Part shown: positions 1 to 64,000 of the stretch, one piece after another
How positions within the stretch are numbered: position 1 is the first letter of the stretch
How the letters are laid out: each line of letters begins with the position of its first letter
Assembly (NCBI RefSeq): GCF_024397795.1
Contig: NZ_CP072985.1
Location: 255,381-319,380 of the forward strand
Source of the DNA: Lactobacillus intestinalis
GTDB lineage: Bacteria; Bacillota; Bacilli; Lactobacillales; Lactobacillaceae
Direction of reading: 5' to 3'
Length of the DNA stretch: 64,000 nt
Position numbers and translations under genes: made by a program
Notes under the pieces: model-generated
Seen by the model: only the letters and a program-made list of their open reading frames with translations
The model's database searches: none
Told to the model about the DNA's origin: nothing

Positions 1-1730
1 AAATAACCGGAGTAGTGGAAGTGCATCCCTTCAGAAACACCTGCTAATTTTGCGACCGTTCCGGATGGCTTGACAGTAGTGTGTTTAATTGAAGGATTAC
101 AGTGAAGTTCCTGGCTGTATTTTCTATCAGCTTCCACGACTGCCTGATAAAGTTGATCAACTACTTTTATCCCCTTGGGATCATAAATTGCCTTCTTAAT
201 CTTTTCTCCTGTAGCTGGATCTTCTACATCCTTAAACCCGATTACTACTCGATGACCTAAATCATTTAAAAGCCAGTCTTGAATTCCAGACATTGACACC
301 CCAATGCGCCGATTTTTGTTGATGGCATTCCGAGAAACTTCCCAATCATAATGACTAAAAGTAACCCGTTTTGTGTAGCGAGCAGCTAGTGCAAAGGCTT
401 CTTTTAAGTCCCAACCTTGTTTTTCGGCAATAAATGGGAAAACTTCAAATAAATTACATGGCTCACCGTTGGATAGAGAAATTTCCCCACAAGGATTGGT
501 TCCTTCTACTTCATTATCAATGCCTGGTTGATAGCCATCTACAATTCTTCCATAATTTCGTGATAATTCAAGATTAACCACTCCTGGTTCACCATTATGT
601 AAAATGCCGTCGGCAATTGGATCATAATCTTTAAATTTAGAATTGATAGCTACACTATTGTTAGAAGCCCAGCGGTGATGGTAAAGTTTTTCTTTATCTT
701 GCTTCATTTTGATAAAGTCTTGATTATCGCTAGAGCCCAGGGCAAGTTCTGCAGATCTGCGAACGTTCCCAGCCACAACAGTCTTACCGATCAAATTACA
801 GATATCAGTAGCATCAACTGCGGTTAAATTCTTCCCTGCTCGATTATTAAGTACTTGATTAATGTCAAAAAACATTTCAACAAGTGGCATCGGGCCCGAA
901 GCAGTTCCGCCAAAACCGTGAATTTTAGCGCCATAAGGACGAATATTGCTAATGTCTAAAACTAGTTTTTTCTTATTTTCGGGGTTGGTCGCATTAAAGT
1001 GCATATCAATCAAACGTGCATTAGCTAAAACCCAACCTTCACGGGTATCAGGCAATTTATAGTAAACATAATCTTGATCTTTTTCATGGCCTTTTTTCCA
1101 TTCATCAAGATCAATAGCCCCTTTTTCTAGAGAAGGAGAGTAAGATTTACTATTTTTATCAATTACCACACTTAAATCAACTTCTTGATCTACTGTTGGG
1201 ATTTGATTAATGTTACTGTCAACAACAGAAAAGCCTACGCCGCCACCTTTCATTAATTGATCGAAAGTAAAGGAAAATGGCATTGATACTGCAAGCTGAT
1301 CTTTTTTAAGGTAATCTGGAGAAATATGACTATCGCCATATTTTTGCGGACGAATAGCGATAAACCAGCAATTATTTAAAGAATCACCGTTGCGCTTTTG
1401 ATAGTCAGTCCCCGAAATCCAAAGATTTCTTCCGGAAGGAGTTGCGGATAAACCATAAACTAACTTAAAAAGCTGTTGAGCCTCGTTAGTAAGTTCTTTA
1501 ACAATTTGTGGAGTAGGATGCTTTAGCCGAGGATCAAGATTAATATTACCTTCAATCACCCGTTTTACCGTTTCATCCCAATTTTCTGAGCGATTTTTAT
1601 CATCTAGCCACCGAGCGTAGGTTCTCTTATAAGTTACCCAGCCAAGTTCGCCCCAGTGAGGCCTAATTTCTTTTTTTACTTGATTAATAAAGTCAGAATC
1701 AAGTGTAATTACTCTCTTATCAAGCATCAT
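1..1730 (-). CDS. rtpR: Adenosylcobalamin-dependent ribonucleoside-triphosphate reductase (class II), 3' end outside window
   Basis: The reverse strand reads openly from an ATG at 1730 to the window edge, about 576 codons. It makes deoxynucleoside triphosphates from NTPs using B12, in the cytoplasm. The translation follows the L. leichmannii monomeric enzyme closely: PHWGELGWVTYKRTYARW near the N-terminus, SLNNCWFIAIRP with the first redox cysteine, the NPCGEISLSNGEPCNLFEVF active-site block, and VKPSGTVAKLAGVSEG just before the window ends. AAAGGA lies 8-9 bases before the ATG, which supports this start over the ATG one codon later. A likely NrdR box lies upstream. Only the C-terminal end with the re-reducing cysteines is missing, by truncation at the window edge. 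Confidence 0.95.
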   Translation of the reverse strand, partial: MMLDKRVITLDSDFINQVKKEIRPHWGELGWVTYKRTYARWLDDKNRSENWDETVKRVIEGNINLDPRLKHPTPQIVKELTNEAQQLFKLVYGLSATPSGRNLWISGTDYQKRNGDSLNNCWFIAIRPQKYGDSHISPDYLKKDQLAVSMPFSFTFDQLMKGGGVGFSVVDSNINQIPTVDQEVDLSVVIDKNSKSYSPSLEKGAIDLDEWKKGHEKDQDYVYYKLPDTREGWVLANARLIDMHFNATNPENKKKLVLDISNIRPYGAKIHGFGGTASGPMPLVEMFFDINQVLNNRAGKNLTAVDATDICNLIGKTVVAGNVRRSAELALGSSDNQDFIKMKQDKEKLYHHRWASNNSVAINSKFKDYDPIADGILHNGEPGVVNLELSRNYGRIVDGYQPGIDNEVEGTNPCGEISLSNGEPCNLFEVFPFIAEKQGWDLKEAFALAARYTKRVTFSHYDWEVSRNAINKNRRIGVSMSGIQDWLLNDLGHRVVIGFKDVEDPATGEKIKKAIYDPKGIKVVDQLYQAVVEADRKYSQELHCNPSIKHTTVKPSGTVAKLAGVSEGMHFHYSGY

Positions 1731-1798
1731 GTAAGTTTCCTTTCTTTAATTAAAAATCCGCTCATAAATACATCATCTATGTGACAATAACGAGAATA

Positions 1799-1814
1799 CC
1801 ACAAGATGTTGTGT
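1799..1814 (-). promoter_or_regulatory. Candidate NrdR box upstream of rtpR
   Basis: The 16-mer ACACAACATCTTGTGG (reverse strand) matches 13 of 16 positions of the palindromic NrdR-box consensus and lies about 70 bases before the rtpR start. NrdR boxes usually come in pairs about three helical turns apart. At that spacing (around 1769-1784) only a degenerate half-site with GTG is visible. Repression of rtpR by NrdR is inferred. Confidence 0.5.
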
Positions 1815-1910
1815 TATTAAAACTGTATGAAACTAGTAAAAACTAAAATAAGTGGGTCTAATTAATGAGTGAGTAAGAGAGAAAAAAATAAAATATTTTT
1901 TAGGTAAAGA

Positions 1911-1940
1911 AAAAAGCATTACTTTCAAATAATGCTTTTT
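1911..1940 (-). terminator. Rho-independent terminator after the nicotinamidase gene
   Basis: An 11-bp perfect stem (AAAAAGCATTA / TAATGCTTTTT) with an 8-base loop is followed on the reverse strand by a T-rich run. It lies just past the stop codon of the 1946-2491 gene. Confidence 0.8.
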
Positions 1941-1945
1941 CATTT

Positions 1946-2491
1946 CTAAATTAATGTTGCTCCAAGTGAATTCTTGAAGTGATCTAATGCCCATTCTTGT
2001 CCATGTTCGGTGAAAGTTGCGACCCCTTTAGTAGGGATAGTAATGTGATAATTGAGATTGTAAGCAGCGATAGCTGTGTGCAAAACGCAGATATCGGTGC
2101 AGACACCTGTAATATAAAGATCATCAATTCGACGCTCACGTAAGTAATTATCTAGATTGGTGTTTTGGAAAGAGGAGTAACGATTTTTATTAAACTTATA
2201 AATCTTGTCACCATCTTGATGTTCTAAATACCAAGTTTTTAACTTACCATAAAGTTCTTGACCTGGGGTTCCTACAATATTGTGAGGAGGGAAGAGTTTA
2301 TATTCAGGACTAAATTTATCTCTTGTATGACCATCCGTCGGAAAGATAACATAGTCTCCATTTTTGTAAAATTTGTCAGCAAGATTTACCAAATAGTCTT
2401 CTAAGTCTTGCGCAACTTTGCCACAAGTAAGAGAGCCATCTGATGCTACAAAATCGTTGGTATAGTCAATGATCAACAATGCTTTTGTCAT
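1946..2491 (-). CDS. pncA: Nicotinamidase / isochorismatase-family hydrolase
   Basis: 181 aa, the usual length for bacterial nicotinamidases, which deaminate nicotinamide to nicotinate for NAD salvage in the cytoplasm. The expected catalytic triad is visible: Asp9 in LLIIDYTNDF, Lys102 in FNKNRYSSF and Cys131 in GVCTDICVLHT. Asp53 and His55 (PTDGH) fit the metal-binding site. GGAG lies about 8 bases before the ATG. It stands alone with its own terminator, divergent from the decayed acetyltransferase. Related isochorismatase-type enzymes are possible, but the KxxYSSF and CTDICV blocks favour nicotinamidase. Confidence 0.87.
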   Translation of the reverse strand: MTKALLIIDYTNDFVASDGSLTCGKVAQDLEDYLVNLADKFYKNGDYVIFPTDGHTRDKFSPEYKLFPPHNIVGTPGQELYGKLKTWYLEHQDGDKIYKFNKNRYSSFQNTNLDNYLRERRIDDLYITGVCTDICVLHTAIAAYNLNYHITIPTKGVATFTEHGQEWALDHFKNSLGATLI

Positions 2492-2578
2492 AATTTTTCT
2501 CCTTTAAACTTTTACTAGTTAATTTATCAAAAAACTATGCTATCTTAAAGATCTAGGAACAATTTTAAGGAGAATTTT

Positions 2579-3058
2579 ATGGATTCAGATTTAGAGAAAA
2601 TGCTTGCTGGTCAGCCTCACAATCCAGTAAGTCCAGTTTTGAGCCAGATGTCTCAATTAGCACATCGCTTGTGTCGTGATTATAGTTTACATACTGAAAC
2701 AGATAAAGTAGAGAGGGATGCAATTTTAGATAAGCTTTTTCCGGATCATAAGGATGGCATTTATATTCAAGGCTCCGTTAATGTAGACTATGGTAACTTT
2801 ATGCATATAGGGAAATAATTTTTCGCGAACTTTAATTTTACTGTTTTAGATAGAGCTTCGGTGACGATCAGTGATAATATGTAATGTGTGGGCCTAATGT
2901 GACTTTAGCAACACCCATTCATCCGCTTTTACCAAGTCAATGAAATCCTCATCAGCAAGCTGATGGTTCACAAGCTGCTTTAGAATGCAGTTGGGGTACC
3001 CACTAAAGTTATTCGCAAAATCACGGAAGAGGATCGTTTAGACAATTATCCGTATTAA
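2579..3058 (+). pseudogene. Decayed maltose/sugar O-acetyltransferase (hexapeptide-repeat family)
   Basis: The first 79 codons give a normal maltose-acetyltransferase start (MDSDLEKMLAGQPHNPVSP, then GSVNVDYGNFMHIGK) and hit a stop at 2816-2818. The next codons continue the family sequence (FFANFNFTVLDRASVTISDN). A frame change then gives GPNVTLATPIHPLLP, another stop, and NPHQQADGSQAALECSW. A final segment gives VPTKVIRKITEEDRLDNYPY and a stop at 3056-3058. Roughly 40-50 residues of the hexapeptide helix are missing between the last two segments. At least two stops or frameshifts plus a deletion make a functional product unlikely. An acetyltransferase acting on sugars was the ancestral role. 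Confidence 0.88.
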
Positions 3059-3082
3059 TTTGAATTTTATCCTAAAAATATA

Positions 3083-3110
3083 TTAACTATTTCTCAACTT
3101 TTGTTATAAT
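3083..3110 (+). promoter_or_regulatory. Sigma-A type promoter for the 3116-3302 transcript
   Basis: TTAACT at 3083-3088 and a perfect TATAAT at 3105-3110 are separated by 16 bases. The predicted start is near 3117, about 200 bases before the next gene. Confidence 0.6.
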
Positions 3111-3115
3111 AAAGA

Positions 3116-3302
3116 TGCCATGGCACAGGGCGTTAAATACTGGGCCAAGGTGAAGATGGTAAAAGAGGACAAGATTGATTATTAGAAGTAAGTAGGAGTG
3201 ATGACCTATTTACTGATCAATCGCAGGCTTATGTATGGTAGAAGATGCATATAGTAAAGAAATAGAAGTTAGGCGATAGGCTTAACTTCTATTTTTTTAG
3301 TA
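3116..3302 (+). ncRNA. Candidate independent structured small RNA (~185 nt)
   Basis: A promoter sits directly upstream, and a strong intrinsic terminator (stem AGAAGTTA/TAACTTCT then T7) closes the segment at about 3267-3300. Between them I see no convincing ORF. A nested hairpin is clear: AGTAAGTAGG / CCTATTTACT inside GATTGAT / ATCAATC. Size and promoter-plus-terminator design resemble 6S-like or other regulatory RNAs, but I cannot place it in a family. Alternatively it is a 5' leader of the gene at 3318 that ends by attenuation, since the terminator lies only 15-20 bases before that start codon. Confidence 0.5.
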
Positions 3303-3317
3303 GAAACGAGGATAAAA

Positions 3318-3959
3318 ATGAGTTCATATTTTCAAATTCAATGGCGTGACGATGAACTAGATAATTATAGTAGCGACAAGCTTTACTACATTTGGAATGT
3401 GCTAAAAGACGCGGTTCCTGTTGAATTAAAGCAAGAGCTTGGCAGAGTAAAATGGTTAAAAATTGAAAAACAACGCCAAGAAAGCGTTGAGAAAATTAAA
3501 AATATTCTCAATAGTCGCCCAGACAAATATGAAGTAAGAAAGGTTTGGCTTGATCTGCATCCAAAAGAAGCTGATACAGCTAAAACTGAAGGAGTGGAAT
3601 TGGAAGAGATTGCCAATAAGTTTCCTCAAATGAGTAAGCAGCTGGGAGCTTTTATCGAACTTGAAAATATTGAAATTAAATATTTTGAACTAGATGGAAC
3701 TCCAAAATACGAATTGGCAGATTTCAAAGATCTTTTTCCCGAGAATTTTACTTCTGTTGGTTTTAGGAATCTTGGAATTACGGAAGAACAGTTTTTGAAA
3801 TTATATCCGGATGTTAAAGCAGCGGAACTAGAAAGATTTTTAGAGTTAATGGGTTGTGAACTTGAAAAAGAAGATGGCCTAGAGCTGATTCCTTATCGGT
3901 TTGCTGTAAACGCTAAAAGGATTCTGGTAGATGGCGATCGGCTGAGTTTAAGAAGATAA
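3318..3959 (+). CDS. Hypothetical cytoplasmic protein, 213 aa
   Basis: I do not recognise the family. The protein is charged (many Glu/Lys/Leu), has no signal peptide or membrane segment, and is probably largely helical. GAGG lies 6 bases before the ATG. It is preceded by the candidate small RNA and its terminator, so its expression may depend on read-through. A hairpin at 4059-4092 ends the transcript. Confidence 0.7.
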   Translation: MSSYFQIQWRDDELDNYSSDKLYYIWNVLKDAVPVELKQELGRVKWLKIEKQRQESVEKIKNILNSRPDKYEVRKVWLDLHPKEADTAKTEGVELEEIANKFPQMSKQLGAFIELENIEIKYFELDGTPKYELADFKDLFPENFTSVGFRNLGITEEQFLKLYPDVKAAELERFLELMGCELEKEDGLELIPYRFAVNAKRILVDGDRLSLRR

Positions 3960-4058
3960 TTCAAATAATTACCCAAATAAGAGCTAAGGTTGTATATTGA
4001 AAGAGTAGGCATTAAACCTACGCACCTATAAGTTTAATGGTTATGCTAAATGCTATGG

Positions 4059-4092
4059 AAAGAACTTACTGAGGAATCAGTGAGTTCTTTTT
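4059..4092 (+). terminator. Convergent terminator hairpin
   Basis: AAAGAACTTACTGA pairs almost perfectly with TCAGTGAGTTCTTT around a GGAA loop and is followed by T5. It lies between the convergent 3318 and 4077 genes and contains the stop codon of the reverse-strand glycosyltransferase. A weaker stem-loop (CATTAAAC/GTTTAATG, about 4007-4037) lies just upstream. Confidence 0.75.
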
Positions 4093-5201
4093 GCTTTACT
4101 CAATTTTTCCATCATCTTAACCGCATATTCAGCTGATTTTTTAACGGTAAGTTTTTTAGCAAATTTCCGATACTGACGACTGTTTTCTTTTAGTGATTGA
4201 GGATGGGTAAACCAATAATCAATTTTTTGTGCTAAATCTTGACTATCTAGAATAGGAAATTTATTGTATTTAGTCAAGGCATAACTAGCAGTTGATGAAA
4301 GTGGGCCATCGGCAATAATCGGTACCAAACCGGCACTGAATGCCTCCATGCATGACATTCCTTCAATTTCTACATCTACACAATGAATAACTAAATCTGA
4401 CTTTTGCATTAATTTTAAAAGATCTTGTTGGGAATAGAATTGCATTTTAACCGGATTAGTTAGTTCTTGATTTAGTTTTTGATATTTGGCTTTAAGTGGG
4501 CCTTGACCTGCTAAAACAACTTGAAACTGATCTTGATATTTAGATAATTTTAGGGCTTTGAATAAAGTTTCTTGTCGCTTCTCATGAGAAAATCTGCCGA
4601 TGCATAAAATTGTAAAGGGATGGCCCACTTCAGTTTTATGAGGATTGTCGATAAATTTTTTAGCGATTCCATTGCTGTTGACATAAAGCATTTGCTTAAA
4701 ATGGTGTTTTTGTAGCCAGTTTTTAACTTTGGGAGTGGGACATTGAAGAGCATCGCATTTTTTAAAAGCGATTTGCCGAAAAGCAAGCATAAAGATCCAA
4801 TTCCAAAAGCGATTATTAAATAAAGGGATAGAAGCAGTCATATTTTTTGGATAAATATGAAATGTACCAATGATCGGTTTATGTTGATGATGAGCAATTC
4901 TGCTTACGCTCCAACATAATGGGAAAGGTGTTTCGATTAAGACCACATCGCTCCAAGAGACAGCCTTTTTGATTTCATTTTTAATAGGCCATGCTAAATG
5001 AAAACCCTCTTTTTGAATAAGTTTATTGAAAAAGGGCACACTTAATCTCGGCATTGCATAATCGGGAGTTCCATTGATATTTCGAGAAATTATCCGTACA
5101 TCATGTCCCATTTTTTTGAATTCTTTAACAAAGCGTTGAGTTGATATACACATTCCATTACTTTGATTAAAGTAATCATCAATAGCAATTAAAATTCGCA
5201 T
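4077..5201 (-). CDS. Glycosyltransferase family 4 (GT-B fold), probably glycolipid or cell-envelope type
   Basis: 374 aa. The N-terminal acceptor domain begins MRILIAIDDYFNQSNGMCIS with the glycine loop typical of GT4 enzymes. The C-terminal donor domain has FTILCIGRFSHEKRQETL, VVLAGQGPL and the E-x7-E type block EGMSCMEAFSAGLVPII. No membrane segment is seen, so it probably acts at the inner face of the membrane like diacylglycerol glucosyltransferases. The ATG at 5201 is chosen because AAGGTG lies 6 bases upstream; a GTG three codons earlier overlaps that ribosome site. The exact acceptor cannot be read from sequence. Confidence 0.85.
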   Translation of the reverse strand: MRILIAIDDYFNQSNGMCISTQRFVKEFKKMGHDVRIISRNINGTPDYAMPRLSVPFFNKLIQKEGFHLAWPIKNEIKKAVSWSDVVLIETPFPLCWSVSRIAHHQHKPIIGTFHIYPKNMTASIPLFNNRFWNWIFMLAFRQIAFKKCDALQCPTPKVKNWLQKHHFKQMLYVNSNGIAKKFIDNPHKTEVGHPFTILCIGRFSHEKRQETLFKALKLSKYQDQFQVVLAGQGPLKAKYQKLNQELTNPVKMQFYSQQDLLKLMQKSDLVIHCVDVEIEGMSCMEAFSAGLVPIIADGPLSSTASYALTKYNKFPILDSQDLAQKIDYWFTHPQSLKENSRQYRKFAKKLTVKKSAEYAVKMMEKLSKAKRTH

Positions 5202-5265
5202 AAATAACACCTTCTTTGACTAATATTATTATATCAAATTATATGCAAACTCATTGATTTTATAC

Positions 5266-5293
5266 TTGATTTTTTATTTTAAAAGTGTATAAT
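5266..5293 (+). promoter_or_regulatory. Promoter of the 5332 small membrane protein
   Basis: TTGATT at 5266-5271 and TATAAT at 5288-5293 are 16 bases apart. Confidence 0.6.
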
Positions 5294-5331
5294 ACTTAGT
5301 CATTGTATTTAAGAAAGGACATGGTATTCGG

Positions 5332-5595
5332 ATGAAGTTAATAAAAATAAAAATCCTGACAATTATCAGTGGCTTGCTAACTTTAAACGGGTTAGCCATG
5401 TTATTCTCAGGATTAGTTATTCAAATGAGTGAAACCAGAGACTTTTCAGAAGTGCATAGTGCTCTCAATAGTGCGTTTTATACTAATGCATTAATTTTTG
5501 CAGGTCTCATGATCATGATTGGTTTTGGGTTACTATTCTTTAATAGTTGGGCTCGTTTGAAAAATAAACATAGTAAATTAGTTAAATTTGCATAA
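5332..5595 (+). CDS. Small two-helix membrane protein, 87 aa
   Basis: There are two hydrophobic segments (about residues 7-30 and 50-72) and a positively charged tail; no known family. The ribosome site AAGGA is 12 bases from this ATG but only a few bases from an ATG at 5321. That ATG opens a four-codon mini-ORF (MVFG) whose TGA overlaps the real start. Translation may therefore be coupled through the mini-ORF. It is monocistronic, with its own promoter and terminator. Confidence 0.65.
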   Translation: MKLIKIKILTIISGLLTLNGLAMLFSGLVIQMSETRDFSEVHSALNSAFYTNALIFAGLMIMIGFGLLFFNSWARLKNKHSKLVKFA

Positions 5596-5609
5596 ATATA
5601 TATTATTTC

Positions 5610-5644
5610 AAAGTCAAATTATTGATTTAATTTGACTTTTTTTG
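5610..5644 (+). terminator. Rho-independent terminator
   Basis: AAGTCAAATTA pairs with TAATTTGACTT (one mismatch region) and is followed by T7, directly after the 5332-5595 gene. Confidence 0.75.
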
Positions 5645-5694
5645 TTACAATTTTTGTAAACGTATACATAAATTAATATATAGGAATTATAACT

Positions 5695-6858
5695 ATGAAA
5701 TTAAGAAAAAATGCAGATACTTTAAAACAAGTAACTGATTTAATAGAATATGCCTTTTTAAAAAACGATGATTTAACCCAAAATAATACCTTTATGAGTC
5801 GCTATTTACATAGTGCAGATTATGGAATTATGAATGGTGATAAATTAGAGAGTTATTTGATGGTGACGCCCTTTCAGAGCCATATATTTTCGAAAAGTAT
5901 ACAAATGGCTGGAATAGGATATGTGGCTTCATATCCAGAATATCGCGGGCAAGGTGGAATTTCTAAATTATTTAAAGAAGTTTTTCATGATTTACATGAA
6001 CAAAACATCCCTTTATCAAATTTAGCACCGTTTTCTGAAAATTTTTATCGACAGTATGGATATGAAAATACTATCTATCAAAAAGTTTATTCTTTTGATA
6101 AAAATGCACTTAAGGGTTTTAAGATGCCAAAAAAGCGCAAACTTTTAAGAGGAAAATGGAATGATTTGGAAATTCAAAATTATGTAGTTCAACTTTATGA
6201 AGCTCAACTTCATACTAAGGCCGAACGCAATACTGTGGTGCGGCCGCAATGGTGGTGGAATCGCATCAATGAATATTATCCTTATCGCAATATAGTGATA
6301 AGTTTGGATGAAAATGAGCGTCCAAGAGGATATATGGTTTATAGAATTTATAACAGTACTTTTCATGTTGAGGAAATGTATTATCTAGACAGAAACAGTG
6401 CTAAGGACCTTTTAGCCTTTATGGCAAGTCATATCTCTTCTAGATTAAAGTTTAAGGTTATCATGCCAACAAATGGATTATTGGAAGATGTATTTCCTGA
6501 ACAACAATTTTTAAATATTACCCTTGTCTCTTATATGATGAGCCGAATCATTGATTTTAAGAAAATCATGTCTTGTATGCAATTGAATCGATTAGGAACT
6601 TTTAATATTGAAGTTACTGATGATCAACTTTGTCCCTGGAATAATGGAGTATGGGAAATAGAAGATTATGAAGGGACCCTATTATGTAACAAGGTTGAGG
6701 GAGATCCTGATTACAGCGCAAGTATTAATAATTGGAGTAAAATTCTATTAGGAGAATTAACTTTATCGCGTGCTATTGAAGCTGGAGATGTACATTGTAA
6801 TAGAAATCAACGTATAGAATTTAAAAAGGGAAAAATATCATTTTATGACTACTTTTAA
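5695..6858 (+). CDS. GNAT-family N-acetyltransferase, Eis-like
   Basis: 387 aa, the length of Eis-type enzymes. Two tandem GNAT-fold modules are followed by a sterol-carrier-like C-terminal domain. The acetyl-CoA loop is visible as VASYPEYRGQGGISKLF. NLAPFSENFYRQYGYE is the characteristic block at the end of the first module. Homologues acetylate amines such as aminoglycosides or cationic peptides from acetyl-CoA in the cytoplasm, but the substrate here is not known. It appears monocistronic. Confidence 0.82.
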   Translation: MKLRKNADTLKQVTDLIEYAFLKNDDLTQNNTFMSRYLHSADYGIMNGDKLESYLMVTPFQSHIFSKSIQMAGIGYVASYPEYRGQGGISKLFKEVFHDLHEQNIPLSNLAPFSENFYRQYGYENTIYQKVYSFDKNALKGFKMPKKRKLLRGKWNDLEIQNYVVQLYEAQLHTKAERNTVVRPQWWWNRINEYYPYRNIVISLDENERPRGYMVYRIYNSTFHVEEMYYLDRNSAKDLLAFMASHISSRLKFKVIMPTNGLLEDVFPEQQFLNITLVSYMMSRIIDFKKIMSCMQLNRLGTFNIEVTDDQLCPWNNGVWEIEDYEGTLLCNKVEGDPDYSASINNWSKILLGELTLSRAIEAGDVHCNRNQRIEFKKGKISFYDYF

Positions 6859-6947
6859 TAAAAACTGCAAGGCATATTAAGTGAATTTTGAAACCTTTTT
6901 TACTATAATAATAAGTAAGCAAAGGTTACGAAAGAGGTGTTAATATT

Positions 6948-7235
6948 ATGAGTAAAGCTTTAAAGATTTTTGGAATCAGTGCGATTGTTGTCGGTGCTCT
7001 TGGTGCAGCTGCTGCAGTTACTAAAGTTGTACTTGATAAGTTAGCTAGCGACACAACAGATTCTGATTCTGACACACAAACTTCTGATGACACAAAGACT
7101 GATTTCCCTAAGAATGTTGTTAATGATTCTCAAGCAGAACTTATGACTTCTGAACTTAAGGATGATGATAAAACAGCTGAAAAAAATCCGAAGGTAAACA
7201 GTGATAGTTTACCAAAGCCAAAACAAGCTGTTTAG
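6948..7235 (+). CDS. Small protein with N-terminal membrane helix and acidic tail
   Basis: 95 aa. One hydrophobic alanine-rich helix (about residues 5-30, ISAIVVGALGAAAAVTKVVL) is followed by a hydrophilic Asp/Ser/Thr/Lys-rich, probably disordered tail. GAGG lies about 10 bases before the ATG. A strong terminator follows. Function unknown; it resembles the small YtxH-like anchored proteins of lactobacilli only in layout. Confidence 0.65.
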   Translation: MSKALKIFGISAIVVGALGAAAAVTKVVLDKLASDTTDSDSDTQTSDDTKTDFPKNVVNDSQAELMTSELKDDDKTAEKNPKVNSDSLPKPKQAV

Positions 7236-7253
7236 TTTTATTATTAATAGTCG

Positions 7254-7282
7254 AAAAGAGCACGCTCACGTGCTCTTTTTTT
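7254..7282 (+). terminator. Rho-independent terminator
   Basis: A perfect AAGAGCACG/CGTGCTCTT stem with a four-base loop, then T7. Confidence 0.85.
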
Positions 7283-7400
7283 GTGGATATTATTAATAAA
7301 TCATATATCACTAATATTATAGATACTACAAGCTCTATGCTTTAATGAGAAGAATTTGTTATAATTAACACAGTGATAGATAAGTGGATGGCTGGTTATT

Positions 7401-7907
7401 ATGATGAAAAAGAAAAAAGAATACATTTGGTGTTTAATAGAATTTCCCGATGGGAGAAAAGAATGGTATTGCGTAAGCAAACTGCTTCGACAAGCTTTAT
7501 TTTTAGAAAAGAAGATCAATAGGTATTGGAAAAATACTTTAATAGGATGCTATATTAATGTTTCTACTACTGAATATAGTCATGATCATCAAACGCGTTT
7601 AACGGTGGGAAGAGTAGAGAAGATCAAAATTTTATCTTATCGATCGCATGATTGGCATTGGACGCGTAATCAATTTGTCACTCCTAATCATTTGATGGAT
7701 TTTGATAGTGCTTATAATTACTTAAAACATGATTATTCATGGTACAACAAATTTGCAATTTGGGTCGCTCTACGTTATTGGCACAATCTTCTGCTTCAAA
7801 ATAAAATTAAATTAATGAAAAAGAATCTCCATAGGAAAATGTGGAAGCTTCATAAATTTATTGAATATAAGAATATTGTTACTAAATCAATAGACAATAA
7901 AAAATAA
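7401..7907 (+). CDS. Hypothetical basic, aromatic-rich protein, 168 aa
   Basis: The protein is strongly basic and rich in Trp, Tyr and His (for example SHDWHWTRNQFVTPNH). It has no signal peptide and no family I recognise. The ribosome site is poor and two ATGs are adjacent (7401, 7404). A terminator at 7919-7956 follows, which supports a real transcription unit. Confidence 0.5.
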   Translation: MMKKKKEYIWCLIEFPDGRKEWYCVSKLLRQALFLEKKINRYWKNTLIGCYINVSTTEYSHDHQTRLTVGRVEKIKILSYRSHDWHWTRNQFVTPNHLMDFDSAYNYLKHDYSWYNKFAIWVALRYWHNLLLQNKIKLMKKNLHRKMWKLHKFIEYKNIVTKSIDNKK

Positions 7908-7918
7908 TTTTTATAATT

Positions 7919-7956
7919 AAAAGCACACCTACAAATTTTGTAAGTGTGCTTTTTTA
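7919..7956 (+). terminator. Rho-independent terminator
   Basis: AAAAGCACAC pairs with GTGTGCTTTT around a 15-base loop and is followed by T6. Confidence 0.8.
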
Positions 7957-7976
7957 AAGAAAGTTGAAACTATGTG

Positions 7977-8110
7977 AGTAACTAAAAAGTATTGTTACTC
8001 CAAATGTATTAATGATTATATGAATAATAAAGTAATAAGAATAACTGGGCATTTCTTTGGGAGAGAAATGCTAATGAGAAACGAAGCTATCGATTGATAA
8101 CTTCGTTTAT
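7977..8110. other. Intergenic cluster of three hairpins, possible small RNA
   Basis: Three consecutive perfect stems are seen: GAGTAAC/GTTACTC (7977-8001), CATTTCT/AGAAATG (about 8049-8071) and AAACGAAG/CTTCGTTT (8079-8107, followed by TATTATTAT). No ORF is present. It could be a short structured RNA ending at the third hairpin. I see no strong promoter, so this stays tentative. Confidence 0.3.
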
Positions 8111-8238
8111 TATTATACCACTAAAATATGAAAGCGATTATATAATTTAAGCCTTATTATTAAATTTATTTTCTTTTTAGTGCTATTCTATATATAGAGT
8201 CAATTATTGTGTTGGCAAAAAAAGAAAGGAAATTTAAT

Positions 8239-8904
8239 ATGAAAAAAGTAGGTATTATTGGCGCCTCAGGTATGGCAGGCAGTGCTATTTATAAATTGGC
8301 AGAAAAAAATCCAAATATTGATGTAGTAGGTATTGTTCGTCATGAAAAAAAGGCTCGTGAAGTTTTAGGTAAAGATGCCAATTTAATTGTTGGAGATATT
8401 TTTGATATGCCTGACAGCATGTTGGAACACTTCGATGTGATCATCGATGCTTTTAATACAACTCCTGAAAATGCGGAAGAACATACTAAGCTTGCTAAGA
8501 AGTTAATGACTTTAGCTCAAAGAAACGATATTAGAGTAATCTTTATTCTTGGAGCTGGTAGTTTGCACACAGGAGAAGATAAACACCTTGTAGTTGATGA
8601 TATCAAGAAGATGCCAGGTTCAGAACGTTGGGCAAATACCCCAATTCAACAACTTCACGAATTAGAATACATCCACCAAGTAGATGAAGAAGATAAGAAT
8701 GAAGATGCTGATTGGCTAGGAATTTCTCCATCAATGGATTTTGTTGATGGTCCCGCAACTGATTACATTACAGGCAAAGATGAGCTTTTATATAACGACA
8801 AGGGTGAATCTAAGTTAAATTCTGGTACAATGGCAAAATTTTTAATTAAGGAAATTCTTGATCCTGTACACCATCGTGAAAGAATTACAATTGCTAACGA
8901 ATAA
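8239..8904 (+). CDS. NAD(P)-binding oxidoreductase, NmrA/YwnB-like atypical SDR
   Basis: 221 aa. The Rossmann dinucleotide motif GASGMAGSAIYKLAEKN opens the protein, followed by a typical nucleotide-binding repeat (VVGIVRHEKKA, VIIDAFNTTP, IFILGAGSL). It lacks the Tyr-x3-Lys catalytic pair of classical SDRs, as usual for YwnB/NmrA-type proteins that act as flavin reductases or redox sensors. The start at 8239 has GAAAGGA about 9 bases upstream; ten earlier in-frame codons lack a ribosome site. Confidence 0.8.
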   Translation: MKKVGIIGASGMAGSAIYKLAEKNPNIDVVGIVRHEKKAREVLGKDANLIVGDIFDMPDSMLEHFDVIIDAFNTTPENAEEHTKLAKKLMTLAQRNDIRVIFILGAGSLHTGEDKHLVVDDIKKMPGSERWANTPIQQLHELEYIHQVDEEDKNEDADWLGISPSMDFVDGPATDYITGKDELLYNDKGESKLNSGTMAKFLIKEILDPVHHRERITIANE

Positions 8905-8911
8905 TTTTTTG

Positions 8912-8940
8912 TTGACATATATAAAATTAGCAGTTATAGT
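8912..8940 (+). promoter_or_regulatory. Strong promoter of the Cys-leader/oppA unit
   Basis: A perfect TTGACA at 8912-8917 and TATAGT at 8935-8940 are separated by 17 bases. It starts transcription just ahead of the leader ORF at 8976. Confidence 0.75.
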
Positions 8941-8975
8941 ATGCTTATCAAAAATAAGCAAAGGAGATGAAGAAC

Positions 8976-9068
8976 ATGTTGGCACGTACTAATAAAATGC
9001 AAAATAGAGAATGTTGTTGCACTAGCTGCAGTTTATTTGTCGTGCTCAATGTGCAATGCGTCTCGTAA
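8976..9068 (+). CDS. Cysteine-rich leader peptide (30 aa), likely attenuator peptide
   Basis: A short ORF with a good ribosome site (AAAGGAG, 9 bases before the ATG) encodes MLARTNKMQNRECCCTSCSL followed by ten residues. Three consecutive Cys codons (13-15), another at 18 and one at 28 make 17% Cys in a proteome where Cys is rare. A strong promoter lies just upstream, and an intrinsic terminator lies between it and the OppA-like gene. This is the classical arrangement of a leader peptide sensing charged tRNA-Cys. The function as a Cys-starvation sensor is inferred; the peptide itself is probably not needed as a protein. Confidence 0.65.
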   Translation: MLARTNKMQNRECCCTSCSLFVVLNVQCVS

Positions 9069-9101
9069 ATAATTATTCTGAAACTTAATCAGACTAGTTT
9101 A

Positions 9102-9139
9102 AATGAGCTCTATTCCATGTGGAGTACAGCTCATTTTTT
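9102..9139 (+). terminator. Attenuator-type terminator between Cys leader and oppA
   Basis: AATGAGCT pairs with AGCTCATT with an inner stem TATTCC/GGAGTA and a four-base loop, followed by T6. It lies 34 bases after the leader stop and 28 bases before the oppA start. A GCTCA stretch late in the leader (about 9042-9046) is complementary to TGAGC of the 5' arm, and a small TCTGA/TCAGA hairpin lies between them. A competing fold is therefore possible. Confidence 0.75.
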
Positions 9140-9166
9140 GCTTTAAAGAAGAAAAGGAGAAAGTTT

Positions 9167-10816
9167 ATGTTGAAGTTTAAATCCGTGCTAGCAAGTGCTG
9201 TTACTATTTCTGCTGCTTTGGTGCTTGCTGCCTGCGGAAAGTCTAGTGACCACGCTAATTCAAGTAGTGCTAAAACTTTAAATTTAAGTACTACTGCGCC
9301 GCTAGACACAATTGATATCAGTAAATCAACTGGATATGGTCAAACTGGAAATGTATTTGAAAGTTTTTATCGATTAGGGGAAAATGGTAAGCCGACTGCT
9401 GGACTTGCTAAATCTGGGACAGTTTCAAAAGATGGACGTACGTGGACTTTTAAATTAAGAAACGCTAAATGGTCCAACGGCGATCCAATTACTGCGCAAG
9501 ACTTTGTTTATTCATGGAGAAGAAGTTTAAATCCTAAGACTGCATCCCCATATGCCTACCTATTCAGTGGCGTTAAAAATGCAGATGAAATTATTGCAAA
9601 TAAGAAGAAAGCTTCTAGCTTAGGAATTTCTGCCCCAAATAAAGATACCGTTGTAGTTAAACTTAACCGTCCAATTGCTTACTTTAAAGTTTTGATGGCT
9701 TATCCCTTATTTGGACCACAAAATGAAAAGGTAGTTAAGAAATATGGTAAAAAGTATGCCACTAAGGCGCAATATCAAGTTTACTCAGGTCCATTCAAGA
9801 TTAAGGGTTGGAATGGCACTAACGATACCTGGTCCTTTGTAAAGAACAACAATTACTGGGACAAGAAAGTTGTAAAGCTTAATAAGATTAATTATGAAGT
9901 TGTAAAATCAAACAACACTGGCTATCAAATGTACCAACAAGGTAAGCTCGATTTAACTCCACTTTCAAGTGAACAAGTTAAAAATTTGAAGAGTAATAAG
10001 GATTTCACTTCATACCCATATTCATTAGTTAGATTCTTAATGTACAACTTCAAGTCTAAGAATCCAACTAATAATAAAGCCCTTAATAACCGTAATATTA
10101 GATTAGCATTGTCTTTATCAATTGATAGAGATATTGTTACTAAGAAAGTATTAGGAAACGGTTCAACTTTGCCAACTGGTTTTGTAGCAAATGATTTAGC
10201 CTCTGATCCAAAAACTGGCGTTGATTTTGCGAAACAACAAAAGGTAAAGAATACCGTTGATTACAACCCAACTTTAGCTAAGAAGTATTGGAAGAAAGGA
10301 ATGCAAGAAATCGGGGCTAAGAAGCTAACATTTGATCTTCTTTCATCAAACGACGAATCTGATAGTGATCAGTTGACTCAATATTTGCAATCACAATGGA
10401 CTAAAGAACTTAAAGGCTTGAAAGTCAATGTAACTAATGTGCCAGATAAATCTACCACTAGTCGTGCACAAAATGGGGATTTTGATATTTACTTATCCCA
10501 CTGGGGTGGAGACTTTAACGATCCAATGACTTTCATGCAAATTCCTATGACTGGCACTTCATATAACTATGGTAAGTGGTCAAATTCTAAATATAACAAC
10601 CTAGTTAAAACAGCGGGCAATCAGGATGCAAATGATGCTAATAAGCGTTGGAGTGATCTCGTTACTGCAGCAAAGATCGTTAACCGCGAACAAGCTATTA
10701 CTCCAATTTATCAACAAACTACCGCATATCTCCAAAACAAGCGAGTACATGGTGTGATTCATAATACCGCAGGTACTCAATGGAACTACAAGTATACATC
10801 TGTAGATAATAAATAA
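9167..10816 (+). CDS. oppA: Oligopeptide ABC transporter substrate-binding lipoprotein (OppA-like)
   Basis: 549 aa, SBP family 5. The signal peptide ends in the lipobox LVLAACGKSS. Family blocks visible include KSGTVSKDGRTWTFKLRNAKWSNGDP and YSWRRSLNPKTASPYAYLF. The lipid-anchored protein captures peptides outside the membrane for an ABC permease, which is not encoded in this window. The start at 9167 has GGAG about 7 bases upstream; an earlier in-frame ATG at 9119 lies inside the terminator loop and is rejected. Control by the upstream Cys leader and terminator suggests uptake of Cys-containing peptides (inference). Confidence 0.93.
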   Translation: MLKFKSVLASAVTISAALVLAACGKSSDHANSSSAKTLNLSTTAPLDTIDISKSTGYGQTGNVFESFYRLGENGKPTAGLAKSGTVSKDGRTWTFKLRNAKWSNGDPITAQDFVYSWRRSLNPKTASPYAYLFSGVKNADEIIANKKKASSLGISAPNKDTVVVKLNRPIAYFKVLMAYPLFGPQNEKVVKKYGKKYATKAQYQVYSGPFKIKGWNGTNDTWSFVKNNNYWDKKVVKLNKINYEVVKSNNTGYQMYQQGKLDLTPLSSEQVKNLKSNKDFTSYPYSLVRFLMYNFKSKNPTNNKALNNRNIRLALSLSIDRDIVTKKVLGNGSTLPTGFVANDLASDPKTGVDFAKQQKVKNTVDYNPTLAKKYWKKGMQEIGAKKLTFDLLSSNDESDSDQLTQYLQSQWTKELKGLKVNVTNVPDKSTTSRAQNGDFDIYLSHWGGDFNDPMTFMQIPMTGTSYNYGKWSNSKYNNLVKTAGNQDANDANKRWSDLVTAAKIVNREQAITPIYQQTTAYLQNKRVHGVIHNTAGTQWNYKYTSVDNK

Positions 10817-10849
10817 TTCTACGTAAAAAGTACGTAAAATATTCTAGTA

Positions 10850-10883
10850 AAGAAGATGGATTTAAATTCATCTTCTTTTTTTA
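10850..10883 (+). terminator. Rho-independent terminator after oppA
   Basis: AAGAAGATG pairs with CATCTTCTT and is followed by T7. Confidence 0.8.
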
Positions 10884-10962
10884 TCAAAAATTTTATTGAC
10901 TAATTTCTATAGACAGGATTATTATTAAAAAGTCAAAAAATGAAGGAGTAAAAAAGGGGATT

Positions 10963-11886
10963 ATGAAAAAAATTACTAAATTTGGTATAAGTTTAATTGT
11001 AGGTGTGGAGATGCTCTCCAGTGTAGCTATTTCTTCTCGCACTGTAGATGCTGCAAGTAACAAGATGATTTTTAAAAATAATAGTTTCATCTATACTAGT
11101 AATTTAAAACGAACTAATGCATATAAAACTCAAAACGGTGTGCGCTATGTAACTCGTACTTATGTTGCTGGTACTACTGTAACACCATCGGGAACACGTA
11201 CAATTAATGGTAAACAATATTACCAAGTAGGTAATAATAAGTACGTGCGTGCAAGTAATTTAAGATCTCTGCAAGATTTCTTTGTAAGTGGAGATGGCTG
11301 GTACTTGTCAGATGTTGATAATTTATATAACGATGATGGTAGTATTAATCAAGGTGCTATAGATACTACAGTTCAAAATTATAACAATGATACCAGTATG
11401 TACTGGGTAGATGATTCACGTAGCACCAATAAACTTATTAAGTCCGCACGTAAATTGATTGGTTATTTCCATTATGGCAGTCATGCTGGCTTTGGTAATT
11501 GGAAAAAGCCAAACAAGAACGGTACAACTGATTGTTCAGGATTTGTTTGGCTTGCAATGAAGCGTGCAGGTTATCCCGTAGGCAATTGGCCATTTACTAC
11601 TAAAGATATGGAAAATGATGCGCGCGGTGCCCAGCACTATTTGAAGCAAATTCCAGCTTCTCAAGCTAGAATGGGTGATGTGATGATTGTCAACACTGGT
11701 AATGGTTTATATCAAAACGGTCATGCGGCAATTGTTGATGGTCCTTATGAAGGCTTGAATACGCAAATTATTCAAATGGGTGGAGATAGCTCTAGCCAAT
11801 CAGTTCATCGTTGGACGCTTGGGTCATCTTTGAGTGAAAAACTACTTAAAGGTAAATTTACTTATGCTCGCCCAGTTAAAAGATAA
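10963..11886 (+). CDS. Secreted NlpC/P60 cell-wall peptidase with SLAP domain
   Basis: 307 aa. A signal peptide (about residues 1-31) is followed by a SLAP-type wall-binding module (NNSFIYTSNLKRTNAYK ... YYQVGNNKYVRASNL). The C-terminal NlpC/P60 domain has the catalytic Cys in TTDCSGFVWLAM and the His in NGHAAIVDG. Enzymes of this family cut gamma-D-Glu-diamino acid bonds in peptidoglycan, aiding cell separation. It is monocistronic, with a terminator at 11888-11917. Confidence 0.85.
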   Translation: MKKITKFGISLIVGVEMLSSVAISSRTVDAASNKMIFKNNSFIYTSNLKRTNAYKTQNGVRYVTRTYVAGTTVTPSGTRTINGKQYYQVGNNKYVRASNLRSLQDFFVSGDGWYLSDVDNLYNDDGSINQGAIDTTVQNYNNDTSMYWVDDSRSTNKLIKSARKLIGYFHYGSHAGFGNWKKPNKNGTTDCSGFVWLAMKRAGYPVGNWPFTTKDMENDARGAQHYLKQIPASQARMGDVMIVNTGNGLYQNGHAAIVDGPYEGLNTQIIQMGGDSSSQSVHRWTLGSSLSEKLLKGKFTYARPVKR

Positions 11887-11887
11887 A

Positions 11888-11917
11888 TAAAAGCATCCCT
11901 TTAAGGGATGCTTTTTA
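11888..11917 (+). terminator. Rho-independent terminator
   Basis: A perfect AAAAGCATCCC/GGGATGCTTTT stem with a five-base loop and trailing T run. Confidence 0.85.
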
Positions 11918-11930
11918 ATATTGTAAAGAT

Positions 11931-11970
11931 ACACAAAAAGACGATAAGTGGTGGGAAACACTTATCGTCA
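11931..11970 (-). terminator. Reverse-strand terminator for the 12059 gene
   Basis: A perfect 11-bp stem GACGATAAGTG/CACTTATCGTC is followed on the reverse strand by TTTTTGTG, about 90 bases past the stop of the convergent gene. Confidence 0.7.
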
Positions 11971-12058
11971 AAGAAATTTAATAATAAGAAGGCTGAATCA
12001 TTAATGATTCCACTAAATATTGTAACAATAGTTAAATAACAATTCAAATATTTTTTGC

Positions 12059-12517
12059 TTAAATTAAGCTTTTTGTTAATTCTGTAGGTATAACACTAAA
12101 TTTTTCACTAGAAAAATCATATGCAACTTTAAATAAGCCGTTCTTTTTAAATAGTGCTAATTTATTAACTAAATCATAAATATTATTAGTTTTTTGAAGG
12201 GCTATTGTAAGTGAATCTTCTTGATTTTTAGCCAATAAACTTGCTAGCTCTTTATTCCTATTAAATATATTTTCAGCAATGCTTTTATTCATTTTTACAG
12301 TAACTAAATTAATGTATTCCATCATGATTAAAAGAGTTTCTTCATTAATAACATCATCTGGAGAGACAGCAGATTGAATTAAATCTTTACTATGATATTT
12401 TTGGTTAATTTGATAGATTAATGCAAACTCTAGGGCTGTCATCTCTGTAGGCTTTTTCTTAAATGAAAGAGTAGCAGCTCTATAAAAGTTATCAATTTTT
12501 TTAATATCTATTGACAT
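12059..12517 (-). CDS. Hypothetical helical protein, 152 aa
   Basis: No family recognised. The sequence looks soluble and mostly helical, with no signal peptide or membrane segment. AAGA-rich sequence serves as a weak ribosome site before the ATG. It lies divergent from the large adhesin and has its own reverse-strand terminator. Confidence 0.6.
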   Translation of the reverse strand: MSIDIKKIDNFYRAATLSFKKKPTEMTALEFALIYQINQKYHSKDLIQSAVSPDDVINEETLLIMMEYINLVTVKMNKSIAENIFNRNKELASLLAKNQEDSLTIALQKTNNIYDLVNKLALFKKNGLFKVAYDFSSEKFSVIPTELTKSLI

Positions 12518-12728
12518 AAATGGTTAAATCTTCTTTCTAAAAAATAATCTCTTCTAATAATTACATGTTTAGCAAAAAAGATCAATCATCGATAACAATG
12601 AACTTACCGAGTCATTATATTTTAAATTACTTTCACATGATGATAGGATAAAGTCGATTAATGAAATAATAAGGGTGTTATAGATCAATTTATAGCATGG
12701 TCTTTTATAGATGGAGGTTATGGTTTTT

Positions 12729-15700
12729 ATGTTATCTAGAAAAAATATAAATGAGAAATTAAAGCGGCTAGAGCAACAGAAGCAAAGATTTTCAATTCGT
12801 AAACTAACTATTGGAGCCGCTTCAGTATTAATTGGATTAGTATTTTTTGGAATGGGGAGTCAATCGGTTCATGCAGATACAATTACATCCCCTCAAGTTG
12901 TAAACAATACTGAAGTAAAAGCTACACAACCTTCTACTAATAAAACTTCTTCCAATGTTCCTAAAGAAGCTCCTAAAACTTCTACTCCCGAAGTAACTAA
13001 CAAGGCGCAAGAAGCTGCCATTTTGACTGGTAATCAAAAAAAATTTCAACCTTCAACACCAGTCAAAGCTGCAACTCCTAACTCACAGCAAGTAACTTCT
13101 ACTTCAGCTTCTAAAGTTCAAGTGGCAGCAACTACTAATACTACAAATACGCCTGCAGTACAAGCGAACGTTTCTCAAACAACAGAACATGTTGCAAATG
13201 AAACCGAACTTCAAAATGCTTTAAACAATACTAATATTAATAATATCGTTTTAGATGGCAACATTACCAATAATAGCAACTCCACATTTAGTTTAAATAA
13301 TGGAACCGCTCGGCAATTAACCATTTCTGGTAAACAAAGTGATGGTACTAATGCTAGTTGGAACACTGGCAGTGGTTATGTCTATCTTGGAAGTGGAACT
13401 GAAAGCAATAATAAGCAATGGGATATTTCGTTTGAAGATATAGATATCACTTCTACTAATAGTAATGGTTGGAGTCCAGTAAGCTTAGACAATGGTGTCA
13501 CTGGTAATATTAGTTTTAATAATGTTACTAACGGAGGAAATGGTGTCTTAGTTTATGCCCCTAGTGCTAATGTCACTGTTCAAAATACTAGTTCAAAGCC
13601 CGCATCTAGTGCTACGGATCCTAATATTACCGCCAATAACGTAAATATAGGTGACAATGTAAATTTGGTCACTACCCAAAACAACTATAATGATGGAAAT
13701 GTTTACGCAAATAGAAATATTACTGTCACTGGTAAAAATATCAGCTTAAATTCTCAAGCGGATAGTAGTGGTAGCACATCCGATGCAGCTACTAATCTTT
13801 ATGCAGGTGGCAATATTGACTTCAAGACTGGAAGCGATACAATTTTAACCGCTGCTAGTTCTCAAAGCAATAATGTTAACAATTTGAACATTAATGGCAC
13901 TTTAACAGTTGAAAAAGATGCAAATGTAGTAGTAAATTCAAATGTAACTGCAAATAATGTTTCAACTCCAACTGGATTTAACAGCTATAGTTTTCCAAGT
14001 GGCTGCAGCAGTATTACTTTAGTTAATAATGGAGCTGTAATTGATGGTAATTTAACTATTAATGCCACTGCAGTGCCAAATTCCAGTGGTGTAGTAGCAG
14101 GGATTGGCGTCCAAGGCAATCCTTCAAATGCGGCTGATGTAATTATTGGCTCAACTGGTAAATATGTTGTTAATGCTACTAATTCACGTGATACTCGCGG
14201 TATCTTCTATTGTGCTGATAACCACACTGTAGGATTAGCCGAAGGTGCTCAAGCTCAATTTAACATGGGTCATGGTGTTTCAAATGCTATCTTTAGAGCT
14301 GACAATGTAATCCTTAAGCCAAGCGCTTCAATTAACATCACCACTTATCAAGATAATAACGGCAATTCCAATAACGGTATTCAATCTGACGGTGCAGGAG
14401 ATCACTCGGGTCCTATTGTAGTTGGTTGGAGTCCTACAGGATCTGCAGATAATTCAAGTTTTGTAAATAATAATACCCACGCTACTATTGAAATAGATAA
14501 AGACGCAAATTTAACTATTATTCGTAAAACTGATAGTAATTCTAAGCAAGCTAACAGTCCATTAATTGACTTTGGATCAAATGGTAGTAATGGATTTAGT
14601 ATGAACTTGACTATGAATGGCGGAAGAATGGATCTCGAAGATGCATTACAAATGGATAGTCATAGTGGTACTCCACTTGATGGTTCTGCTAGTTATTTAG
14701 GTAGCGAAAAAGAAATCTTCCCAATGGGAATGATAGTAATGTTTGGTACTAGTTCGAGTGATTACGTTAAAATTACCGATCCTGAATTATTTAAGATGGT
14801 GAGAACTGGCGCACAAAAAGGGATGTTATTCCGTCTTGAAGGTACCACTAACTCGATTAACGTCGCTTCAAGTGATGGTGAAGCTATTCCGCTTGATTAT
14901 GCTACAGTTGGTGGCGTAAAGTACTCTAATGGAAAAGTTTCAACAAATACTGCCTATAAATGGAATATTACAAATCTTAATACAGTAAATAAGATGGGGA
15001 ACTGGGCTGCAAATTATAATAATAAAGGCGGCTCCACATCTGACGCACCAGATTCTTAGTCTGAAGGGGTTCCATTTGGTGAAGCTCAGGCAAGTGTAAC
15101 TTTTGCTCCAGTTGCTCTTTCTGATGAACCAAGTGATTTATCTACTCCAGCTGATTTTAATAATTACTTTAACTGGTGGAGTGCTTCAAATGTAGCAATG
15201 GGAAGCGATCTTATTCCTGATGCGGATAAGAATGATCCAAAAGGCGGCACAATTACTGTAAATGAAAATGCAGTTTTGACTCCTGCTGATGCGGAGCAGG
15301 CAATTACTAATAAGGCTGATTTAACCAATGTCTCTACCTACACTTGGGATAAAAATGATACTCCAAGTACCGCAAAGCCAGGAACTTTTGATGGTAAAGT
15401 AATTGTAACTTATGCAGATAAATCAGAAGATGTTGTCCCCGTTAAAGTTATTGTTAAGAGCTTAGCGGACGAATATACCCCTGAAGGCCAAACTGTTAAC
15501 GTAAAGAAGGGCCAAACTCCAAATCCAGAGGAAGGCATCAAGAATACTAATGAATTGCCAAAAGGCACCAAGTATACTTGGAAAGATACTCCTGATACTT
15601 CAACAGTTGGCACTAAATCAGCTACTATTGTTGTAACTTACCCAGATGGCTCAAAGGACGAAGTTCCTGTTAAAGTTGTGGTCACAGATAACAGCCAACC

Positions 15701-18119
15701 TTCTGAAAAGCCAGATTCAGAGAAGTATGAACCAGAAGGTCAAACTGTTAACGTAAAGAAGGGCCAAACTCCTAACGCTGAAGAAGGCATCAAGAATAGT
15801 AATGACATGCCAAAAGGCACTAAATACACTTGGAAGACTACTCCTGATACTTCAACAGTTGGCACTAAATCAGCTACTATTGTTGTAACTTACCCAGACG
15901 GCTCAAAGGACGAAGTTCCTGTTAAGGTTGTGGTCACAGATAACAGCCAACCTTCTGAAAAGCCAGATTCAGAAAAATATGAACCAGAAGGTCAAACTGT
16001 TAACGTAAAGAAGGGCCAAACTCCTAACGCTGAAGAAGGCATCAAGAATAGTAATGACATGCCAAAAGGCACTAAGTACACTTGGAAGACCACTCCTAAT
16101 ACTTCAACAGTTGGCACTAAATCAGCTACTATCGTTGTAACTTACCCAGATGGCTCAAAGGATGAAGTTCCTGTTAAGGTTGTGGTCACCGATAACAGCC
16201 AACCTTCTGAAAAGCCAGATTCAGAAAAGTATGAACCAGAAGGTCAAACTGTCAATGTAAAGAAGGGCCAAACTCCAAATCCAGAGGAAGGTATCAAGAA
16301 TACTAATGAATTGCCAAAGGGTACTAAATACACTTGGAAGACCACTCCTAATACTTCAACAGTTGGCACTAAATCAGCTACTATCGTTGTAACTTACCCA
16401 GATGGCTCAAAGGATGAAGTTCCTGTTAAGGTTGTGGTCACAGATAACAGCCAACCTTCTGAAAAGCCAGATTCAGAAAAGTATGAACCAGAAGGTCAAA
16501 CTGTTAACGTAAAGAAGGGCCAAACTCCAAATCCAGAAGAAGGCATTAAGAATACTAATGAATTGCCAAAAGGCACCAAGTATACTTGGAAAGATACTCC
16601 TGATACTTCAACAGTTGGCACTAAGTCAGCTACTATCGTTGTAACTTATCCAGACGGCTCAAAGGACGAAGTTCCTGTTAAAGTTGTGGTCACAGATAAC
16701 AGCCAACCTTCTGAAAAGCCAGATTCAGAAAAATATGAACCAGAAGGTCAAACTGTTAACGTAAAGAAGGGCCAAACTCCAAATCCAGAGGAAGGCATCA
16801 AGAATACTAATGAATTGCCAAAAGGCACCAAGTATACTTGGAAAGATACTCCTGATACTTCAACAGTTGGTACTAAGTCAGCTACTATTGTTGTAACTTA
16901 TCCAGATGGCTCAAAGGACGAAGTTCCTGTTAAAGTTGTGGTCACAGATAACAGCCAACCTTCTGAAAAGCCAGATTCAGAAAAGTATGAACCAGAAGGC
17001 CAAACTGTCAATGTAAAGAAGGGCCAAACTCCAAATCCAGAGGAAGGTATCAAGAATACTAATGAATTGCCAAAAGGCACCAAGTATACTTGGAAAGATA
17101 CTCCTAATACTTCAACAGTTGGCACTAAATCAGCTACTATTGTTGTAACTTATCCAGACGGCTCAAAGGACGAAGTTCCTGTTAAAGTTGTCGTTACAAA
17201 AGACGAGACTCAACCGGTTACCCCAATCACACCTGAACAACCTAATACTCCAGAAAATCCAACGAATACTACAAAAGTTATTGAACCAACAAATCCAGAT
17301 GATCCTAACCAAAAAGATTTATTCAAACATGTAACAAGAACAATAATCATTAAGGAACCTGGTAAGAAGGCTAAGAAGATTACTCAAACTGCTACATTTA
17401 CGAGAAATAAGACTATTAATACAGCTACAGGGGAAGTAATTTCTTACGGAAATTGGACTCCATCTACAAGAACCTTAGATAAAGTAACCACTCCAAACGT
17501 AAAGGGTTACACTAAACATATAGACGGCGATTTGAATACTATTGAAGTTTCACCAACTTCTGCCGATACTGTTGTTAAGGTCACATATACTCGTAAGCCA
17601 AAGGCTACTGAGCAAAACCCTACTAACACTAATCATTCAACTCACACTAAACGTGTAAATACCTTTACTCATGAGAGCAACAAGATTAGCCATAGCAATA
17701 ATGGTTTTGATTATAACAACGGTCCAAAAGCTATTACCATTCCAGTTAATAATAGAAGTACTGATCAAATTATTAATCGGCTTAGAAATAACGGTTATCA
17801 AGTAACAGTTAATGCTAATGGTGAAATTACTTCGATTATCAAAGTAAATGAAAATAAAGTTTATAATTACACGATTTCTCTAAAAGGAAAATTAATCCTT
17901 ACTTCTATTACATCATTAGAAAATTCTTCTAAAGCTAATAATAGCATGAGTAATTCACTATCAACTTCACAAAATGGTAAGGAAAGTCAATCTACTTCGA
18001 TGAAGGAATTACCACAAACGGGAAGCAAAGATGATGATTTAGCTTCTATTGGTCTTGCGATGGCAACTATTAGTGGCTTGTTAGGATTGATTGTAGATCG
18101 GAAACGCAAACAACAGTAA
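12729..18119 (+). pseudogene. LPXTG-anchored Rib-repeat adhesin interrupted by one in-frame TAG
   Basis: One frame runs from 12729 to 18119 (1797 codons) with a single interruption, TAG at 15057-15059 (codon 777). GGAGG lies 11 bases before the ATG. Order: YSIRK-type signal (QRFSIRKLTIGAASVLIG, residues 20-40); Thr/Ser/Pro linker; a long Asn/Gly-rich segment resembling a pectate-lyase-like beta-helix adhesive domain; the TAG; one degenerate and seven near-identical Rib repeats of 84 aa; a MucBP/Mub-B2-like segment (VTRTIIIKEPGKKAKKITQT); and a sortase signal LPQTG plus hydrophobic helix and RKRKQQ tail. As written, the N-terminal part would be secreted without its anchor. Nothing else is decayed, so the mutation is recent, strain-specific, or a sequence error. 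Confidence 0.9.
15474..17198 (+). repeat. Seven tandem 252-bp Rib-domain repeats
   Basis: Units begin at 15474, 15726, 15978, 16230, 16482, 16734 and 16986, exactly 252 bp (84 codons) apart; the last is cut at the VVVT end. Units differ at few positions. Two variants are visible: NPEEGIKNTNELPKG and NAEEGIKNSNDMPKG (units 2 and 3). Near-identity at DNA level indicates ongoing expansion and contraction by recombination without changing frame. Confidence 0.97.
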
Positions 18120-18153
18120 ATTATAAGCTGACTTAGAATAAATTATGTTAACT

Positions 18154-18194
18154 AAATAACCAAGTATTCCAATAAAATACTTGGTTATTTTTAT
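18154..18194 (+). terminator. Rho-independent terminator after the adhesin
   Basis: AACCAAGTATT pairs with ATACTTGGTT and is followed by ATTTTTAT. Confidence 0.8.
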
Positions 18195-18257
18195 ATGCTG
18201 AGATCGCCATTCTACGGTCAAGTTCCTGCAATAAGCTTATAACTTAATAATTAAAGC

Positions 18258-18426
18258 CACTAGAATTACAATTCTTGATTTTTGCTGTTTTCAGCTTGAA
18301 ATACTAGTGCTATTTCTTACAAATAACACTAGGTAATGCATTTAAAAGCCTTGTTATATCAACGTTTTAAGTGGTTGATAAAATTTAATAGTGTTATAAT
18401 TATAGATATATAATAAATAGCACTAG
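18258..18426. repeat. Cluster of CACTAG / CTAGTG motifs before the short recombinase
   Basis: CACTAG occurs at 18258, 18328 and 18421 and its complement CTAGTG at 18304. ATAACACTA (about 18324-18332) is mirrored by TAGTGTTAT (18389-18397). The motifs fill the gap between the adhesin terminator and the recombinase gene. They could be binding sites for that recombinase or for its regulator; this is inference. Confidence 0.4.
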
Positions 18427-18472
18427 ATATACTTTAGTGAAATTATTAATTGAAAAAGGTGGAATTTTCGAA

Positions 18473-19084
18473 ATGAAGCAAATTGTAAAACCGATTAAAG
18501 ATTCTTGGGTACTTTCTGCAGTTCAACAATCTTTAAAAGAAGATTTTAAGACGGGACAACGCAATTACACAATCTTTCAAGTTGGTAAAGCAACCCTCTT
18601 ACGAGTAAGTGATGTGTTACGGCTAAAAAAATCAGACGTTTATGATGAGCGTGGTCGTGTAAAACGAAATGCTTATATTATCGATAAAAAAACTAGAAAG
18701 CCAAATACTTTATATCTTAAGCCAGTTGAACGTGACTTAGAAGACTACTTTGACTGGCTAAAAAAGTATCAGCAAGAAAATCCAACTGATCCTGTATTTT
18801 TTAGCGAATGGCTATTTCCTTCATTTACTCATCCCGATAAACATATTGATGAAAAACGTTATTACATGATCATGCACAAGGTGGGTGAAAAATTGAATAT
18901 TAATTATCTTGGCACCCATACTATGCGAAAAACAGGTGCTTATCGTGTCTATCAACAAACTAACCATAATATTGCCCTAGTCATGAAACTACTAAATCAT
19001 TCTTCTGAAGAAATGACTTTGGCCTATTTAGGTTTAGATCAAGATACTCGGGAACACATTTTAGATACAATAGATTTTGGATAA
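18473..19084 (+). CDS. Short tyrosine recombinase (catalytic domain only)
   Basis: 203 aa, about half the size of phage integrases, with no core-binding N-terminal domain. Catalytic residues are present: Arg in LLRVSDVLRL, the HxxR block GTHTMRKTGAYR, His in LLNHSSEEMT and the Tyr nucleophile in LAYLGLDQ. The ATG at 18473 follows AAGGTGG by about 10 bases; twelve earlier in-frame codons are less likely. Such small recombinases invert or resolve short sites. It sits between the adhesin and the T-box-controlled oppA2, after repeated CACTAG motifs. Confidence 0.8.
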   Translation: MKQIVKPIKDSWVLSAVQQSLKEDFKTGQRNYTIFQVGKATLLRVSDVLRLKKSDVYDERGRVKRNAYIIDKKTRKPNTLYLKPVERDLEDYFDWLKKYQQENPTDPVFFSEWLFPSFTHPDKHIDEKRYYMIMHKVGEKLNINYLGTHTMRKTGAYRVYQQTNHNIALVMKLLNHSSEEMTLAYLGLDQDTREHILDTIDFG

Positions 19085-19215
19085 TTTAAAATATATAACT
19101 TGTTTCAAACGATGTTAATTCAGTTTTATTATTTATATAAAAATAATGTTTAACACATAAAATATTTTTATAAGATGGTTTTTATTAAAAATATAAAATT
19201 ATAATTAAAAAACAG

Positions 19216-19243
19216 TTGACTATTAATTAAAACATGATATTAT
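19216..19243 (+). promoter_or_regulatory. Promoter of the T-box/oppA2 transcript
   Basis: TTGACT at 19216-19221 and TATTAT at 19238-19243 are 16 bases apart, just ahead of the T-box leader. Confidence 0.6.
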
Positions 19244-19249
19244 TATTTC

Positions 19250-19540
19250 CAACAAGTAAATCATTTAGCTTTGATAAGAAAAGTAACATAAAATGAAGTT
19301 TGCAGAGAGTCTTCATATTGGTGAAAGAAGATAACTAAATTTTATTGCGAAAATCACCTTTGAGCTGAATATGCGATATTAGCATATTCAGGGGCCGCCC
19401 TATATAGCGGCGACGTATCGTCCACTTTTTAGTGGGCCGCACGTGCAGAGATCAGCTTTTTTGCTGATGAATATAGGTGGTACCGCGTAGAAGAAACGCC
19501 CTATTAGGTCAATTAGATCTAGTAGGGCGTTTTTGTTTTA
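19250..19540 (+). promoter_or_regulatory. T-box riboswitch leader, probably Ile-specific
   Basis: The leader carries the AG-bulge segment GCAGAGAGTCTTC, the Stem I apical GGTGAAA, a Stem III hairpin ATCAGC/GCTGAT (19451-19468), and the conserved T-box AGGTGGTACCGCG at 19475-19487. An intrinsic terminator follows (ACGCCCTA/TAGGGCGT then T5, about 19494-19535). By alignment to the usual pattern AA-NNN-ACC in the specifier loop, the specifier is ATC at 19353-19355 (isoleucine). AAT (Asn) one base earlier is the alternative. It should turn on the downstream peptide-binding protein when the cognate tRNA is uncharged. Confidence 0.9.
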
Positions 19541-19573
19541 TCTAAGCTAAAAGTATAGAAATGGAGAGATTTT

Positions 19574-21196
19574 ATGAAAAAGTGGGTAAAATTATTCGGT
19601 GGTATGGCTACAACTGCTGTAGCAGTAGGAATGTCAGCATGTTCCAATTCGTCAACGCAGGCGAAATATGACAAAACATTGTCATGGATGACAACATCTG
19701 AAATTCAAACTTTAGATCAAAATAAAATGGTTGATACAACCAGTGGAGAGCAAGGAGTCAATGTATTTGAAGGACTTAATCGATTGGATGATCAAGGGAA
19801 TATTCGGCCAGCTGTTGCTAAAAAATCCATCCCTAGTAAAGATGGAAAAACTTGGACTTTTACCTTAAGAAAAAATGCCAAATGGTCTAACGGGGATCCA
19901 GTGACAGCAGACGATTTCGTTTATAGTTTGCAAAGAACCTTAGACCCTAAAACGCATTCCCAGCAGCAAAATATTTACCAAGCTGTTAAAAATGCTAATG
20001 AAGTGGCCGCTGGAAAAGCTTCTCCGGCCAAGCTGGGAGTAGAGGCTAAAGATAAACATACTTTAGTGGTGCACCTTAAAAATCCAGTCCCATACTTTAA
20101 AACGATGACCGCTTCAAACTGGAATCCAGTTAACGAAAGAGTCGCAAAGAAATATGGAAAAAAGTATGGAACTGCTTCAAAGTATATGGTTTACAATGGC
20201 CCTTATATCCATACTGGCTGGACCGGATCTAATTTATCATGGAAATTGAAGAAGAATAATTATTACTGGGATAAGAAAAACGTTAAGCTCAACACTGTTA
20301 ACTACAGTGTGCAAAAAACACCGTCAACTGACTACAATCTTTATCAATCTAAAAAGTTAGATGGTGCATATTTAGATGCGTCCGCCTCAAAGCAGCTGAA
20401 GCACCAAGCCGGCTATCGCGTATTTAGTGCTGATCAAACAGAATATTTAACTTATAGTTTAACTAATAACAAAGATTTAGCTAATGTAAATTTACGGCGC
20501 GCTATTTCTATGGCTCTAAATCGTAAAGCCTTAGCTAAAACAGTTGGCCCTGCCAATACCGTAGCTACTACTTTTACTGGTCCAGAAGAAACTGTTGGGA
20601 GTACAAACTTTAATAAATATTTTGCTAAAACTAATGCGACTAGTAAATACACCAATTTTAATAAGAAGGAAGCACAAGTTCTCTTTAATCAAGCGTTAAA
20701 GGAATTAAAGAAGCCCAAAGTGGAGTTTACTTTGGGTGGAGATGACGACGATGTGTCTAAAAAGGTGATGGAATATCTTCAAAGCCAGCTGGAAAGCACC
20801 TTTGGTAAACAGATGGTAGTAAATGTTAGATCGATGCCTAAAACCACCAGAGTAAGTAATATGCTCAATGGTAAATATGATGTTGATCTTACCGGATTAA
20901 TTACAGACTATACTGATCCAAATTCAATGTTGGGTAGTATGACAACTGGTGAAAATTACAACTTTGGTAAATGGTCAAATAAGAAATTTGATAGATATAT
21001 AAATGCTTCAAATAAAGAGATGAATACTCAAAAGAGATTGGAAGACTTAACTAAGGCTGAAGAAGTCCTTGATAGTCAACAACCTCTAACTCCACTTTAT
21101 CACGAAGGACAAGCATGGATGGTAAGACCGAATATTCATAAGCTGGGCTTTACAAGCGGTAGTTTTAATTTCCGTAACACATATGTTACTCAATAA
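19574..21196 (+). CDS. Peptide ABC transporter substrate-binding lipoprotein (OppA-like), T-box controlled
   Basis: 540 aa, SBP family 5 and paralogous to the protein at 9167 (shared blocks DGKTWTFTLRKNAKWSNGDP and NFGKWSNKKF). The signal peptide ends with the lipobox VGMSACSN. It sits alone behind a T-box and no permease is nearby, so it presumably feeds a shared Opp permease elsewhere. The AGAGA ribosome site lies 6-8 bases before the ATG. Its peptide preference is not readable; the T-box points to supply of one amino acid. Confidence 0.9.
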   Translation: MKKWVKLFGGMATTAVAVGMSACSNSSTQAKYDKTLSWMTTSEIQTLDQNKMVDTTSGEQGVNVFEGLNRLDDQGNIRPAVAKKSIPSKDGKTWTFTLRKNAKWSNGDPVTADDFVYSLQRTLDPKTHSQQQNIYQAVKNANEVAAGKASPAKLGVEAKDKHTLVVHLKNPVPYFKTMTASNWNPVNERVAKKYGKKYGTASKYMVYNGPYIHTGWTGSNLSWKLKKNNYYWDKKNVKLNTVNYSVQKTPSTDYNLYQSKKLDGAYLDASASKQLKHQAGYRVFSADQTEYLTYSLTNNKDLANVNLRRAISMALNRKALAKTVGPANTVATTFTGPEETVGSTNFNKYFAKTNATSKYTNFNKKEAQVLFNQALKELKKPKVEFTLGGDDDDVSKKVMEYLQSQLESTFGKQMVVNVRSMPKTTRVSNMLNGKYDVDLTGLITDYTDPNSMLGSMTTGENYNFGKWSNKKFDRYINASNKEMNTQKRLEDLTKAEEVLDSQQPLTPLYHEGQAWMVRPNIHKLGFTSGSFNFRNTYVTQ

Positions 21197-21307
21197 AGAA
21201 GTAAATTATGACTTTGAGCTTAAATAATTATGGATTTATATTTAGATTATATAAAACGTAATAAACAATAATTCAAAAAATAATAATTTATATTTTAATT
21301 ATAATTT

Positions 21308-21343
21308 TCACATCAATATTTTTAAATATTGATGTGTTTTTAT
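21308..21343 (+). terminator. Rho-independent terminator after oppA2
   Basis: CACATCAATATT pairs with AATATTGATGTG and is followed by T5. The 110 bases between oppA2 and this hairpin are AT-rich with nothing recognisable. Confidence 0.75.
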
Positions 21344-21436
21344 GTTTTAATAAATAAATTCAAGTCTTTTGCAAGTGCAAATTCTAGACAAGTATATGTT
21401 TTTTATCTACAGTAATAATAAAAGGGAGATATTATT

Positions 21437-22318
21437 ATGGACACAGAACAGTTTTGCTATACTAAAAATAATTTTGAAATTTCAAATACTCCAACTTTTG
21501 TAAAAGATTCTAGTAAAGATCTCAAACATATAAAGAAACAGATTAAGGATAATGTCAAACATCTAAAGAAAGCTCAATCTAAAATGTTTGCACGTCACGA
21601 ATACAGCATTTTAATTGTGCTCCAGGGGATGGATGCTTCCGGAAAAGATAGTATGATTAAGCATATCCTTTCTGGAGTAAGTCCGAGTGGTTGCAATGTA
21701 GTTAGCTTTAAACAACCCACGGAAGAGGAAAAACTTCATGACTATATGTGGCGTGTAAATCGCAAATTACCTCCACGTGGCCATATTGGTGTATTTAATC
21801 GCTCTTATTATGAAGATGTAGTGGTTACCCGCGTTCATCCTCAAATCATCTTGAATGATTATTTGCCAAATATCCATTCTTTATCAGATATTAATGAAGA
21901 GTTCTTTGAAAATCGCTATACAAATATCAGAAACTATGAAAACTATTTGACTCAAAACGGATATGTCATTCTCAAGTTTTTCCTCCATATTTCTAAAGCT
22001 GAGCAAAAGAGACGTTTTTTAGCACGGATTGATACTCCACGAAAGAATTGGAAATTATCCGCATCAGATATCAAAGAGCGTCAATATTGGAACAAGTATC
22101 AAGCTGTTTATCAAAAAGCCATCAATGCTACGGCTACTAAAGAAAACCCTTGGTATGTTATCCCATCTGATGATAAATGGTATTCACGCTTAATTGTGTC
22201 AAACATTTTAACTAAACGAGTTAATAAGATGCCATTAGCTTATCCTACTTTGACAGCTATGCAAAAGAAAGATTTGGTTTTGGCAAAGCAATTTTTAGAA
22301 GATGAAGATAAATATTAA
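21437..22318 (+). CDS. Polyphosphate kinase 2 family protein
   Basis: 293 aa, single-domain PPK2. Walker A is GMDASGKDSMIKHIL and the lid/Walker B block is LPPRGHIGVFNRSYYEDVVV, followed by the RxxF-type lid RFLARIDTPRKNWK. Family members transfer phosphate between polyphosphate and nucleoside phosphates in the cytoplasm. Whether this one uses AMP, ADP or GDP cannot be told. AAAGGGAGA lies about 8 bases before the ATG; terminator at 22331-22365. Confidence 0.87.
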   Translation: MDTEQFCYTKNNFEISNTPTFVKDSSKDLKHIKKQIKDNVKHLKKAQSKMFARHEYSILIVLQGMDASGKDSMIKHILSGVSPSGCNVVSFKQPTEEEKLHDYMWRVNRKLPPRGHIGVFNRSYYEDVVVTRVHPQIILNDYLPNIHSLSDINEEFFENRYTNIRNYENYLTQNGYVILKFFLHISKAEQKRRFLARIDTPRKNWKLSASDIKERQYWNKYQAVYQKAINATATKENPWYVIPSDDKWYSRLIVSNILTKRVNKMPLAYPTLTAMQKKDLVLAKQFLEDEDKY

Positions 22319-22330
22319 CTTAGTACTATA

Positions 22331-22365
22331 AAAAATTGACCTTAGAATATCTAAGATCAATTTTT
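22331..22365 (+). terminator. Rho-independent terminator
   Basis: ATTGA-CTTAGA pairs with TCTAAG-TCAAT, then T6, between the PPK2 gene and the next gene. Confidence 0.7.
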
Positions 22366-22385
22366 TGCTCTTAAAAGGAGAAAAG

Positions 22386-22880
22386 ATGAAACGAATATTA
22401 GTAATTGGCTCACCAGGAGCCGGGAAGAGTACTTTCTCAAGAAAATTACATAACAAATTTGATTTGCCGCTTTTTTATTTAGATAATCTGTTTTGGAAAG
22501 CAGATAAGACAACAATTCCACCTAAAATGTTAAATAAACAAATTAGGTCTATCTTGAAACAACCTCAATGGATAATAGACGGTAACTACAGTCAATATCT
22601 TTTAGATGAACGATTGGATGCTTGCGATACAGTCTTTTTTCTAGACTATGATGTAGAAACATGTTTACAAGGGGTACGAGATAGAATAAGAAAAAAGCGT
22701 CCTGATCTACCGTGGATTGAACAAGAAGAGGATCCCGAATTTATGGAATATATTCGCCAATTTCCTTTGACTAAACGCCCACAGATAATTGAGACTTTAA
22801 GTAAACATCCTCAAATTAATCAATACCAGTTTAAAAATCGTAAGTACGCAAGTGATTTTTTAAATCAGTATAAGGGGTAA
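22386..22880 (+). CDS. P-loop kinase-like protein (FlaR / topology-modulation family)
   Basis: 164 aa. Walker A is VIGSPGAGKSTFSRKL. The family's YLDNLFWK and WIIDGNYSQ blocks follow, then FFLDYD. The family resembles adenylate and shikimate kinases, but its physiological substrate is unknown. AAAGGAG lies 4-5 bases before the ATG at 22386; an in-frame TTG seven codons earlier is inside the previous terminator's T run and is rejected. Confidence 0.8.
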   Translation: MKRILVIGSPGAGKSTFSRKLHNKFDLPLFYLDNLFWKADKTTIPPKMLNKQIRSILKQPQWIIDGNYSQYLLDERLDACDTVFFLDYDVETCLQGVRDRIRKKRPDLPWIEQEEDPEFMEYIRQFPLTKRPQIIETLSKHPQINQYQFKNRKYASDFLNQYKG

Positions 22881-22926
22881 AACATGATATTATAAATATA
22901 GAATTCATCTAGAAGGGGATGCACTT

Positions 22927-23364
22927 ATGTCGACAATTATTTTAAGACTTTTACATAATGCGAATATATCTATTGAAGAGATTTCTAAAAAAAGTCACAT
23001 ACCTCTCGATGCCTTGGTAAATGCGACTGAAGAACCTATTGAGTTCTGGACTATTAGAGAATTAAATGCGTTTGCAGAAAGCTTGAAAATTAAACCTAGT
23101 GAACTATTGGAAGAATTACAGCCTTCAACTTATATACTCGACATTAATGACGATACTCAAACTATCCAAGGAGTTAATATATCTAATCTTGAAAATTATT
23201 ATACGATTAGAGCTGTAGTCGAAGCTGAACATTTAGAAGGTTGGAATCCTGTTGCAGCTGATATTACATACTTAAATAACCAATTTGTTAATCCTGATTC
23301 TGAATTTATAAAAGACGTTGAAAGTGCATTAAATGAATATGATGTCAACACAGAAGAACAATGA
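22927..23364 (+). CDS. Putative antitoxin with HTH-like N-terminus, partner of Fic
   Basis: 145 aa. The first ~60 residues look like an XRE-type helix-turn-helix (SIEEISKKSHIPLDALV, then LNAFAESLKIKPSELLEEL). The rest is an acidic domain I do not recognise. Its 3' end overlaps the fic start by about 30 bp, so the two are translated together. I do not see a clean [ST]xxxE[GN] Fic-inhibition motif; AEHLEG at about residues 100-105 is one residue off. A toxin-antitoxin role is inferred from context. GAAGGGGATG lies upstream of the ATG. Confidence 0.65.
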   Translation: MSTIILRLLHNANISIEEISKKSHIPLDALVNATEEPIEFWTIRELNAFAESLKIKPSELLEELQPSTYILDINDDTQTIQGVNISNLENYYTIRAVVEAEHLEGWNPVAADITYLNNQFVNPDSEFIKDVESALNEYDVNTEEQ

Positions 23365-23974
23365 ATACTATGTAAAGAAGTTTTTATATCCAAATGGCAC
23401 ATTAAAGAATAAGCTAAATATAAGAGATAAAGAAAAATTACAAAATATAGAATATATTGGAAGTGCCGCTAGAGCAGTGGTCTTACTCAAAAATAAGCCT
23501 AAGATCAAGACGATTAAAGAACTCCAATTTGTTCATAAAGCAATGTTTGGTTGGCTTTATCCTTGGGCTGGCCAAATTCGTGATTATAATTTATCGAAAG
23601 ATAACTATCAATTTTTGGAAGGAGATAGGCAAGAGTTTGGTATTCAGAATATCAACGAATTGCTAAAGAAAAAGAGCAAATTAACTCATTTAACTAATCT
23701 GGACTATGCTGAACTCCTTGACGAAATCAATTATCTGCATCCCTTTAGAGAAGGGAATGGTCGCTCATCTAAGGTATTTTTACAATGTTTAGCAGCAAAT
23801 CACGGACAAGTAATTGACTTCCCACGAAAAAATGATGAAATGATTGCTGCTCAAAATACTGCAGATATTGAAAAAATTTCTAAATTGATACGTATTCAAA
23901 ATTTATATAGTCGTAAAGCTGCCTTTGGTCAATTAGAATCTATTCAAACAGATAATGAGCCACATAAGGATTAA
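23333..23974 (+). CDS. Fic-domain protein (probable AMP-transferase toxin)
   Basis: 213 aa. The full Fic motif HPFREGNGRSSKVF is present, with the upstream flap region WAGQIRDYNLSKDNYQF. Fic proteins transfer AMP (or other phosphate-containing groups) onto target hydroxyls using the motif His. No inhibitory helix is apparent within this protein, so control may come from the overlapping upstream gene. Three clustered ATGs (23333, 23339, 23342) are possible; the first has GAAAGTG 6 bases away. Ends at the 24070-24124 terminator. Confidence 0.87.
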   Translation: MNMMSTQKNNEYYVKKFLYPNGTLKNKLNIRDKEKLQNIEYIGSAARAVVLLKNKPKIKTIKELQFVHKAMFGWLYPWAGQIRDYNLSKDNYQFLEGDRQEFGIQNINELLKKKSKLTHLTNLDYAELLDEINYLHPFREGNGRSSKVFLQCLAANHGQVIDFPRKNDEMIAAQNTADIEKISKLIRIQNLYSRKAAFGQLESIQTDNEPHKD

Positions 23975-24069
23975 GTATACCTATCCTGGTTTATTTTTTA
24001 AAACAAGAATTTTAATCAAACATGTTTTAGGGCTCCCCTTGACCCTACAGATCCCGATTATTACAACTA

Positions 24070-24124
24070 AAAAACATCCCTCTAGCTGGACAAATTATCC
24101 AAGTTAGAGGGATGTTTTTATTTT
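24070..24124. terminator. Bidirectional terminator between fic and dhaM
   Basis: ACATCCCTCTA pairs with TAGAGGGATGT with an internal mismatch-containing stem, flanked by A and T runs on both sides. It serves both convergent units. Confidence 0.8.
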
Positions 24125-24497
24125 AGTCCTTAATTTTTAAAGGTTTCAGTTGCGATTCAATTTCATCAAGTCCTACTCCGGCTTGAATTAAGGATGCCGC
24201 TGTGTAAGCACCCTCAACAAAAGCCGCATCGTATAGATGAACCGTTTTTTTGTCAGTCATTTCCATAGCCATTTCAAGGTTCATCTTGGCACTTCCTAAA
24301 TCATAAAATGCCAAGATTTCATCCGCTTCATTATCATCAAATGCATCCATGATCTTTTCCATGCTTGTACCAATATCGCCATCATTCGTACCTCCAGCGG
24401 TAGTAATCGGTACATCTTTAGCCACTTGATTAAGAAGCTTGGGCAATCCTTCCGCAATTTCAGGCACATGAGAAACTAATGTAATACCTAAACTCAT
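24123..24497 (-). CDS. dhaM: PTS-dependent dihydroxyacetone kinase, phosphotransferase subunit DhaM
   Basis: 124 aa, a stand-alone EIIA-mannose-like domain. The phosphorylated His is His10 in LVSHVPEIAEG, and the conserved TAGGTNDGDIGTS loop is present. It carries phosphate from HPr to the ADP bound on DhaL. Its start overlaps the dhaL stop by 4 bp, and it is the last gene of the operon. Confidence 0.92.
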   Translation of the reverse strand: MSLGITLVSHVPEIAEGLPKLLNQVAKDVPITTAGGTNDGDIGTSMEKIMDAFDDNEADEILAFYDLGSAKMNLEMAMEMTDKKTVHLYDAAFVEGAYTAASLIQAGVGLDEIESQLKPLKIKD

Positions 24498-25078
24498 AAT
24501 AGCCCCTCCGTTTCAAGCATGGCTTCAAAAAGATAACCACTTGATTCTGAACCGGGATCAACATGCTCTTTTGAACGTTCACCTAAATAACTTGCACGTC
24601 CTTTTTTAGCGACCATGTCTTTAGTAGCCACAACAGCTTCATGAATTTTATCCTCGGTTAAAGTGCCGTTTTTAACATCGGGTACTAACTTCGCCCAAAC
24701 GTCAACCATTGTCTTATCTCCGGGTTTAGCACCTCCACGCTTTTCAATGCCTGCCAGGGCAGCATCCAATAATTCACCCAGGTCATTGGTAGTAGTACTC
24801 TTTTTTGCCATTTCAAGAAAAGCAGTCCCGTAAAGTGGGCCTGATGCCCCACCAACAGTAGAAATCAATGCCATTGCAATAGTTTTAAAGGCACTCGTTA
24901 CATCAACAGGTTTAGTAGCAAGCTTTTCTTTAACAGCTTTCATCCCGCGACTCATATTGAAGCCATGATCGCCATCTCCAATTGGCGTATCCAAATCACT
25001 TAAGTGTTGTGCATTTTCTTCAATCTTATTAGCAAAGTTGTTCATCCAACTTGTTAAAGTATCAACAGTTAATGTCAT
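24494..25078 (-). CDS. dhaL: Dihydroxyacetone kinase, ADP-binding subunit DhaL
   Basis: 194 aa. The metal/ADP-binding block DTPIGDGDHGFNMSRGM is near the N-terminus, and GGASGPLYGTAFLEMAK follows. DhaL holds ADP permanently as a cofactor that is rephosphorylated by DhaM, and passes phosphate to dihydroxyacetone on DhaK. It lies 12 bases after dhaK and overlaps dhaM. Confidence 0.93.
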   Translation of the reverse strand: MTLTVDTLTSWMNNFANKIEENAQHLSDLDTPIGDGDHGFNMSRGMKAVKEKLATKPVDVTSAFKTIAMALISTVGGASGPLYGTAFLEMAKKSTTTNDLGELLDAALAGIEKRGGAKPGDKTMVDVWAKLVPDVKNGTLTEDKIHEAVVATKDMVAKKGRASYLGERSKEHVDPGSESSGYLFEAMLETEGLL

Positions 25079-25090
25079 CTTTATTCCTTT

Positions 25091-26086
25091 CTACCACGCA
25101 ATCGTCTCAACTGGGAAATTCAAATAGTCAAGCCACTTATTATCTTTAATTTCGAATAAAGTAAGCGAAATTCCGGCCATGTCCAGGGACGTCATGTAAT
25201 TACCAACCTTCATAAAGCTTGGCTTGATGTTGAATTCTTCGAGCTTATTAAGTACATCGTTAGCAAAAATAAATTGCTCCATCAAAGGTGTAGCACCCAT
25301 TCCGTTAACAAGGCAGGCATACTTTTTATTGCCATCTAAATGCATTTCATCGTTTAATTTACCCACGAGCTCTTCAACGAGGTCTTTTGACGGCTTAATC
25401 TTTTCGCGACGATATCCTGGCTCACTATGAATTCCAACACCATATTCAATCTCGTCCTCTTTTAACGTAAAACCTGGTTTCCCTACTTCGGGATTGGTTG
25501 CAGCCGAGAGAGCTACAGCGATCGTTTTGATATTAGGCAAAACCTTCTTAGCCAAAGCATCGATTTCATCTAAGCTAGCCCCTTGTTGAGCAGCAGCACC
25601 TAAGACTTTATGCATAAATAAAGTCCCTGCAACACCACGGCGTCCTTGAGTATACAAACTATTTTCAACGGCAATATCATCGTCCACTACGATAGTTTTT
25701 ACTGGAATGTCATCCATATCGGCTAAATCCTTCGCCATATCAAAATTCATCACGTCACCAGAGTAATTTTTGACGACTAAATATACGCCTTGGCCTTGAT
25801 TGACGGCTTTAATTGCTGCATAAATCTGATCGGGAGTGGGTGAAGTAAAGACTTGACCGCACACAGCCGCACTAAGCATCCCTTTGCCAACATAACCTGC
25901 ATGGGTTGGTTCGTGACCAGAGCCACCACCGCTGACGATGCCGACCTTCCCTTTCATTGATTCCTTATTGGAGCGAACCACAGCTTCAGTGTCAGGAATC
26001 TTTTCAATGAATTGCGGATAAGAACGTGTCATTCCAGAAACCATTTCTGCAACGACATCATGAGGATTATTAATGATCTTTTTCAT
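25091..26086 (-). CDS. dhaK: Dihydroxyacetone kinase, substrate-binding subunit DhaK
   Basis: 331 aa. Substrate-binding blocks GGGSGHEPTHAGYVGKGML and VKNYSGDVMNFDMAKDLA are present. The His that binds dihydroxyacetone covalently is in YGVGIHSEPGYRRE. First gene of dhaKLM, with AGGAGAG 7 bases before the ATG. An inverted repeat 25 bases upstream is a likely operator. No transcription regulator or glycerol dehydrogenase is adjacent. Confidence 0.94.
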   Translation of the reverse strand: MKKIINNPHDVVAEMVSGMTRSYPQFIEKIPDTEAVVRSNKESMKGKVGIVSGGGSGHEPTHAGYVGKGMLSAAVCGQVFTSPTPDQIYAAIKAVNQGQGVYLVVKNYSGDVMNFDMAKDLADMDDIPVKTIVVDDDIAVENSLYTQGRRGVAGTLFMHKVLGAAAQQGASLDEIDALAKKVLPNIKTIAVALSAATNPEVGKPGFTLKEDEIEYGVGIHSEPGYRREKIKPSKDLVEELVGKLNDEMHLDGNKKYACLVNGMGATPLMEQFIFANDVLNKLEEFNIKPSFMKVGNYMTSLDMAGISLTLFEIKDNKWLDYLNFPVETIAW

Positions 26087-26111
26087 TGTTTATCTCTCCT
26101 TATTTGAAATC

Positions 26112-26132
26112 GGTTACACATTAATTGTAACC
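26112..26132 (-). promoter_or_regulatory. Inverted repeat, possible operator of dhaKLM
   Basis: GGTTACA and TGTAACC are separated by 7 bases in the short leader ahead of dhaK. The symmetry and position suggest a repressor site; the protein is unknown. Confidence 0.45.
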
Positions 26133-26256
26133 TACTAGGAGGATTAAGTTTAGCTTATTGGAGAAATTTCTAGGTAAATTATTGATAAGTGATATAAGTA
26201 GTATAAAATAATAAATTATATATACTAACATGTAGAAAAGGAAAACAGTTAAGACA

Positions 26257-26474
26257 ATGAATTTGGATAAATTTTCTAGTGATGAAGTTCTAACATTAAT
26301 AACGGAAATCATATTCATCTTTATAGATTTAATGGTCAAAACGTAGAAGCGTATGCATATCCCCTAACTGATTTTCCGTTTGATGAACACGATAATCTAA
26401 ATGATGCTCTCAATAAATTTATAAATTATGTGCATATCAGTTTTAAAGGAAGTGTTAACAATGAAGGCATTTGA
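26257..26474 (+). pseudogene. Frameshifted small gene upstream of the DUF1828 gene
   Basis: An ATG at 26257 opens MNLDKFSSDEVLTLI, then the frame ends at 26344-26346. The +1 frame from about 26305 continues as NGNHIHLYRFNGQNVEAYAY through to a stop at 26472-26474, overlapping the next gene by 14 bp. Restoring one base in the ATTAATAACGG stretch (about 26296-26306) would give one protein of about 72 aa. Not recognised. The overlap indicates a two-gene unit with the DUF1828 protein. Confidence 0.6.
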
Positions 26475-27249
26475 TTTACAAAAGCAATACTTAGAGTGGT
26501 ACAAAGCTAAATCCTCTTTTAAAAATTTAAACTCAAAAATTGTTCGAATTGATGTACCTTTCCTTGATAGCTTTTCAGATGAAGTGACAATGTATGCCAT
26601 TGAGAACTCTAATAATACTATTACTCTCACAGATGATGGATGGACAATAGATAATTTAGAATCTTTAGGTGTTTACATTTCCAAGTCCGTTAATCGAAAG
26701 CGGATATTTAATCAGAAGTTAATGACATTTGGTATAAAAAACGAAAATGATGAACTAACAATTACTGTCCCTCTTTCCAAATTTCCTGATGCAAAAAACA
26801 GACTTTTACAGGCTATGTTATCTGTAAATGACATGTTCATGTTATCCAAAAATAATACAAAGTCTCTTTTTATAGAAGATGTGGGAAATTTTTTAGAAGA
26901 AAATCAAATTCGTGCTACACCTGATGTATCATTTTCTGGTGCAAGTAGAATGACTTTTAATTTTGACTTTCTTATCTCTGGATATAAAAAAATCCCAACA
27001 CGTTTAATTAAAACTCTTAGTAGCCCAAATAATAGTATGTTTGCCAAAGTTGCTCTTACTGATATTTTGCAAACTAGAGAAATTCGCCAAAATTCAGAAT
27101 ATTATGTCTTTTTAAATGACACAAATAAAGAAAATACAAAAACACCTAAGATTATTCGACCAGAGATACAACAAATGTTTAAAGAAAATAACATCACTAC
27201 TGTTCTTTACAGTAAACGTAATGAAGTATTAGATCAACTAAAGGCTTAA
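26461..27249 (+). CDS. DUF1828/DUF1829-domain protein
   Basis: 262 aa. The N-terminal part (IVRIDVPFLDSFSDEVTMYA, then ITLTDDGWTIDNLESLGV) fits DUF1828 and the C-terminal part DUF1829. The biochemical role is unknown; members occur in mobile and defence-rich regions. The ATG at 26461 has GGAAGTG about 9 bases upstream and overlaps the frameshifted small gene. Confidence 0.7.
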   Translation: MKAFDLQKQYLEWYKAKSSFKNLNSKIVRIDVPFLDSFSDEVTMYAIENSNNTITLTDDGWTIDNLESLGVYISKSVNRKRIFNQKLMTFGIKNENDELTITVPLSKFPDAKNRLLQAMLSVNDMFMLSKNNTKSLFIEDVGNFLEENQIRATPDVSFSGASRMTFNFDFLISGYKKIPTRLIKTLSSPNNSMFAKVALTDILQTREIRQNSEYYVFLNDTNKENTKTPKIIRPEIQQMFKENNITTVLYSKRNEVLDQLKA

Positions 27250-27408
27250 TTTTCACAAACTAACAATCCCTCTACACCAACCTTGAGGCAACTTCGTACA
27301 CAGGCCGGAGACTAAAAAATTTCACAAACTTTTATAGATTTTTGTAACTTTTCTGATATCACTAAAACTGCTCAAGCATAGTATAATAAGCCCTAGGAGG
27401 GTTAAATC

Positions 27409-29340
27409 ATGAAAATTAATAAACCTATTTTACTAACTTCGAGTGCTTTATTAGCACTTTCTCTTTTAGGAGCGGGCAAAACTCAAACAGTTTCAGCAAG
27501 TCAAAACACAATTACGGTAGCTGCTCCTTATTACGATGATTACATCACAGTCTATAATCGTAAGGGAAAAGCGCTGAAGGAACCATATAAAGTTAAGAAA
27601 AATCAACCCATTAAAACTTATGGTAGTATTTCTATTAATCAGCGTTACAGTCTAATTGAAAATCTTCCACCAATTCGAATTATTAATGGAGTGTCTTACT
27701 CTTCTCTAGGTAAAGGTGGCTATGTTAAGACTAATAATGTTGGATCGGTTACAAAGGATGGCAAACTTGGCATTAGATTCAACAGCTACATTTATGATAA
27801 AAACGGTAAACGTCTGAAGACTTTTAACGGAAAAAAAGCCTACATCCCTAAGAATACCCAATTCCAATACCTTGGTTCACTTTATGGAACTCGGCCAGAA
27901 ACTTTTTATAATATTGGAAATGGTCGATATGTTAAAAGCAACGATATCAGTAAGTTAAATGGTAAGGGCATTCTTCGTTTAAACTACAATAGTTACTTAT
28001 ATAATCGCAAAGGGCAACGCATTAAGGGTTCAAAACTAATAAAGAACTCAATCATCAACTATGCTGGCAAAATAAAAGCAGCCCAAAAAAATGCCACTTA
28101 TACTTTCTATAAGGGAAGTGGCAATAAGTTTTATCAACTAGATCAATATAAGATTAAAGGTAAGACTTATTATGCAGTTGGTGGTGGCCGCTATATCAAT
28201 GCCTACAATGTTGGCCAAGTTGACAGCAACTACGTTTATAAGACAGGATCGACTTATATTGTACCCCGCAATGACCTTTCTTATCGTAATAGTGAGCTCC
28301 AACCAATTGACGAAGTTGCTCGCGCCGGTAAAAAACTCAAAACTAACCTCTTTGTAGTTAAGGGTCAAGGCGATAATGCCGAACTTTACGCTAGAGTAAA
28401 AGTTGGCAAAAATTACCGCTATCTCTGGTGGGGCGACGCTAGCGAATACCCACAGGATGATCCTACTAGTAACTTTCAGATTCGCTTTAACCTGCGCACG
28501 CACGATTATGAAAATCTAACTAAGTCGTACTTTGACTTTAAGAGCCATACGGAAACGCCCGTTTATAATATTAATGCCCAACAAGAAACTTTACCTGGTT
28601 CCAAGATTAGCACCAGTGAGGATGCAAGTAATTCACAAGATATATATAATATTGATGGTATGTGGTATTTATGGAATGCAAAAACCAACAAGGCTGAACT
28701 CTTCTATCACTTGCAAAACCGAATTGCTTTCTTTGCTTCAAAAGGCTATGAAGACATTGGTAATAGCTTTGTTAAAGCCGATGATGTGAATGTTTACGGC
28801 ATTAAACTAACTCCACAAAATACCCCAGAAGAAGCTAAAGCTGATTCTGCTCTCGCATCTACTAATCAAAAGGATCAATTGAAAGAATACATCGATGAAG
28901 CTCCAAGTGTTCGTGAAAGTGATAAGTACAAGTTATCCTCTTACTTCCTCCGTGCTAACTACGATGGTGTTGTCTCCGATGCAGAAAAAGCTATGAAGTC
29001 AGACAAGACTACTGTCTCAGAAGTTAAAGAGCTTCTTTGGCAACTTAAGCAAGACAAGGCAGATTTGAACGGTGCTAAAGTTAAAGTCAAAAATATTAAA
29101 GACATCACTTTCAATGAAGCTAATCAAATCTTGCAAGTAATGAATAATTACTACGCTAATAGTTTCTACTCTAGTGGTATTGCAAAGGATAGCGTTGCTA
29201 TTTACCAACACTGGGCTCATAAAGACGGCTACTACCCTACTTACCGCTGGAACAGCAGCAAAGTTTCTGTCTTCATGCTTAGACAACAAGGCAAAAAGAA
29301 TCGCATTCTTGATGTGAGTGATTTTGAAACGGAAAAATAA
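27409..29340 (+). CDS. Secreted surface protein with several SLAP domains
   Basis: 643 aa. A signal peptide (about residues 1-31, cleaved near VSASQ) is followed by four or more SLAP-type wall-binding modules, each ending in a YxxGxGxYVK-like block (YSSLGKGGYVKTNNVG, FYNIGNGRYVKSNDIS, YYAVGGGRYINAYNVG). The C-terminal ~150 residues are helical and unlike SLAP. It attaches non-covalently to the cell wall. AGGAGG lies 7 bases before the ATG, TATAAT is at 27382-27387, and the terminator is at 29354-29389. Function beyond wall binding is unknown. Confidence 0.8.
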   Translation: MKINKPILLTSSALLALSLLGAGKTQTVSASQNTITVAAPYYDDYITVYNRKGKALKEPYKVKKNQPIKTYGSISINQRYSLIENLPPIRIINGVSYSSLGKGGYVKTNNVGSVTKDGKLGIRFNSYIYDKNGKRLKTFNGKKAYIPKNTQFQYLGSLYGTRPETFYNIGNGRYVKSNDISKLNGKGILRLNYNSYLYNRKGQRIKGSKLIKNSIINYAGKIKAAQKNATYTFYKGSGNKFYQLDQYKIKGKTYYAVGGGRYINAYNVGQVDSNYVYKTGSTYIVPRNDLSYRNSELQPIDEVARAGKKLKTNLFVVKGQGDNAELYARVKVGKNYRYLWWGDASEYPQDDPTSNFQIRFNLRTHDYENLTKSYFDFKSHTETPVYNINAQQETLPGSKISTSEDASNSQDIYNIDGMWYLWNAKTNKAELFYHLQNRIAFFASKGYEDIGNSFVKADDVNVYGIKLTPQNTPEEAKADSALASTNQKDQLKEYIDEAPSVRESDKYKLSSYFLRANYDGVVSDAEKAMKSDKTTVSEVKELLWQLKQDKADLNGAKVKVKNIKDITFNEANQILQVMNNYYANSFYSSGIAKDSVAIYQHWAHKDGYYPTYRWNSSKVSVFMLRQQGKKNRILDVSDFETEK

Positions 29341-29353
29341 ATTTAGATACATC

Positions 29354-29389
29354 AAAAGCGCCAAGATCAAAATGACCTTGACGCTTTTA
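29354..29389 (+). terminator. Rho-independent terminator
   Basis: AAAAGCG-CAAG pairs with CTTG-CGCTTTT around a short loop; it sits between the convergent SLAP and 29404 genes. Confidence 0.65.
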
Positions 29390-29403
29390 GTATGCATTAA
29401 TTT

Positions 29404-29700
29404 TTATTGTCTAATGTATGGAGCAACAATATCTAATAAATCTTTTAAAGCTGGGATATCGCGTTGTCTTTGAACAGAAAATGTTCTGCCAGGTTCTGCT
29501 GGAGTGCCATTATCCAAAAATACATAGGCGTTCCCATTAAAGATATCGATGTTTACCCCTTGATGATCGCCGCGTGGGCAATTTTCTTGAAGCATCAGTG
29601 CGGGATGCCCCAACTTATCAGTTAAGTGATGATAAATATTCCAATTTTCAGATTCTTTGACACGTTTTTCAATTTCTTGAAGAATCTCTTCATCAGTCAT
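29404..29700 (-). CDS. Hypothetical acidic protein, 98 aa
   Basis: Soluble, with no motif I can name. GDHQGVNIDIFNGNAYVFLD suggests a small beta-rich fold flanked by helices. AAGGAAAA precedes the ATG. It is monocistronic, downstream of htpX on the same strand with an 89-base gap. Confidence 0.6.
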   Translation of the reverse strand: MTDEEILQEIEKRVKESENWNIYHHLTDKLGHPALMLQENCPRGDHQGVNIDIFNGNAYVFLDNGTPAEPGRTFSVQRQRDIPALKDLLDIVAPYIRQ

Positions 29701-29789
29701 TTTTATTTTCCTTTCTTTTTTCGTTTTACATCACTAGAGTATGAGCTTTCACTTTCATCATACCATGCTTATGCTAACTAATCGATTAA

Positions 29790-30704
29790 TTAAACTTTAT
29801 CGCTATTTTTCAGGCGTTCAATTCGTTTATCTAATGGTGGATGATCTGACATTAATCTTAGCCACCATGAGTGAACATGGGGTAAATTAAATGACAGGCT
29901 ATTAAGCATCAAATTGTTTTTATCAGGTGATTGAAGCAGATCTTGATTTTCTAAATCTTCTAGTTTTTGTAAAGCAGAAATAATCCCTGATGGTTCCCGA
30001 GTCAAATCAACGCTCCCAACATCGGCTAAGTATTCACGTTGGCGCGATACTAATAAAAATAGCAACTTTGAAATTGGAATTCCAAAGACAATAATAATTA
30101 AGCCGATAAATCCTAATAAACAACAAAACAGTTTGATAATGAGAGCAATAATTCCTTTTGACTTGCTCGTGATCATTCCATAAGCTAGCACAGTCAATCC
30201 GATTCCTGTCCCATAAATCAAATTTACAATCGCACTAGCAATGACGGTTACGCGAGTATCATAGTTCCGAATATGAGACAGCTCATGCCCAATCACTCCT
30301 TGAACTTCTTGCTTATTCATTATTTCAAGCAATCCTTGAGTTAAGGCCAAACTTGCATGCTCAGGATTACGTCCAGTGGCAAAAGCATTGGGATCAGAAT
30401 CAGGCACAACATAAAGTTTTGGCATCGGCATCCCTGCTGCCAAACACAGCTCCTCCACCATTTCGTAAATTTCAGGTGCACTTTCTTTATTGAGTTGCAC
30501 GCCACCCGTCACCTTCATCAGGTGCTCAGTTGCATCGAAATATGTATAAAGGACATATCCAATCGCAATAATAAAGAAAATCACACCAGCCCATATCGTT
30601 AAAAAATTAGCAAACAGCGCACTAATGGCCAACATTAAAATACCAAAAAGCACCATAATAATGACGGTGTTGCGCTTATTTTGGCTTATTTGCTTATAAA
30701 GCAT
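29790..30704 (-). CDS. htpX: Membrane zinc metalloprotease HtpX (M48B)
   Basis: 304 aa. Two N-terminal membrane helices (about residues 13-55) precede the zinc motif GHELSHIRNYD. Two more helices follow, then the third ligand region QREYLADVGSVDLTREP. HtpX degrades damaged membrane proteins at the cytoplasmic face. The lemA gene often found upstream is absent; menA is divergent instead. Confidence 0.93.
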   Translation of the reverse strand: MLYKQISQNKRNTVIIMVLFGILMLAISALFANFLTIWAGVIFFIIAIGYVLYTYFDATEHLMKVTGGVQLNKESAPEIYEMVEELCLAAGMPMPKLYVVPDSDPNAFATGRNPEHASLALTQGLLEIMNKQEVQGVIGHELSHIRNYDTRVTVIASAIVNLIYGTGIGLTVLAYGMITSKSKGIIALIIKLFCCLLGFIGLIIIVFGIPISKLLFLLVSRQREYLADVGSVDLTREPSGIISALQKLEDLENQDLLQSPDKNNLMLNSLSFNLPHVHSWWLRLMSDHPPLDKRIERLKNSDKV

Positions 30705-30856
30705 TCTTTCTTATATCCTCTTTTCATTCTTACTCTCACTTTTATTTTACCAAAAAAGTTATTTCAAGATTATATAAACAAAATATTTCCCTAGATCTTC
30801 TCTATCTAAAGTATTAAAATGAAAGCGAATTAATAATTATATAATTGGAGAATATT

Positions 30857-31774
30857 ATGAATAAAACAATCACTTGGGAAGCATTCTACAATCTATCGGA
30901 AATTTTCATTGCCCCACTCAACCTAATTTGGTTCATTTTTGCCGGAGCCATCACTTATCAAAATTTTCACTATGTTGATTTAATTAATATCGTACTCTGC
31001 TTCATTGACGTCTTTTTATTTGATTTAGCCGTTAATATTGCGGATGACTATTTTGACTACAAAAATGGAAAAGATGAACATTTCCTAACCGTCACTAACA
31101 CAATTGGTCGAATGCATCTTTCCCTTCCTGCAGTTAAAAAATTGATGATCACAATGTACATTTTATCGGCAATTCCGGGAATTTTTCTGGTAATGCGCAC
31201 TGGTTGGCAAGTCCTTTTATTGGGAATTATCGGCTACTTTTTCGGAATATTTTATACAGCAGGTCCCAAGCCTTTCAATGCCACTGGATTTTGTGAATTG
31301 ATTGTATCGGTTATGATCTCGATCTTTATTATCGAAGTTGGAGTCTACATCGGAAGTTACAATTATGCGCCATTTACTTGGAAAGTTCTGCTTACTACTT
31401 TCCTGAAATGCCTTCCGATTACCTTTTTGTTTTTTGCTACACAGCTCGCCAACAATACCTGTGATTTACGTGAAGACCTTATTAATGGGCGCCGAACTTT
31501 GGCAAGCTATTTAGGAAAAGACAGATCAATTAAATTACTTAAAATTTTGACTATTTTAGGATTCCTCACCCCTATCTTTCTATTAATTTTCCAGCAAATT
31601 AATTGGATTGTTGCTTTAATCGTCCTCTTAACTCCGTTTCTTTGGAAAAATCTGCAAGTCTTTTTTAACAACCTCGATAAACAAAAGACCTATCTTTTAT
31701 TCATCAAAAATGAATCCCTTTATTTCACCATTTATATTGCTCTTTTTACCTTAGTTGCAATTTTTGGATACTAA
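30857..31774 (+). CDS. menA: UbiA-family prenyltransferase, probably DHNA polyprenyltransferase (MenA)
   Basis: 305 aa with about eight membrane helices. The first Asp-rich motif is NIADDYFDYKNGKDEH and the second NNTCDLREDLINGRRT, as in MenA, which joins a polyprenyl chain to 1,4-dihydroxy-2-naphthoate. No other menaquinone gene is in the window, so quinone synthesis may depend on an external DHNA source (inference). The ATG at 30857 has GGAG 7 bases upstream; a TTG four codons earlier is rejected. Its stop abuts the deletion junction of the ppsA remnant. Confidence 0.8.
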   Translation: MNKTITWEAFYNLSEIFIAPLNLIWFIFAGAITYQNFHYVDLINIVLCFIDVFLFDLAVNIADDYFDYKNGKDEHFLTVTNTIGRMHLSLPAVKKLMITMYILSAIPGIFLVMRTGWQVLLLGIIGYFFGIFYTAGPKPFNATGFCELIVSVMISIFIIEVGVYIGSYNYAPFTWKVLLTTFLKCLPITFLFFATQLANNTCDLREDLINGRRTLASYLGKDRSIKLLKILTILGFLTPIFLLIFQQINWIVALIVLLTPFLWKNLQVFFNNLDKQKTYLLFIKNESLYFTIYIALFTLVAIFGY

Positions 31775-32487
31775 ATAAGTCCGCTGGTTCAGTAGGTTCA
31801 TATTTTTCGCCACCCTTTAAATTATGGTATTCGCCAGATTTAAAGTCAGAAAAACGTAAAATCACTGGACGACGAGGAGCCATGGCGCTGACCACTTTAC
31901 GAATTCCATTAGCGAGTTCATTCACAACGCGATCAGTAAAAAGTGACGCATAACATTCTTGCACCTTCTTAATGACATTATCTCTGCCATGAACGTTTAA
32001 GTATGTATCTTGCTCACCCGCAAAACTCGCATTTGGTAAGTCTTCTGCCGTTGCACTTGAACGTACAGCCACATAAGGCTCGTTTTGATTGGACATGGCA
32101 GCCAAGTCATCGTAAGATTTTCCAATAATGTAGGCTAAGGTCTCTGGCATAGGTGCTTCTACAATCACTTTTCTGATTTTTGAACAAACTGCGTGCAATT
32201 CGTCTGAATTTTCTACATCTTTCAGTTCCTTAAGTAGTTCATTGACTTTTTCATTACAGCCAGTCTCTCTCATAAAATAACGATATGCTTCAGAAGTAGT
32301 GGCATACCCATAAGGAACTGGGACATGAGTTTGAGAAGTAAGTTCTCCTAATGAAGAAGATTTCCCTCCAACTAAATCACCATCCTGGCGACGCAACTCG
32401 TCAAACCAAAGAACTAAAGCATTATCGCGCGCTGTATTATCATACGTTATGATGCTTTTGAGTTAAATACTTATCTGCTTTTTCCAT
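31775..32487 (-). pseudogene. ppsA: Phosphoenolpyruvate synthase remnant (frameshift plus large internal deletion)
   Basis: The ATG at 32487 reads MEKADKYLTQKHHNV and stops. A one-base shift restores YDNTARDNALVLWFDELRRQ and the PPDK N-terminal domain (GDLVGGKSSSLGELTSQ, VAVRSSATAEDLPNASFAGE). After SLFTDRVVNELA the sequence jumps to GIRKVVSAMAPRRPVILRFS, which belongs to the far C-terminal PEP-binding domain, so about 350 or more residues including the phospho-His domain are gone. The reading frame then runs into menA. The enzyme made PEP from pyruvate for gluconeogenesis; this copy cannot work. Confidence 0.88.
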
Positions 32488-32689
32488 TTGACCACATCTT
32501 TCTACAACACAAGCAAGTCATCTCACGGTCATTTTCGCTGGAATTTTGAATGAAGTCAATAGTTTTGCACAAAATTGGTCTAGCATAAATTGTATTTATT
32601 TAATTGATATATAGGCAATAATGCAATATTAGTATAGATAAGTATTTCACAAGCTATAAAAATTTTATTCTTTTTGTTCTACGCAAGAG

Positions 32690-32902
32690 CGCGCCTGTGA
32701 TATTCAGGAAATTATTACCAATCATCAGATGCCTTACACGCGAATGAAGGCCTTAAAGGAGAAGAACTACTATGATTATGAAGGCCGATGATGACGTGCT
32801 TCAGTTTGATAAATATATTAATCCTTCTGGAGATGTTGTAGCGCATCCCTTGATGAAGAGCTCGGTTTTGTATGTTAAGGTAGGAATATATTATTGTTGA
32901 AA
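32690..32902 (+). pseudogene. Unrecognised coding remnant between ppsA and the restriction operon
   Basis: One frame gives DIQEIITNHQMPYTRMKALK and continues to YYDYEGR with two stops. A one-base shift gives DDDVLQFDKYINPSGDVVAH and continues to VGIYYC with a stop near 32900. The composition is protein-like but the family is unknown. The rest of 32,488-32,926 is AT-rich and shows nothing else I can support. Confidence 0.4.
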
Positions 32903-32926
32903 TGTATTCCCTTTTCATAGCAAAAT

Positions 32927-32972
32927 AAAAACCCCATCGAGGTAAATTTTGTTCACTTCGATGGGGTTTTAT
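32927..32972 (-). terminator. Terminator of the type I restriction operon
   Basis: A perfect 13-bp stem AAAACCCCATCGA/TCGATGGGGTTTT, with a T run on the reverse strand, immediately after the KAP gene stop. Confidence 0.85.
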
Positions 32973-32974
32973 TC

Positions 32975-35566
32975 TTATAACTTATTTGGACTAATAGGAT
33001 TATCATCATAATGAGTTGTTAATTTTGATTTCTCACTCTGATTACTTTTTTCTTGTTGAGCAGCAATTAAAAGAACTTCTTGCACTTTTTTGCGATCAGT
33101 ATTATTAGTATTATTTTCAGAAATACCATTTAAAGTTTCTTTCAATCGCGGTACATTATCAAAGTCAATATATTTTCTCAGATTATTCATATCAAAACGA
33201 TATGTTTCTTTCCCTTTACCATTATAACCTATTATTATGCAATCAAACAAAATTCTATATACATTATCTTTCGATGCAATTTTATTTAAATACTTACTTG
33301 CTGGAATATTATTTTCATTAAAATAATCATACATTCCAGTCGCATTTCTCCAAGAATAATATTTATCCTGAAATAGATTAATTTTTTTATCAAAAATTTC
33401 TTTTCTCATTTTATCATAAATCTTTGACATTTCATGTCGATTTCTGCTCAAATTTTTAGATATTCCTCCCCAAGTTTCTTCAAGCAATTCAGTTATTAGT
33501 CTAACAATTTCTAATGCTTCATAATGATGACAAATCATATTTTCAAACTTTAGGAATTGATCTTCATCTACTTCACCAATCAACTTACCAATAATATATG
33601 TAATTTGTAAGTTATCCAAAGTTAGCTGATTATTTTTATCTACTAGAGAATTGAACAATACTTCAGATAGTGTTGCCCTATCTTGATAACTAGGTATGTC
33701 ATCAACTTTTAAAAACAAATACAATTCTGTTAATAAATCTTCAGATTGATGATCTCTTTTATCTAAAAAATTTGACCATACAAGGTTAATATCTTTACCA
33801 CTATTAATATCTTCAACAAAGTGGCGAACTCTATAATTAATATCCACATAACTATTTTCAGTCAAATAAAAATAGGCCTTAAAATAACGTTGAGTACTAA
33901 TAGAAACATTTTTTAAACTATTTTCAGTTTCATTGTAATTCATTATGCACGAATTATGTTTTTTGAATTTTGGAAACAAATTCATCAAAAGGCTGACATA
34001 ATTACTATATTTTTTATCCAGATTTGTGAAATACTTATTTTCTTCATCATTCAGTTCTTTTTTACTATAAGGGCCATAAGTATCTTCAAAAACAAACATT
34101 TCCTGATGTGTTTTTATTTCTTCATAAAGTTCACTATTAGAATAATATATGTATTGGATAGCTAATAATTGTGGCAAGTTAAGTCTTAAAGTATCCGAAA
34201 TTATCATAAAAGAAAATACAGAGTTTATAATTCTCTTCAAATCACGAATATCTTTTAAATCATAAGCAATAAAATTCAATACAAAATCATATTGTTTTAA
34301 GTCTTGTTGTGATACTCCATAAGAAAGTAATACATTCCGAAGCCATACTATACATTTTTTTCGATTGAATTCTAAAGGCATTTTAACTTCGAAATTTACA
34401 ACTTTATCTAAATATGATTGATTTATATCATTATTTTCTTTAAGAATCTGATTCATTCGGCTTTCAGAATATAATAAAACATAAGTAACATTAGGTAGAT
34501 CAAAAACTGTACTAATTAACTTTAGAAGTAATATAACCTGCTTATCACTAGCCCTGTCTAAATTTTCTATACAAATCACATAATGCTTATTTGAACTTTG
34601 GATATACTTAGATAACTTTTCTTTTAAGGTCATTACATCTTTATATGATCTATCTGTCAAAAGAGAAGAGAGTAGATTTCCAGCTTTTGGAATTCCAGCA
34701 ACCACATGCGCAATACTCTCTAAGAATTTATCATTAACTATCGAATTGTATCTTATTCCTAATCCGTTGAGAATAAAATCATATAATCCCTTAATTAAAG
34801 CTTCTTGTGAGCCAAAAAGCCATACATCAAAATCTTGATTAGCAAAAACAAAATCTTCTTTCTTAAGATCCTTTTTAACCAGATTCAAAAGCGTAGTTTT
34901 ACCTGCTCCCCACTCACCAATGAGTCCAACTACTGTAGAATGAGCAACAGAATATTTTGATATTGTATTCTTTAACAATAATTCTACATTTTTTCTATCT
35001 AATAAGTCGTAAGTGCTTGCTTTTTCATTTATTAGAATTAGGCCATCAGCTTTTTTCCATGGAATAGGATCCTCTAAATCTTTAAGCTCATATAATGTGC
35101 TCTTTTGTTTTTGATTTGCATGTACTATTCTTGCTTTAGTTATTTTGAAAATTCGACAAAACATTAATATCAAAGATATTATGAAAATAATTATGTAAAT
35201 TATACAATTAATAAATAACAACTTTCGAATTGTAAAAATCCCTAATGTTACCAAGGATATACTCAAAAAACTAAAAAGAATTAAATCCCACGGAGTTATT
35301 TCAGGAATGCCTCTAAATGATGCGATATGACTGTTATAAATATAATCTATTATTAAAATAATAAATAAGATAATAGTAAAGTTCCCAAAGTTAGAAAAAT
35401 TTCCAATTGTTTGATTTATCCAGCCTTCAGCATAAACTAACTGAATTATCCAAATGCTAATGACTATAAAAGTAAATATATAAGGAGAAATAACCTTTTT
35501 ACATAATTCTCGAATAATAGAATAACCAACTTTAATAAACTCTCTAAATTTATTTATACTCAACAT
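32975..35566 (-). CDS. KAP-family P-loop NTPase with N-terminal membrane helices
   Basis: 863 aa. Four membrane helices lie in the first ~140 residues. Walker A is GLIGEWGAGKTTLL (about residues 214-227) and the Walker B-like block is YVICIENLDRASDKQVILLL. KAP NTPases include the plasmid F exclusion protein PifA and are often defence-linked. The start lies 3 bases after the hsdS 3' half stop, so it is the last gene of the hsdRMS operon, ending at its terminator. Its own start is poorly defined (ATG 35566 touching AGGAG, or TTG 35563). A membrane-sited role in restriction or abortive infection is inference. Confidence 0.83.
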   Translation of the reverse strand: MLSINKFREFIKVGYSIIRELCKKVISPYIFTFIVISIWIIQLVYAEGWINQTIGNFSNFGNFTIILFIILIIDYIYNSHIASFRGIPEITPWDLILFSFLSISLVTLGIFTIRKLLFINCIIYIIIFIISLILMFCRIFKITKARIVHANQKQKSTLYELKDLEDPIPWKKADGLILINEKASTYDLLDRKNVELLLKNTISKYSVAHSTVVGLIGEWGAGKTTLLNLVKKDLKKEDFVFANQDFDVWLFGSQEALIKGLYDFILNGLGIRYNSIVNDKFLESIAHVVAGIPKAGNLLSSLLTDRSYKDVMTLKEKLSKYIQSSNKHYVICIENLDRASDKQVILLLKLISTVFDLPNVTYVLLYSESRMNQILKENNDINQSYLDKVVNFEVKMPLEFNRKKCIVWLRNVLLSYGVSQQDLKQYDFVLNFIAYDLKDIRDLKRIINSVFSFMIISDTLRLNLPQLLAIQYIYYSNSELYEEIKTHQEMFVFEDTYGPYSKKELNDEENKYFTNLDKKYSNYVSLLMNLFPKFKKHNSCIMNYNETENSLKNVSISTQRYFKAYFYLTENSYVDINYRVRHFVEDINSGKDINLVWSNFLDKRDHQSEDLLTELYLFLKVDDIPSYQDRATLSEVLFNSLVDKNNQLTLDNLQITYIIGKLIGEVDEDQFLKFENMICHHYEALEIVRLITELLEETWGGISKNLSRNRHEMSKIYDKMRKEIFDKKINLFQDKYYSWRNATGMYDYFNENNIPASKYLNKIASKDNVYRILFDCIIIGYNGKGKETYRFDMNNLRKYIDFDNVPRLKETLNGISENNTNNTDRKKVQEVLLIAAQQEKSNQSEKSKLTTHYDDNPISPNKL

Positions 35567-35569
35567 CTC

Positions 35570-36334
35570 CTAATATAATTTAATATTTAACTTAGTAAGT
35601 AGATAATTTATCTTTTTAATAATACGCTTTTGCTCTAAAAGTGGGGGAACTAATGCTATAGTATGAGCAACCCTATCTCTATTTAAATTTTTAACTGTAG
35701 ACCCTGTTGCTAAAGATTTAAATTGAAAATTAACAAAATTAGAAGATAAGAGATAGTAAAGATAGTTTTTATCAAACAATTTATCATAATCAGATAAAAT
35801 TAACCAACCATCATGGACGGCCCCATCTATTTTTAAAATATATGGTCTCCCAAAACTCATAGAATTTGATAATAAGAAATCGCCCTTATGTACTTCTCGT
35901 GTTTTATCAAGCCCTTCAGGAATTATTTTTTCCGCTGCATGATCAATATATTTACTATTAACAGTACTATCGCCAATTTTTATCCAATTTATGCTATTCG
36001 GAGAATCAGTTAAATATTTTTTAATTGGACGCGGAGAGCCTCCTCGTAAAATAGTCAACACTTCCCCCAATCTAACCCATTCCCAACTATCAGGAATTTC
36101 AAATGGTTTCTCTTCATCAGTAATCGGCGGAAGTGGTTTACTCCTTTTGATCTTCTTCTCTTTAATCAACTGTTCCTTCTCAGCCTTAATCTTCTCAAGC
36201 AATACACTTGCTGGCTCATCGATTGGATCTTGCTCAACCAATTTTCCGCGCATAGCTAAATCTAACACCTTCGACTTCAGCAAAGTCTGAAGTTTTGCGT
36301 ATTGTTGAGTAGAAGATTCGACTTTGTGAAGCAA
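35570..36334 (-). CDS. hsdS: HsdS specificity subunit, C-terminal half (split gene)
   Basis: This frame encodes the second conserved helix (AKLQTLLKSKVLDLAMRGKL), the linker EDPIDEPASVLLEKIKAEKE-like block, the second target-recognition domain, and the C-terminal helix (LEQKRIIKKINYLLTKL). It has no real start: the frame opens at a TTG inside a 47-bp tandem duplication. Removing one duplicate copy would join it in frame to the preceding half as one ~500-aa HsdS. Without that it could be made only by re-initiation. It would recognise half of the bipartite DNA target. Confidence 0.85.
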   Translation of the reverse strand: MLHKVESSTQQYAKLQTLLKSKVLDLAMRGKLVEQDPIDEPASVLLEKIKAEKEQLIKEKKIKRSKPLPPITDEEKPFEIPDSWEWVRLGEVLTILRGGSPRPIKKYLTDSPNSINWIKIGDSTVNSKYIDHAAEKIIPEGLDKTREVHKGDFLLSNSMSFGRPYILKIDGAVHDGWLILSDYDKLFDKNYLYYLLSSNFVNFQFKSLATGSTVKNLNRDRVAHTIALVPPLLEQKRIIKKINYLLTKLNIKLY

Positions 36335-36420
36335 AGCGAATAGCTCCGCTATTTTAGCAGCGATTCGACTTTGTGAAGCAAAGCGAATAGCTCCGCTATT
36401 TTAGCAGCGATTCGACTTTG
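36315..36420. repeat. 47-bp tandem duplication inside hsdS (two full copies plus 12 bp)
   Basis: The 47-bp unit begins at 36315 and 36362, with a 12-bp partial copy at 36409-36420; the copies are identical. 47 is not a multiple of three, so the second copy shifts the frame and brings in a TAG. The duplicated segment encodes the central helix (SRIAAKIAELFALLHKVES). Confidence 0.97.
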
Positions 36421-37113
36421 CTCTGAAAGTGGTGGAAGGGGAATATTTATCTTTAATATGTTGGTTAACCCTAATTCTTTTTGTTTAGTAGTTCCTGTTA
36501 AATAATCTCCTAAATTTTTTTGAATTTGAGGTGAACGTAAAAAATAATAGATATAATCTGAATCTATGAATTGGTTCATTCTCATAAGAGTAACGTGAGA
36601 ATCCACAGGAACATGATTATAGTTATCTTTTACAATGTTTAATCTACCAACAGTACCTGTACCCGTAGAATTCCAAAGGATATCATTTTTTTGAATAAAA
36701 CGATAAGGTTCTAATTTTTTGAAAAAATCTTCTGTTATATGTTTAGCATCTTCAATATTAATTGAGTTCCACTGAACACATTTTTGAGAAATTATAGGAT
36801 GATCTAAAGATTCTTTATCATATTTTGGAGATCTTCCTCGTTGAATATAATTTCCAATTTCTCCCAATCTCACCCATTCCCAGCTATCAGGGATGTCAAA
36901 CGGTTTTTCATCATCGGTAATTTCAGGAAGGAGCTTGCTCTTCTTGATCTTCTTCTCTTTAATAAGTTCTGCTTTTTCAGCCTTAATCTTCTCCAGCAGC
37001 ACACTTGCTGGTTCATCGTTGGGATCTTGTTTAACCAATTTTCCGCGCATGGCCAAGTCCAAGATTTTTTCTCTTAAAGCCTGTGCATCAAAATCTAAAC
37101 TATTAGTCTTCAT
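36349..37113 (-). CDS. hsdS: HsdS specificity subunit, N-terminal half (split gene)
   Basis: 254 aa from the ATG at 37113 (AAGGA 7 bases upstream); the TTG at 37119 is rejected. It carries the first conserved helix (ILDLAMRGKLVKQDPNDEPA), the first target-recognition domain (WEWVRLGEIGNYIQRGRSP onward) and the central conserved helix, then ends three residues later (LLK, TAG) because of the 47-bp duplication. It overlaps the hsdM stop by 11 bp. A half-subunit can sometimes dimerise to recognise a palindromic bipartite site, so it may retain function. Confidence 0.88.
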   Translation of the reverse strand: MKTNSLDFDAQALREKILDLAMRGKLVKQDPNDEPASVLLEKIKAEKAELIKEKKIKKSKLLPEITDDEKPFDIPDSWEWVRLGEIGNYIQRGRSPKYDKESLDHPIISQKCVQWNSINIEDAKHITEDFFKKLEPYRFIQKNDILWNSTGTGTVGRLNIVKDNYNHVPVDSHVTLMRMNQFIDSDYIYYFLRSPQIQKNLGDYLTGTTKQKELGLTNILKINIPLPPLSEQSRIAAKIAELFALLHKVESLLK

Positions 37114-38554
37114 CGTCAATTCCTTCTAATGCCTTGTTAAGTTCCGCAATTGCATCCCTAATCGCTTGGGACTTCCCATTCATTTCATTCAAGATTTCGC
37201 TAAGTGAGCGATCATCATGATCTTCTTCCTCACTCATCCAAGAAATATCCAAACTAGTATTAGGTCGCTTTTTAATTTCATCAATGCTAAACTTGCGCCA
37301 ACGACCATTTGGATTCTTTTCCTTATCCCAAGTCTCTTTTCTCTTAGAACGATCATCCGCACAGAATGCTTTTTCAAATTCCGCAAAATCCTTCTTGTTC
37401 AACGGATTACGCTTACCGAATGAGCGCATTTGGTGACGCATGTCATAAATCCACACATCTTCAGTGTTATCTTTATCACTTTCACCACGAGTAAAGAACA
37501 AGACATTAGTTTGCACCCCTTGAGCATAGAAAATCCCCGTTGGCAAACGCAAGATAGTGTGAAGATTACACTTATTCATAAGATCACGTCTGATTTCTTC
37601 ACCTTTTCCATCTGCGAACAGGACGTTATCAGGCACAACAACCGCAGCTCTTGCCTTACCGTCTTTCTTAAGTGAGTTATAGATAATCTGCAAGAAGTTC
37701 AGCTGCTTGTTACTAGTTTCAAAAGTTAAGTCGTCACGAGTAGCGCGTTCGCCACCTTTTTTAGTACCAAATGGTGGATTAGTCAAAACTACATCATAAT
37801 CCTTCATCCATTCACCATTTGCAGACAAGGAGTCACCTTGTTCAAGCTTGCCATCCATTCCGTGTAAGTATTGATTCATCAGAGCCAAACGGTGCGTAGT
37901 CTCTACCAATTCCATCCCAGAGAAGGCTTCATGAACTTGGAAGTCATATTGATCTTGATCAAGAGTCGAGTAATCATACTTATCATCAAGATATTCATTG
38001 GCAGCCACCATAAAGCCAAAAGTACCAGCTGCCGGGTCATTACAACGATCGCCAATTTCGGGTTTTATCATTCTAACCATCATATTGATTAATGGACGCG
38101 GAGTAAAGTATTGACCAGCACCTGACTTAACCTCATTAGCGTTCTTTTCCATCAAGCCTTCATATAGTTCACCCAAGCCTTCTTCACGAGCAGAGAACCA
38201 ATCTAAGCCGTCGATATCCTTGATAATCTTTTCTAAGTTAGCTGGTTCATGGATTGCAGTAGAAGCATCGGCATAAATACCGTTAATGCGTTTACTTTCA
38301 ACAATTTCAGGATTACCTAAATCAAGCAACAATTGACGATAAAAGTTACTTAATTCCAGACCTTCCTTAGAAACCAAGTTATCCCAGCGATACTTTTCTG
38401 GAATATCCTGCTCTTCTCCTTGTTCCTTACTCATTTTTAAGAATAGGATGTAAGTCAATTCAGTGATGTAGTCTTGATAACTAACCCCATCATCACGCAG
38501 AACATTACATTCGTTCCAAAGCTTTTGAACTATTTCTTGATTACTCATTCCCAT
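37103..38554 (-). CDS. hsdM: Type I restriction-modification N6-adenine methyltransferase HsdM
   Basis: 483 aa. An N-terminal helical domain is followed by the SAM-binding block around DPAAGTFGFMVAANEYLDD (motif I) and catalytic motif IV TNPPFGTKKGG. It methylates adenine within the target defined by HsdS. The start lies 14 bases after the hsdR stop and the end overlaps hsdS, indicating one operon. Length and motifs are intact. Confidence 0.94.
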   Translation of the reverse strand: MGMSNQEIVQKLWNECNVLRDDGVSYQDYITELTYILFLKMSKEQGEEQDIPEKYRWDNLVSKEGLELSNFYRQLLLDLGNPEIVESKRINGIYADASTAIHEPANLEKIIKDIDGLDWFSAREEGLGELYEGLMEKNANEVKSGAGQYFTPRPLINMMVRMIKPEIGDRCNDPAAGTFGFMVAANEYLDDKYDYSTLDQDQYDFQVHEAFSGMELVETTHRLALMNQYLHGMDGKLEQGDSLSANGEWMKDYDVVLTNPPFGTKKGGERATRDDLTFETSNKQLNFLQIIYNSLKKDGKARAAVVVPDNVLFADGKGEEIRRDLMNKCNLHTILRLPTGIFYAQGVQTNVLFFTRGESDKDNTEDVWIYDMRHQMRSFGKRNPLNKKDFAEFEKAFCADDRSKRKETWDKEKNPNGRWRKFSIDEIKKRPNTSLDISWMSEEEDHDDRSLSEILNEMNGKSQAIRDAIAELNKALEGIDDED

Positions 38555-38568
38555 TTACACAAAACTCC

Positions 38569-41500
38569 TTAAACATATAAATTCTCATTTAATACATAAA
38601 TTATCTGATCCGCATTCTCTGGAAAGATCTTCTTCATTTGGCGATAACCACCTTGACGCTTGAAATAAAAGTTATCATCAAAAGCGTGCTCAGCAGTTGG
38701 ACCAAGGACGGTCGATGCCATTAATTGATTTTCGATCTTTTTCAACCACTTCTTTTGTGGAATCGTCCAATCAGCCATGCCGTAGACCTTTTGCATGGCA
38801 TTATGAATGCGCACATCATGGTCTATCAATTCTGATCCAGATGCTACTTGCCGAATAAAGCTAATGATATCGGCCGTAGTTTGAACATGCTTAGCACTCT
38901 TCCAAGCCGTTTGAAGGTCATTTTCTTTAAAGCCATTCTGCTCAAGCTTTAACTTAATATCTTTCAATTCGCTATACGTCAAATCTTTCGGTCGAGTAGC
39001 AATTACCTGCAAAGCCGGAATCGTATCCACATTCTTTTTGATAAACTCCGTAAAACTATCAATATAATCAGCTGGTTCTTGATTACCATTCCCATACCCA
39101 CGAACAATATTGACGACCTTATCCTCAGCATTCGAAATCACTTGCTTTCGTTGAGTAAGATTAAGCCGATCTAGTCGTTTAAACTTTGGCCACTCTTTCA
39201 AGAAACTCTCTTTATCAAGCTTGCTTAATTTTCCAGCCCAACTATCAACTGACTTCACCTCGGCTAAACGTTCAAACTCTTTTCTCTTCTTATCATCTAA
39301 GCGTTTGATTTTTCTTTCAACTGCACCAGCCATATCCACTTGATATTGGTATGAATCCTCATTAACTTCAAAATAATCCTTCTTATGATTCAAGAAGTAA
39401 TGAATGTTGTGACTTGGATTTTTAACCACGGGCTTCATATTGGTAACTTTATTCATTGCATCGTAAATTCCGACTGCATCATAGATAGTAAACTTGTCCT
39501 TATGAATTTCGGGACAAAGACGCGTTGCACGACCCAGCATTTGCTCGTACAAGATTCTTGATTGAACTCGTCTTAAAAAGACAATATTAGTAATCTTAGG
39601 CACATCCACCCCAGTTGTCAATAAGTCAACAGTTACTACAATATTAGGATTAGCTTCATTTTTAAAATTCTTGATTTCTTGGTTAGGATGACGGATTGAA
39701 CCGGTGATCTTTTCGATTGTATCATCATCTACTGGTCTACCAGCATCCTTAAAGGCTTGCTTCAAAAGATCGACTACCATATCAGCATGTTCATCAGTTG
39801 CCGCAAAAATCAACGTCTTTCCGACATTTTCATCATTTGGATCAAGATATCTTTCAACTAAAGTATCACATACGACCTTATTGAAGCTTTTAGTAATTAC
39901 TCGATGATTGAAGTCCTTAACATCAAAGTTCATATTATCAGGTAGCTTTTCTTTATCGATAGTTTTTTCATCTTGATTGAACACATCGACCTCAGCGCCC
40001 TTTTTGAAGTGAATTCCTTCTTTTGCAAGTTTAGTTTCAATAATTACTGGCGCATCATGGTCCACTAAGTAGCCATCAAGGACAGCTTGCTGATAACTAT
40101 AGGTATAGACAGGAGTGCCAAAAATTTCAGTAGTCTGCAAAGCCGGAGTGGCAGTCATTCCGATAGCTGTAGCGTCAAAATAATCCACCACACGCCGATA
40201 TTGACTCACATATTCATCTTGATTATAAAATTGATATTCACTATCACTTAATTCCCGATCCTCGGCATAACCACGGTGAGCTTCATCAACAATAATAAAG
40301 TCATATTGACCAACGGAAGGCTTTTCAGAATCGTTATTGCTAAAGAAGAGCCGCTTAATCATCCCTTGAACCGTAGCAATTTGAATCTTAGTGGAAGCAT
40401 CTGGTACTTTATCGCTGAGTTCCTTTAACCCATAAATTGATGAAATCGACATGCTACCAATTTTATTATCTTTAATAGCATTTGCTGTTTGACGACCAAG
40501 GGAATTTCTATCTACTAAATAAAGAATTCTTCTGGCACGCTTGTGCTTAAGTAAACGATACATTAATGAAATTGCAGTTCTAGTTTTTCCAGTTCCTGTC
40601 GCCATTGCAAGTAAAATACGCTTCTTTTTATTTTTAATTGCATCTTCGATTGCATTGATAGCGGCAATTTGATAAGGCCGATCTGCAAATTTAGGATAGT
40701 CCTGATCATTCACCAAATCGTCATCAGCTGTATCTTTATTTCTTGCGGTTAGTTTTAGTGTTAAGTCTTCGGGATGGTGAAATTCTTCTAGTGCATACGC
40801 ATTTTCCTTAGGATTGCGTGCATCCCAGAACCAAATTCCAGACTTTTCTTGATATTGCTTTAAATAAGGACGTCCATTAGCAGTATAGATGAAGGGAACT
40901 TTATAATCGCTCATTTCATTTGTAACTAAATGATAGTCTGATCTAAAGGGAACCTCTTTAGCATATTCCTTAGGTTGAACCATTTGACCTGCAATATCTT
41001 GATCCCATTTTTTAGCTTCAACAATTCCATAAAATTCTAGTCCCTTAAACAGAGCATAGTCTGCCCTTTGGCCATTAGGGAGAACCCATTCAGCAATCGC
41101 CATATTATGGCCCTTTTGCGGTTCAGTTTGCTTAGTCCAATTATTCAATTCTTCACTATCAGCTTCCCAACCTGCCTGTTGAAGTTGATGATCAATTAAT
41201 TGCCTAGTTTCAGCTTCAGTTAGTTGATGTTTTTTAGCAAACTCCACATTAACTTTATGTCTCCGTGTTTGCTCGGCTGGCGTCACAGTGACTGGAGGAC
41301 GATTGGTTTGCAGCTGTTTGATTTTTTCTTCGAGAAGCTTGATTTTATTTTCTTGATCTTTTAAAAGAGTTTGTTGATCTATAGGTTTAACATAGTCAGC
41401 TACCTGATCCAAAGAATAGACATCTAAGAACCACTTCCATATTAAATATGCCTGTTCATCAATTTTCAAAGCATCAGCTTTCGTCGCAATAAAGTGATCA

Positions 41501-41784
41501 TCATGAGCGGCCTTATTACGCTTGAGTCGAATGATATTCAATGCATTCAAAACAACAATTGGATATTCATTTTGTGAACGAGCTAATTTTTCAATCCGCT
41601 GTTGTTGATTAAGTTCCCAATCTACTATCCCATCTAAATGCATTATTTCTTTAGTAAGTTGTTCACCAAAAGTTCCAAAAACCGTCAAACTGCTTCTCGG
41701 ATCCGAATAAATGAGTGATTCTGCACTTGAAGCCAATTTAGCATATTCTTGGTAGTTCTTTTCTGAAGTTTGAAAATTAGACAT
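38569..41784 (-). CDS. hsdR: Type I restriction enzyme endonuclease/translocase subunit HsdR
   Basis: 1071 aa. Order: a DUF4145-like N-terminal region; a coiled coil near residues 145-160; the nuclease core with GLEFYGIVEAKKWDQD (E-x-K); helicase motif I LLAMATGTGKTRTAI; DEAH box IVDEAHRGYAED; motif VI region RRVQSRILYEQMLGRATRL; and the C-terminal HsdM-contact domain. It translocates DNA and cuts unmodified DNA at a distance. GGAGG lies 7 bases before the ATG. First gene of the operon, divergent from the XerS-like recombinase. Confidence 0.94.
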   Translation of the reverse strand: MSNFQTSEKNYQEYAKLASSAESLIYSDPRSSLTVFGTFGEQLTKEIMHLDGIVDWELNQQQRIEKLARSQNEYPIVVLNALNIIRLKRNKAAHDDHFIATKADALKIDEQAYLIWKWFLDVYSLDQVADYVKPIDQQTLLKDQENKIKLLEEKIKQLQTNRPPVTVTPAEQTRRHKVNVEFAKKHQLTEAETRQLIDHQLQQAGWEADSEELNNWTKQTEPQKGHNMAIAEWVLPNGQRADYALFKGLEFYGIVEAKKWDQDIAGQMVQPKEYAKEVPFRSDYHLVTNEMSDYKVPFIYTANGRPYLKQYQEKSGIWFWDARNPKENAYALEEFHHPEDLTLKLTARNKDTADDDLVNDQDYPKFADRPYQIAAINAIEDAIKNKKKRILLAMATGTGKTRTAISLMYRLLKHKRARRILYLVDRNSLGRQTANAIKDNKIGSMSISSIYGLKELSDKVPDASTKIQIATVQGMIKRLFFSNNDSEKPSVGQYDFIIVDEAHRGYAEDRELSDSEYQFYNQDEYVSQYRRVVDYFDATAIGMTATPALQTTEIFGTPVYTYSYQQAVLDGYLVDHDAPVIIETKLAKEGIHFKKGAEVDVFNQDEKTIDKEKLPDNMNFDVKDFNHRVITKSFNKVVCDTLVERYLDPNDENVGKTLIFAATDEHADMVVDLLKQAFKDAGRPVDDDTIEKITGSIRHPNQEIKNFKNEANPNIVVTVDLLTTGVDVPKITNIVFLRRVQSRILYEQMLGRATRLCPEIHKDKFTIYDAVGIYDAMNKVTNMKPVVKNPSHNIHYFLNHKKDYFEVNEDSYQYQVDMAGAVERKIKRLDDKKRKEFERLAEVKSVDSWAGKLSKLDKESFLKEWPKFKRLDRLNLTQRKQVISNAEDKVVNIVRGYGNGNQEPADYIDSFTEFIKKNVDTIPALQVIATRPKDLTYSELKDIKLKLEQNGFKENDLQTAWKSAKHVQTTADIISFIRQVASGSELIDHDVRIHNAMQKVYGMADWTIPQKKWLKKIENQLMASTVLGPTAEHAFDDNFYFKRQGGYRQMKKIFPENADQIIYVLNENLYV

Positions 41785-41912
41785 TCTTATTCCTCCACGA
41801 AATCAATATATCAATATTTTACTCTGAACCTTAGAGAGAAAACAAGTCGGCTCAATATTAGGAAGCAATTATTTGTTATAATATACCTAAAACAATTCAA
41901 AGGGATGAAACT

Positions 41913-43007
41913 ATGGACGAAAAACAGTACTCGAAGCTCATCGATAAAGAAGTTCAAAACTTACCTATCTATGTTTATTACTATACTCAGCAACCTAATT
42001 TAGCGGTAACTACAATTTACCAATATTTAACAGAATACCGGCGCTTTTTTGATTGGTTACGGAACACGCCAGCTGATATAGAAGATCCTCAAAAAGGCAA
42101 CTTGAGCAATGCTAAATCTAACAAAGAAATCGAACTTTCAACCTTGGAGCATTTGCGCGCCGTTGACATTCAGAGTTACTTAAAATTTTTGAGCGTAAGA
42201 GAAAACAAGCAATCCACGCGCGATAGTAAAAAGACCATCAATCGCACTATTAATGCCCTCCGGTCACTTTACCACTATCTAACGGTCACAGCAGATGTGG
42301 AAGATGGTGAACCTTATTTTTATCGCAATGTCATGCTTAAAGTTCCCATTGAAAAAGGTACTAAGGAATCGATCGCTTATCGTAATGCCAAATATCAACC
42401 CATGCTTTATACGGGAGAAAAGAAGCACGCGTGGCTTGATTTTCTCAGTAATACCTACGAACATACCTTAAGTAATCGAGCACTCTCATCGTTTTTATTC
42501 AATAAAGAGCGCGATATTGCAGTTATTGCGTTATTACTTGCCTCTGGAATTCGTGTTTCGGAGCTTGCTCGACTCAATCTTAAGGATCTCAATTTACGTG
42601 AGCGCAGCATTTTGGTGATTCGTAAAGGCAATAAAAAGGATGCGCCCTTGATTGCAGACTGGGCAATGCCATATATTAATAATTATTTGGCAATCCGCAC
42701 TGAACGCTACAGCCCTGATAAACAGGAGCAAGCACTATTTTTAACTCGTTATGCAGGAAAGGCTAAACGAATTGCCACTAATACAGTGGAAAGGTTTGTT
42801 TCTCGCTATTCTGAAGCCTTCCCTGAGGGCAATCGTACTACTCCACATAAATTGCGCCATTCTCTTGGGACTGAACTCTATGAAGATAGTAAAGATGTGA
42901 TGGTCGTTGCCACTCAATTGGGGCATACTGGTATTTCTGCAACCGACCAATATATTCAACAATCAAAGATGGATAAACAGCGAAGTGCGTTAAATAAGAC
43001 TAAGTAG
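41913..43007 (+). CDS. xerS: Tyrosine recombinase, XerS-like
   Basis: 364 aa. The N-terminal SAM-like core-binding domain includes LAVTTIYQYLTEYRRFFDWL. The catalytic set is complete: Arg in LLLASGIRVSELARL, Lys in VIRKGNKKD, HKLRHSLG, LGHTG and Tyr in TDQYIQQ. EDGEPYFYRNVMLKV and NKERDIAVIALLLASG match streptococcal XerS, the single-recombinase chromosome dimer resolvase. I do not see a clear dif-SL-like site nearby. AAAGGG lies about 9 bases before the ATG and TATAAT at about 41876-41881. Its position beside hsdRMS raises an alternative role in shuffling that locus. Confidence 0.8.
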   Translation: MDEKQYSKLIDKEVQNLPIYVYYYTQQPNLAVTTIYQYLTEYRRFFDWLRNTPADIEDPQKGNLSNAKSNKEIELSTLEHLRAVDIQSYLKFLSVRENKQSTRDSKKTINRTINALRSLYHYLTVTADVEDGEPYFYRNVMLKVPIEKGTKESIAYRNAKYQPMLYTGEKKHAWLDFLSNTYEHTLSNRALSSFLFNKERDIAVIALLLASGIRVSELARLNLKDLNLRERSILVIRKGNKKDAPLIADWAMPYINNYLAIRTERYSPDKQEQALFLTRYAGKAKRIATNTVERFVSRYSEAFPEGNRTTPHKLRHSLGTELYEDSKDVMVVATQLGHTGISATDQYIQQSKMDKQRSALNKTK

Positions 43008-43555
43008 GCATTTAATAACAATTTTTTCAAAAAAATTCGCTTACACTGTACATTTCTCTTGCTTTGTATGTTACAATACTTGATGAAATAGTTGTAACCA
43101 GTGCCTATGATGTTGGTATAACTAGTGTTAAAGTACATGGTGGCAATTTCTCCTAAAAAAGAGAAGACATATTTCTAAATAAAAAACATTCTAAATTTGT
43201 ATGAAAAAGTTTTCTAAATGCAGTGAGTATATCTCAATGAGTTAGAGTGCAACTTTTTTCTAACAAGTTTTAATTAAATTTCTTTTCTATTGCTTTTTTA
43301 CTGGTTAGTATATCTGCTGGGAACTTGCAAAGATGAAAATATTTTTGATTATTATGTGGATATTACAGAAAATGTTTTCGCATAACAGAACAATCAGAAC
43401 ATACAAAAAATACGATAGAGTCGTTGGGATTTAGATTCTATCGTATTTTTTTGCTCTTTTGTAGATTATAAGTTTTTTTCTCTCCATTCCCTTTCATAAA
43501 GAACTACAATAAGAAGTGTAACCACTATTTTTGTTATAAAAAAAGAGGGAGAAAA
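43008..43555. other. Intergenic region with an inverted repeat and a strong isolated terminator
   Basis: About 550 bases without a convincing ORF. GTTACAA/TTGTAAC flank 15 bases near 43070-43098. A strong hairpin (AAATACGATAGA/TCTATCGTATTT plus T7) lies at 43407-43452, about 400 bases after the xerS stop. Something is therefore transcribed and terminated here: either a long xerS 3' tail, a small RNA, or a lost gene. Confidence 0.45.
43407..43452 (+). terminator. Isolated Rho-independent terminator
   Basis: A 12-bp stem with a 17-base loop and T7, about 100 bases before the amino-acid permease. Confidence 0.8.
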
Positions 43556-44926
43556 ATGACTAATAAAGGTTCAGTTCCTAAGAAGTTATCTTTTATTTCG
43601 ATATACTTCTTAGGTATTAACGCAGTAATTGGATCAGGAACCTTCCTGCTTCCATCTGTAATTTATCGTTATATGAATTTGTCTGCAATTTTTGTATTGC
43701 TATGTACGGCAATTACTGTCAGCATGATTGCTTTATGTTATGCTGACTTATCTAGCCGTTTCACTGGATCAGGAGCTGCATGGCTTTATTCATATAATGC
43801 ATTTGGACGGTTTGCTGGATACGAGCTAGGAATATTTACCTGGTTTTTGGGATGTACGACTCTATCAGCGGAAGTTGTAGCCTTATTAACCATCTTGAAG
43901 AGTTTCCTGCCAATTTTTAAAAATCCATATGTATACGCAGGCGGCGTAATATTCTTAATTTTACTATTCTCAATTATTAACTTCTTCGGAAGATCTTGGG
44001 TAAAAGTCGTTAATAATATTTCTGCAGCTGCTAAAATCATAACATTGGTAGTGTTCATTGTGGTTGGGGTCTTCTTTATCAAATTTACCAACTTCTCACA
44101 TGTTATTCCACATGCAGCTTTGACGGGATTTATGCCATTTGTAAAACACTTCGGTGCGGCATTTACTCCAATCTTCTATTTGTTCACTGGCTTTTCATTT
44201 ATTCCAATTGCCGCTAAACAAATGAATAATCCAGAAAAGAATATTCCACGAGTTTTAATTGCAGTTATGACAAGTGTTACCATCTTGGACTGCTTGATGT
44301 TACTAGTCGCAATTGGACTAAGTGGTGAAAAACTAGGTGGTTACTCTAACCCGTTAGCCAATGCTTTAAAGACTGGTGTTGGTGAATGGGGATTTGCCTT
44401 CATGATTGTTGGTATGTTAATTTCAATCTTTGGTGTAGCTTTCAGTGCTTCGTTTAATACCCCTTCATTGATTGCATCTCTTGCAACGGAACACGGAATG
44501 CTTCCAAGATGGATCGGTAAGAAAAACAAGCATGACGCTCCATGGGTCGGCATTATCTTTACCGCTATTTTATCTGGAGCCTTAGCAACTCAAAGCTATC
44601 TATTCTTGGTTTCATGTACTGTTTTGGCATCATTCGTTCAATATGTACCATCAATTTTAGCAGTTATCAAGTTTAAGCATACTGATGAGTATCCTACTCA
44701 CGGCTTTTCCCTTCCTGGAAAATACACTATTCCGATTATAGCTTTAATTATTTCTTGTTATATGATCACAAACTTCACAGTCCCAACACTATTATTAGGA
44801 ACTGTGGTTGCTGTAATTGCGGCTGCTTGTTACTTCTTTATTAAAGAAGATAAGGTTGCAGAAGAAAAGCATGAGAGTTTCTTAGCACGACTTAGAAATA
44901 AAGCTTTCGATAAAACTAAAAAGTAA
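43556..44926 (+). CDS. APC-superfamily amino-acid permease
   Basis: 456 aa with about 12 membrane helices. The family's substrate loop GINAVIGSGTFLLPS is in helix 1, and NNPEKNIPRVLI follows helix 6, as in amino acid/polyamine/organocation carriers. Substrate unknown. GAGGGAGAAAA precedes the ATG. Monocistronic, with a terminator at 44937-44963. Confidence 0.87.
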   Translation: MTNKGSVPKKLSFISIYFLGINAVIGSGTFLLPSVIYRYMNLSAIFVLLCTAITVSMIALCYADLSSRFTGSGAAWLYSYNAFGRFAGYELGIFTWFLGCTTLSAEVVALLTILKSFLPIFKNPYVYAGGVIFLILLFSIINFFGRSWVKVVNNISAAAKIITLVVFIVVGVFFIKFTNFSHVIPHAALTGFMPFVKHFGAAFTPIFYLFTGFSFIPIAAKQMNNPEKNIPRVLIAVMTSVTILDCLMLLVAIGLSGEKLGGYSNPLANALKTGVGEWGFAFMIVGMLISIFGVAFSASFNTPSLIASLATEHGMLPRWIGKKNKHDAPWVGIIFTAILSGALATQSYLFLVSCTVLASFVQYVPSILAVIKFKHTDEYPTHGFSLPGKYTIPIIALIISCYMITNFTVPTLLLGTVVAVIAAACYFFIKEDKVAEEKHESFLARLRNKAFDKTKK

Positions 44927-44936
44927 AACTAACATG

Positions 44937-44963
44937 AAAAGCATCTGAATTCAGATGCTTTTT
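44937..44963 (+). terminator. Rho-independent terminator
   Basis: AAAAGCATCTGA pairs perfectly with TCAGATGCTTTT and is followed by further T residues; it separates the permease from the convergent tag gene. Confidence 0.8.
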
Positions 44964-45013
44964 GTTTGCTTCAAATATGATTTATATTTTAAATATTATA
45001 TATTTTTAACATA

Positions 45014-45577
45014 CTATTTATATTTATAATAGCATTCTTCCACATGATCGTTGATAAGACCCACTGCTTGCAAAAAAGAATAGACAGTAACAGGTCCAAC
45101 AAACTTAAAACCTATTTTCTTCATCGCCTTCGATAATTGAAACGAAAGTTCACTTTTAGCTGGAACATCAGCCATCGTGTGGGGATGATTAATAATAGGT
45201 TGTGAAATATACTGAAGCAAAAAGTCTTTAAAGCTGCTTCCTTTCTCTTCTAATTTAACTAAGGCTTGCGCATTATTAATGGCAGCTTCAATCTTACGAC
45301 GGTTGCGAATAATCCCTTTATCTTGCATCAGGGTTGCAAAATCTTTATCCGTAAATTTAGCAACTTTATGATAATCAAAATCAATAAAATCTTGACGGAA
45401 GTTTTCTCTTTTATTCAAAATAGTTTCCCAAGATAAGCCTGATTGAAAACTTTCCAAAACCAGCATCTCATAAAGATATTGATTATTAAGATTTAACTTT
45501 CCCCATTCCTGATCATGATAAGTTTGGTAAGTTTCATTGGGAGTGTTCCCCCAGTCACAACGCATTCTCTGTGTCAT
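45014..45577 (-). CDS. tag: 3-methyladenine-DNA glycosylase I
   Basis: 187 aa, the normal Tag length. Zinc-binding residues are visible: Cys6 in RMRCDWGNT, His in YQTYHDQEWG, and the C-terminal HVEECY. The helix FQSGLSWETILNKRENFR is the family signature. It removes 3-methyladenine from alkylated DNA. Monocistronic and convergent with the permease. Confidence 0.93.
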   Translation of the reverse strand: MTQRMRCDWGNTPNETYQTYHDQEWGKLNLNNQYLYEMLVLESFQSGLSWETILNKRENFRQDFIDFDYHKVAKFTDKDFATLMQDKGIIRNRRKIEAAINNAQALVKLEEKGSSFKDFLLQYISQPIINHPHTMADVPAKSELSFQLSKAMKKIGFKFVGPVTVYSFLQAVGLINDHVEECYYKYK

Positions 45578-45664
45578 TCAATCATCTCATTTCCAATTTA
45601 ATTATAACGTGCCTTATAATAATTATAGTAAAGGAAGTTTTATTCAGCAAAACGGAGGCATATT

Positions 45665-45760
45665 ATGAATCGCTTTCTTAAATACGCACTCATTGGCATA
45701 GTTGTTGTAGTTGTTTGGATTTTGTTAGCAAAGCATGGATTTTATTTCTTCATATTCTAA
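45665..45760 (+). CDS. Small single-helix membrane protein, 31 aa
   Basis: The ORF encodes MNRFLKYALIGIVVVVVWIL plus 11 residues. GGAGG lies 6 bases before the ATG and a TATAAT-like box about 50 bases upstream. One membrane helix spans most of it. No family; a true small protein is likely given the strong ribosome site and hydrophobic pattern. Confidence 0.55.
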   Translation: MNRFLKYALIGIVVVVVWILLAKHGFYFFIF

Positions 45761-45838
45761 AATTTTGTGTTTGTTGGTTGTTTTTTTGTAATATAATATG
45801 TTTGAGTAACAATGATCTTGATGATGGGGGGTATTAAA

Positions 45839-46642
45839 ATGGCATTTCCATATAAAAATCAATTCAATCTTTATTGCAAAAACGAAAAAAAGCTTTCCAC
45901 TAACACAATCGATCTCGCTAATAAATCGGTTAATACCTTTTGGAATTACTATGCAACGGGGAGCGATGATCCTGATATTAACATTGTTAATGAAACCGAC
46001 ATTCGCAATTTCTTGGATTCTCTTGAAACCGAATTGAAATTCAAGAAGAACACTATCAATAAGTATCTCAGTCATTTAAAGATGTACTTTACATACTTAT
46101 ATAGTCATCAATTTATTGATAACTACCCTATTTTAACGATTAGTGGCCGGAATTTTAGTCGTAAACAAACTTATAAGATTAATTGGATGGATAAACTTCC
46201 TCAAATTGCTCAAATTGACAATATTCATCCGGAAACCATTAAATTCATGACAGCCATCTCTTTAGGCTACAAGCCCACTGAAGTTTTGAGTTTGCGTTTA
46301 AACACCCTACTAAATGGATTAAAGGACGAAGGATTAAAGCAATATCTAAAAAATCACACTGAATTTCATGGAAGTGATAATCCTTATATCATCAGTAAAA
46401 AAGATGGTGGTCACTACGCTTCAGATTTCCATATTGTTCAAAATATTCAACCAGATAAGAAACTTTTAGGGATGCCGCTCACTTTGCAGGCATTGCGCTT
46501 GAGTTATGTTTACTCTATTCTTTCTGATAGCAAAAAGACTGATGAAGAACTTGAAAAAATCTTACGCGTTAATAAGAGGTCTTTAGTTTATTATCGTAAA
46601 AACTTCTTGCTTTACGTAAATGCAGAAGAATTTACACTATAA
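45839..46642 (+). CDS. Recombinase-like protein lacking catalytic residues
   Basis: 267 aa. The N-terminal ~100 residues look like the SAM-like core-binding domain of tyrosine recombinases (STNTIDLANKSVNTFWNYY, then NTINKYLSHLKMYFTYLYSH). The C-terminal part keeps an integrase-like layout (TAISLGYKPTEVLSLRLNTL) but no HxxR or Tyr nucleophile block is seen. It may bind DNA without cutting it. GGGGGG lies 8 bases before the ATG. It lies 14 bases from the lipoprotein gene behind it, so the two form one operon. Confidence 0.6.
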   Translation: MAFPYKNQFNLYCKNEKKLSTNTIDLANKSVNTFWNYYATGSDDPDINIVNETDIRNFLDSLETELKFKKNTINKYLSHLKMYFTYLYSHQFIDNYPILTISGRNFSRKQTYKINWMDKLPQIAQIDNIHPETIKFMTAISLGYKPTEVLSLRLNTLLNGLKDEGLKQYLKNHTEFHGSDNPYIISKKDGGHYASDFHIVQNIQPDKKLLGMPLTLQALRLSYVYSILSDSKKTDEELEKILRVNKRSLVYYRKNFLLYVNAEEFTL

Positions 46643-46656
46643 TTTGGAGGGAAAAG

Positions 46657-47265
46657 ATGAAACTCAAGAAAAAGCTTAGTTTAATATTTGGACTACTCAT
46701 TTTAGTCCTTACTTTAACTTCTTGTAGCAAATTTGAAAACTGGGAATTATCAATGCGCTCTAAGATTGGGGCTTTACCTCTTACCGTCTCAACTTATGAT
46801 TCCAACGGACAAAAGATCGATCAGATTACTGCCAAATCAGTCGATATCCATACTGACAAGAAAATGTCGCAACAAGACGACAAAGGTAAAGAAAATTCAA
46901 GTGTCATCGATGTGGACTATGGGAATAATCGAATGATCCATGTGGGATCTACGCTCATTGCTTATGAAGGTCTTAAAAATTATCAAGATGCTTTCAGTAA
47001 GCACGTTAACATCAACAATCAGAACCATTCTGTGCCGATTCTGAATACTATGTATCAAAATTTTAAGAATGATTGGGCCGGAAATTCGAAAATTGTCATG
47101 ATTAGAAGCCAATTAGGGATGCCAGTTGCAGCATTTGCAGGCAAACATGTATCAATTTATAAAAGCGATATGAAAAATGCTACCCAATTTGTAATTGACG
47201 GCCATCGTTTATTTGTCTATCGGGCCGACTATACTATCTATCCAATAGCTAGCCTTAAAAAGTAG
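46657..47265 (+). CDS. Lipoprotein, probably DUF5052 family
   Basis: 202 aa. The signal peptide ends in the lipobox LTLTSCSK. The mature part (LTVSTYDSNGQKIDQITAKS, then SVIDVDYGNNRMIHVGST) resembles DUF5052 lipoproteins common in lactobacilli; function unknown. Anchored outside the membrane. GGAGGG lies about 8 bases before the ATG; terminator at 47278-47310. Confidence 0.7.
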   Translation: MKLKKKLSLIFGLLILVLTLTSCSKFENWELSMRSKIGALPLTVSTYDSNGQKIDQITAKSVDIHTDKKMSQQDDKGKENSSVIDVDYGNNRMIHVGSTLIAYEGLKNYQDAFSKHVNINNQNHSVPILNTMYQNFKNDWAGNSKIVMIRSQLGMPVAAFAGKHVSIYKSDMKNATQFVIDGHRLFVYRADYTIYPIASLKK

Positions 47266-47277
47266 AATAATTTATCT

Positions 47278-47310
47278 AAAAAACCATTGCATCTGCAATG
47301 GTTTTTATTT
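47278..47310 (+). terminator. Rho-independent terminator
   Basis: AAAACCATTGCA pairs with TGCAATGGTTTT, then a T-rich tail. Confidence 0.8.
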
Positions 47311-47426
47311 TGGCGTATTTTCTTTAAAAATATCTTCCTGATTTTATACTTTCTTAAAACATTGTTCATACAAATTCTTATAAAATATTGGAGTAACATT
47401 TTTTTATTTAGAAAGTTGGAAAGAAA

Positions 47427-48638
47427 GTGACCAAAAAGGGAAAAATTACTCCTTGGTGGATTTTTGTTGTTTGTTGTTTCATATCAATGATTGGCTTTGG
47501 GCTAATTGTAAATACAATTGGATTATTCTTTGGTCCAATTAGTCAAGAATTTCATGTTGGCCGCGCAAGTGTAGCCTTAATGACTACCTTACAAAACGCT
47601 GCTGCTGCTATTTCATTGATTTTTGCTGGAAAAATTATGGAGAAAGTCAATTTACGTTGGTTATTAACAGGATGCTTTAGTGTAATTGCTCTAAGTATGT
47701 TGACATTATCTATAGCTCACAGTTTAATACATTTTTACATTGCCTGGATCATTATTGGAATTTGTCAGCCAATTGCAATTACTTTGTCAATTCCCGTACT
47801 TCTAAGTAAATGGTTTAATCAAAAACTTGGAACCGTAATGGGGATTTCTCTAGGATTATCAGCTTTTGGAGGAACGATCTTTAACCCAATTATTGCTAGT
47901 GTAATCACCAAATTTGGCTGGCGTGGCGGCTTCATTGCGGAAGCTTTACTTCTGGGATTAATCTTAGTTCCACTTGCAATTTCAATTAGACCTAAACCCG
48001 ATGAAAAGCATCCCGCATATGGTAAAGTTGAAAAGACTAAAGCAGATTTAGCTGTAAGTGGAATTACATTGCAAGAAGCTCTCAAGCAACCTATATTTTA
48101 CGCCTTAGCATTTGCAATGCTTGCGCTACAATTCGTTTCTGGAAGTGTGCAACACATTTCAGGTCACATTACTAATTTAGGTATTTCACCAGTGTTAGCA
48201 GCCAGTGTAGTCTCTGGTGTAATGATTGGAGCAGCCGTTGGTAAAATCTCAATCGGTTACTTCTTGGATAAACTTAGTCCATTATGGGTATTATTAGCTT
48301 ATTCCCTTTTTGGAGTACTGGGATGGAGTGGACAAATCTTCTTAACTAATCCTACTCTGCTTACAGTATCAGCATTTATTCTTGGATTAGGCCAAGGTGT
48401 ATGTTTAGTAGCTTTGCCTTACCTTATTCAAAAACAATTTGGCGAAAAAGATTATAGTAATATCCTTTCTGTAATTAATATGCTCGGTGCCTTTGCAATG
48501 TCCTTATCCGTTTACTTAGTTGGTCTATTCTTCGATCAAACTCATTCATACAATTTAGGATGGACAATCAATGTAATTGCTTATGTACTTAGTTTCATAG
48601 CTATTTTCATTACATTAAGAAAAAATAAAGCAGAATAA
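47427..48638 (+). CDS. Major facilitator superfamily transporter (OFA-like)
   Basis: 403 aa, 12 membrane helices with a central loop (about residues 190-215). The N-terminus (TPWWIFVVCCFISMIGFGLI) and the helix-4/5 GISLGLSAFGGTIFNPI pattern resemble the oxalate/formate antiporter group. Substrate unknown. The start is GTG with GGAAAG about 5 bases upstream. Terminator at 48644-48671. It is the last chromosomal gene before the prophage. Confidence 0.82.
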   Translation: MTKKGKITPWWIFVVCCFISMIGFGLIVNTIGLFFGPISQEFHVGRASVALMTTLQNAAAAISLIFAGKIMEKVNLRWLLTGCFSVIALSMLTLSIAHSLIHFYIAWIIIGICQPIAITLSIPVLLSKWFNQKLGTVMGISLGLSAFGGTIFNPIIASVITKFGWRGGFIAEALLLGLILVPLAISIRPKPDEKHPAYGKVEKTKADLAVSGITLQEALKQPIFYALAFAMLALQFVSGSVQHISGHITNLGISPVLAASVVSGVMIGAAVGKISIGYFLDKLSPLWVLLAYSLFGVLGWSGQIFLTNPTLLTVSAFILGLGQGVCLVALPYLIQKQFGEKDYSNILSVINMLGAFAMSLSVYLVGLFFDQTHSYNLGWTINVIAYVLSFIAIFITLRKNKAE

Positions 48639-48643
48639 ACTAA

Positions 48644-48671
48644 AAACCAAACCATTACGGTTTGGTTTTTT
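48644..48671 (+). terminator. Rho-independent terminator
   Basis: AAACCAAACC pairs with GGTTTGGTTT around five bases, then T4. Confidence 0.8.
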
Positions 48672-48696
48672 GATTACAAAATTTAATCTCTATTTT

Positions 48697-48708
48697 AAGC
48701 TATTAAGC
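48697..48708. other. Attachment site, left (attL core)
   Basis: AAGCTATTAAGC, identical to 58177-58188. Read on the reverse strand with its outer flank it gives codons for M-L-N-S-L-K-stop (the stop is TAG). That is the original chromosomal end of the lipoprotein gene. Confidence 0.85.
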
Positions 48709-48830
48709 TTTCAGAAACCATTTTTTATAAATTACAATCGCTTTATTTTATTACTATTTCTTCATCATCTTTTTATTTTTCATAAGATAATTTATAGATT
48801 TTTTACGTAAATAATTTTAAATTACGTAGA

Positions 48831-48876
48831 AAAAAAGCCACCCCAGAGCATACGCTCCAGATTGGCGATGAATCCA
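48831..48876 (-). terminator. Terminator after hicB
   Basis: On the reverse strand a GCCA/TGGC and CTGGAGC/GCTCTGG stem (with wobble pairs) around GTAT is followed by T7. Confidence 0.65.
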
Positions 48877-48883
48877 AGTAATT

Positions 48884-49279
48884 TTAATTATTTAACTTTT
48901 TTTGTAAAGCTTCTGTTAATGTCTGTGAGAAATTTATTCCAGCTTGTTCAGCTTTATAAGCCAAATCACCAGGAATAGTAGTATTTTTCTTAACTGTTGC
49001 AGGTTTAGTTTCTCGTTTTGCTTTTTCTAAATCAGCAAAAATAGGAACAACTAATTTACCTGGGTTTTCTTTTTTTACTAATTCAATGTCTGTGGGAACA
49101 GGTAACTGATCTTTTGGTACGTCAAATAAAAATGCACCTAAAATTTCTGATCCATTAGCCATTGCTTCGCCCTCACCTAGACCATCAGAGATTGCTCCCT
49201 CTACATCTGGGAAAGTAACTGTATAATAGTGTTTTTTATTTTCGCTATCATCTAAAATAGCTGGATATACCACGAACGA
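48884..49279 (-). CDS. hicB: HicB-type antitoxin
   Basis: 131 aa. The N-terminal RNase H-like fold is typical of HicB (SFVVYPAILDD ... YYTVTFPDVEGAISDGLGEGEA). The C-terminal segment IPGDLAYKAEQAGINFSQTLTEAL is a ribbon-helix-helix-like DNA-binding tail. It neutralises HicA and should repress its own promoter. GGAGG lies 11 bases before the ATG at 49279; eleven earlier in-frame codons are rejected. Unusually it has its own consensus promoter and is separated from hicA by a terminator. Confidence 0.85.
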   Translation of the reverse strand, partial: SFVVYPAILDDSENKKHYYTVTFPDVEGAISDGLGEGEAMANGSEILGAFLFDVPKDQLPVPTDIELVKKENPGKLVVPIFADLEKAKRETKPATVKKNTTIPGDLAYKAEQAGINFSQTLTEALQKKLNN

Positions 49280-49300
49280 CATAATTGAAAAAACCTCCTG

Positions 49301-49335
49301 TAAGCGAAGCAAGTTACCTCTTTGCTTCGCTTACA
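49301..49335 (-). repeat. 13-bp perfect inverted repeat in the hicB leader
   Basis: GTAAGCGAAGCAA and TTGCTTCGCTTAC flank 9 bases between the hicB promoter and its ribosome site. As RNA it forms a strong hairpin ending just before GGAGG; as DNA it could be a repressor site. Confidence 0.8.
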
Positions 49336-49364
49336 ATTATACGTATTAATGCGTACTATGTCAA
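49336..49364 (-). promoter_or_regulatory. Consensus promoter of hicB with palindromic operator in the spacer
   Basis: On the reverse strand TTGACA and TATAAT are both perfect with a 17-base spacer. The spacer contains TACGCATTAATACGTA, a near-palindrome sharing the TACGC/GCGTA element with the hicA upstream repeat. Confidence 0.8.
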
Positions 49365-49427
49365 GTAGGGCATACAAAATTATAAAAAATAAGCATTTTT
49401 ATATCATTTTTGTAAACAAAATTATAA

Positions 49428-49462
49428 AATAAAAAGAAAGAGTGTTATTGCTCTTTCTTTTC
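49428..49462. terminator. Terminator between hicA and hicB
   Basis: AAAAAGAAAGAG pairs with CTCTTTCTTTT around 8 bases, with T runs in both directions. Confidence 0.65.
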
Positions 49463-49475
49463 CAAAAAAATATAA

Positions 49476-49688
49476 TTAAAATTCTTCACATTTTTTTATA
49501 ACGCGAAGAACTTGATGAGCTGTTCCAACGGCTACAGTATCTTTCCGTCTAGCATATGGAATTGATACCCGCGCGCCGTTTACCATATTCTTATAAATAT
49601 GGTGATCACCCACAATATTGACTTCAACAAAGCCAGTATCCTTTAATCTTTTCACAAGATCGCGAGCTATGTATTGCGTCACAAGCAT
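49476..49688 (-). CDS. hicA: HicA-type mRNA interferase toxin
   Basis: 70 aa. The double-stranded RNA-binding-like fold has the catalytic His in VGDHHIYKN and the basic tail typical of HicA (ARDLVKRLKDTGFVEVN at the start, TAHQVLRVIKKCEEF at the end). It cleaves mRNA when free of HicB. The ATG at 49688 follows AAAGGAGG by 1-3 bases; longer in-frame versions have no ribosome site. It lies upstream of hicB but is transcribed separately. Confidence 0.85.
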   Translation of the reverse strand: MLVTQYIARDLVKRLKDTGFVEVNIVGDHHIYKNMVNGARVSIPYARRKDTVAVGTAHQVLRVIKKCEEF

Positions 49689-49710
49689 TCCTCCTTTCTT
49701 ACTCCATATT

Positions 49711-49729
49711 ATACGCTCCTGAGGCGTAT
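49711..49729 (-). promoter_or_regulatory. Inverted repeat over the hicA promoter
   Basis: ATACGC and GCGTAT flank 7 bases and overlap two TATAAT-like boxes just upstream of hicA. The half-site is shared with the hicB promoter spacer, so HicB is the likely ligand. Confidence 0.6.
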
Positions 49730-49867
49730 TATACAGCTGAAAATGTATTTTTTGCCTTTTTAGCATAAAATCAAGCTTTATAAGCATTTCTGCTGTGAAT
49801 AAAGTTAAAAGTTATCCACAAAAAAATAAGGCCACTCTAGAAAATTAAATCTAGAATGGCCTTATTT

Positions 49868-50377
49868 TTATTTAAATTGTCCTAATGATTTTCCATACTT
49901 ATCTTTACCGACAATGTAGCCGTATTTTCCGTTAGATCGTGGTTGTCTTAGCCATAAACGCAAAGGGCCCTGAAACAGTGCATCAAATTTAATCATATCT
50001 CCTTTTTTAAGTTTAGCAATCGGTTCAGATTCAATATGTGGTGACTTATGCAGTTCTAAAGACTGAGCTAATGTAAACGTACCAGACTTCTTTTTCCATT
50101 CTGATTTAGGCTTAACCGTAGTTTTAGATTCAGGATTGAAAAGCTTAAGTGCATTATCTGTTACTGTAATTGAACCATCTACCTTATAACCTAACAGATT
50201 ATCAGTATATTGCCACATATCAACATATTTAGCAGATGGAAAATAACCAAAATTTGGATTTTTGTCTGCTCTTTTACCATTACCTAGCGGATAGGCTGCT
50301 AACCAGAAAAAGTCCATATAAGAATGGATCTTTTCTAAATCAAAGTTAGATAGTAAATACTTATAAGTGTAGAATCC
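49868..50377 (-). pseudogene. Endolysin fragment: C-terminal part of GH25 lysozyme plus SH3-like domain
   Basis: The reading frame enters from the regulator gene at about 50377 as GFYTYKYLLSNFDLEKIHSY and continues MDFFWLAAYPLGNGKR and KYVDMWQYTDNLLGYKVDGS, the last third of a GH25 muramidase. A C-terminal wall-binding SH3-like domain follows (SLELHKSPHIESEPIAKLKK to the end). The catalytic Asp/Glu residues of the N-terminal part are missing. It lost its start and N-terminus in the deletion that also ends the regulator gene. Confidence 0.85.
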
Positions 50378-50562
50378 CCTCTTAAATCATCTAAGCTAAC
50401 ACCTAGAGCATCAGCAATCTTACATGCGTTCGTAAAACTTGGATCTGATCCTTTAAACTTATACATTCTCAATGTAGCATCTGGAATTTCTACCAATTGA
50501 GAAAAATAGAATAAAGACCAGTGTCTTTTATCTAATTCTTTCTGTACTCTATTCCACAACAT
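50335..50562 (-). CDS. XRE-family regulator with C-terminus replaced by deletion
   Basis: 75 aa. The helix-turn-helix includes FSQLVEIPDATLRMYKFKG and continues to ACKIADALGVSLDDLRGD, where such proteins normally end. The last residues (STLISIYYLTLI) are the endolysin DNA read in another frame. GGAGG lies 9 bases before the ATG. It is divergent from the 50648 gene across a palindromic operator and is probably still a working repressor. Confidence 0.7.
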   Translation of the reverse strand: MLWNRVQKELDKRHWSLFYFSQLVEIPDATLRMYKFKGSDPSFTNACKIADALGVSLDDLRGDSTLISIYYLTLI

Positions 50563-50594
50563 ATTGTGGTTTCCTCCTTTTTATCGTGTAATTA

Positions 50595-50609
50595 AACACA
50601 TCTTGTGTT
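50595..50609. promoter_or_regulatory. Palindromic operator between the divergent 50335 and 50648 genes
   Basis: AACACA-TCT-TGTGTT, a perfect 6-bp inverted repeat in an 85-base divergent promoter region. Confidence 0.6.
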
Positions 50610-50647
50610 AGAATTGTTATATCCTATAACAAGGAAGTGATTATTAA

Positions 50648-50974
50648 ATGTCTGATTTTCAAGGATTAAAAGATTTTCAAAAACGTTTAGAAGATATTTC
50701 TAAAAATGCTCAGGAATTAAATGGGGAACATACGGTTAGTGCTACTGAATTGTTTCCAACTCAGTTCATGAAGACACACACCGCAGTGAATTCTCTAGAA
50801 GAGTTTTTAAAACCTTTAGGTATTTCAGGAAAATCTGATGCAGATATCAACAAGGTTTCTCAGCAAGATTTAGATTCATTGGTAAAAGCAAAATCTGATT
50901 TCTCATCTTGGGAAGAAATGAAATCTGCGGCTGTTCATAAATATCTCGAAAAGCAATTATTTAGAACTAGATAA
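50648..50974 (+). CDS. Phage-type hypothetical protein, 108 aa
   Basis: Soluble and helical (DFQGLKDFQKRLEDISKNAQ at the start), with a conserved-looking middle TVSATELFPTQFMKTHTAVN. I have seen this type only as unknown prophage proteins. AAGGAAGTG lies about 8 bases before the ATG. It stands opposite to its neighbours and divergent from the XRE gene, with a terminator at 50990-51020. Confidence 0.65.
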   Translation: MSDFQGLKDFQKRLEDISKNAQELNGEHTVSATELFPTQFMKTHTAVNSLEEFLKPLGISGKSDADINKVSQQDLDSLVKAKSDFSSWEEMKSAAVHKYLEKQLFRTR

Positions 50975-50989
50975 ACCTGTTTCTTCATG

Positions 50990-51020
50990 TGGTCTCCTTT
51001 TTGAAAGGAGGCCTTTTTTA
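50990..51020 (+). terminator. Rho-independent terminator
   Basis: GG-CTCCTTT pairs with AAGGAG-CC around TTGA, then T6. Confidence 0.75.
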
Positions 51021-51134
51021 TTTTGTTTCAAACTCGAAATCATCAATATCCTTTAAAGAAGATACTTGGACTTGTGCCTTCTTTAGCAATTGTTCAAATT
51101 CTTCTAGATTTTTAATTTGATATTTAATATCCAT
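51018..51134 (-). CDS. Small phage protein, 38 aa
   Basis: Encodes MDIKYQIKNLEEFEQLLKKA plus 18 acidic residues. GGAGG lies 6 bases before the ATG. It is 15 bases past the antirepressor stop and on the same strand, so it belongs to that early operon. No known function. Confidence 0.6.
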   Translation of the reverse strand: MDIKYQIKNLEEFEQLLKKAQVQVSSLKDIDDFEFETK

Positions 51135-51149
51135 CTAACTTCCTCCCTT

Positions 51150-51932
51150 CTAAAACACTTCTAATTCCTTAGTCTTCAAGAACTTGTTAACAAAATACTG
51201 TTGACCTTTACCAGTAACCTTTGGCGTCTTACTAATCGAAGTTGTGCCGTTAGCGTGGTTAATGGTCGTCTCCTTAATCTTGAAAAGTCTTAGATTCATT
51301 GATTTCTGCGTTGGTAAGTTCCAATCACTTCCTTTCCTGCTAGTCAGGTAACCGTGGTCTCTCATCCATTTGAACAACCGTGTTGCTCCAATATCTACAC
51401 CATTACCCCGTAGAATCTTGGCAAGTTCACCGACTAAAATTGTTGACTTACTTGTTGCTACTGAATCAGCAAACAAAGCTTTTGGTTTCATTTCAGCAAT
51501 CTGAATATCTTTGGCTTTAAGTTGATCTGCTGCTTGTTGAAGCAAATCTGCTAAGGTAGCACCAGTTTGATCGTGAGTAATGTCATATGCCTTCCGATCT
51601 GTCATATAAATGCCTTTATGATTAATTGCAGGTAGAACTTCTGATGTTACCCAGCGTTTAAATCTTTTTGCATTAGGCATCTTGCTAGATAAGATCAAAC
51701 TGTAAAGGCCTGATTCGTTGATTACTACTTGATTAGGATTACCTCGTGTAATACCGTCACGAATCGTTACGGTATTCTTATCTTCTTGATCAACATGATC
51801 CTTCAAAGCTTTTCTTGAATTTGAATATCCAAGAATAGTTGCTACATCTTTACCAACAAAGAAAACTTCATCTTCAATAAATAGAGTTCTTACTTGCTGA
51901 TTTTCAAAATTAAATAATTGTAATTCGTTCAT
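51150..51932 (-). CDS. Phage antirepressor (BRO-N plus KilA-C type)
   Basis: 260 aa. The BRO-N domain opens with LFNFENQQVRTLFIEDEVFF, then VATILGYSNSRKALKDHV. The C-terminal antirepressor domain has the block TRLFKWMRDHGYLTSRKGS and ends KGQQYFVNKFLK. Such proteins bind DNA or CI-type repressors to favour induction. AGAGG lies about 7 bases before the ATG at 51932. Downstream of cro in the early operon. Confidence 0.85.
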   Translation of the reverse strand: MNELQLFNFENQQVRTLFIEDEVFFVGKDVATILGYSNSRKALKDHVDQEDKNTVTIRDGITRGNPNQVVINESGLYSLILSSKMPNAKRFKRWVTSEVLPAINHKGIYMTDRKAYDITHDQTGATLADLLQQAADQLKAKDIQIAEMKPKALFADSVATSKSTILVGELAKILRGNGVDIGATRLFKWMRDHGYLTSRKGSDWNLPTQKSMNLRLFKIKETTINHANGTTSISKTPKVTGKGQQYFVNKFLKTKELEVF

Positions 51933-51971
51933 ATTTAAACCTCTTTTCACTCCTCTTCGTTTTGTGTAACT

Positions 51972-52181
51972 TTACTTTAAAAAAATATCTAGCGTGATAT
52001 TTAAAGCTCTTGAAAATGCAATAGCAAAATTTGCATCAAATTTCAGTCGCCCGTTTAATCTGCTGCTGATAGTAGCATTAGTAACACCCAATTTATCAGC
52101 AATAAACTGATGTTTAATGCCATGATCTCGAAGATAATCTTTGGCGATTTGTCTTGCATTATCTTTTAGAACTATCGACAT
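51972..52181 (-). CDS. Cro-like XRE regulator
   Basis: 69 aa. The helix-turn-helix is HQFIADKLGVTNATISSRLN. GGAGG lies 5-6 bases before the ATG at 52181; thirteen earlier codons are rejected. First gene of the reverse-strand early operon, facing the cI-like gene, as in lactococcal and lactobacillus temperate phages. Confidence 0.8.
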   Translation of the reverse strand: MSIVLKDNARQIAKDYLRDHGIKHQFIADKLGVTNATISSRLNGRLKFDANFAIAFSRALNITLDIFLK

Positions 52182-52343
52182 TCGCTTCCTCCCTTCATTT
52201 TGTTTAACTAGCTTACACAAATTATAATACTCTTCATTTCGAAGAATCCGACACTTTTTTAAACATTTTGAAAGATATTGTTTTCAAATTGTTAATATCC
52301 GACTAAAATATAAGCGGAATGAAGAGATAAAAGGAGGAAAAAT
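52182..52343. promoter_or_regulatory. CI/Cro switch region
   Basis: The gap between the divergent cro-like and cI-like genes holds CTCTTCATT (52230-52238) mirrored by AATGAAGAG (52318-52326), and ATCCGAC twice (about 52246 and 52298). TATAAT for the reverse strand is near 52224. These are likely repressor sites. Confidence 0.55.
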
Positions 52344-52706
52344 ATGAGCACTTTTAGTCAGAGATTAGAAAATGAACGGAATTTAGCAGGATGGACGAAA
52401 ACTTATACGGCTAAACAATTACATCTCCCAATGCAAACTTATGCTAATTATGAATATGGATCTCGGGAGCCAGATATTGAAACAATTACAAAAATAGCTA
52501 CTCTTTTTGATGTTACTACTGATTATTTAATGGGCAAAACAAATCAGCGCAAAACAACTTTAGACAAAGAGGAAAATAGTTCTTTAACATGGGCAGATTT
52601 AGGAATGCCCTATGGTGGAAAAATCCCAGACGAACTAAAAGACACTTATGCAGACATAGCTAAAGGATTCTTTAAGCGTCACCCTGAGTATCTAAACAAG
52701 GATTAG
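52344..52706 (+). CDS. CI-like XRE phage repressor
   Basis: 120 aa. The N-terminal helix-turn-helix (TAKQLHLPMQTYANYEYGSR, then ATLFDVTTDYLMGK) is followed by a short C-terminal segment without a LexA-like self-cleavage domain. Such short CI proteins depend on a separate ImmA protease. AAAGGAGG lies 8 bases before the ATG. It lies 8 bases from the immA remnant. Confidence 0.82.
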   Translation: MSTFSQRLENERNLAGWTKTYTAKQLHLPMQTYANYEYGSREPDIETITKIATLFDVTTDYLMGKTNQRKTTLDKEENSSLTWADLGMPYGGKIPDELKDTYADIAKGFFKRHPEYLNKD

Positions 52707-52714
52707 GTGATTTT

Positions 52715-53160
52715 ATGATTAGATCGCTCGATGATCTCTCTATTAAAAATAGAGAAAATTATGACAAGGTTATGCAATATTTGATGAATTATGCCATGTT
52801 TGATTTGAAAATTGGCGTTGAATTCACGAATAGACTGCCACCTTTGGCCCCCCAATTAGCTACAACAAGCCAGGAAAACTGATTATTATGAACTCTAATT
52901 GGATTTATCCAGTTCAAATACCCTTTTTACTAGCTCATGAAATTGGCCATGTTATTCATGAAAATCAAGAATTCTACCACTTGAATTCTATGAATACTGC
53001 AAAAGGAGAAGCTGAAGAGAATTTATTTGCTCTCAAATTGCTACAGCAATATTGTATTGAGAACGAAATTTATTTTAACAATATTTTTGCTTTTGCAACG
53101 GCCTTCGGCATCCCGCATGACAAATGGTATATTCTTGCCGATCAACAAGTTATTAATTAA
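52715..53160 (+). pseudogene. ImmA/IrrE metallopeptidase gene with one-base frameshift in a C run
   Basis: The ATG at 52715 (AGGTGA upstream) reads MIRSLDDLSIKNRENYDKVM to RLPPLAPQ, then leaves the family and stops at 52880-52882. The -1-base frame gives PPISYNKPGKLIIMNSNW and the zinc motif LLAHEIGHVIHEN to the end at 53160. Adding one C to the six-C run at about 52849-52854 would restore a protein of about 148 aa. ImmA cuts the CI-like repressor after DNA damage, so loss would lock the prophage. Confidence 0.85.
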
Positions 53161-53182
53161 ATCTACTTTAGGAGAAAAAATT

Positions 53183-54116
53183 ATGGGAACTTTACTCGCT
53201 TTCTTAATCGTTATATCTTTCGGAAGTATTTTTTACTTTTGGCTAAAAAAACATAATAAAAAACTAGTAATAGCTTCTATTGTAATGACTATTGTATGTG
53301 GATGTCTTTTTACTACTACTCCAGAATATAAGCAACAAGTAGCACGTGATAAACAAGCTGCTATTGAAAAGAAAAAAAGAGCAAGCCGCCAAGAAAAAAG
53401 CAGAGGAAGAAGAAAAAAAGAAAGAAGAAAAGTTAGCAGCTCAAAGGAAAGCTAAAGAAAAGAAATTACACGCCGAAAAAAACAAAGAGGAAGCTATTAA
53501 AAAGAAAAAAGCAGAGCATAAAAAACAAAATTCTACCAATGATAAAAAATTTGTTCAGAAGAAAAAAGATTCTCCTTCAAAATCTTATCTTCTTTCAAGG
53601 GCTAAAAAACTTGAATTTGGAATGTCACTTGCGACTGTTAAACATGTAATGAAAGTTAAACCAACTAAAGAAGAAAAGGATGAAGCAGGCTATAATACTC
53701 TGATGTATGGGCATTACGTAGTTTATCTTTCTTTTGATAAAAATAATAATCTTCTTGAAGCTATGAGCGGCGCTCCACAAATAGAAAAACAAGCTGAAGA
53801 AGCTTCTCAAAAGAAAAAAATGCATAAAACTGCTAATGAAAGCAATTTAAAAAGCTTAGCTCAATATTTTGGACAAAAATCATCAGAGAGTATTCAACAT
53901 AATCCTTATGCCTTTAAAACTACTCAAGATGGTGATTTACTTTATATCTTATGGAACCCAGGCCAGCATCTTCCTCTACTTCTGAGAATTGATGATGCTT
54001 CAACAAATATTACAAATGTATACATCTACAATAAACATGGTGATAACCCTCGAGGAAGACATTTATATACAGGAAGAACCATTATTCAAAAGAATAGAAC
54101 TCCAATTTATTATTAA
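53183..54116 (+). pseudogene. Membrane-anchored Lys/Glu-rich coiled-coil protein, frameshifted in an A run
   Basis: The ATG at 53183 (AGGAG upstream) starts two membrane helices (LLAFLIVISFGSIFYFWL and KKLVIASIVMTIVCGCLF) and KQQVARDKQAAIEKKK, then the frame goes off after a seven-A run near 53372-53378. The +1 frame continues EQAAKKKAEEEEKKKEEKLA and a C-terminal globular domain (RAKKLEFGMSLATVKHVMKV, GYNTLMYGHYVVYLSF) to 54116. Deleting one A gives one ~310-aa protein. The C-terminal domain is of unknown function. The alternative is separate expression of the C-terminal part from 53346. Confidence 0.75.
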
Positions 54117-54139
54117 ATTATTCGGGAGAAAACAATATC

Positions 54140-54457
54140 ATGGGATTATTCAAAAGTCGTGAAGAACGTAAAGAACACTTCGAAGCTAAGATACAAGCAA
54201 AAAGAAATAAATATCTAGAAGAAAACAATATTCAAGATCTTTATCATGATAAAAATAAAGATCCAATGGATGTCATTATTGATATGAGTCAAAATAAAGG
54301 CGTTATTCCTCAATTTCAAAATGATGGTGTAAAAACTGTATATACAGAACAACTTGTTCTTGAAAGACAAAACTGGATGCAGATTCGTCAAAATGATCAA
54401 TTAATTAAGCAAAATGCTGAAATTATTAAGCTTCTAAAGGAACTTAAACAAGAATGA
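54140..54457 (+). CDS. Hypothetical helical protein, 105 aa
   Basis: Charged, probably coiled-coil at both ends (KSREERKEHFEAKIQAKRNK; QNDQLIKQNAEIIKLLKELK); no signal peptide. CGGGAG lies about 12 bases before the ATG. Part of the forward accessory gene row between the repressor and the integrase. Confidence 0.6.
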   Translation: MGLFKSREERKEHFEAKIQAKRNKYLEENNIQDLYHDKNKDPMDVIIDMSQNKGVIPQFQNDGVKTVYTEQLVLERQNWMQIRQNDQLIKQNAEIIKLLKELKQE

Positions 54458-54480
54458 TTTTTTACTTTGGAGAAACAAGA

Positions 54481-55197
54481 ATGAAACATAAATTATTGAA
54501 AACATCGGTTGTGTCACTTGGATTAGTTAGTACAGCTACAGTAATTACCAATACTGAGCCATCTCAAACCGTTGAAGCAAGTAAATCTGATGATATATTT
54601 GCATACGGATACTGGACTGAACATCCTAACAAATACTTTAAAAATTGGAAAACTGTTGTTTCTACTTCAAAATTATATTTTACAAATAGTGTAGATACAC
54701 ACGTTTTTATTAATCCTTATGAATATACTAATTTTCCCTCAGATAAAACCTTACCTGCAGGTCAAATATTTCAAATAAAAAGATATGATGGTGAATGGCT
54801 TGTTAGAGGAAAAGCCTTCCCAGTTCATAAAGGTTTCTACTGGTTCTTACCTGATGAATTTGATGATTATTCTTCTAATGCCCGTTTTTATGAAGGAAAT
54901 AATGTAAGATACAATTTTGCAACTACTGATAGTTATGTAGGGCTTTCGACTATCTTTAGACCTTCACGTAAAGTTAAAGTTATCAAACCAGTTATGGCCT
55001 ATAAGATAAAACAAGAAGTTCCAGCATATAAAAATCATATTGTAGGTAAAACTAAGATTAAAAAGGGCACCATTTTAACTGTAACCGGTCCATCAAACCA
55101 CTGGACATTGAAAGTTTCAGGAAAAGGTGTGAGAGAACACTATCCTTATATGTGGAATGTTGGCAAAAGAAGTGGCTGGTATAAGTTAATTGATTAG
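54481..55197 (+). CDS. Secreted protein of unknown function, prophage-encoded (238 aa)
   Basis: A signal peptide (about residues 1-34, ending TVEAS) precedes a mature domain rich in aromatic residues (FAYGYWTEHPNKYFKNWKTV) and a C-terminal SH3/SLAP-like segment (VPAYKNHIVGKTKIKKGTIL). GGAG lies 8-9 bases before the ATG. It shares the MKHK(L/S)LK signal start with the next gene. Likely a lysogenic-conversion surface protein. Confidence 0.7.
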   Translation: MKHKLLKTSVVSLGLVSTATVITNTEPSQTVEASKSDDIFAYGYWTEHPNKYFKNWKTVVSTSKLYFTNSVDTHVFINPYEYTNFPSDKTLPAGQIFQIKRYDGEWLVRGKAFPVHKGFYWFLPDEFDDYSSNARFYEGNNVRYNFATTDSYVGLSTIFRPSRKVKVIKPVMAYKIKQEVPAYKNHIVGKTKIKKGTILTVTGPSNHWTLKVSGKGVREHYPYMWNVGKRSGWYKLID

Positions 55198-55231
55198 TCG
55201 CTAATGTCTTAAGTATTTTGGAGAAAGGAAA

Positions 55232-55783
55232 ATGAAACATAAATCATTAAAAATATCACTTGCTGCATTAGGGATGTTTGCTACTACTTTAACAACAGCA
55301 AATATTCATTCTAACCAAGTCAATGCAGCTTACTACCGAGGAGCCAAAGTAACTACTCCGAAATCAATCAGAGGAACATGGTATAACTACAATTTTAATA
55401 AGCTAAACAAAATGACAATAACTGCTCATACTGTAACCTTACCTAAATTAGATACTAACTCTCCTCATGGTACATTTACTTTGTATAAACAAGATAAGAA
55501 AATTTATCGTAAAGCTAGTGGTAATTTGAAGTATATGGAAAGAGCTAATAAATATGCCTATAAACATCATTGGATGAATAGTTGGACTTATAACAACCAA
55601 GGATTCAAGTGGATAGGCATTGATCCTTATTGGCTCGATGCAGGTGATAATGATTACGGTGGTGGTTTAAGAGCTACTACCATAAATAAAAATGGTCACA
55701 CAGTTAAACAATTGATTCTTAAAAATCCTAACTCTGTTAAATATTTTTATAAGTCCCCTACTCTAACAAAGAAAATTAAATAA
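55232..55783 (+). CDS. Secreted protein of unknown function, prophage-encoded (183 aa)
   Basis: A signal peptide (about residues 1-32, ending QVNAA) precedes KVTTPKSIRGTWYNYNFNKL and a repeat-free mature domain, a layout common among lactobacillus secreted proteins with an IRGTWY start. GGAGAAAGG precedes the ATG. It follows the previous secreted-protein gene by 34 bases and has a similar leader, suggesting a pair. Confidence 0.7.
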   Translation: MKHKSLKISLAALGMFATTLTTANIHSNQVNAAYYRGAKVTTPKSIRGTWYNYNFNKLNKMTITAHTVTLPKLDTNSPHGTFTLYKQDKKIYRKASGNLKYMERANKYAYKHHWMNSWTYNNQGFKWIGIDPYWLDAGDNDYGGGLRATTINKNGHTVKQLILKNPNSVKYFYKSPTLTKKIK

Positions 55784-55808
55784 AAAAGCCCCGCATGTGC
55801 GGAGCTGG
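55781..55808 (-). terminator. Hairpin after the secreted-protein pair
   Basis: GCCCCGCA and TGCGGAGC form a tight stem at the end of the gene. The T run lies on the reverse-strand side, so it terminates better in that direction; it may still protect the forward mRNA. Confidence 0.55.
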
Positions 55809-55825
55809 AAAGGAATGATTTATTA

Positions 55826-56596
55826 ATGGATTTTAATGACTGGAAAGACTTTTTACCTACTTCTCTAGTAGAAAACTTGGTAGGTCCTTCAAGTGATGCA
55901 ATTGGTAAGACTTTAGGTGGAATACTTTATTGGACATTTCAACTTCCAATAAAATATGGAATTGTTAAAAAAGCTGAATTTGATCAACTTGCCCAAGAGA
56001 CTTCTAAAAAATTAAAAAAGATCCCAGAAGAAAATAAAAGCGCAGATAAATTAGGCCTGGTATTAAAAGCATTAGAAGAATCAAAATATCAACTAAATGA
56101 AGAAGAATTGCGAAAAATGTTTGCTCAATTAATTGCATCTACCTTAGACAATCGTAAAAACACAGTAATTTCACCACGTTTTGCTACTATATTATCCCAA
56201 TTAAGTGGAAAAGATGCTGAGTTCTTTAAATTATTAGTTGAAGAGAATCATGGTGATCTTTTATACGGTTACTTAATAGGGCGTAAAGAAGAATATGGAG
56301 CTTATCAAACCATCACGGATAAAATGTATGAACAAAATAGAACGTCTATAAGATCTCTTCCTATTTCTTCCGTAAACGTTTTAGAATCATTAGGGTTAGT
56401 CAAAGTTTTTGAGACATCATATCCATCAAATAATATTGCAGATGCAACCTATCAGCATATTGAAAAATCTTTACATAGTTTAAATTCAAAATTTCATAAC
56501 CCATTTCAAGATTGTTCTAATGATATTATTGAGTTTAAACACTGTCATGTTGAACTCACTTCTTTTGGCGCTAATTTTAGTCGTTGTGTTCTTTAA
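55826..56596 (+). CDS. DUF4393 / Abi-alpha-like protein
   Basis: 256 aa. The N-terminal amphipathic region (GPSSDAIGKTLGGILYWTFQ) and the core SADKLGLVLKALEESKYQLN-EEELRKMFAQLIASTLD match my memory of the Abi-alpha family (formerly DUF4393), linked to abortive phage infection. Placement in a prophage next to the integrase fits a superinfection-exclusion role (inference). AAAGGAATG precedes the ATG by about 10 bases. Its 3' end overlaps a small reverse ORF by 20 bp. Confidence 0.72.
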   Translation: MDFNDWKDFLPTSLVENLVGPSSDAIGKTLGGILYWTFQLPIKYGIVKKAEFDQLAQETSKKLKKIPEENKSADKLGLVLKALEESKYQLNEEELRKMFAQLIASTLDNRKNTVISPRFATILSQLSGKDAEFFKLLVEENHGDLLYGYLIGRKEEYGAYQTITDKMYEQNRTSIRSLPISSVNVLESLGLVKVFETSYPSNNIADATYQHIEKSLHSLNSKFHNPFQDCSNDIIEFKHCHVELTSFGANFSRCVL

Positions 56597-56723
56597 AAAG
56601 CAATTTAAGAGCTATCACTTGTTGATAAGACAATATTAATTGTGTGCGATCCTTATCTTTAAAAATCACATCTCCTAATGGAGTCAAATAATAATTATAT
56701 CCTAAAGCTTTATCTTTTTTCAT
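56577..56723 (-). CDS. Small phage protein, 48 aa
   Basis: Encodes MKKDKALGYNYYLTPLGDVI plus 28 residues. AGAAGG lies 7 bases before the ATG. Convergent with and overlapping the Abi-alpha-like gene. No known family. The remaining gap to the integrase (56,724-56,913) shows nothing else. Confidence 0.55.
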   Translation of the reverse strand: MKKDKALGYNYYLTPLGDVIFKDKDRTQLILSYQQVIALKLLFKEHND

Positions 56724-56913
56724 ATTTTAACCTTCTCTTTTATTTATTACTTTTATTGTACAATAATTCTATTTTATAAGTCCCATGTTTTGAAGACTTT
56801 AAAAGCCAAACAAAATTTTCTCTACTGCACTACCAACAGAGGAATCGATAAATATTAAGTCTGCATAAGCAGGCTTTAATTTATCCATTAAAAAGAACAA
56901 GTGTTTAGGAAGG

Positions 56914-58080
56914 ATGGTCATATGCCACGAAAAAAGGATTCAGCAGTATCAGCTAAAAGATGGTAAAACATATTATCGCTTAAAAACTTATATTGGAATT
57001 AATCCTGAAACCAAAAGACCTGTAAAAGTTACTAGAAGCAAATTAAAAACCAGAAAAGAGGCAGAACAACTAAGAATTAAGCTAAAAGCACAGGGAGCTA
57101 CTAAAATTGGTCGGAAACAATATTTGAATAAACAGCAAATAACTGTTACAGATGTGTGGAATTCATGGCTAAAAGTTTATAAACTTGATGCAAGAGGATC
57201 AACTATAGTACATAAAAAAATGATCTGGAATAATCCTACTAAACCTAGATTTGGAGAGGTTTATATTTCACATATATCATCTGAACATGTACAAAATTTT
57301 GTTGATGATATGGCCAATAATTATCTTGAATATCGAAGTTACATTAATTTACTAAAATCTCTTATAAAACACGCCATTATAAAAGGTTGGACTGATTATG
57401 ATCCTTTTAATCGAGTTGTGATTCCTAAAAAATCCGCCAAAAAGCATACTCGAAACCCTAAAGACAATTATCTTGAACTTGATGAACTTCAAAGATTTTT
57501 AACTGCAGCTAAAAAATTACATTTTGAATGGTATGTTTATTTCTTTATAACTGCTTCTTTAGGAGTTCGTCGTGGTGAAAGTTTAGCACTTAAATGGTCA
57601 GATATTAACTGGAATGATAAGCTTATTTATATTCGGCGGACCGTTACTACCGATGAACAAGGTCAGAAGGCACTAGGACCAACAAAAACAAGTGATAAAT
57701 ATAGAAAAAATAATGGCTTGCCTATTAGTGATCATTTGTTAAAAGTATTAAAAGAATTTAAAGCTTATCGTACAAAATGGTATGATAAAAGTGAATTTTT
57801 ATTTCATACGCCTGATAATGATTTTTATACAACACAAGCTCCTAGCTTTTGGTTAGCACAACTTTATAAGCATGATCCTACTCTTAAGCACATTACTATG
57901 CATGGATTACGCCATACTCTAGCCACTTTGATGTTTGAAACTAATAATAATCTAAATCCTGAAGATGTCGCCTATCAACTAGGACACAAACATGTTTCAA
58001 CTACTTTAGATATTTACACTTCAATTACCAAAAAGAAAAAAGCTGAATTAACAAAGACACGAAATAAATTAGGCTTATAA
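56914..58080 (+). CDS. int: Prophage tyrosine integrase
   Basis: 388 aa. An N-terminal arm-binding domain (KDGKTYYRLKTYIGINPETK) and core-binding domain precede the catalytic set: Arg in SLGVRRGESLALKW, MHGLRHTLATLMF, LGHKHVSTTLDIY. The start is uncertain. The ATG at 56914 touches GGAAGG, while the better-spaced ATG at 56922 (MPRKKD) is out of frame unless one A of the six-A run (56930-56935) is removed, giving MPRKRIQQYQLKDGK. It lies about 100 bases from the right attachment core and catalyses integration at that site. Confidence 0.92.
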   Translation: MVICHEKRIQQYQLKDGKTYYRLKTYIGINPETKRPVKVTRSKLKTRKEAEQLRIKLKAQGATKIGRKQYLNKQQITVTDVWNSWLKVYKLDARGSTIVHKKMIWNNPTKPRFGEVYISHISSEHVQNFVDDMANNYLEYRSYINLLKSLIKHAIIKGWTDYDPFNRVVIPKKSAKKHTRNPKDNYLELDELQRFLTAAKKLHFEWYVYFFITASLGVRRGESLALKWSDINWNDKLIYIRRTVTTDEQGQKALGPTKTSDKYRKNNGLPISDHLLKVLKEFKAYRTKWYDKSEFLFHTPDNDFYTTQAPSFWLAQLYKHDPTLKHITMHGLRHTLATLMFETNNNLNPEDVAYQLGHKHVSTTLDIYTSITKKKKAELTKTRNKLGL

Positions 58081-58091
58081 AAACGAAAAAA

Positions 58092-58128
58092 GAGCCCTTT
58101 TACGTAGATTTTACGTAAAAAAGCTCTA
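58092..58128 (-). terminator. Hairpin with TTTTACGTA arms, lipoprotein terminator and possible integrase arm site
   Basis: AGAGC/GCTCT closes an inner stem TTTTACGTA/TACGTAAAA; the reverse strand continues with T6. The TTTTACGTA element recurs near the left end of the prophage at 48801 and as ATTACGTAG at 48821. Confidence 0.6.
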
Positions 58129-58169
58129 AAATCGGCTATCGTTATTGATATAAAGCCAAAGTCTAAGTA

Positions 58170-59051
58170 TTACTTCAAGCTATTAAGCATTTTAAAAGCA
58201 GTTGTAGTATCGTGTGCCTTCAATTGGTATGTGCTATTGCCTTTTTGCCATGCAATAACAGTATTGAGTGAACCTAAACTGTCACCCATAGTTACATGCA
58301 CGCTACCATGGCTAGAAGTTGATGGAACACCATATTCATTTACTAACTTCAAGACAGATTTACCGCGATCAGTAGGATTTTCTTTTAATTGGGTACTTGC
58401 TTGGATTACATATGACCAGTCGCCCTTGTTCCATTGAAGGTAACTTTGTCCAGCAGCCCCTTGAGTAGTAGCAGTGGTATCAGCATCTAACTTAGTAGTT
58501 GGTAAGCCTTTTTGAGCTGGCATGTAGTTAATAATACCATCTGGATCTTCTGAATTTTTAGTTTCAGTTAAAACCGCAAATGGCTTTTCATTCTTCACAC
58601 TTGCCGCATTAAATTCAGCAGGAGAATTGCCTACACTATAATATACAGTATTAGTATTTCCGTTCTTAGTGTAGCGAACATTCAAATTATCACTACCTGT
58701 GCCTAAACCATCACGAGTTGGTAAGAGCATCCCTGGAAGAGCTTTACGTAACTTAGCTGTCATCTTTTCCATTCGGTCACGTTCAGGAGCTTGACTTGAT
58801 GGCTTCTTATCTTCAGATGATGACTTGTTTTCACTTGAATTAGAAGTGGACTTATTTTCAGATGAAGTTTTATTTTCGCTTGATTGAGTATTAGAACTAT
58901 TCTCTGTTGAGCTATTTTGTTTCTTTTCTACTTGTGAAGTAGCTGGCTTATCCGATGATTTAGAACTAGATTGATTATTTTCATTCGAACAAGCTGCTAA
59001 AGATATAGCTACTAAAGCTGCCGCAGCAGTAATGCCAAGTTTATTCTTCAT
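58170..59051 (-). CDS. Lipoprotein with Ser-rich linker; prophage target gene
   Basis: 293 aa. The signal peptide ends in the lipobox ISLAACSN. A ~70-residue Ser/Asn/Lys linker follows, then a C-terminal domain (MLLPTRDGLGTGSDNLNVRY, later SYLQWNKGDWSYVIQAS) of unknown function. GAGGAGA lies about 8 bases before the ATG. The prophage integrated in its last codons and supplies an equivalent end (LNSLK-stop), so the protein is unchanged. Confidence 0.82.
   Translation of the reverse strand: MKNKLGITAAAALVAISLAACSNENNQSSSKSSDKPATSQVEKKQNSSTENSSNTQSSENKTSSENKSTSNSSENKSSSEDKKPSSQAPERDRMEKMTAKLRKALPGMLLPTRDGLGTGSDNLNVRYTKNGNTNTVYYSVGNSPAEFNAASVKNEKPFAVLTETKNSEDPDGIINYMPAQKGLPTTKLDADTTATTQGAAGQSYLQWNKGDWSYVIQASTQLKENPTDRGKSVLKLVNEYGVPSTSSHGSVHVTMGDSLGSLNTVIAWQKGNSTYQLKAHDTTTAFKMLNSLK
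58177..58188. other. Attachment site, right (attR core)
   Basis: AAGCTATTAAGC within the last codons of the lipoprotein gene, identical to 48697-48708. The stop codon (TAA at 58170-58172 on the reverse strand) lies on the prophage side. Confidence 0.85.
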
Positions 59052-59183
59052 ATTTTATATCTCCTCTTATTAATAAAAACTTTCTTTCATTGGTATTGTA
59101 TCAGAAAAATGCCATCATAACTCTTAAATTATTCTTACGGATTATCTTTTTCCTTACAATTTCTTGAATGTCGATTTACAAAA

Positions 59184-59219
59184 AGCGACTCGTATTCTTA
59201 CAGTGAACACAAGTCGCTC
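59184..59219 (-). terminator. Terminator after bsh
   Basis: AGCGACT pairs with AGTCGCT across a ~20-base loop region with an extra GT/AC step; a T5 run follows on the reverse strand. Confidence 0.65.
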
Positions 59220-59229
59220 AAACTAATAT

Positions 59230-60207
59230 TTAGTTTTCATATTCAATATCTTGATCCTTAAATAAATTGTAACAAATCAACTTTTCACTATCTAAATCTT
59301 CCTTATGCATATCAACCGCACGAATTCTACTATCATTATAAGTAGTGCAGTAAAGAATTCCTTTCTCTAAATTCATACAATCGGAATACATAGTGTATTC
59401 ATAAGAATCAGGTCCTACTTCATCTAAACCTTTAGCTTGTTCAACAGACTTTAAAACGTGAAGATGGTTAGTTACATTCTCAATTTCACTCTTGCCTTGA
59501 GGAGCATGGGCTAATGCAAATGTAGCCTTAACAAAACGTGAAGCAGAATCCATTCCACCAGGTAAATGATGCGTTCCTAAGCCCCGACTATACATATTCA
59601 ATTCTACCTTAGGAGCTAAGAAATTAGTTGGTTGAATTGGTGAGACATCTGCGTAATTACTCAAGTTAATTAAGTGCACAGGGAAGACAGGATTATTAGT
59701 CATGACATTGACAGGATTTTCGTAAATATTTAATCCCTTGTGGCTAGATTCAATTACAATGCTCTTGCCAGTTTTATCAGCAACCATCCAGTGAAGAACA
59801 GCAGCAGGCAAATTTTCTGAAAAGCTAATATCAGAAATATTAGCATCAGCTAAGCCTTGTTTTACATCTTCTACCGTTTCATAATTACTCAACAAATAGG
59901 CAATCAATTCATAGGAAGTAATGTTTTTCTTACCCTTTTCTACTGGGAAATATTGACCTGGACCTTCAAAATTAAGTCCTGCAACACCTAAACCTTTTTC
60001 ATTAATGGCATCACAGTATAAAGGATAATTATCATCTACTACTGAGACACCAATCATTGCATAGTGACTCTTCTGACTTGGAAGATCATGAAAATCAAAT
60101 TCATAATTACGGGGTGTAATTACAATCTTTTGACCATAAGCAATTTCATAATCTAAGTTTCTACCAAAATAATGTTCGTTAGAATTGTAAAGTATTGATG
60201 TACACAT
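59230..60207 (-). CDS. bsh: Conjugated bile salt hydrolase (choloylglycine hydrolase family)
   Basis: 325 aa. Cys2 follows the start Met (MCTSILYNSNEHYFGRNLDY) and becomes the catalytic N-terminal nucleophile. Arg16 and Asp19 are in GRNLDYE, Asn in VMTNNPVFP, and the RGLGTHHLPGGMDSASRF block carries the conserved Arg. The NFEGPGQYFP loop fits lactobacillus BSH. It hydrolyses taurine- or glycine-conjugated bile salts in the cytoplasm. AGGAG lies 10 bases before the ATG. Monocistronic. Confidence 0.93.
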   Translation of the reverse strand: MCTSILYNSNEHYFGRNLDYEIAYGQKIVITPRNYEFDFHDLPSQKSHYAMIGVSVVDDNYPLYCDAINEKGLGVAGLNFEGPGQYFPVEKGKKNITSYELIAYLLSNYETVEDVKQGLADANISDISFSENLPAAVLHWMVADKTGKSIVIESSHKGLNIYENPVNVMTNNPVFPVHLINLSNYADVSPIQPTNFLAPKVELNMYSRGLGTHHLPGGMDSASRFVKATFALAHAPQGKSEIENVTNHLHVLKSVEQAKGLDEVGPDSYEYTMYSDCMNLEKGILYCTTYNDSRIRAVDMHKEDLDSEKLICYNLFKDQDIEYEN

Positions 60208-60285
60208 ATTTATCGACTCCTTACATTTTCACTTATCAAAGTCTATTTTAAGCCTTATATGAATACGTGTACAAAATTATACCTT

Positions 60286-61548
60286 TTATTTATTCCGATA
60301 ATCTTCTCCATAGATATATTTATGGAGTTTCAAGTACTGTTCTTCTAATTTTTTCTCATTGAGATTATCTTTAGCAAAGTAATACCTTTTTCCTTCCAGT
60401 CCTTTAGGCATGTAATTTTGCTGAGCAACCTGAAACGGCTCTTCAAATGGAGATTTAATTAAACCGCCACCTGTAATCTCCTCAGAATGCTTATAGTGCA
60501 TATCACGAAGGCCCCGTGGCATGGGATGTTGATTAGGATGAGCGGTATCATGATCAAGTTCTTGCCGAATCTTATCAAAAGATCCCGATTTTGGTGATAA
60601 ACACATCAACATGGTTGCAAACATCAAAGGGTAAATGGCTTTGGGCATTCCTACTTTTTCAGCTTGATTGGCTGCAATGACAATTTGAGTAACTCGGACT
60701 GGATTCGCTAAACCGATATAAGTATAAGGAATTTCACGCAATCTACGCACAACAGAAGGCAAATCACCATTTTTTAGTAAAACTGCTAAATAATACAAGG
60801 CCGCATCAGTATCTGAGCCAGCCATAGAATCAGAATAAGCTGCTAAATAATCATAATGTTTCGTGGCTTTACGATCATAACTAAAGTTTTGAGATTTAGC
60901 AAAGTTCTTAACATCCTCTATTTTTAAGATTTGCGGATTAATTGCATGCAGAGTTTCTAAAATATTTAAAGCAACTCGTAAATCACCATTTGCGGCGACT
61001 GCGATTAATTTTACTCCTTCTGCCGAAACTTTTGTATCATCACGGTACAATTCTTTAACTGCTCGTTCTACTACTTGAGCCACTTCATCATCTTTTAAAG
61101 GCTTAAATTCAAAAATCTGGCACCGCGACCTCACTGCTGGCACCAATGACATAATTGGATTCTCAGTAGTAGCTCCAATTAACATAATATGGCCATTTTC
61201 TAAATAAGGTAGCAAAAAATCCTGCAAAGTTTTAGTCATACGATGAATTTCATCAATCAATAAAACAAAAGTTTGGTCAGGATAATTGTTAATTATTTTA
61301 ACTAGCTTGGCTTTATTATCAATTGATGCATTTATTTTTTCAAAATGATAGCCAAATTCTTGCGCAATAATTTGAGCTAATGTGGATTTGCCCGTTCCCG
61401 GAGGTCCCCACAAAACTAAAGAAACTGGAACATGGTTTTCAATAATTTTTTGCAAAGGCTTTCCTTTTCCTAATAAGTCTCTCTGGCCTACCACTTCTGA
61501 GAACGTTCGTGGACGCAATTGATCAGCTAAAGGTTTTCTAATCGTCAT
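60286..61548 (-). CDS. rarA: Replication-associated recombination protein RarA (MgsA)
   Basis: 420 aa. AAA+ ATPase with LRPRTFSEVVGQRDLLG, Walker A LWGPPGTGKSTLAQII, Walker B VLLIDEIHRMTK and sensor GATTENP. The C-terminal tetramerisation domain is present (YLAAYSDSMAGSDTDAALYY; MPRGLRDMHYKHSEE). It acts at stalled replication forks with SSB. GGAGG lies 7 bases before the ATG at 61548; the longer in-frame version reaches into the previous gene and is rejected. Confidence 0.93.
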   Translation of the reverse strand: MTIRKPLADQLRPRTFSEVVGQRDLLGKGKPLQKIIENHVPVSLVLWGPPGTGKSTLAQIIAQEFGYHFEKINASIDNKAKLVKIINNYPDQTFVLLIDEIHRMTKTLQDFLLPYLENGHIMLIGATTENPIMSLVPAVRSRCQIFEFKPLKDDEVAQVVERAVKELYRDDTKVSAEGVKLIAVAANGDLRVALNILETLHAINPQILKIEDVKNFAKSQNFSYDRKATKHYDYLAAYSDSMAGSDTDAALYYLAVLLKNGDLPSVVRRLREIPYTYIGLANPVRVTQIVIAANQAEKVGMPKAIYPLMFATMLMCLSPKSGSFDKIRQELDHDTAHPNQHPMPRGLRDMHYKHSEEITGGGLIKSPFEEPFQVAQQNYMPKGLEGKRYYFAKDNLNEKKLEEQYLKLHKYIYGEDYRNK

Positions 61549-61559
61549 AATTTTTCCTC

Positions 61560-62132
61560 CTATGCGCGTGGCATTGGATAAATCATCAACCAAACCCAGT
61601 AAATAGTCATAATAATCACAGCAATATACGCTATCATTGCCAAAAATTTTTCAAATGGCCCTCCCACTTTATAATAAAGCAATGGTCTACCTTTTTTCTT
61701 ATAGAATGGAGCTAACCATTGTACTCCTTGTTTACTAAAGCTATCTTCCACCAAATGCAAAAAATATCCAATTACGAGGCCTAGCCATAAACTTCCCCAA
61801 ATATTGGGCAAAACAAAGGGTCTTAATTGAATAGGTTTAAGAGGAATTAAAAGATTCATCAAAAAATACAAAATTACAGCAAAAATTATCCATCCTAATA
61901 ATGAATGGGTAATTCCCCGATGACGTAAAAACATACTAAAGTTAATGGGGGATTTACGACTTACTTTACTATTATGTTGGTCAATATCAGGCAAAGATGC
62001 TCCAATTCCAGTTGCTAAAAGAAGAGCAATGTTTGAAGCTGGATGAGTTAAAAAGCTATCTGTAGCGATTAAGCCAAATTCTACAAGGGCAATGCTAAAG
62101 ATGCGATGAGATTGAGCTAGCAAGCTGTTCAC
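61560..62132 (-). CDS. Membrane-bound metal-dependent hydrolase, YdjM-like
   Basis: 190 aa with four membrane helices. The family's metal-ligand pattern is visible: GIGASLPDIDQHNSKVSRK, then FLRHRGITHSLLGW, then GYFLHLVEDSFSKQGVQWL. Substrate unknown; relatives are SOS- or envelope-linked. It lies 11 bases upstream of rarA on the same strand, so the two are co-transcribed. Confidence 0.82.
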   Translation of the reverse strand: MNSLLAQSHRIFSIALVEFGLIATDSFLTHPASNIALLLATGIGASLPDIDQHNSKVSRKSPINFSMFLRHRGITHSLLGWIIFAVILYFLMNLLIPLKPIQLRPFVLPNIWGSLWLGLVIGYFLHLVEDSFSKQGVQWLAPFYKKKGRPLLYYKVGGPFEKFLAMIAYIAVIIMTIYWVWLMIYPMPRA

Positions 62133-62195
62133 CTCTAAAGTAAAATTTCTTTATATATTGTAGCATACAACTCTCTGTAAAATCGTTAATTTAGA

Positions 62196-62226
62196 GCAAA
62201 GATAAAAGCCTTTCGGCTTTATTTAT
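62196..62226. terminator. Short hairpin at the chromosome/plasmid-like boundary
   Basis: GATAAA-GCC pairs with GGC-TTTATC around TTTC and is flanked by A and T residues on both sides. Confidence 0.45.
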
Positions 62227-62251
62227 CCCACAAAAATTTGATGAGTACTTT

Positions 62252-62428
62252 ATGAAAGAGATTGTCACTTATATTTACGATAATGAGATTGATAACTATG
62301 CTGACTTCTTGATGATTTGCATTAAACATTCTGATGATTGGTTTGATGTTGCAATCAACCACAATACTTTAGCAATCAACAAGATGATTGACGGTATGTG
62401 GTTAAAAAAGAAAAATGAACTTAGATAA
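62252..62428 (+). CDS. Fragment of an unrecognised protein, 58 aa
   Basis: The frame reads MKEIVTYIYDNEIDNYADFL to WLKKKNELR. It looks like a C-terminal end of a longer protein, because the same frame is open several codons upstream (FDEYF) without a ribosome site. It ends before a GC-rich hairpin at 62437-62468 (CCCCCC/GGGGGG). It may mark the edge of the plasmid-like insertion. Confidence 0.4.
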   Translation: MKEIVTYIYDNEIDNYADFLMICIKHSDDWFDVAINHNTLAINKMIDGMWLKKKNELR

Positions 62429-62602
62429 TAAAAGCCCCCCTGACTGAAAAGTCGAAGGGGGGTTATTTAGTTTGAGGTTTGGGAACCCTATGATTTGGGA
62501 GGGGAACAAAACGTCAAACAGGTATCAGCTAATTGCCACAATTGGTGGCGCTGATACTCGGCTCAGAAGAGTCGAATAGCTATCTGCAAGCCCCCTCGGC
62601 GA

Positions 62603-62650
62603 GCCCACACTTTGTTTGCAAAGTATAGTGGGTTATACTTTACATGGAAA
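62603..62650 (+). other. oriT: MobV-type origin of transfer (pMV158 RSA-like)
   Basis: CACACTTTG, then CAAAGTATAGTGGG, then TTATACTTTACATGGAA follow the pMV158 oriT almost base for base: an inverted repeat around the nick region and the TTATACTTTACATG tail. By analogy the nick would fall between 62632 and 62633. The cognate relaxase gene starts about 900 bases downstream rather than directly adjacent. Confidence 0.8.
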
Positions 62651-62707
62651 TAGTCACCGAATTCCATTTGGAAATTACTTTGTAACTATGTTTTGAGGAG
62701 GAGTAAA

Positions 62708-62782
62708 ATGCGTTCCTACGTTCGACATTACCCATTAGCGATAGCTAAATTAATGTGTCTGTGCTCTCCTAAAATCTACTGA
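62708..62782 (+). CDS. Short leader ORF (24 aa) ahead of cadD
   Basis: Encodes MRSYVRHYPLAIAKLMCLCS plus PKIY. GAGGAGG lies about 5 bases before the ATG, as strong as any gene here. It ends 32 bases before cadD. It contains two Cys flanking a Leu (MCLC). A regulatory leader role is inferred; no terminator is obvious between it and cadD. Confidence 0.45.
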   Translation: MRSYVRHYPLAIAKLMCLCSPKIY

Positions 62783-62813
62783 TTTATTACTGGCTAATAC
62801 AGGAGGTTTTTTT

Positions 62814-63434
62814 ATGGTACAGACAATCATATCTGCTATTGGTGTTTATACTTCCACTAGTATCGATTATTTAATTGTTTTGATTATTTTATTTGCACAG
62901 CTATCACAGAATAAACAGAAATGGCAGATTTATGCGGGGCAATATTTAGGCACTGGCTTACTTGTAGGGGCGAGTTTAGTTGCTGCTTATGTCGTCAAAT
63001 TCGTGCCTGAAGCATGGATAGTTGGATTGCTTGGTTTAATCCCTATCTATTTAGGGATTCGCTTTGCAATTGTTGGAGAAGGTAAGGAAGAAGAAGAGGA
63101 AGAAACTATTGAAAGATTAGAACAAAGCAAGGCAAATCACCTTTTTTGGACAGTTACATTGCTGACAATTGCGTCTGGCGGAGATAATTTAGGTATCTAT
63201 ATACCTTATTTTGCTTCGTTATCTTGGTCACAGACCCTCGTGGCGTTGCTTGTGTTTGCAATCGGCGTAATTATCTTTTGCGAGCTTAGTCGGGTGCTAT
63301 CCTCTATTCCGTTAATATCCGAGACAATTGAAAAATACACGCGAATCATTGTGCCCTTAGTATTCATTCCACTTGGACTATACATCATGTATGAAAGTGG
63401 CACGATTGAGACTTTTCTGAACTTTATTTTATAG
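62814..63434 (+). CDS. cadD: CadD-family cadmium resistance transporter
   Basis: 206 aa with about six membrane helices. The family start (ISAIGVYTSTSIDYLIVLII) and LTIASGGDNLGIYIPYFASL are typical of plasmid-borne CadD, which exports or sequesters cadmium. An acidic loop (EEEEEETIERLEQS, about residues 91-107) is present. AGGAGG lies about 8 bases before the ATG. A terminator follows, and a regulator such as CadX is not seen in the window. Confidence 0.85.
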   Translation: MVQTIISAIGVYTSTSIDYLIVLIILFAQLSQNKQKWQIYAGQYLGTGLLVGASLVAAYVVKFVPEAWIVGLLGLIPIYLGIRFAIVGEGKEEEEEETIERLEQSKANHLFWTVTLLTIASGGDNLGIYIPYFASLSWSQTLVALLVFAIGVIIFCELSRVLSSIPLISETIEKYTRIIVPLVFIPLGLYIMYESGTIETFLNFIL

Positions 63435-63436
63435 AT

Positions 63437-63462
63437 AAAAAAGCCCCTTAAATGGGGCTTTT
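63437..63462 (+). terminator. Rho-independent terminator after cadD
   Basis: AAAAGCCCC pairs with GGGGCTTTT around six bases. Confidence 0.8.
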
Positions 63463-63543
63463 CTTATATTTTTTTGAATCCTAACCTCAAACCTCAGATA
63501 CTTTTTTTACTGCTAATTCGCCAAACCAAAGAATGGAGGACTT

Positions 63544-64000
63544 ATGATGAGTTATTTAGTCGCAAGAATGCAAAAGATGAAAGCTGGAAATTTAGTCGGC
63601 ATGGGTAATCATAATCAACGGTTAACTGACAATCATTTAAACAAAGAAATTGATACGGAACGCTCGTATTTGAATTATGACTTAGTCAATCGCACAGACA
63701 ATTATAAAACAGATATTCAGCAATTTATTAACGACAACAAATTGAGTAATCGTGCTGTCAGAAAAGATGCTGTATTAATAAACGAATGGATCATAACTTC
63801 TAATAACCAATTTTTTAAAGATAAAGACGATAAAGAAATTAAAGACTTTTTTGATACTGCGAAATCATATTTTGCGGACAAATTTTGTGATGAGAATATC
63901 CGCTACGCTCAAGGGCATTTAGACGAAACAACACCGCATATGCACTTAGGAATTGTGCCTTTCAATGCGGAAAATAAGCTATCAGCAAAGACTGTTTTTA
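63544..64000 (+). CDS. mob: MobV-family relaxase (Mob/Pre plasmid recombination enzyme), 3' end outside window
   Basis: The frame is open to the window edge (152 codons). The N-terminus [20 protein letters not shown] is the MobV signature. The metal-binding motif [15 protein letters not shown] with its His pair is present. It nicks oriT and starts transfer of mobilisable plasmids; Pre also recombines plasmids at the same site. GGAGG lies 6 bases before the ATG at 63544. Two ATGs are adjacent; the first is preferred. Confidence 0.93.

Follow-up and report, generated by a model that had tools for sequence, protein, structure and literature searches.

The locus raises the question of why a short open reading frame (ORF) with a run of Cys codons, followed by an intrinsic terminator, stands before a gene for an OppA-type peptide-binding lipoprotein. 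Amino-acid control of this sort in Firmicutes is mostly ascribed to T-boxes. An earlier note on this DNA had described a promoter, a 30-codon ORF with a ribosome site, Cys codons at positions 13–18, a terminator and oppA, and had taken them for ribosome-mediated attenuation. Coordinates and description of these parts proved to be correct (Table 1) in the window, i.e., the whole analysed stretch of 64,000 nucleotides from Lactobacillus intestinalis. We conclude that 8912–9138 is very probably a cysteine-specific ribosome-mediated transcription attenuator of oppA, which works by the three-state trp/his logic.

Table 1 Features of the oppA locus in the window and of the second operon with a Cys leader in the same genome
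Feature	Position	Strand	Remarks
Promoter	-35 TTGACA 8912–8917; -10 TATAGT 8935–8940	+	11/12 consensus, 17-nt spacer
Leader-ORF ribosome site AAAGGAG	8960–8966	+	Read from the sequence; belongs to strand 1
Leader ORF, 30 codons, MLARTNKMQNRECCCTSCSLFVVLNVQCVS	8976–9068	+	ATG 8976, stop 9066–9068
Regulatory Cys codons 13, 14, 15, 18 (TGT TGT TGC ACT AGC TGC)	9012–9029	+	From the sequence
1:2 hairpin	8962–9066	+	Strand 1 (8962–8969 and 8975–9001) pairs with strand 2 (9059–9066 and 9027–9053); by folding
Antiterminator part of strand 2	9043–9066	+	Pairs with 9103–9126, 20 bp; constrained fold
Spacer hairpin between strand 2 and terminator	9071–9099	+	By folding
Intrinsic terminator (strands 3:4)	9101–9138	+	Stem 9101–9116/9121–9136, U-tract 9133–9138; by folding
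oppA ribosome site AAAAGGAG	9152–9159	+	Read from the sequence
OppA-type peptide-binding lipoprotein gene, 549 aa	9167–10816	+	ATG 9167; stop ends at 10816
Second Cys-leader operon (L160), permease-permease-ATPase-binding protein	G000:C3:70800–75600		Leader MKMLNLNLANKSVKVCCRCDSNICHAEKFSNRTS and terminator; own genome

The promoter is the top-scoring of nine promoter-like sites between 8600 and 11000, a number to be read against the 9.3 sites that shuffled sequences give. The leader peptide carries CCCTSC at codons 13–18, with Cys codons 13–15 at 9012–9020 and codon 18 at 9027–9029, and a fifth Cys at codon 27. The leader RNA folds with -62.2 kcal/mol, while the mean of the shuffles is -40.8 kcal/mol (z -5.5; 0/200 shuffles). 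By folding, the Cys codons lie within the 1:2 hairpin, in which the ribosome site of the leader is sequestered. Strand 3 (9103–9126) lies inside the terminator, which a simple terminator scan missed and folding recovered. The 2:3 helix of the window is seen when the fold omits strand 1 and the lower 3' arm of the terminator.

A T-box or another known riboswitch at this leader was ruled out, as no family of Rfam (release 15) matches 8880–9180 up to E = 1. Further downstream in the window, a T-box at 19262–19506 (102 bits; specifier AUC for Ile, read by eye) precedes a second OppA gene (19574–21196), whose product is 38% identical to the first; the window thus holds two OppA lipoproteins, each under a different amino-acid switch. 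Between the two, large repetitive surface-protein ORFs occupy 12711–18119; their beginning (12711) resembles YSIRK and their end (18119) LPxTG. They are apparently a single gene split into two ORFs between 15059 and 15198.

Conservation within the genus was examined by blastn with 8900–9200 as the query against 75 Lactobacillus genomes, 15 of which matched, its own genome counted. Two of the 17 first places were dropped, one (L013) being another piece of the L016 leader and the other (L017) a 32-base match. In all 15 alignable leaders, TTGAC is found 5' of the leader, and three or four consecutive Cys codons are present though other residues vary; the third codon of the run is TGC in eight leaders and TGT in seven, which is a synonymous exchange. 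The distance from the ATG to the Cys run is 33, 36, 39 or 42 nt in 15/15, always a multiple of three. On the 3' side of the run, indels are not multiples of three and the frame is broken, and the stop codons are located anywhere between codon 26 and codon 39. As the frame is kept only up to the Cys run, selection seems to hold mainly the Cys codons. Intrinsic terminators with altered sequence are likewise present in 15/15. When the genus was searched with the OppA protein (E <= 1e-150), orthologues were found in 23 of the 75 genomes (24 genes), and a Cys leader precedes 23 of these 24 genes. The only orthologue in the genus without it (L126) has a promoter-like sequence directly before the gene.

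For the family Lactobacillaceae, 154 relatives were found, of which we kept the 80 best OppA loci belonging to named genomes. A strict filter (short ORF with ribosome site, at least three Cys in seven residues, at most 400 nt upstream of oppA) gave a Cys-rich short ORF at 68/80 loci. The same filter gave 0/80 on the reverse strand, 19/1600 in shuffles and 13/1830 in other 400-nt windows of the same loci (about 1%). With a permissive filter (at least two adjacent Cys), the number is 72/80, including one locus (L064) where the ORF lies inside a T-box and is there by chance. With a reach of 600 nt and TTG starts disallowed, a Cys leader is present at 70/80 orthologues; L052 and L066 are weak members of this set, the upstream ORF of the latter ending in FSRGPQLACCCC, and L053, which has a Cys leader under the permissive filter, was missed by this count through its exclusion of TTG starts. 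The 70 leaders, which were selected for Cys, contain 14.3% Cys (321/2245 residues), compared to 0.18% in OppA.

Some loci have additional features. A second Cys-rich leader ORF is found about 2–2.5 kb upstream of OppA in L059 (near 519) and L069 (near 935). Genome G009 has the same two leaders as L069, where tandem OppA genes have one Cys leader apiece. In L043, a record named Faecalicatena absiana (Lachnospiraceae), OppA and its Cys leader group with the L. delbrueckii set; this is either a mislabelled record or a transfer. A covariance model (R1) built from the genus alignment A1 is nearly a sequence model and matched 11/397 family genomes, eight of them in the genus; outside it, L026 is a Cys leader, and L027 and L028 were matched without a short ORF containing CC.

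The leader peptides of different genera share little besides the Cys cluster. Examples are ACCECN in Levilactobacillus, MCCPCC in Lactiplantibacillus, MCCSMC in Lentilactobacillus, MCCCCTSR in Ligilactobacillus, FCCC in Furfurilactobacillus, and CCNCC or CCC in Lapidilactobacillus. Metal chelation by clusters of the types CCC, CCxC and CCxCC is conceivable, and the clustering is kept while the spacing varies. Both would suit a nascent-chain redox or metal sensor, in which stalling would depend on whether the nascent Cys or tRNA-Cys is oxidised or has bound metal. A nascent chain as long as codons 7–16 should lie inside the ribosome tunnel. As the first Cys of the cluster is located at codons 7–16 in 67/70 leaders (median 12), the chain would presumably still be in the tunnel. 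Moreover, the Cys pattern varies by genus, unlike a fixed metal site, and the leaders serve uptake systems, of which one (see below) is close to cysteine receptors. We therefore regard a redox or metal sensor as very unlikely and continue with attenuation by Cys-tRNA supply.

The loci without a Cys leader are informative. At seven Liquorilactobacillus-type loci (L051, L055, L057, L060, L063, L064, and L068), a T-box (RF00230) takes the place of the Cys leader, with E-values from 2e-19 to 5e-13 and one of the seven reaching the gathering score. The specifier is AUG (Met), as judged by GAA-R-AUG-R in 7/7 loci in an alignment read by eye, which suggests that the substrate of OppA may be sulfur amino acids in general. 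A scan of 19 of the 80 loci at the Rfam gathering threshold found no riboswitch 5' of OppA, the T-boxes of L051 and L064 scoring below this threshold. Two further loci (L108 and L054) have neither a Cys leader nor a T-box before oppA. Between T-box and OppA, a microORF M(T/S)RxRxHKIxxWLxxWxGxSRG without a Cys run is conserved in L055, L060, L063, and L064. In a tree of 81 OppA proteins (quick method, midpoint root, labels assigned by hand with L066 as "none"), Cys leaders are spread throughout, and the T-box rows form two nested groups, all in the Liquorilactobacillus parts of the tree. The tree suggests a Cys leader that was ancestral to this OppA clade and gave way to a T-box in Liquorilactobacillus. 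As the root was set by midpoint, we infer the direction from leader to T-box rather than observe it.

Next to the conservation of the parts, the competing helices are the second line of evidence. In the minimum free energy fold, all 15 Lactobacillus leaders show a long hairpin of strands 1 and 2, a spacer hairpin and the terminator (judged by eye). Strand 1 comprises the ribosome site and start of the leader, and the end of the ORF forms strand 2. With strand 1 and the lower 3' arm removed from the fold, 15/15 pair strand 2 with the 5' arm, loop and upper 3' arm of the terminator. Since strand 2 pairs with either 1 or 3, these two compete for it. RNAalifold on the automatic genus alignment A1 gave no 1:2 helix and only five pairs, probably because indels misalign strand 2. 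We also folded twelve representatives, taken from other genera, from the L. delbrueckii group or from permease operons. The terminator is present in 12/12, and in 10/12, the ribosome-site region pairs with the stretch from the Cys codons to 30 nt beyond the stop codon. In the longer fold, 1:2 is missing from L058 and L061; L058 shows it in a shorter one.

Co-evolution of the strands was assessed by comparing cognate duplexes with duplexes in which the partner strands were permuted between species. Cognate strands were superior in 16 leaders (the 15 and L025), with z -5.4 for 1:2 and z -4.5 for 2:3 (p<=1e-4). After removal of the near-copies L009, L010, and L014, the 13 remaining leaders gave z -4.65 and z -4.31, respectively, compared to z -0.66 for the control pair 1:3. 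In Levilactobacillus (19 leaders), the 1:2 helix is 92.6% paired, and five of ten pairs are changed on both sides (15 cells vs 3.8 in shuffles). The 2:3 helix of the same leaders is 90.2% paired with three of seven pairs (four cells) changed on both sides; a control slid by +1 column gives more such changes than the helix (four pairs, nine cells) but pairs in only 18.8%. Covariation in Lactiplantibacillus is thin (4/56 predicted pairs). Conserved Cys codons, terminators with changed sequence, competing helices and co-evolving strands together support the attenuation that the earlier note had proposed. Of the outcomes that would have spoken against it according to that note, a loss of the Cys codons in orthologous leaders and a lack of conserved terminators were both looked for and did not occur.

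These data also bear on the possibility that terminator and short ORF are incidental, i.e., that a constitutive partial terminator acts here with no amino-acid specificity. The statistics of the 2:3 helix are unremarkable for the window alone, as 11.2% of the shuffles match the duplex (not significant), and L126 does without a leader. An incidental ORF, however, would be expected at the control rate and not at 68/80 loci, the partner strands would not be expected to co-evolve, and seven of the leader-less loci would not be expected to have a T-box in place. This is the least probable of the explanations that we considered, and ribosome-mediated attenuation remains the preferred one.

The proposed switch would have three states. 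With no ribosome on the leader, strand 1 would pair with strand 2, the terminator (3:4) would form, and oppA would be off. With plentiful Cys-tRNA, the ribosome would reach the stop codon and cover strand 2, so that the terminator forms and oppA is off again. With Cys-tRNA in short supply, the ribosome would stall at codons 13–15, with strand 1 behind it and the antiterminator part of strand 2 still ahead. The stalled or a following ribosome would prevent strand 1 from re-pairing, and the free antiterminator would capture the 5' arm, loop and upper 3' arm of the terminator, whereupon RNA polymerase would read through into oppA. Stalling and read-through at this leader are what we infer, whereas the elements and how they are conserved, the reading frame up to the Cys run, the competing helices and the co-evolution of their partner strands were obtained directly by computation.

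The geometry of the leader is suitable for this logic. Counted from the start of the ORF, Cys codons 13–15 are nucleotides 37–45; in the window fold, strand 1 extends to about nucleotide 26, and the antiterminator starts at 9043, which is nucleotide 68. Given the usual ribosome footprint, the antiterminator would be accessible during a stall at the Cys codons and occluded by a ribosome that has reached the stop codon; hence, the logic is of the trp type. The energies add a further aspect. When the terminator is complete and strand 1 is absent, this region still folds into the terminator (-27.0 kcal/mol); the 2:3 helix, with the lower 3' arm omitted, reaches -20.0 kcal/mol. As the terminator is more stable even without strand 1, the ON state must be kinetic.

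Compared with the trp and his attenuators, the oppA leader has in common a translated short ORF upstream of the gene with its own ribosome site, a run of regulatory codons (here clustered, conserved Cys codons), an intrinsic terminator, and mutually exclusive 1:2, 2:3 and 3:4 helices with a co-evolving antiterminator. Strand 1 of the trp attenuator is the region of the regulatory codons, whereas here it is the ribosome site and start codon of the leader. The target also differs, as it is uptake and not biosynthesis. With the T-box riboswitch (RF00230), the leader shares the task of converting tRNA charging into terminator read-through, which it would do by a translated ORF rather than by direct binding of tRNA.

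Both leader-peptide attenuation among Firmicutes and Cys leaders outside this phylum are already known, each on its own. Excerpts of the respective papers describe a Leu-rich leader-peptide attenuator of ilv-leu in Staphylococcus aureus (PMC5794164) and His leaders of hisS*/hisZ in bacilli (PMC2965389); a leader-peptide attenuator of ilvD in Listeria is also reported (PMC5864092). According to these sources, the systems share the phylum and the logic of leader peptide and terminator with the oppA leader and differ in the amino acid, which is not Cys in any case described there, and in serving biosynthetic or synthetase genes. For Cys, the excerpted sources describe uORFC-8-2 before cysS in Rhodobacterales, with Cys codons usually at 14–15, in a stem and with a terminator (PMC8632094), Cys leaders before cys/cbs genes in Actinobacteria (PMC1262725), and polycysteine leaderless short ORFs in mycobacteria (Canestrari 2020, cited in PMC13236596). 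As far as these excerpts go, clustered Cys codons in a short upstream ORF are common to all, while the taxa are unrelated to ours and the targets are cysS or cys/cbs genes and not uptake; the mycobacterial leaders are described there as having no conserved terminator hairpin, unlike the oppA leader. By location, the window leader falls outside uORFC-8-2, since its downstream gene is OppA and not cysS. Among the top-ranked matches in the open-licence literature, we found no description of a Cys leader from Firmicutes or of one before an OppA gene, and the words "oligopeptide" and "opp" are absent from the main text of a survey of T-box transporters (PMC2494555).

What OppA transports can be approached from the protein and from its regulation. 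The only Cys of the window OppA is residue 23 in the lipobox, and a single Cys is the rule in the set as a whole (79 of 81 OppA proteins). Among solved structures, the window protein comes closest to proteins named as peptide-binding (5kzt, E 1.2e-108, residues 25–545; 6npo; PrgZ), and its scores are under the NCBIfam equivalog cut-offs. From its regulation, OppA would import Cys-containing peptides. An excerpt of a Listeria review attributes the import of cysteine-containing peptides to the Opp transporter (PMC11236296).

A second operon with a Cys leader exists in the same genome (L160, Table 1). The leader differs in sequence from the oppA leader, and it precedes a transporter with a binding protein whose nearest solved structures are 2YJP (E 6e-79) and 1XT8 (E 1e-73), given in excerpts as the L-cysteine receptor of N. 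gonorrhoeae (PMC7170509) and a cysteine-binding protein of C. jejuni (PMC4757695), respectively. No NCBIfam equivalog cut-off was reached by the parts of the operon that were tested. The leader is patchy in its distribution: at least three Cys in seven residues are found in 9/30 loci (best 30 of 51 matches) and a Cys leader in 2/24 loci of another, overlapping set, and it also occurs before the permease operon of G073. In two genomes of genus g2 (L156 and L157), an identical short ORF MRMCMQRTYRERDKHKS with a single Cys is located before the same permease. As a cysteine-type ABC transporter of the same genome also has a Cys leader, the oppA unit seems to belong to a small regulon for cysteine uptake.

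The order of a Cys-rich ORF directly before the gene of a peptide-binding lipoprotein could also mean that the ORF encodes a secreted or imported signalling peptide or a small modified peptide, with OppA as its receptor and the terminator setting no more than the dosage. PrgZ (4faj), one of the three best solved relatives of OppA, is a pheromone receptor and would be the analogue. A signalling peptide, however, would hardly fit with leaders that have little but the Cys cluster in common between genera and lose their frame past the Cys run even within the genus, with Cys leaders before an amino-acid ABC transporter, or with an ORF whose own ribosome site is hidden by the 1:2 helix. No modification enzyme was identified in the two neighbouring proteins that were profiled. 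We consider this explanation highly improbable and retain the attenuator.

A need for cysteine import is consistent with the gene content. In the genome of the window, no cysK/cysM, no transsulfuration gene and no match to PF01053 (Cys/Met PLP family) was found, and cysE-like matches are below the cut-off only; the strain is thus likely a cysteine auxotroph, as the earlier note had suspected. A Cys leader on cysK was considered and rejected, since only two of the 30 best cysKM loci have a Cys-rich ORF, which lies >550 nt upstream and is probably due to chance; the scan reached 700 nt, so that a leader at a distant operon start could escape it. The L. paracasei operon cysK2-ctl1-cysE2 has a 5'UTR according to an excerpt of PMC6004538, which is unexplained by these results.

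A wider proposal combines these observations. The switch might respond to ribosome traffic as well as to stalling and be a two-key lock, in which only a stalled ribosome with another one loading behind it keeps strand 1 open, within an undescribed, family-wide cysteine-uptake regulon run by leader peptides that use their own ribosome site as strand 1; it would be ancient in the OppA clade and have been replaced by a Met-type T-box in Liquorilactobacillus. We put this forward tentatively, as something that may well not hold in its entirety. If true, a leader peptide and a tRNA-binding riboswitch traded places on one orthologous gene, an apparent natural exchange of two attenuation mechanisms. 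For the lactobacilli, the finding means a Cys leader-peptide switch that is spread over food and gut species and occurs in at least one that is likely auxotrophic for Cys. The switch would mark one OppA among its paralogues as cysteine-responsive and tie cysteine shortage to peptide import, and the leader is a potential cysteine biosensor.
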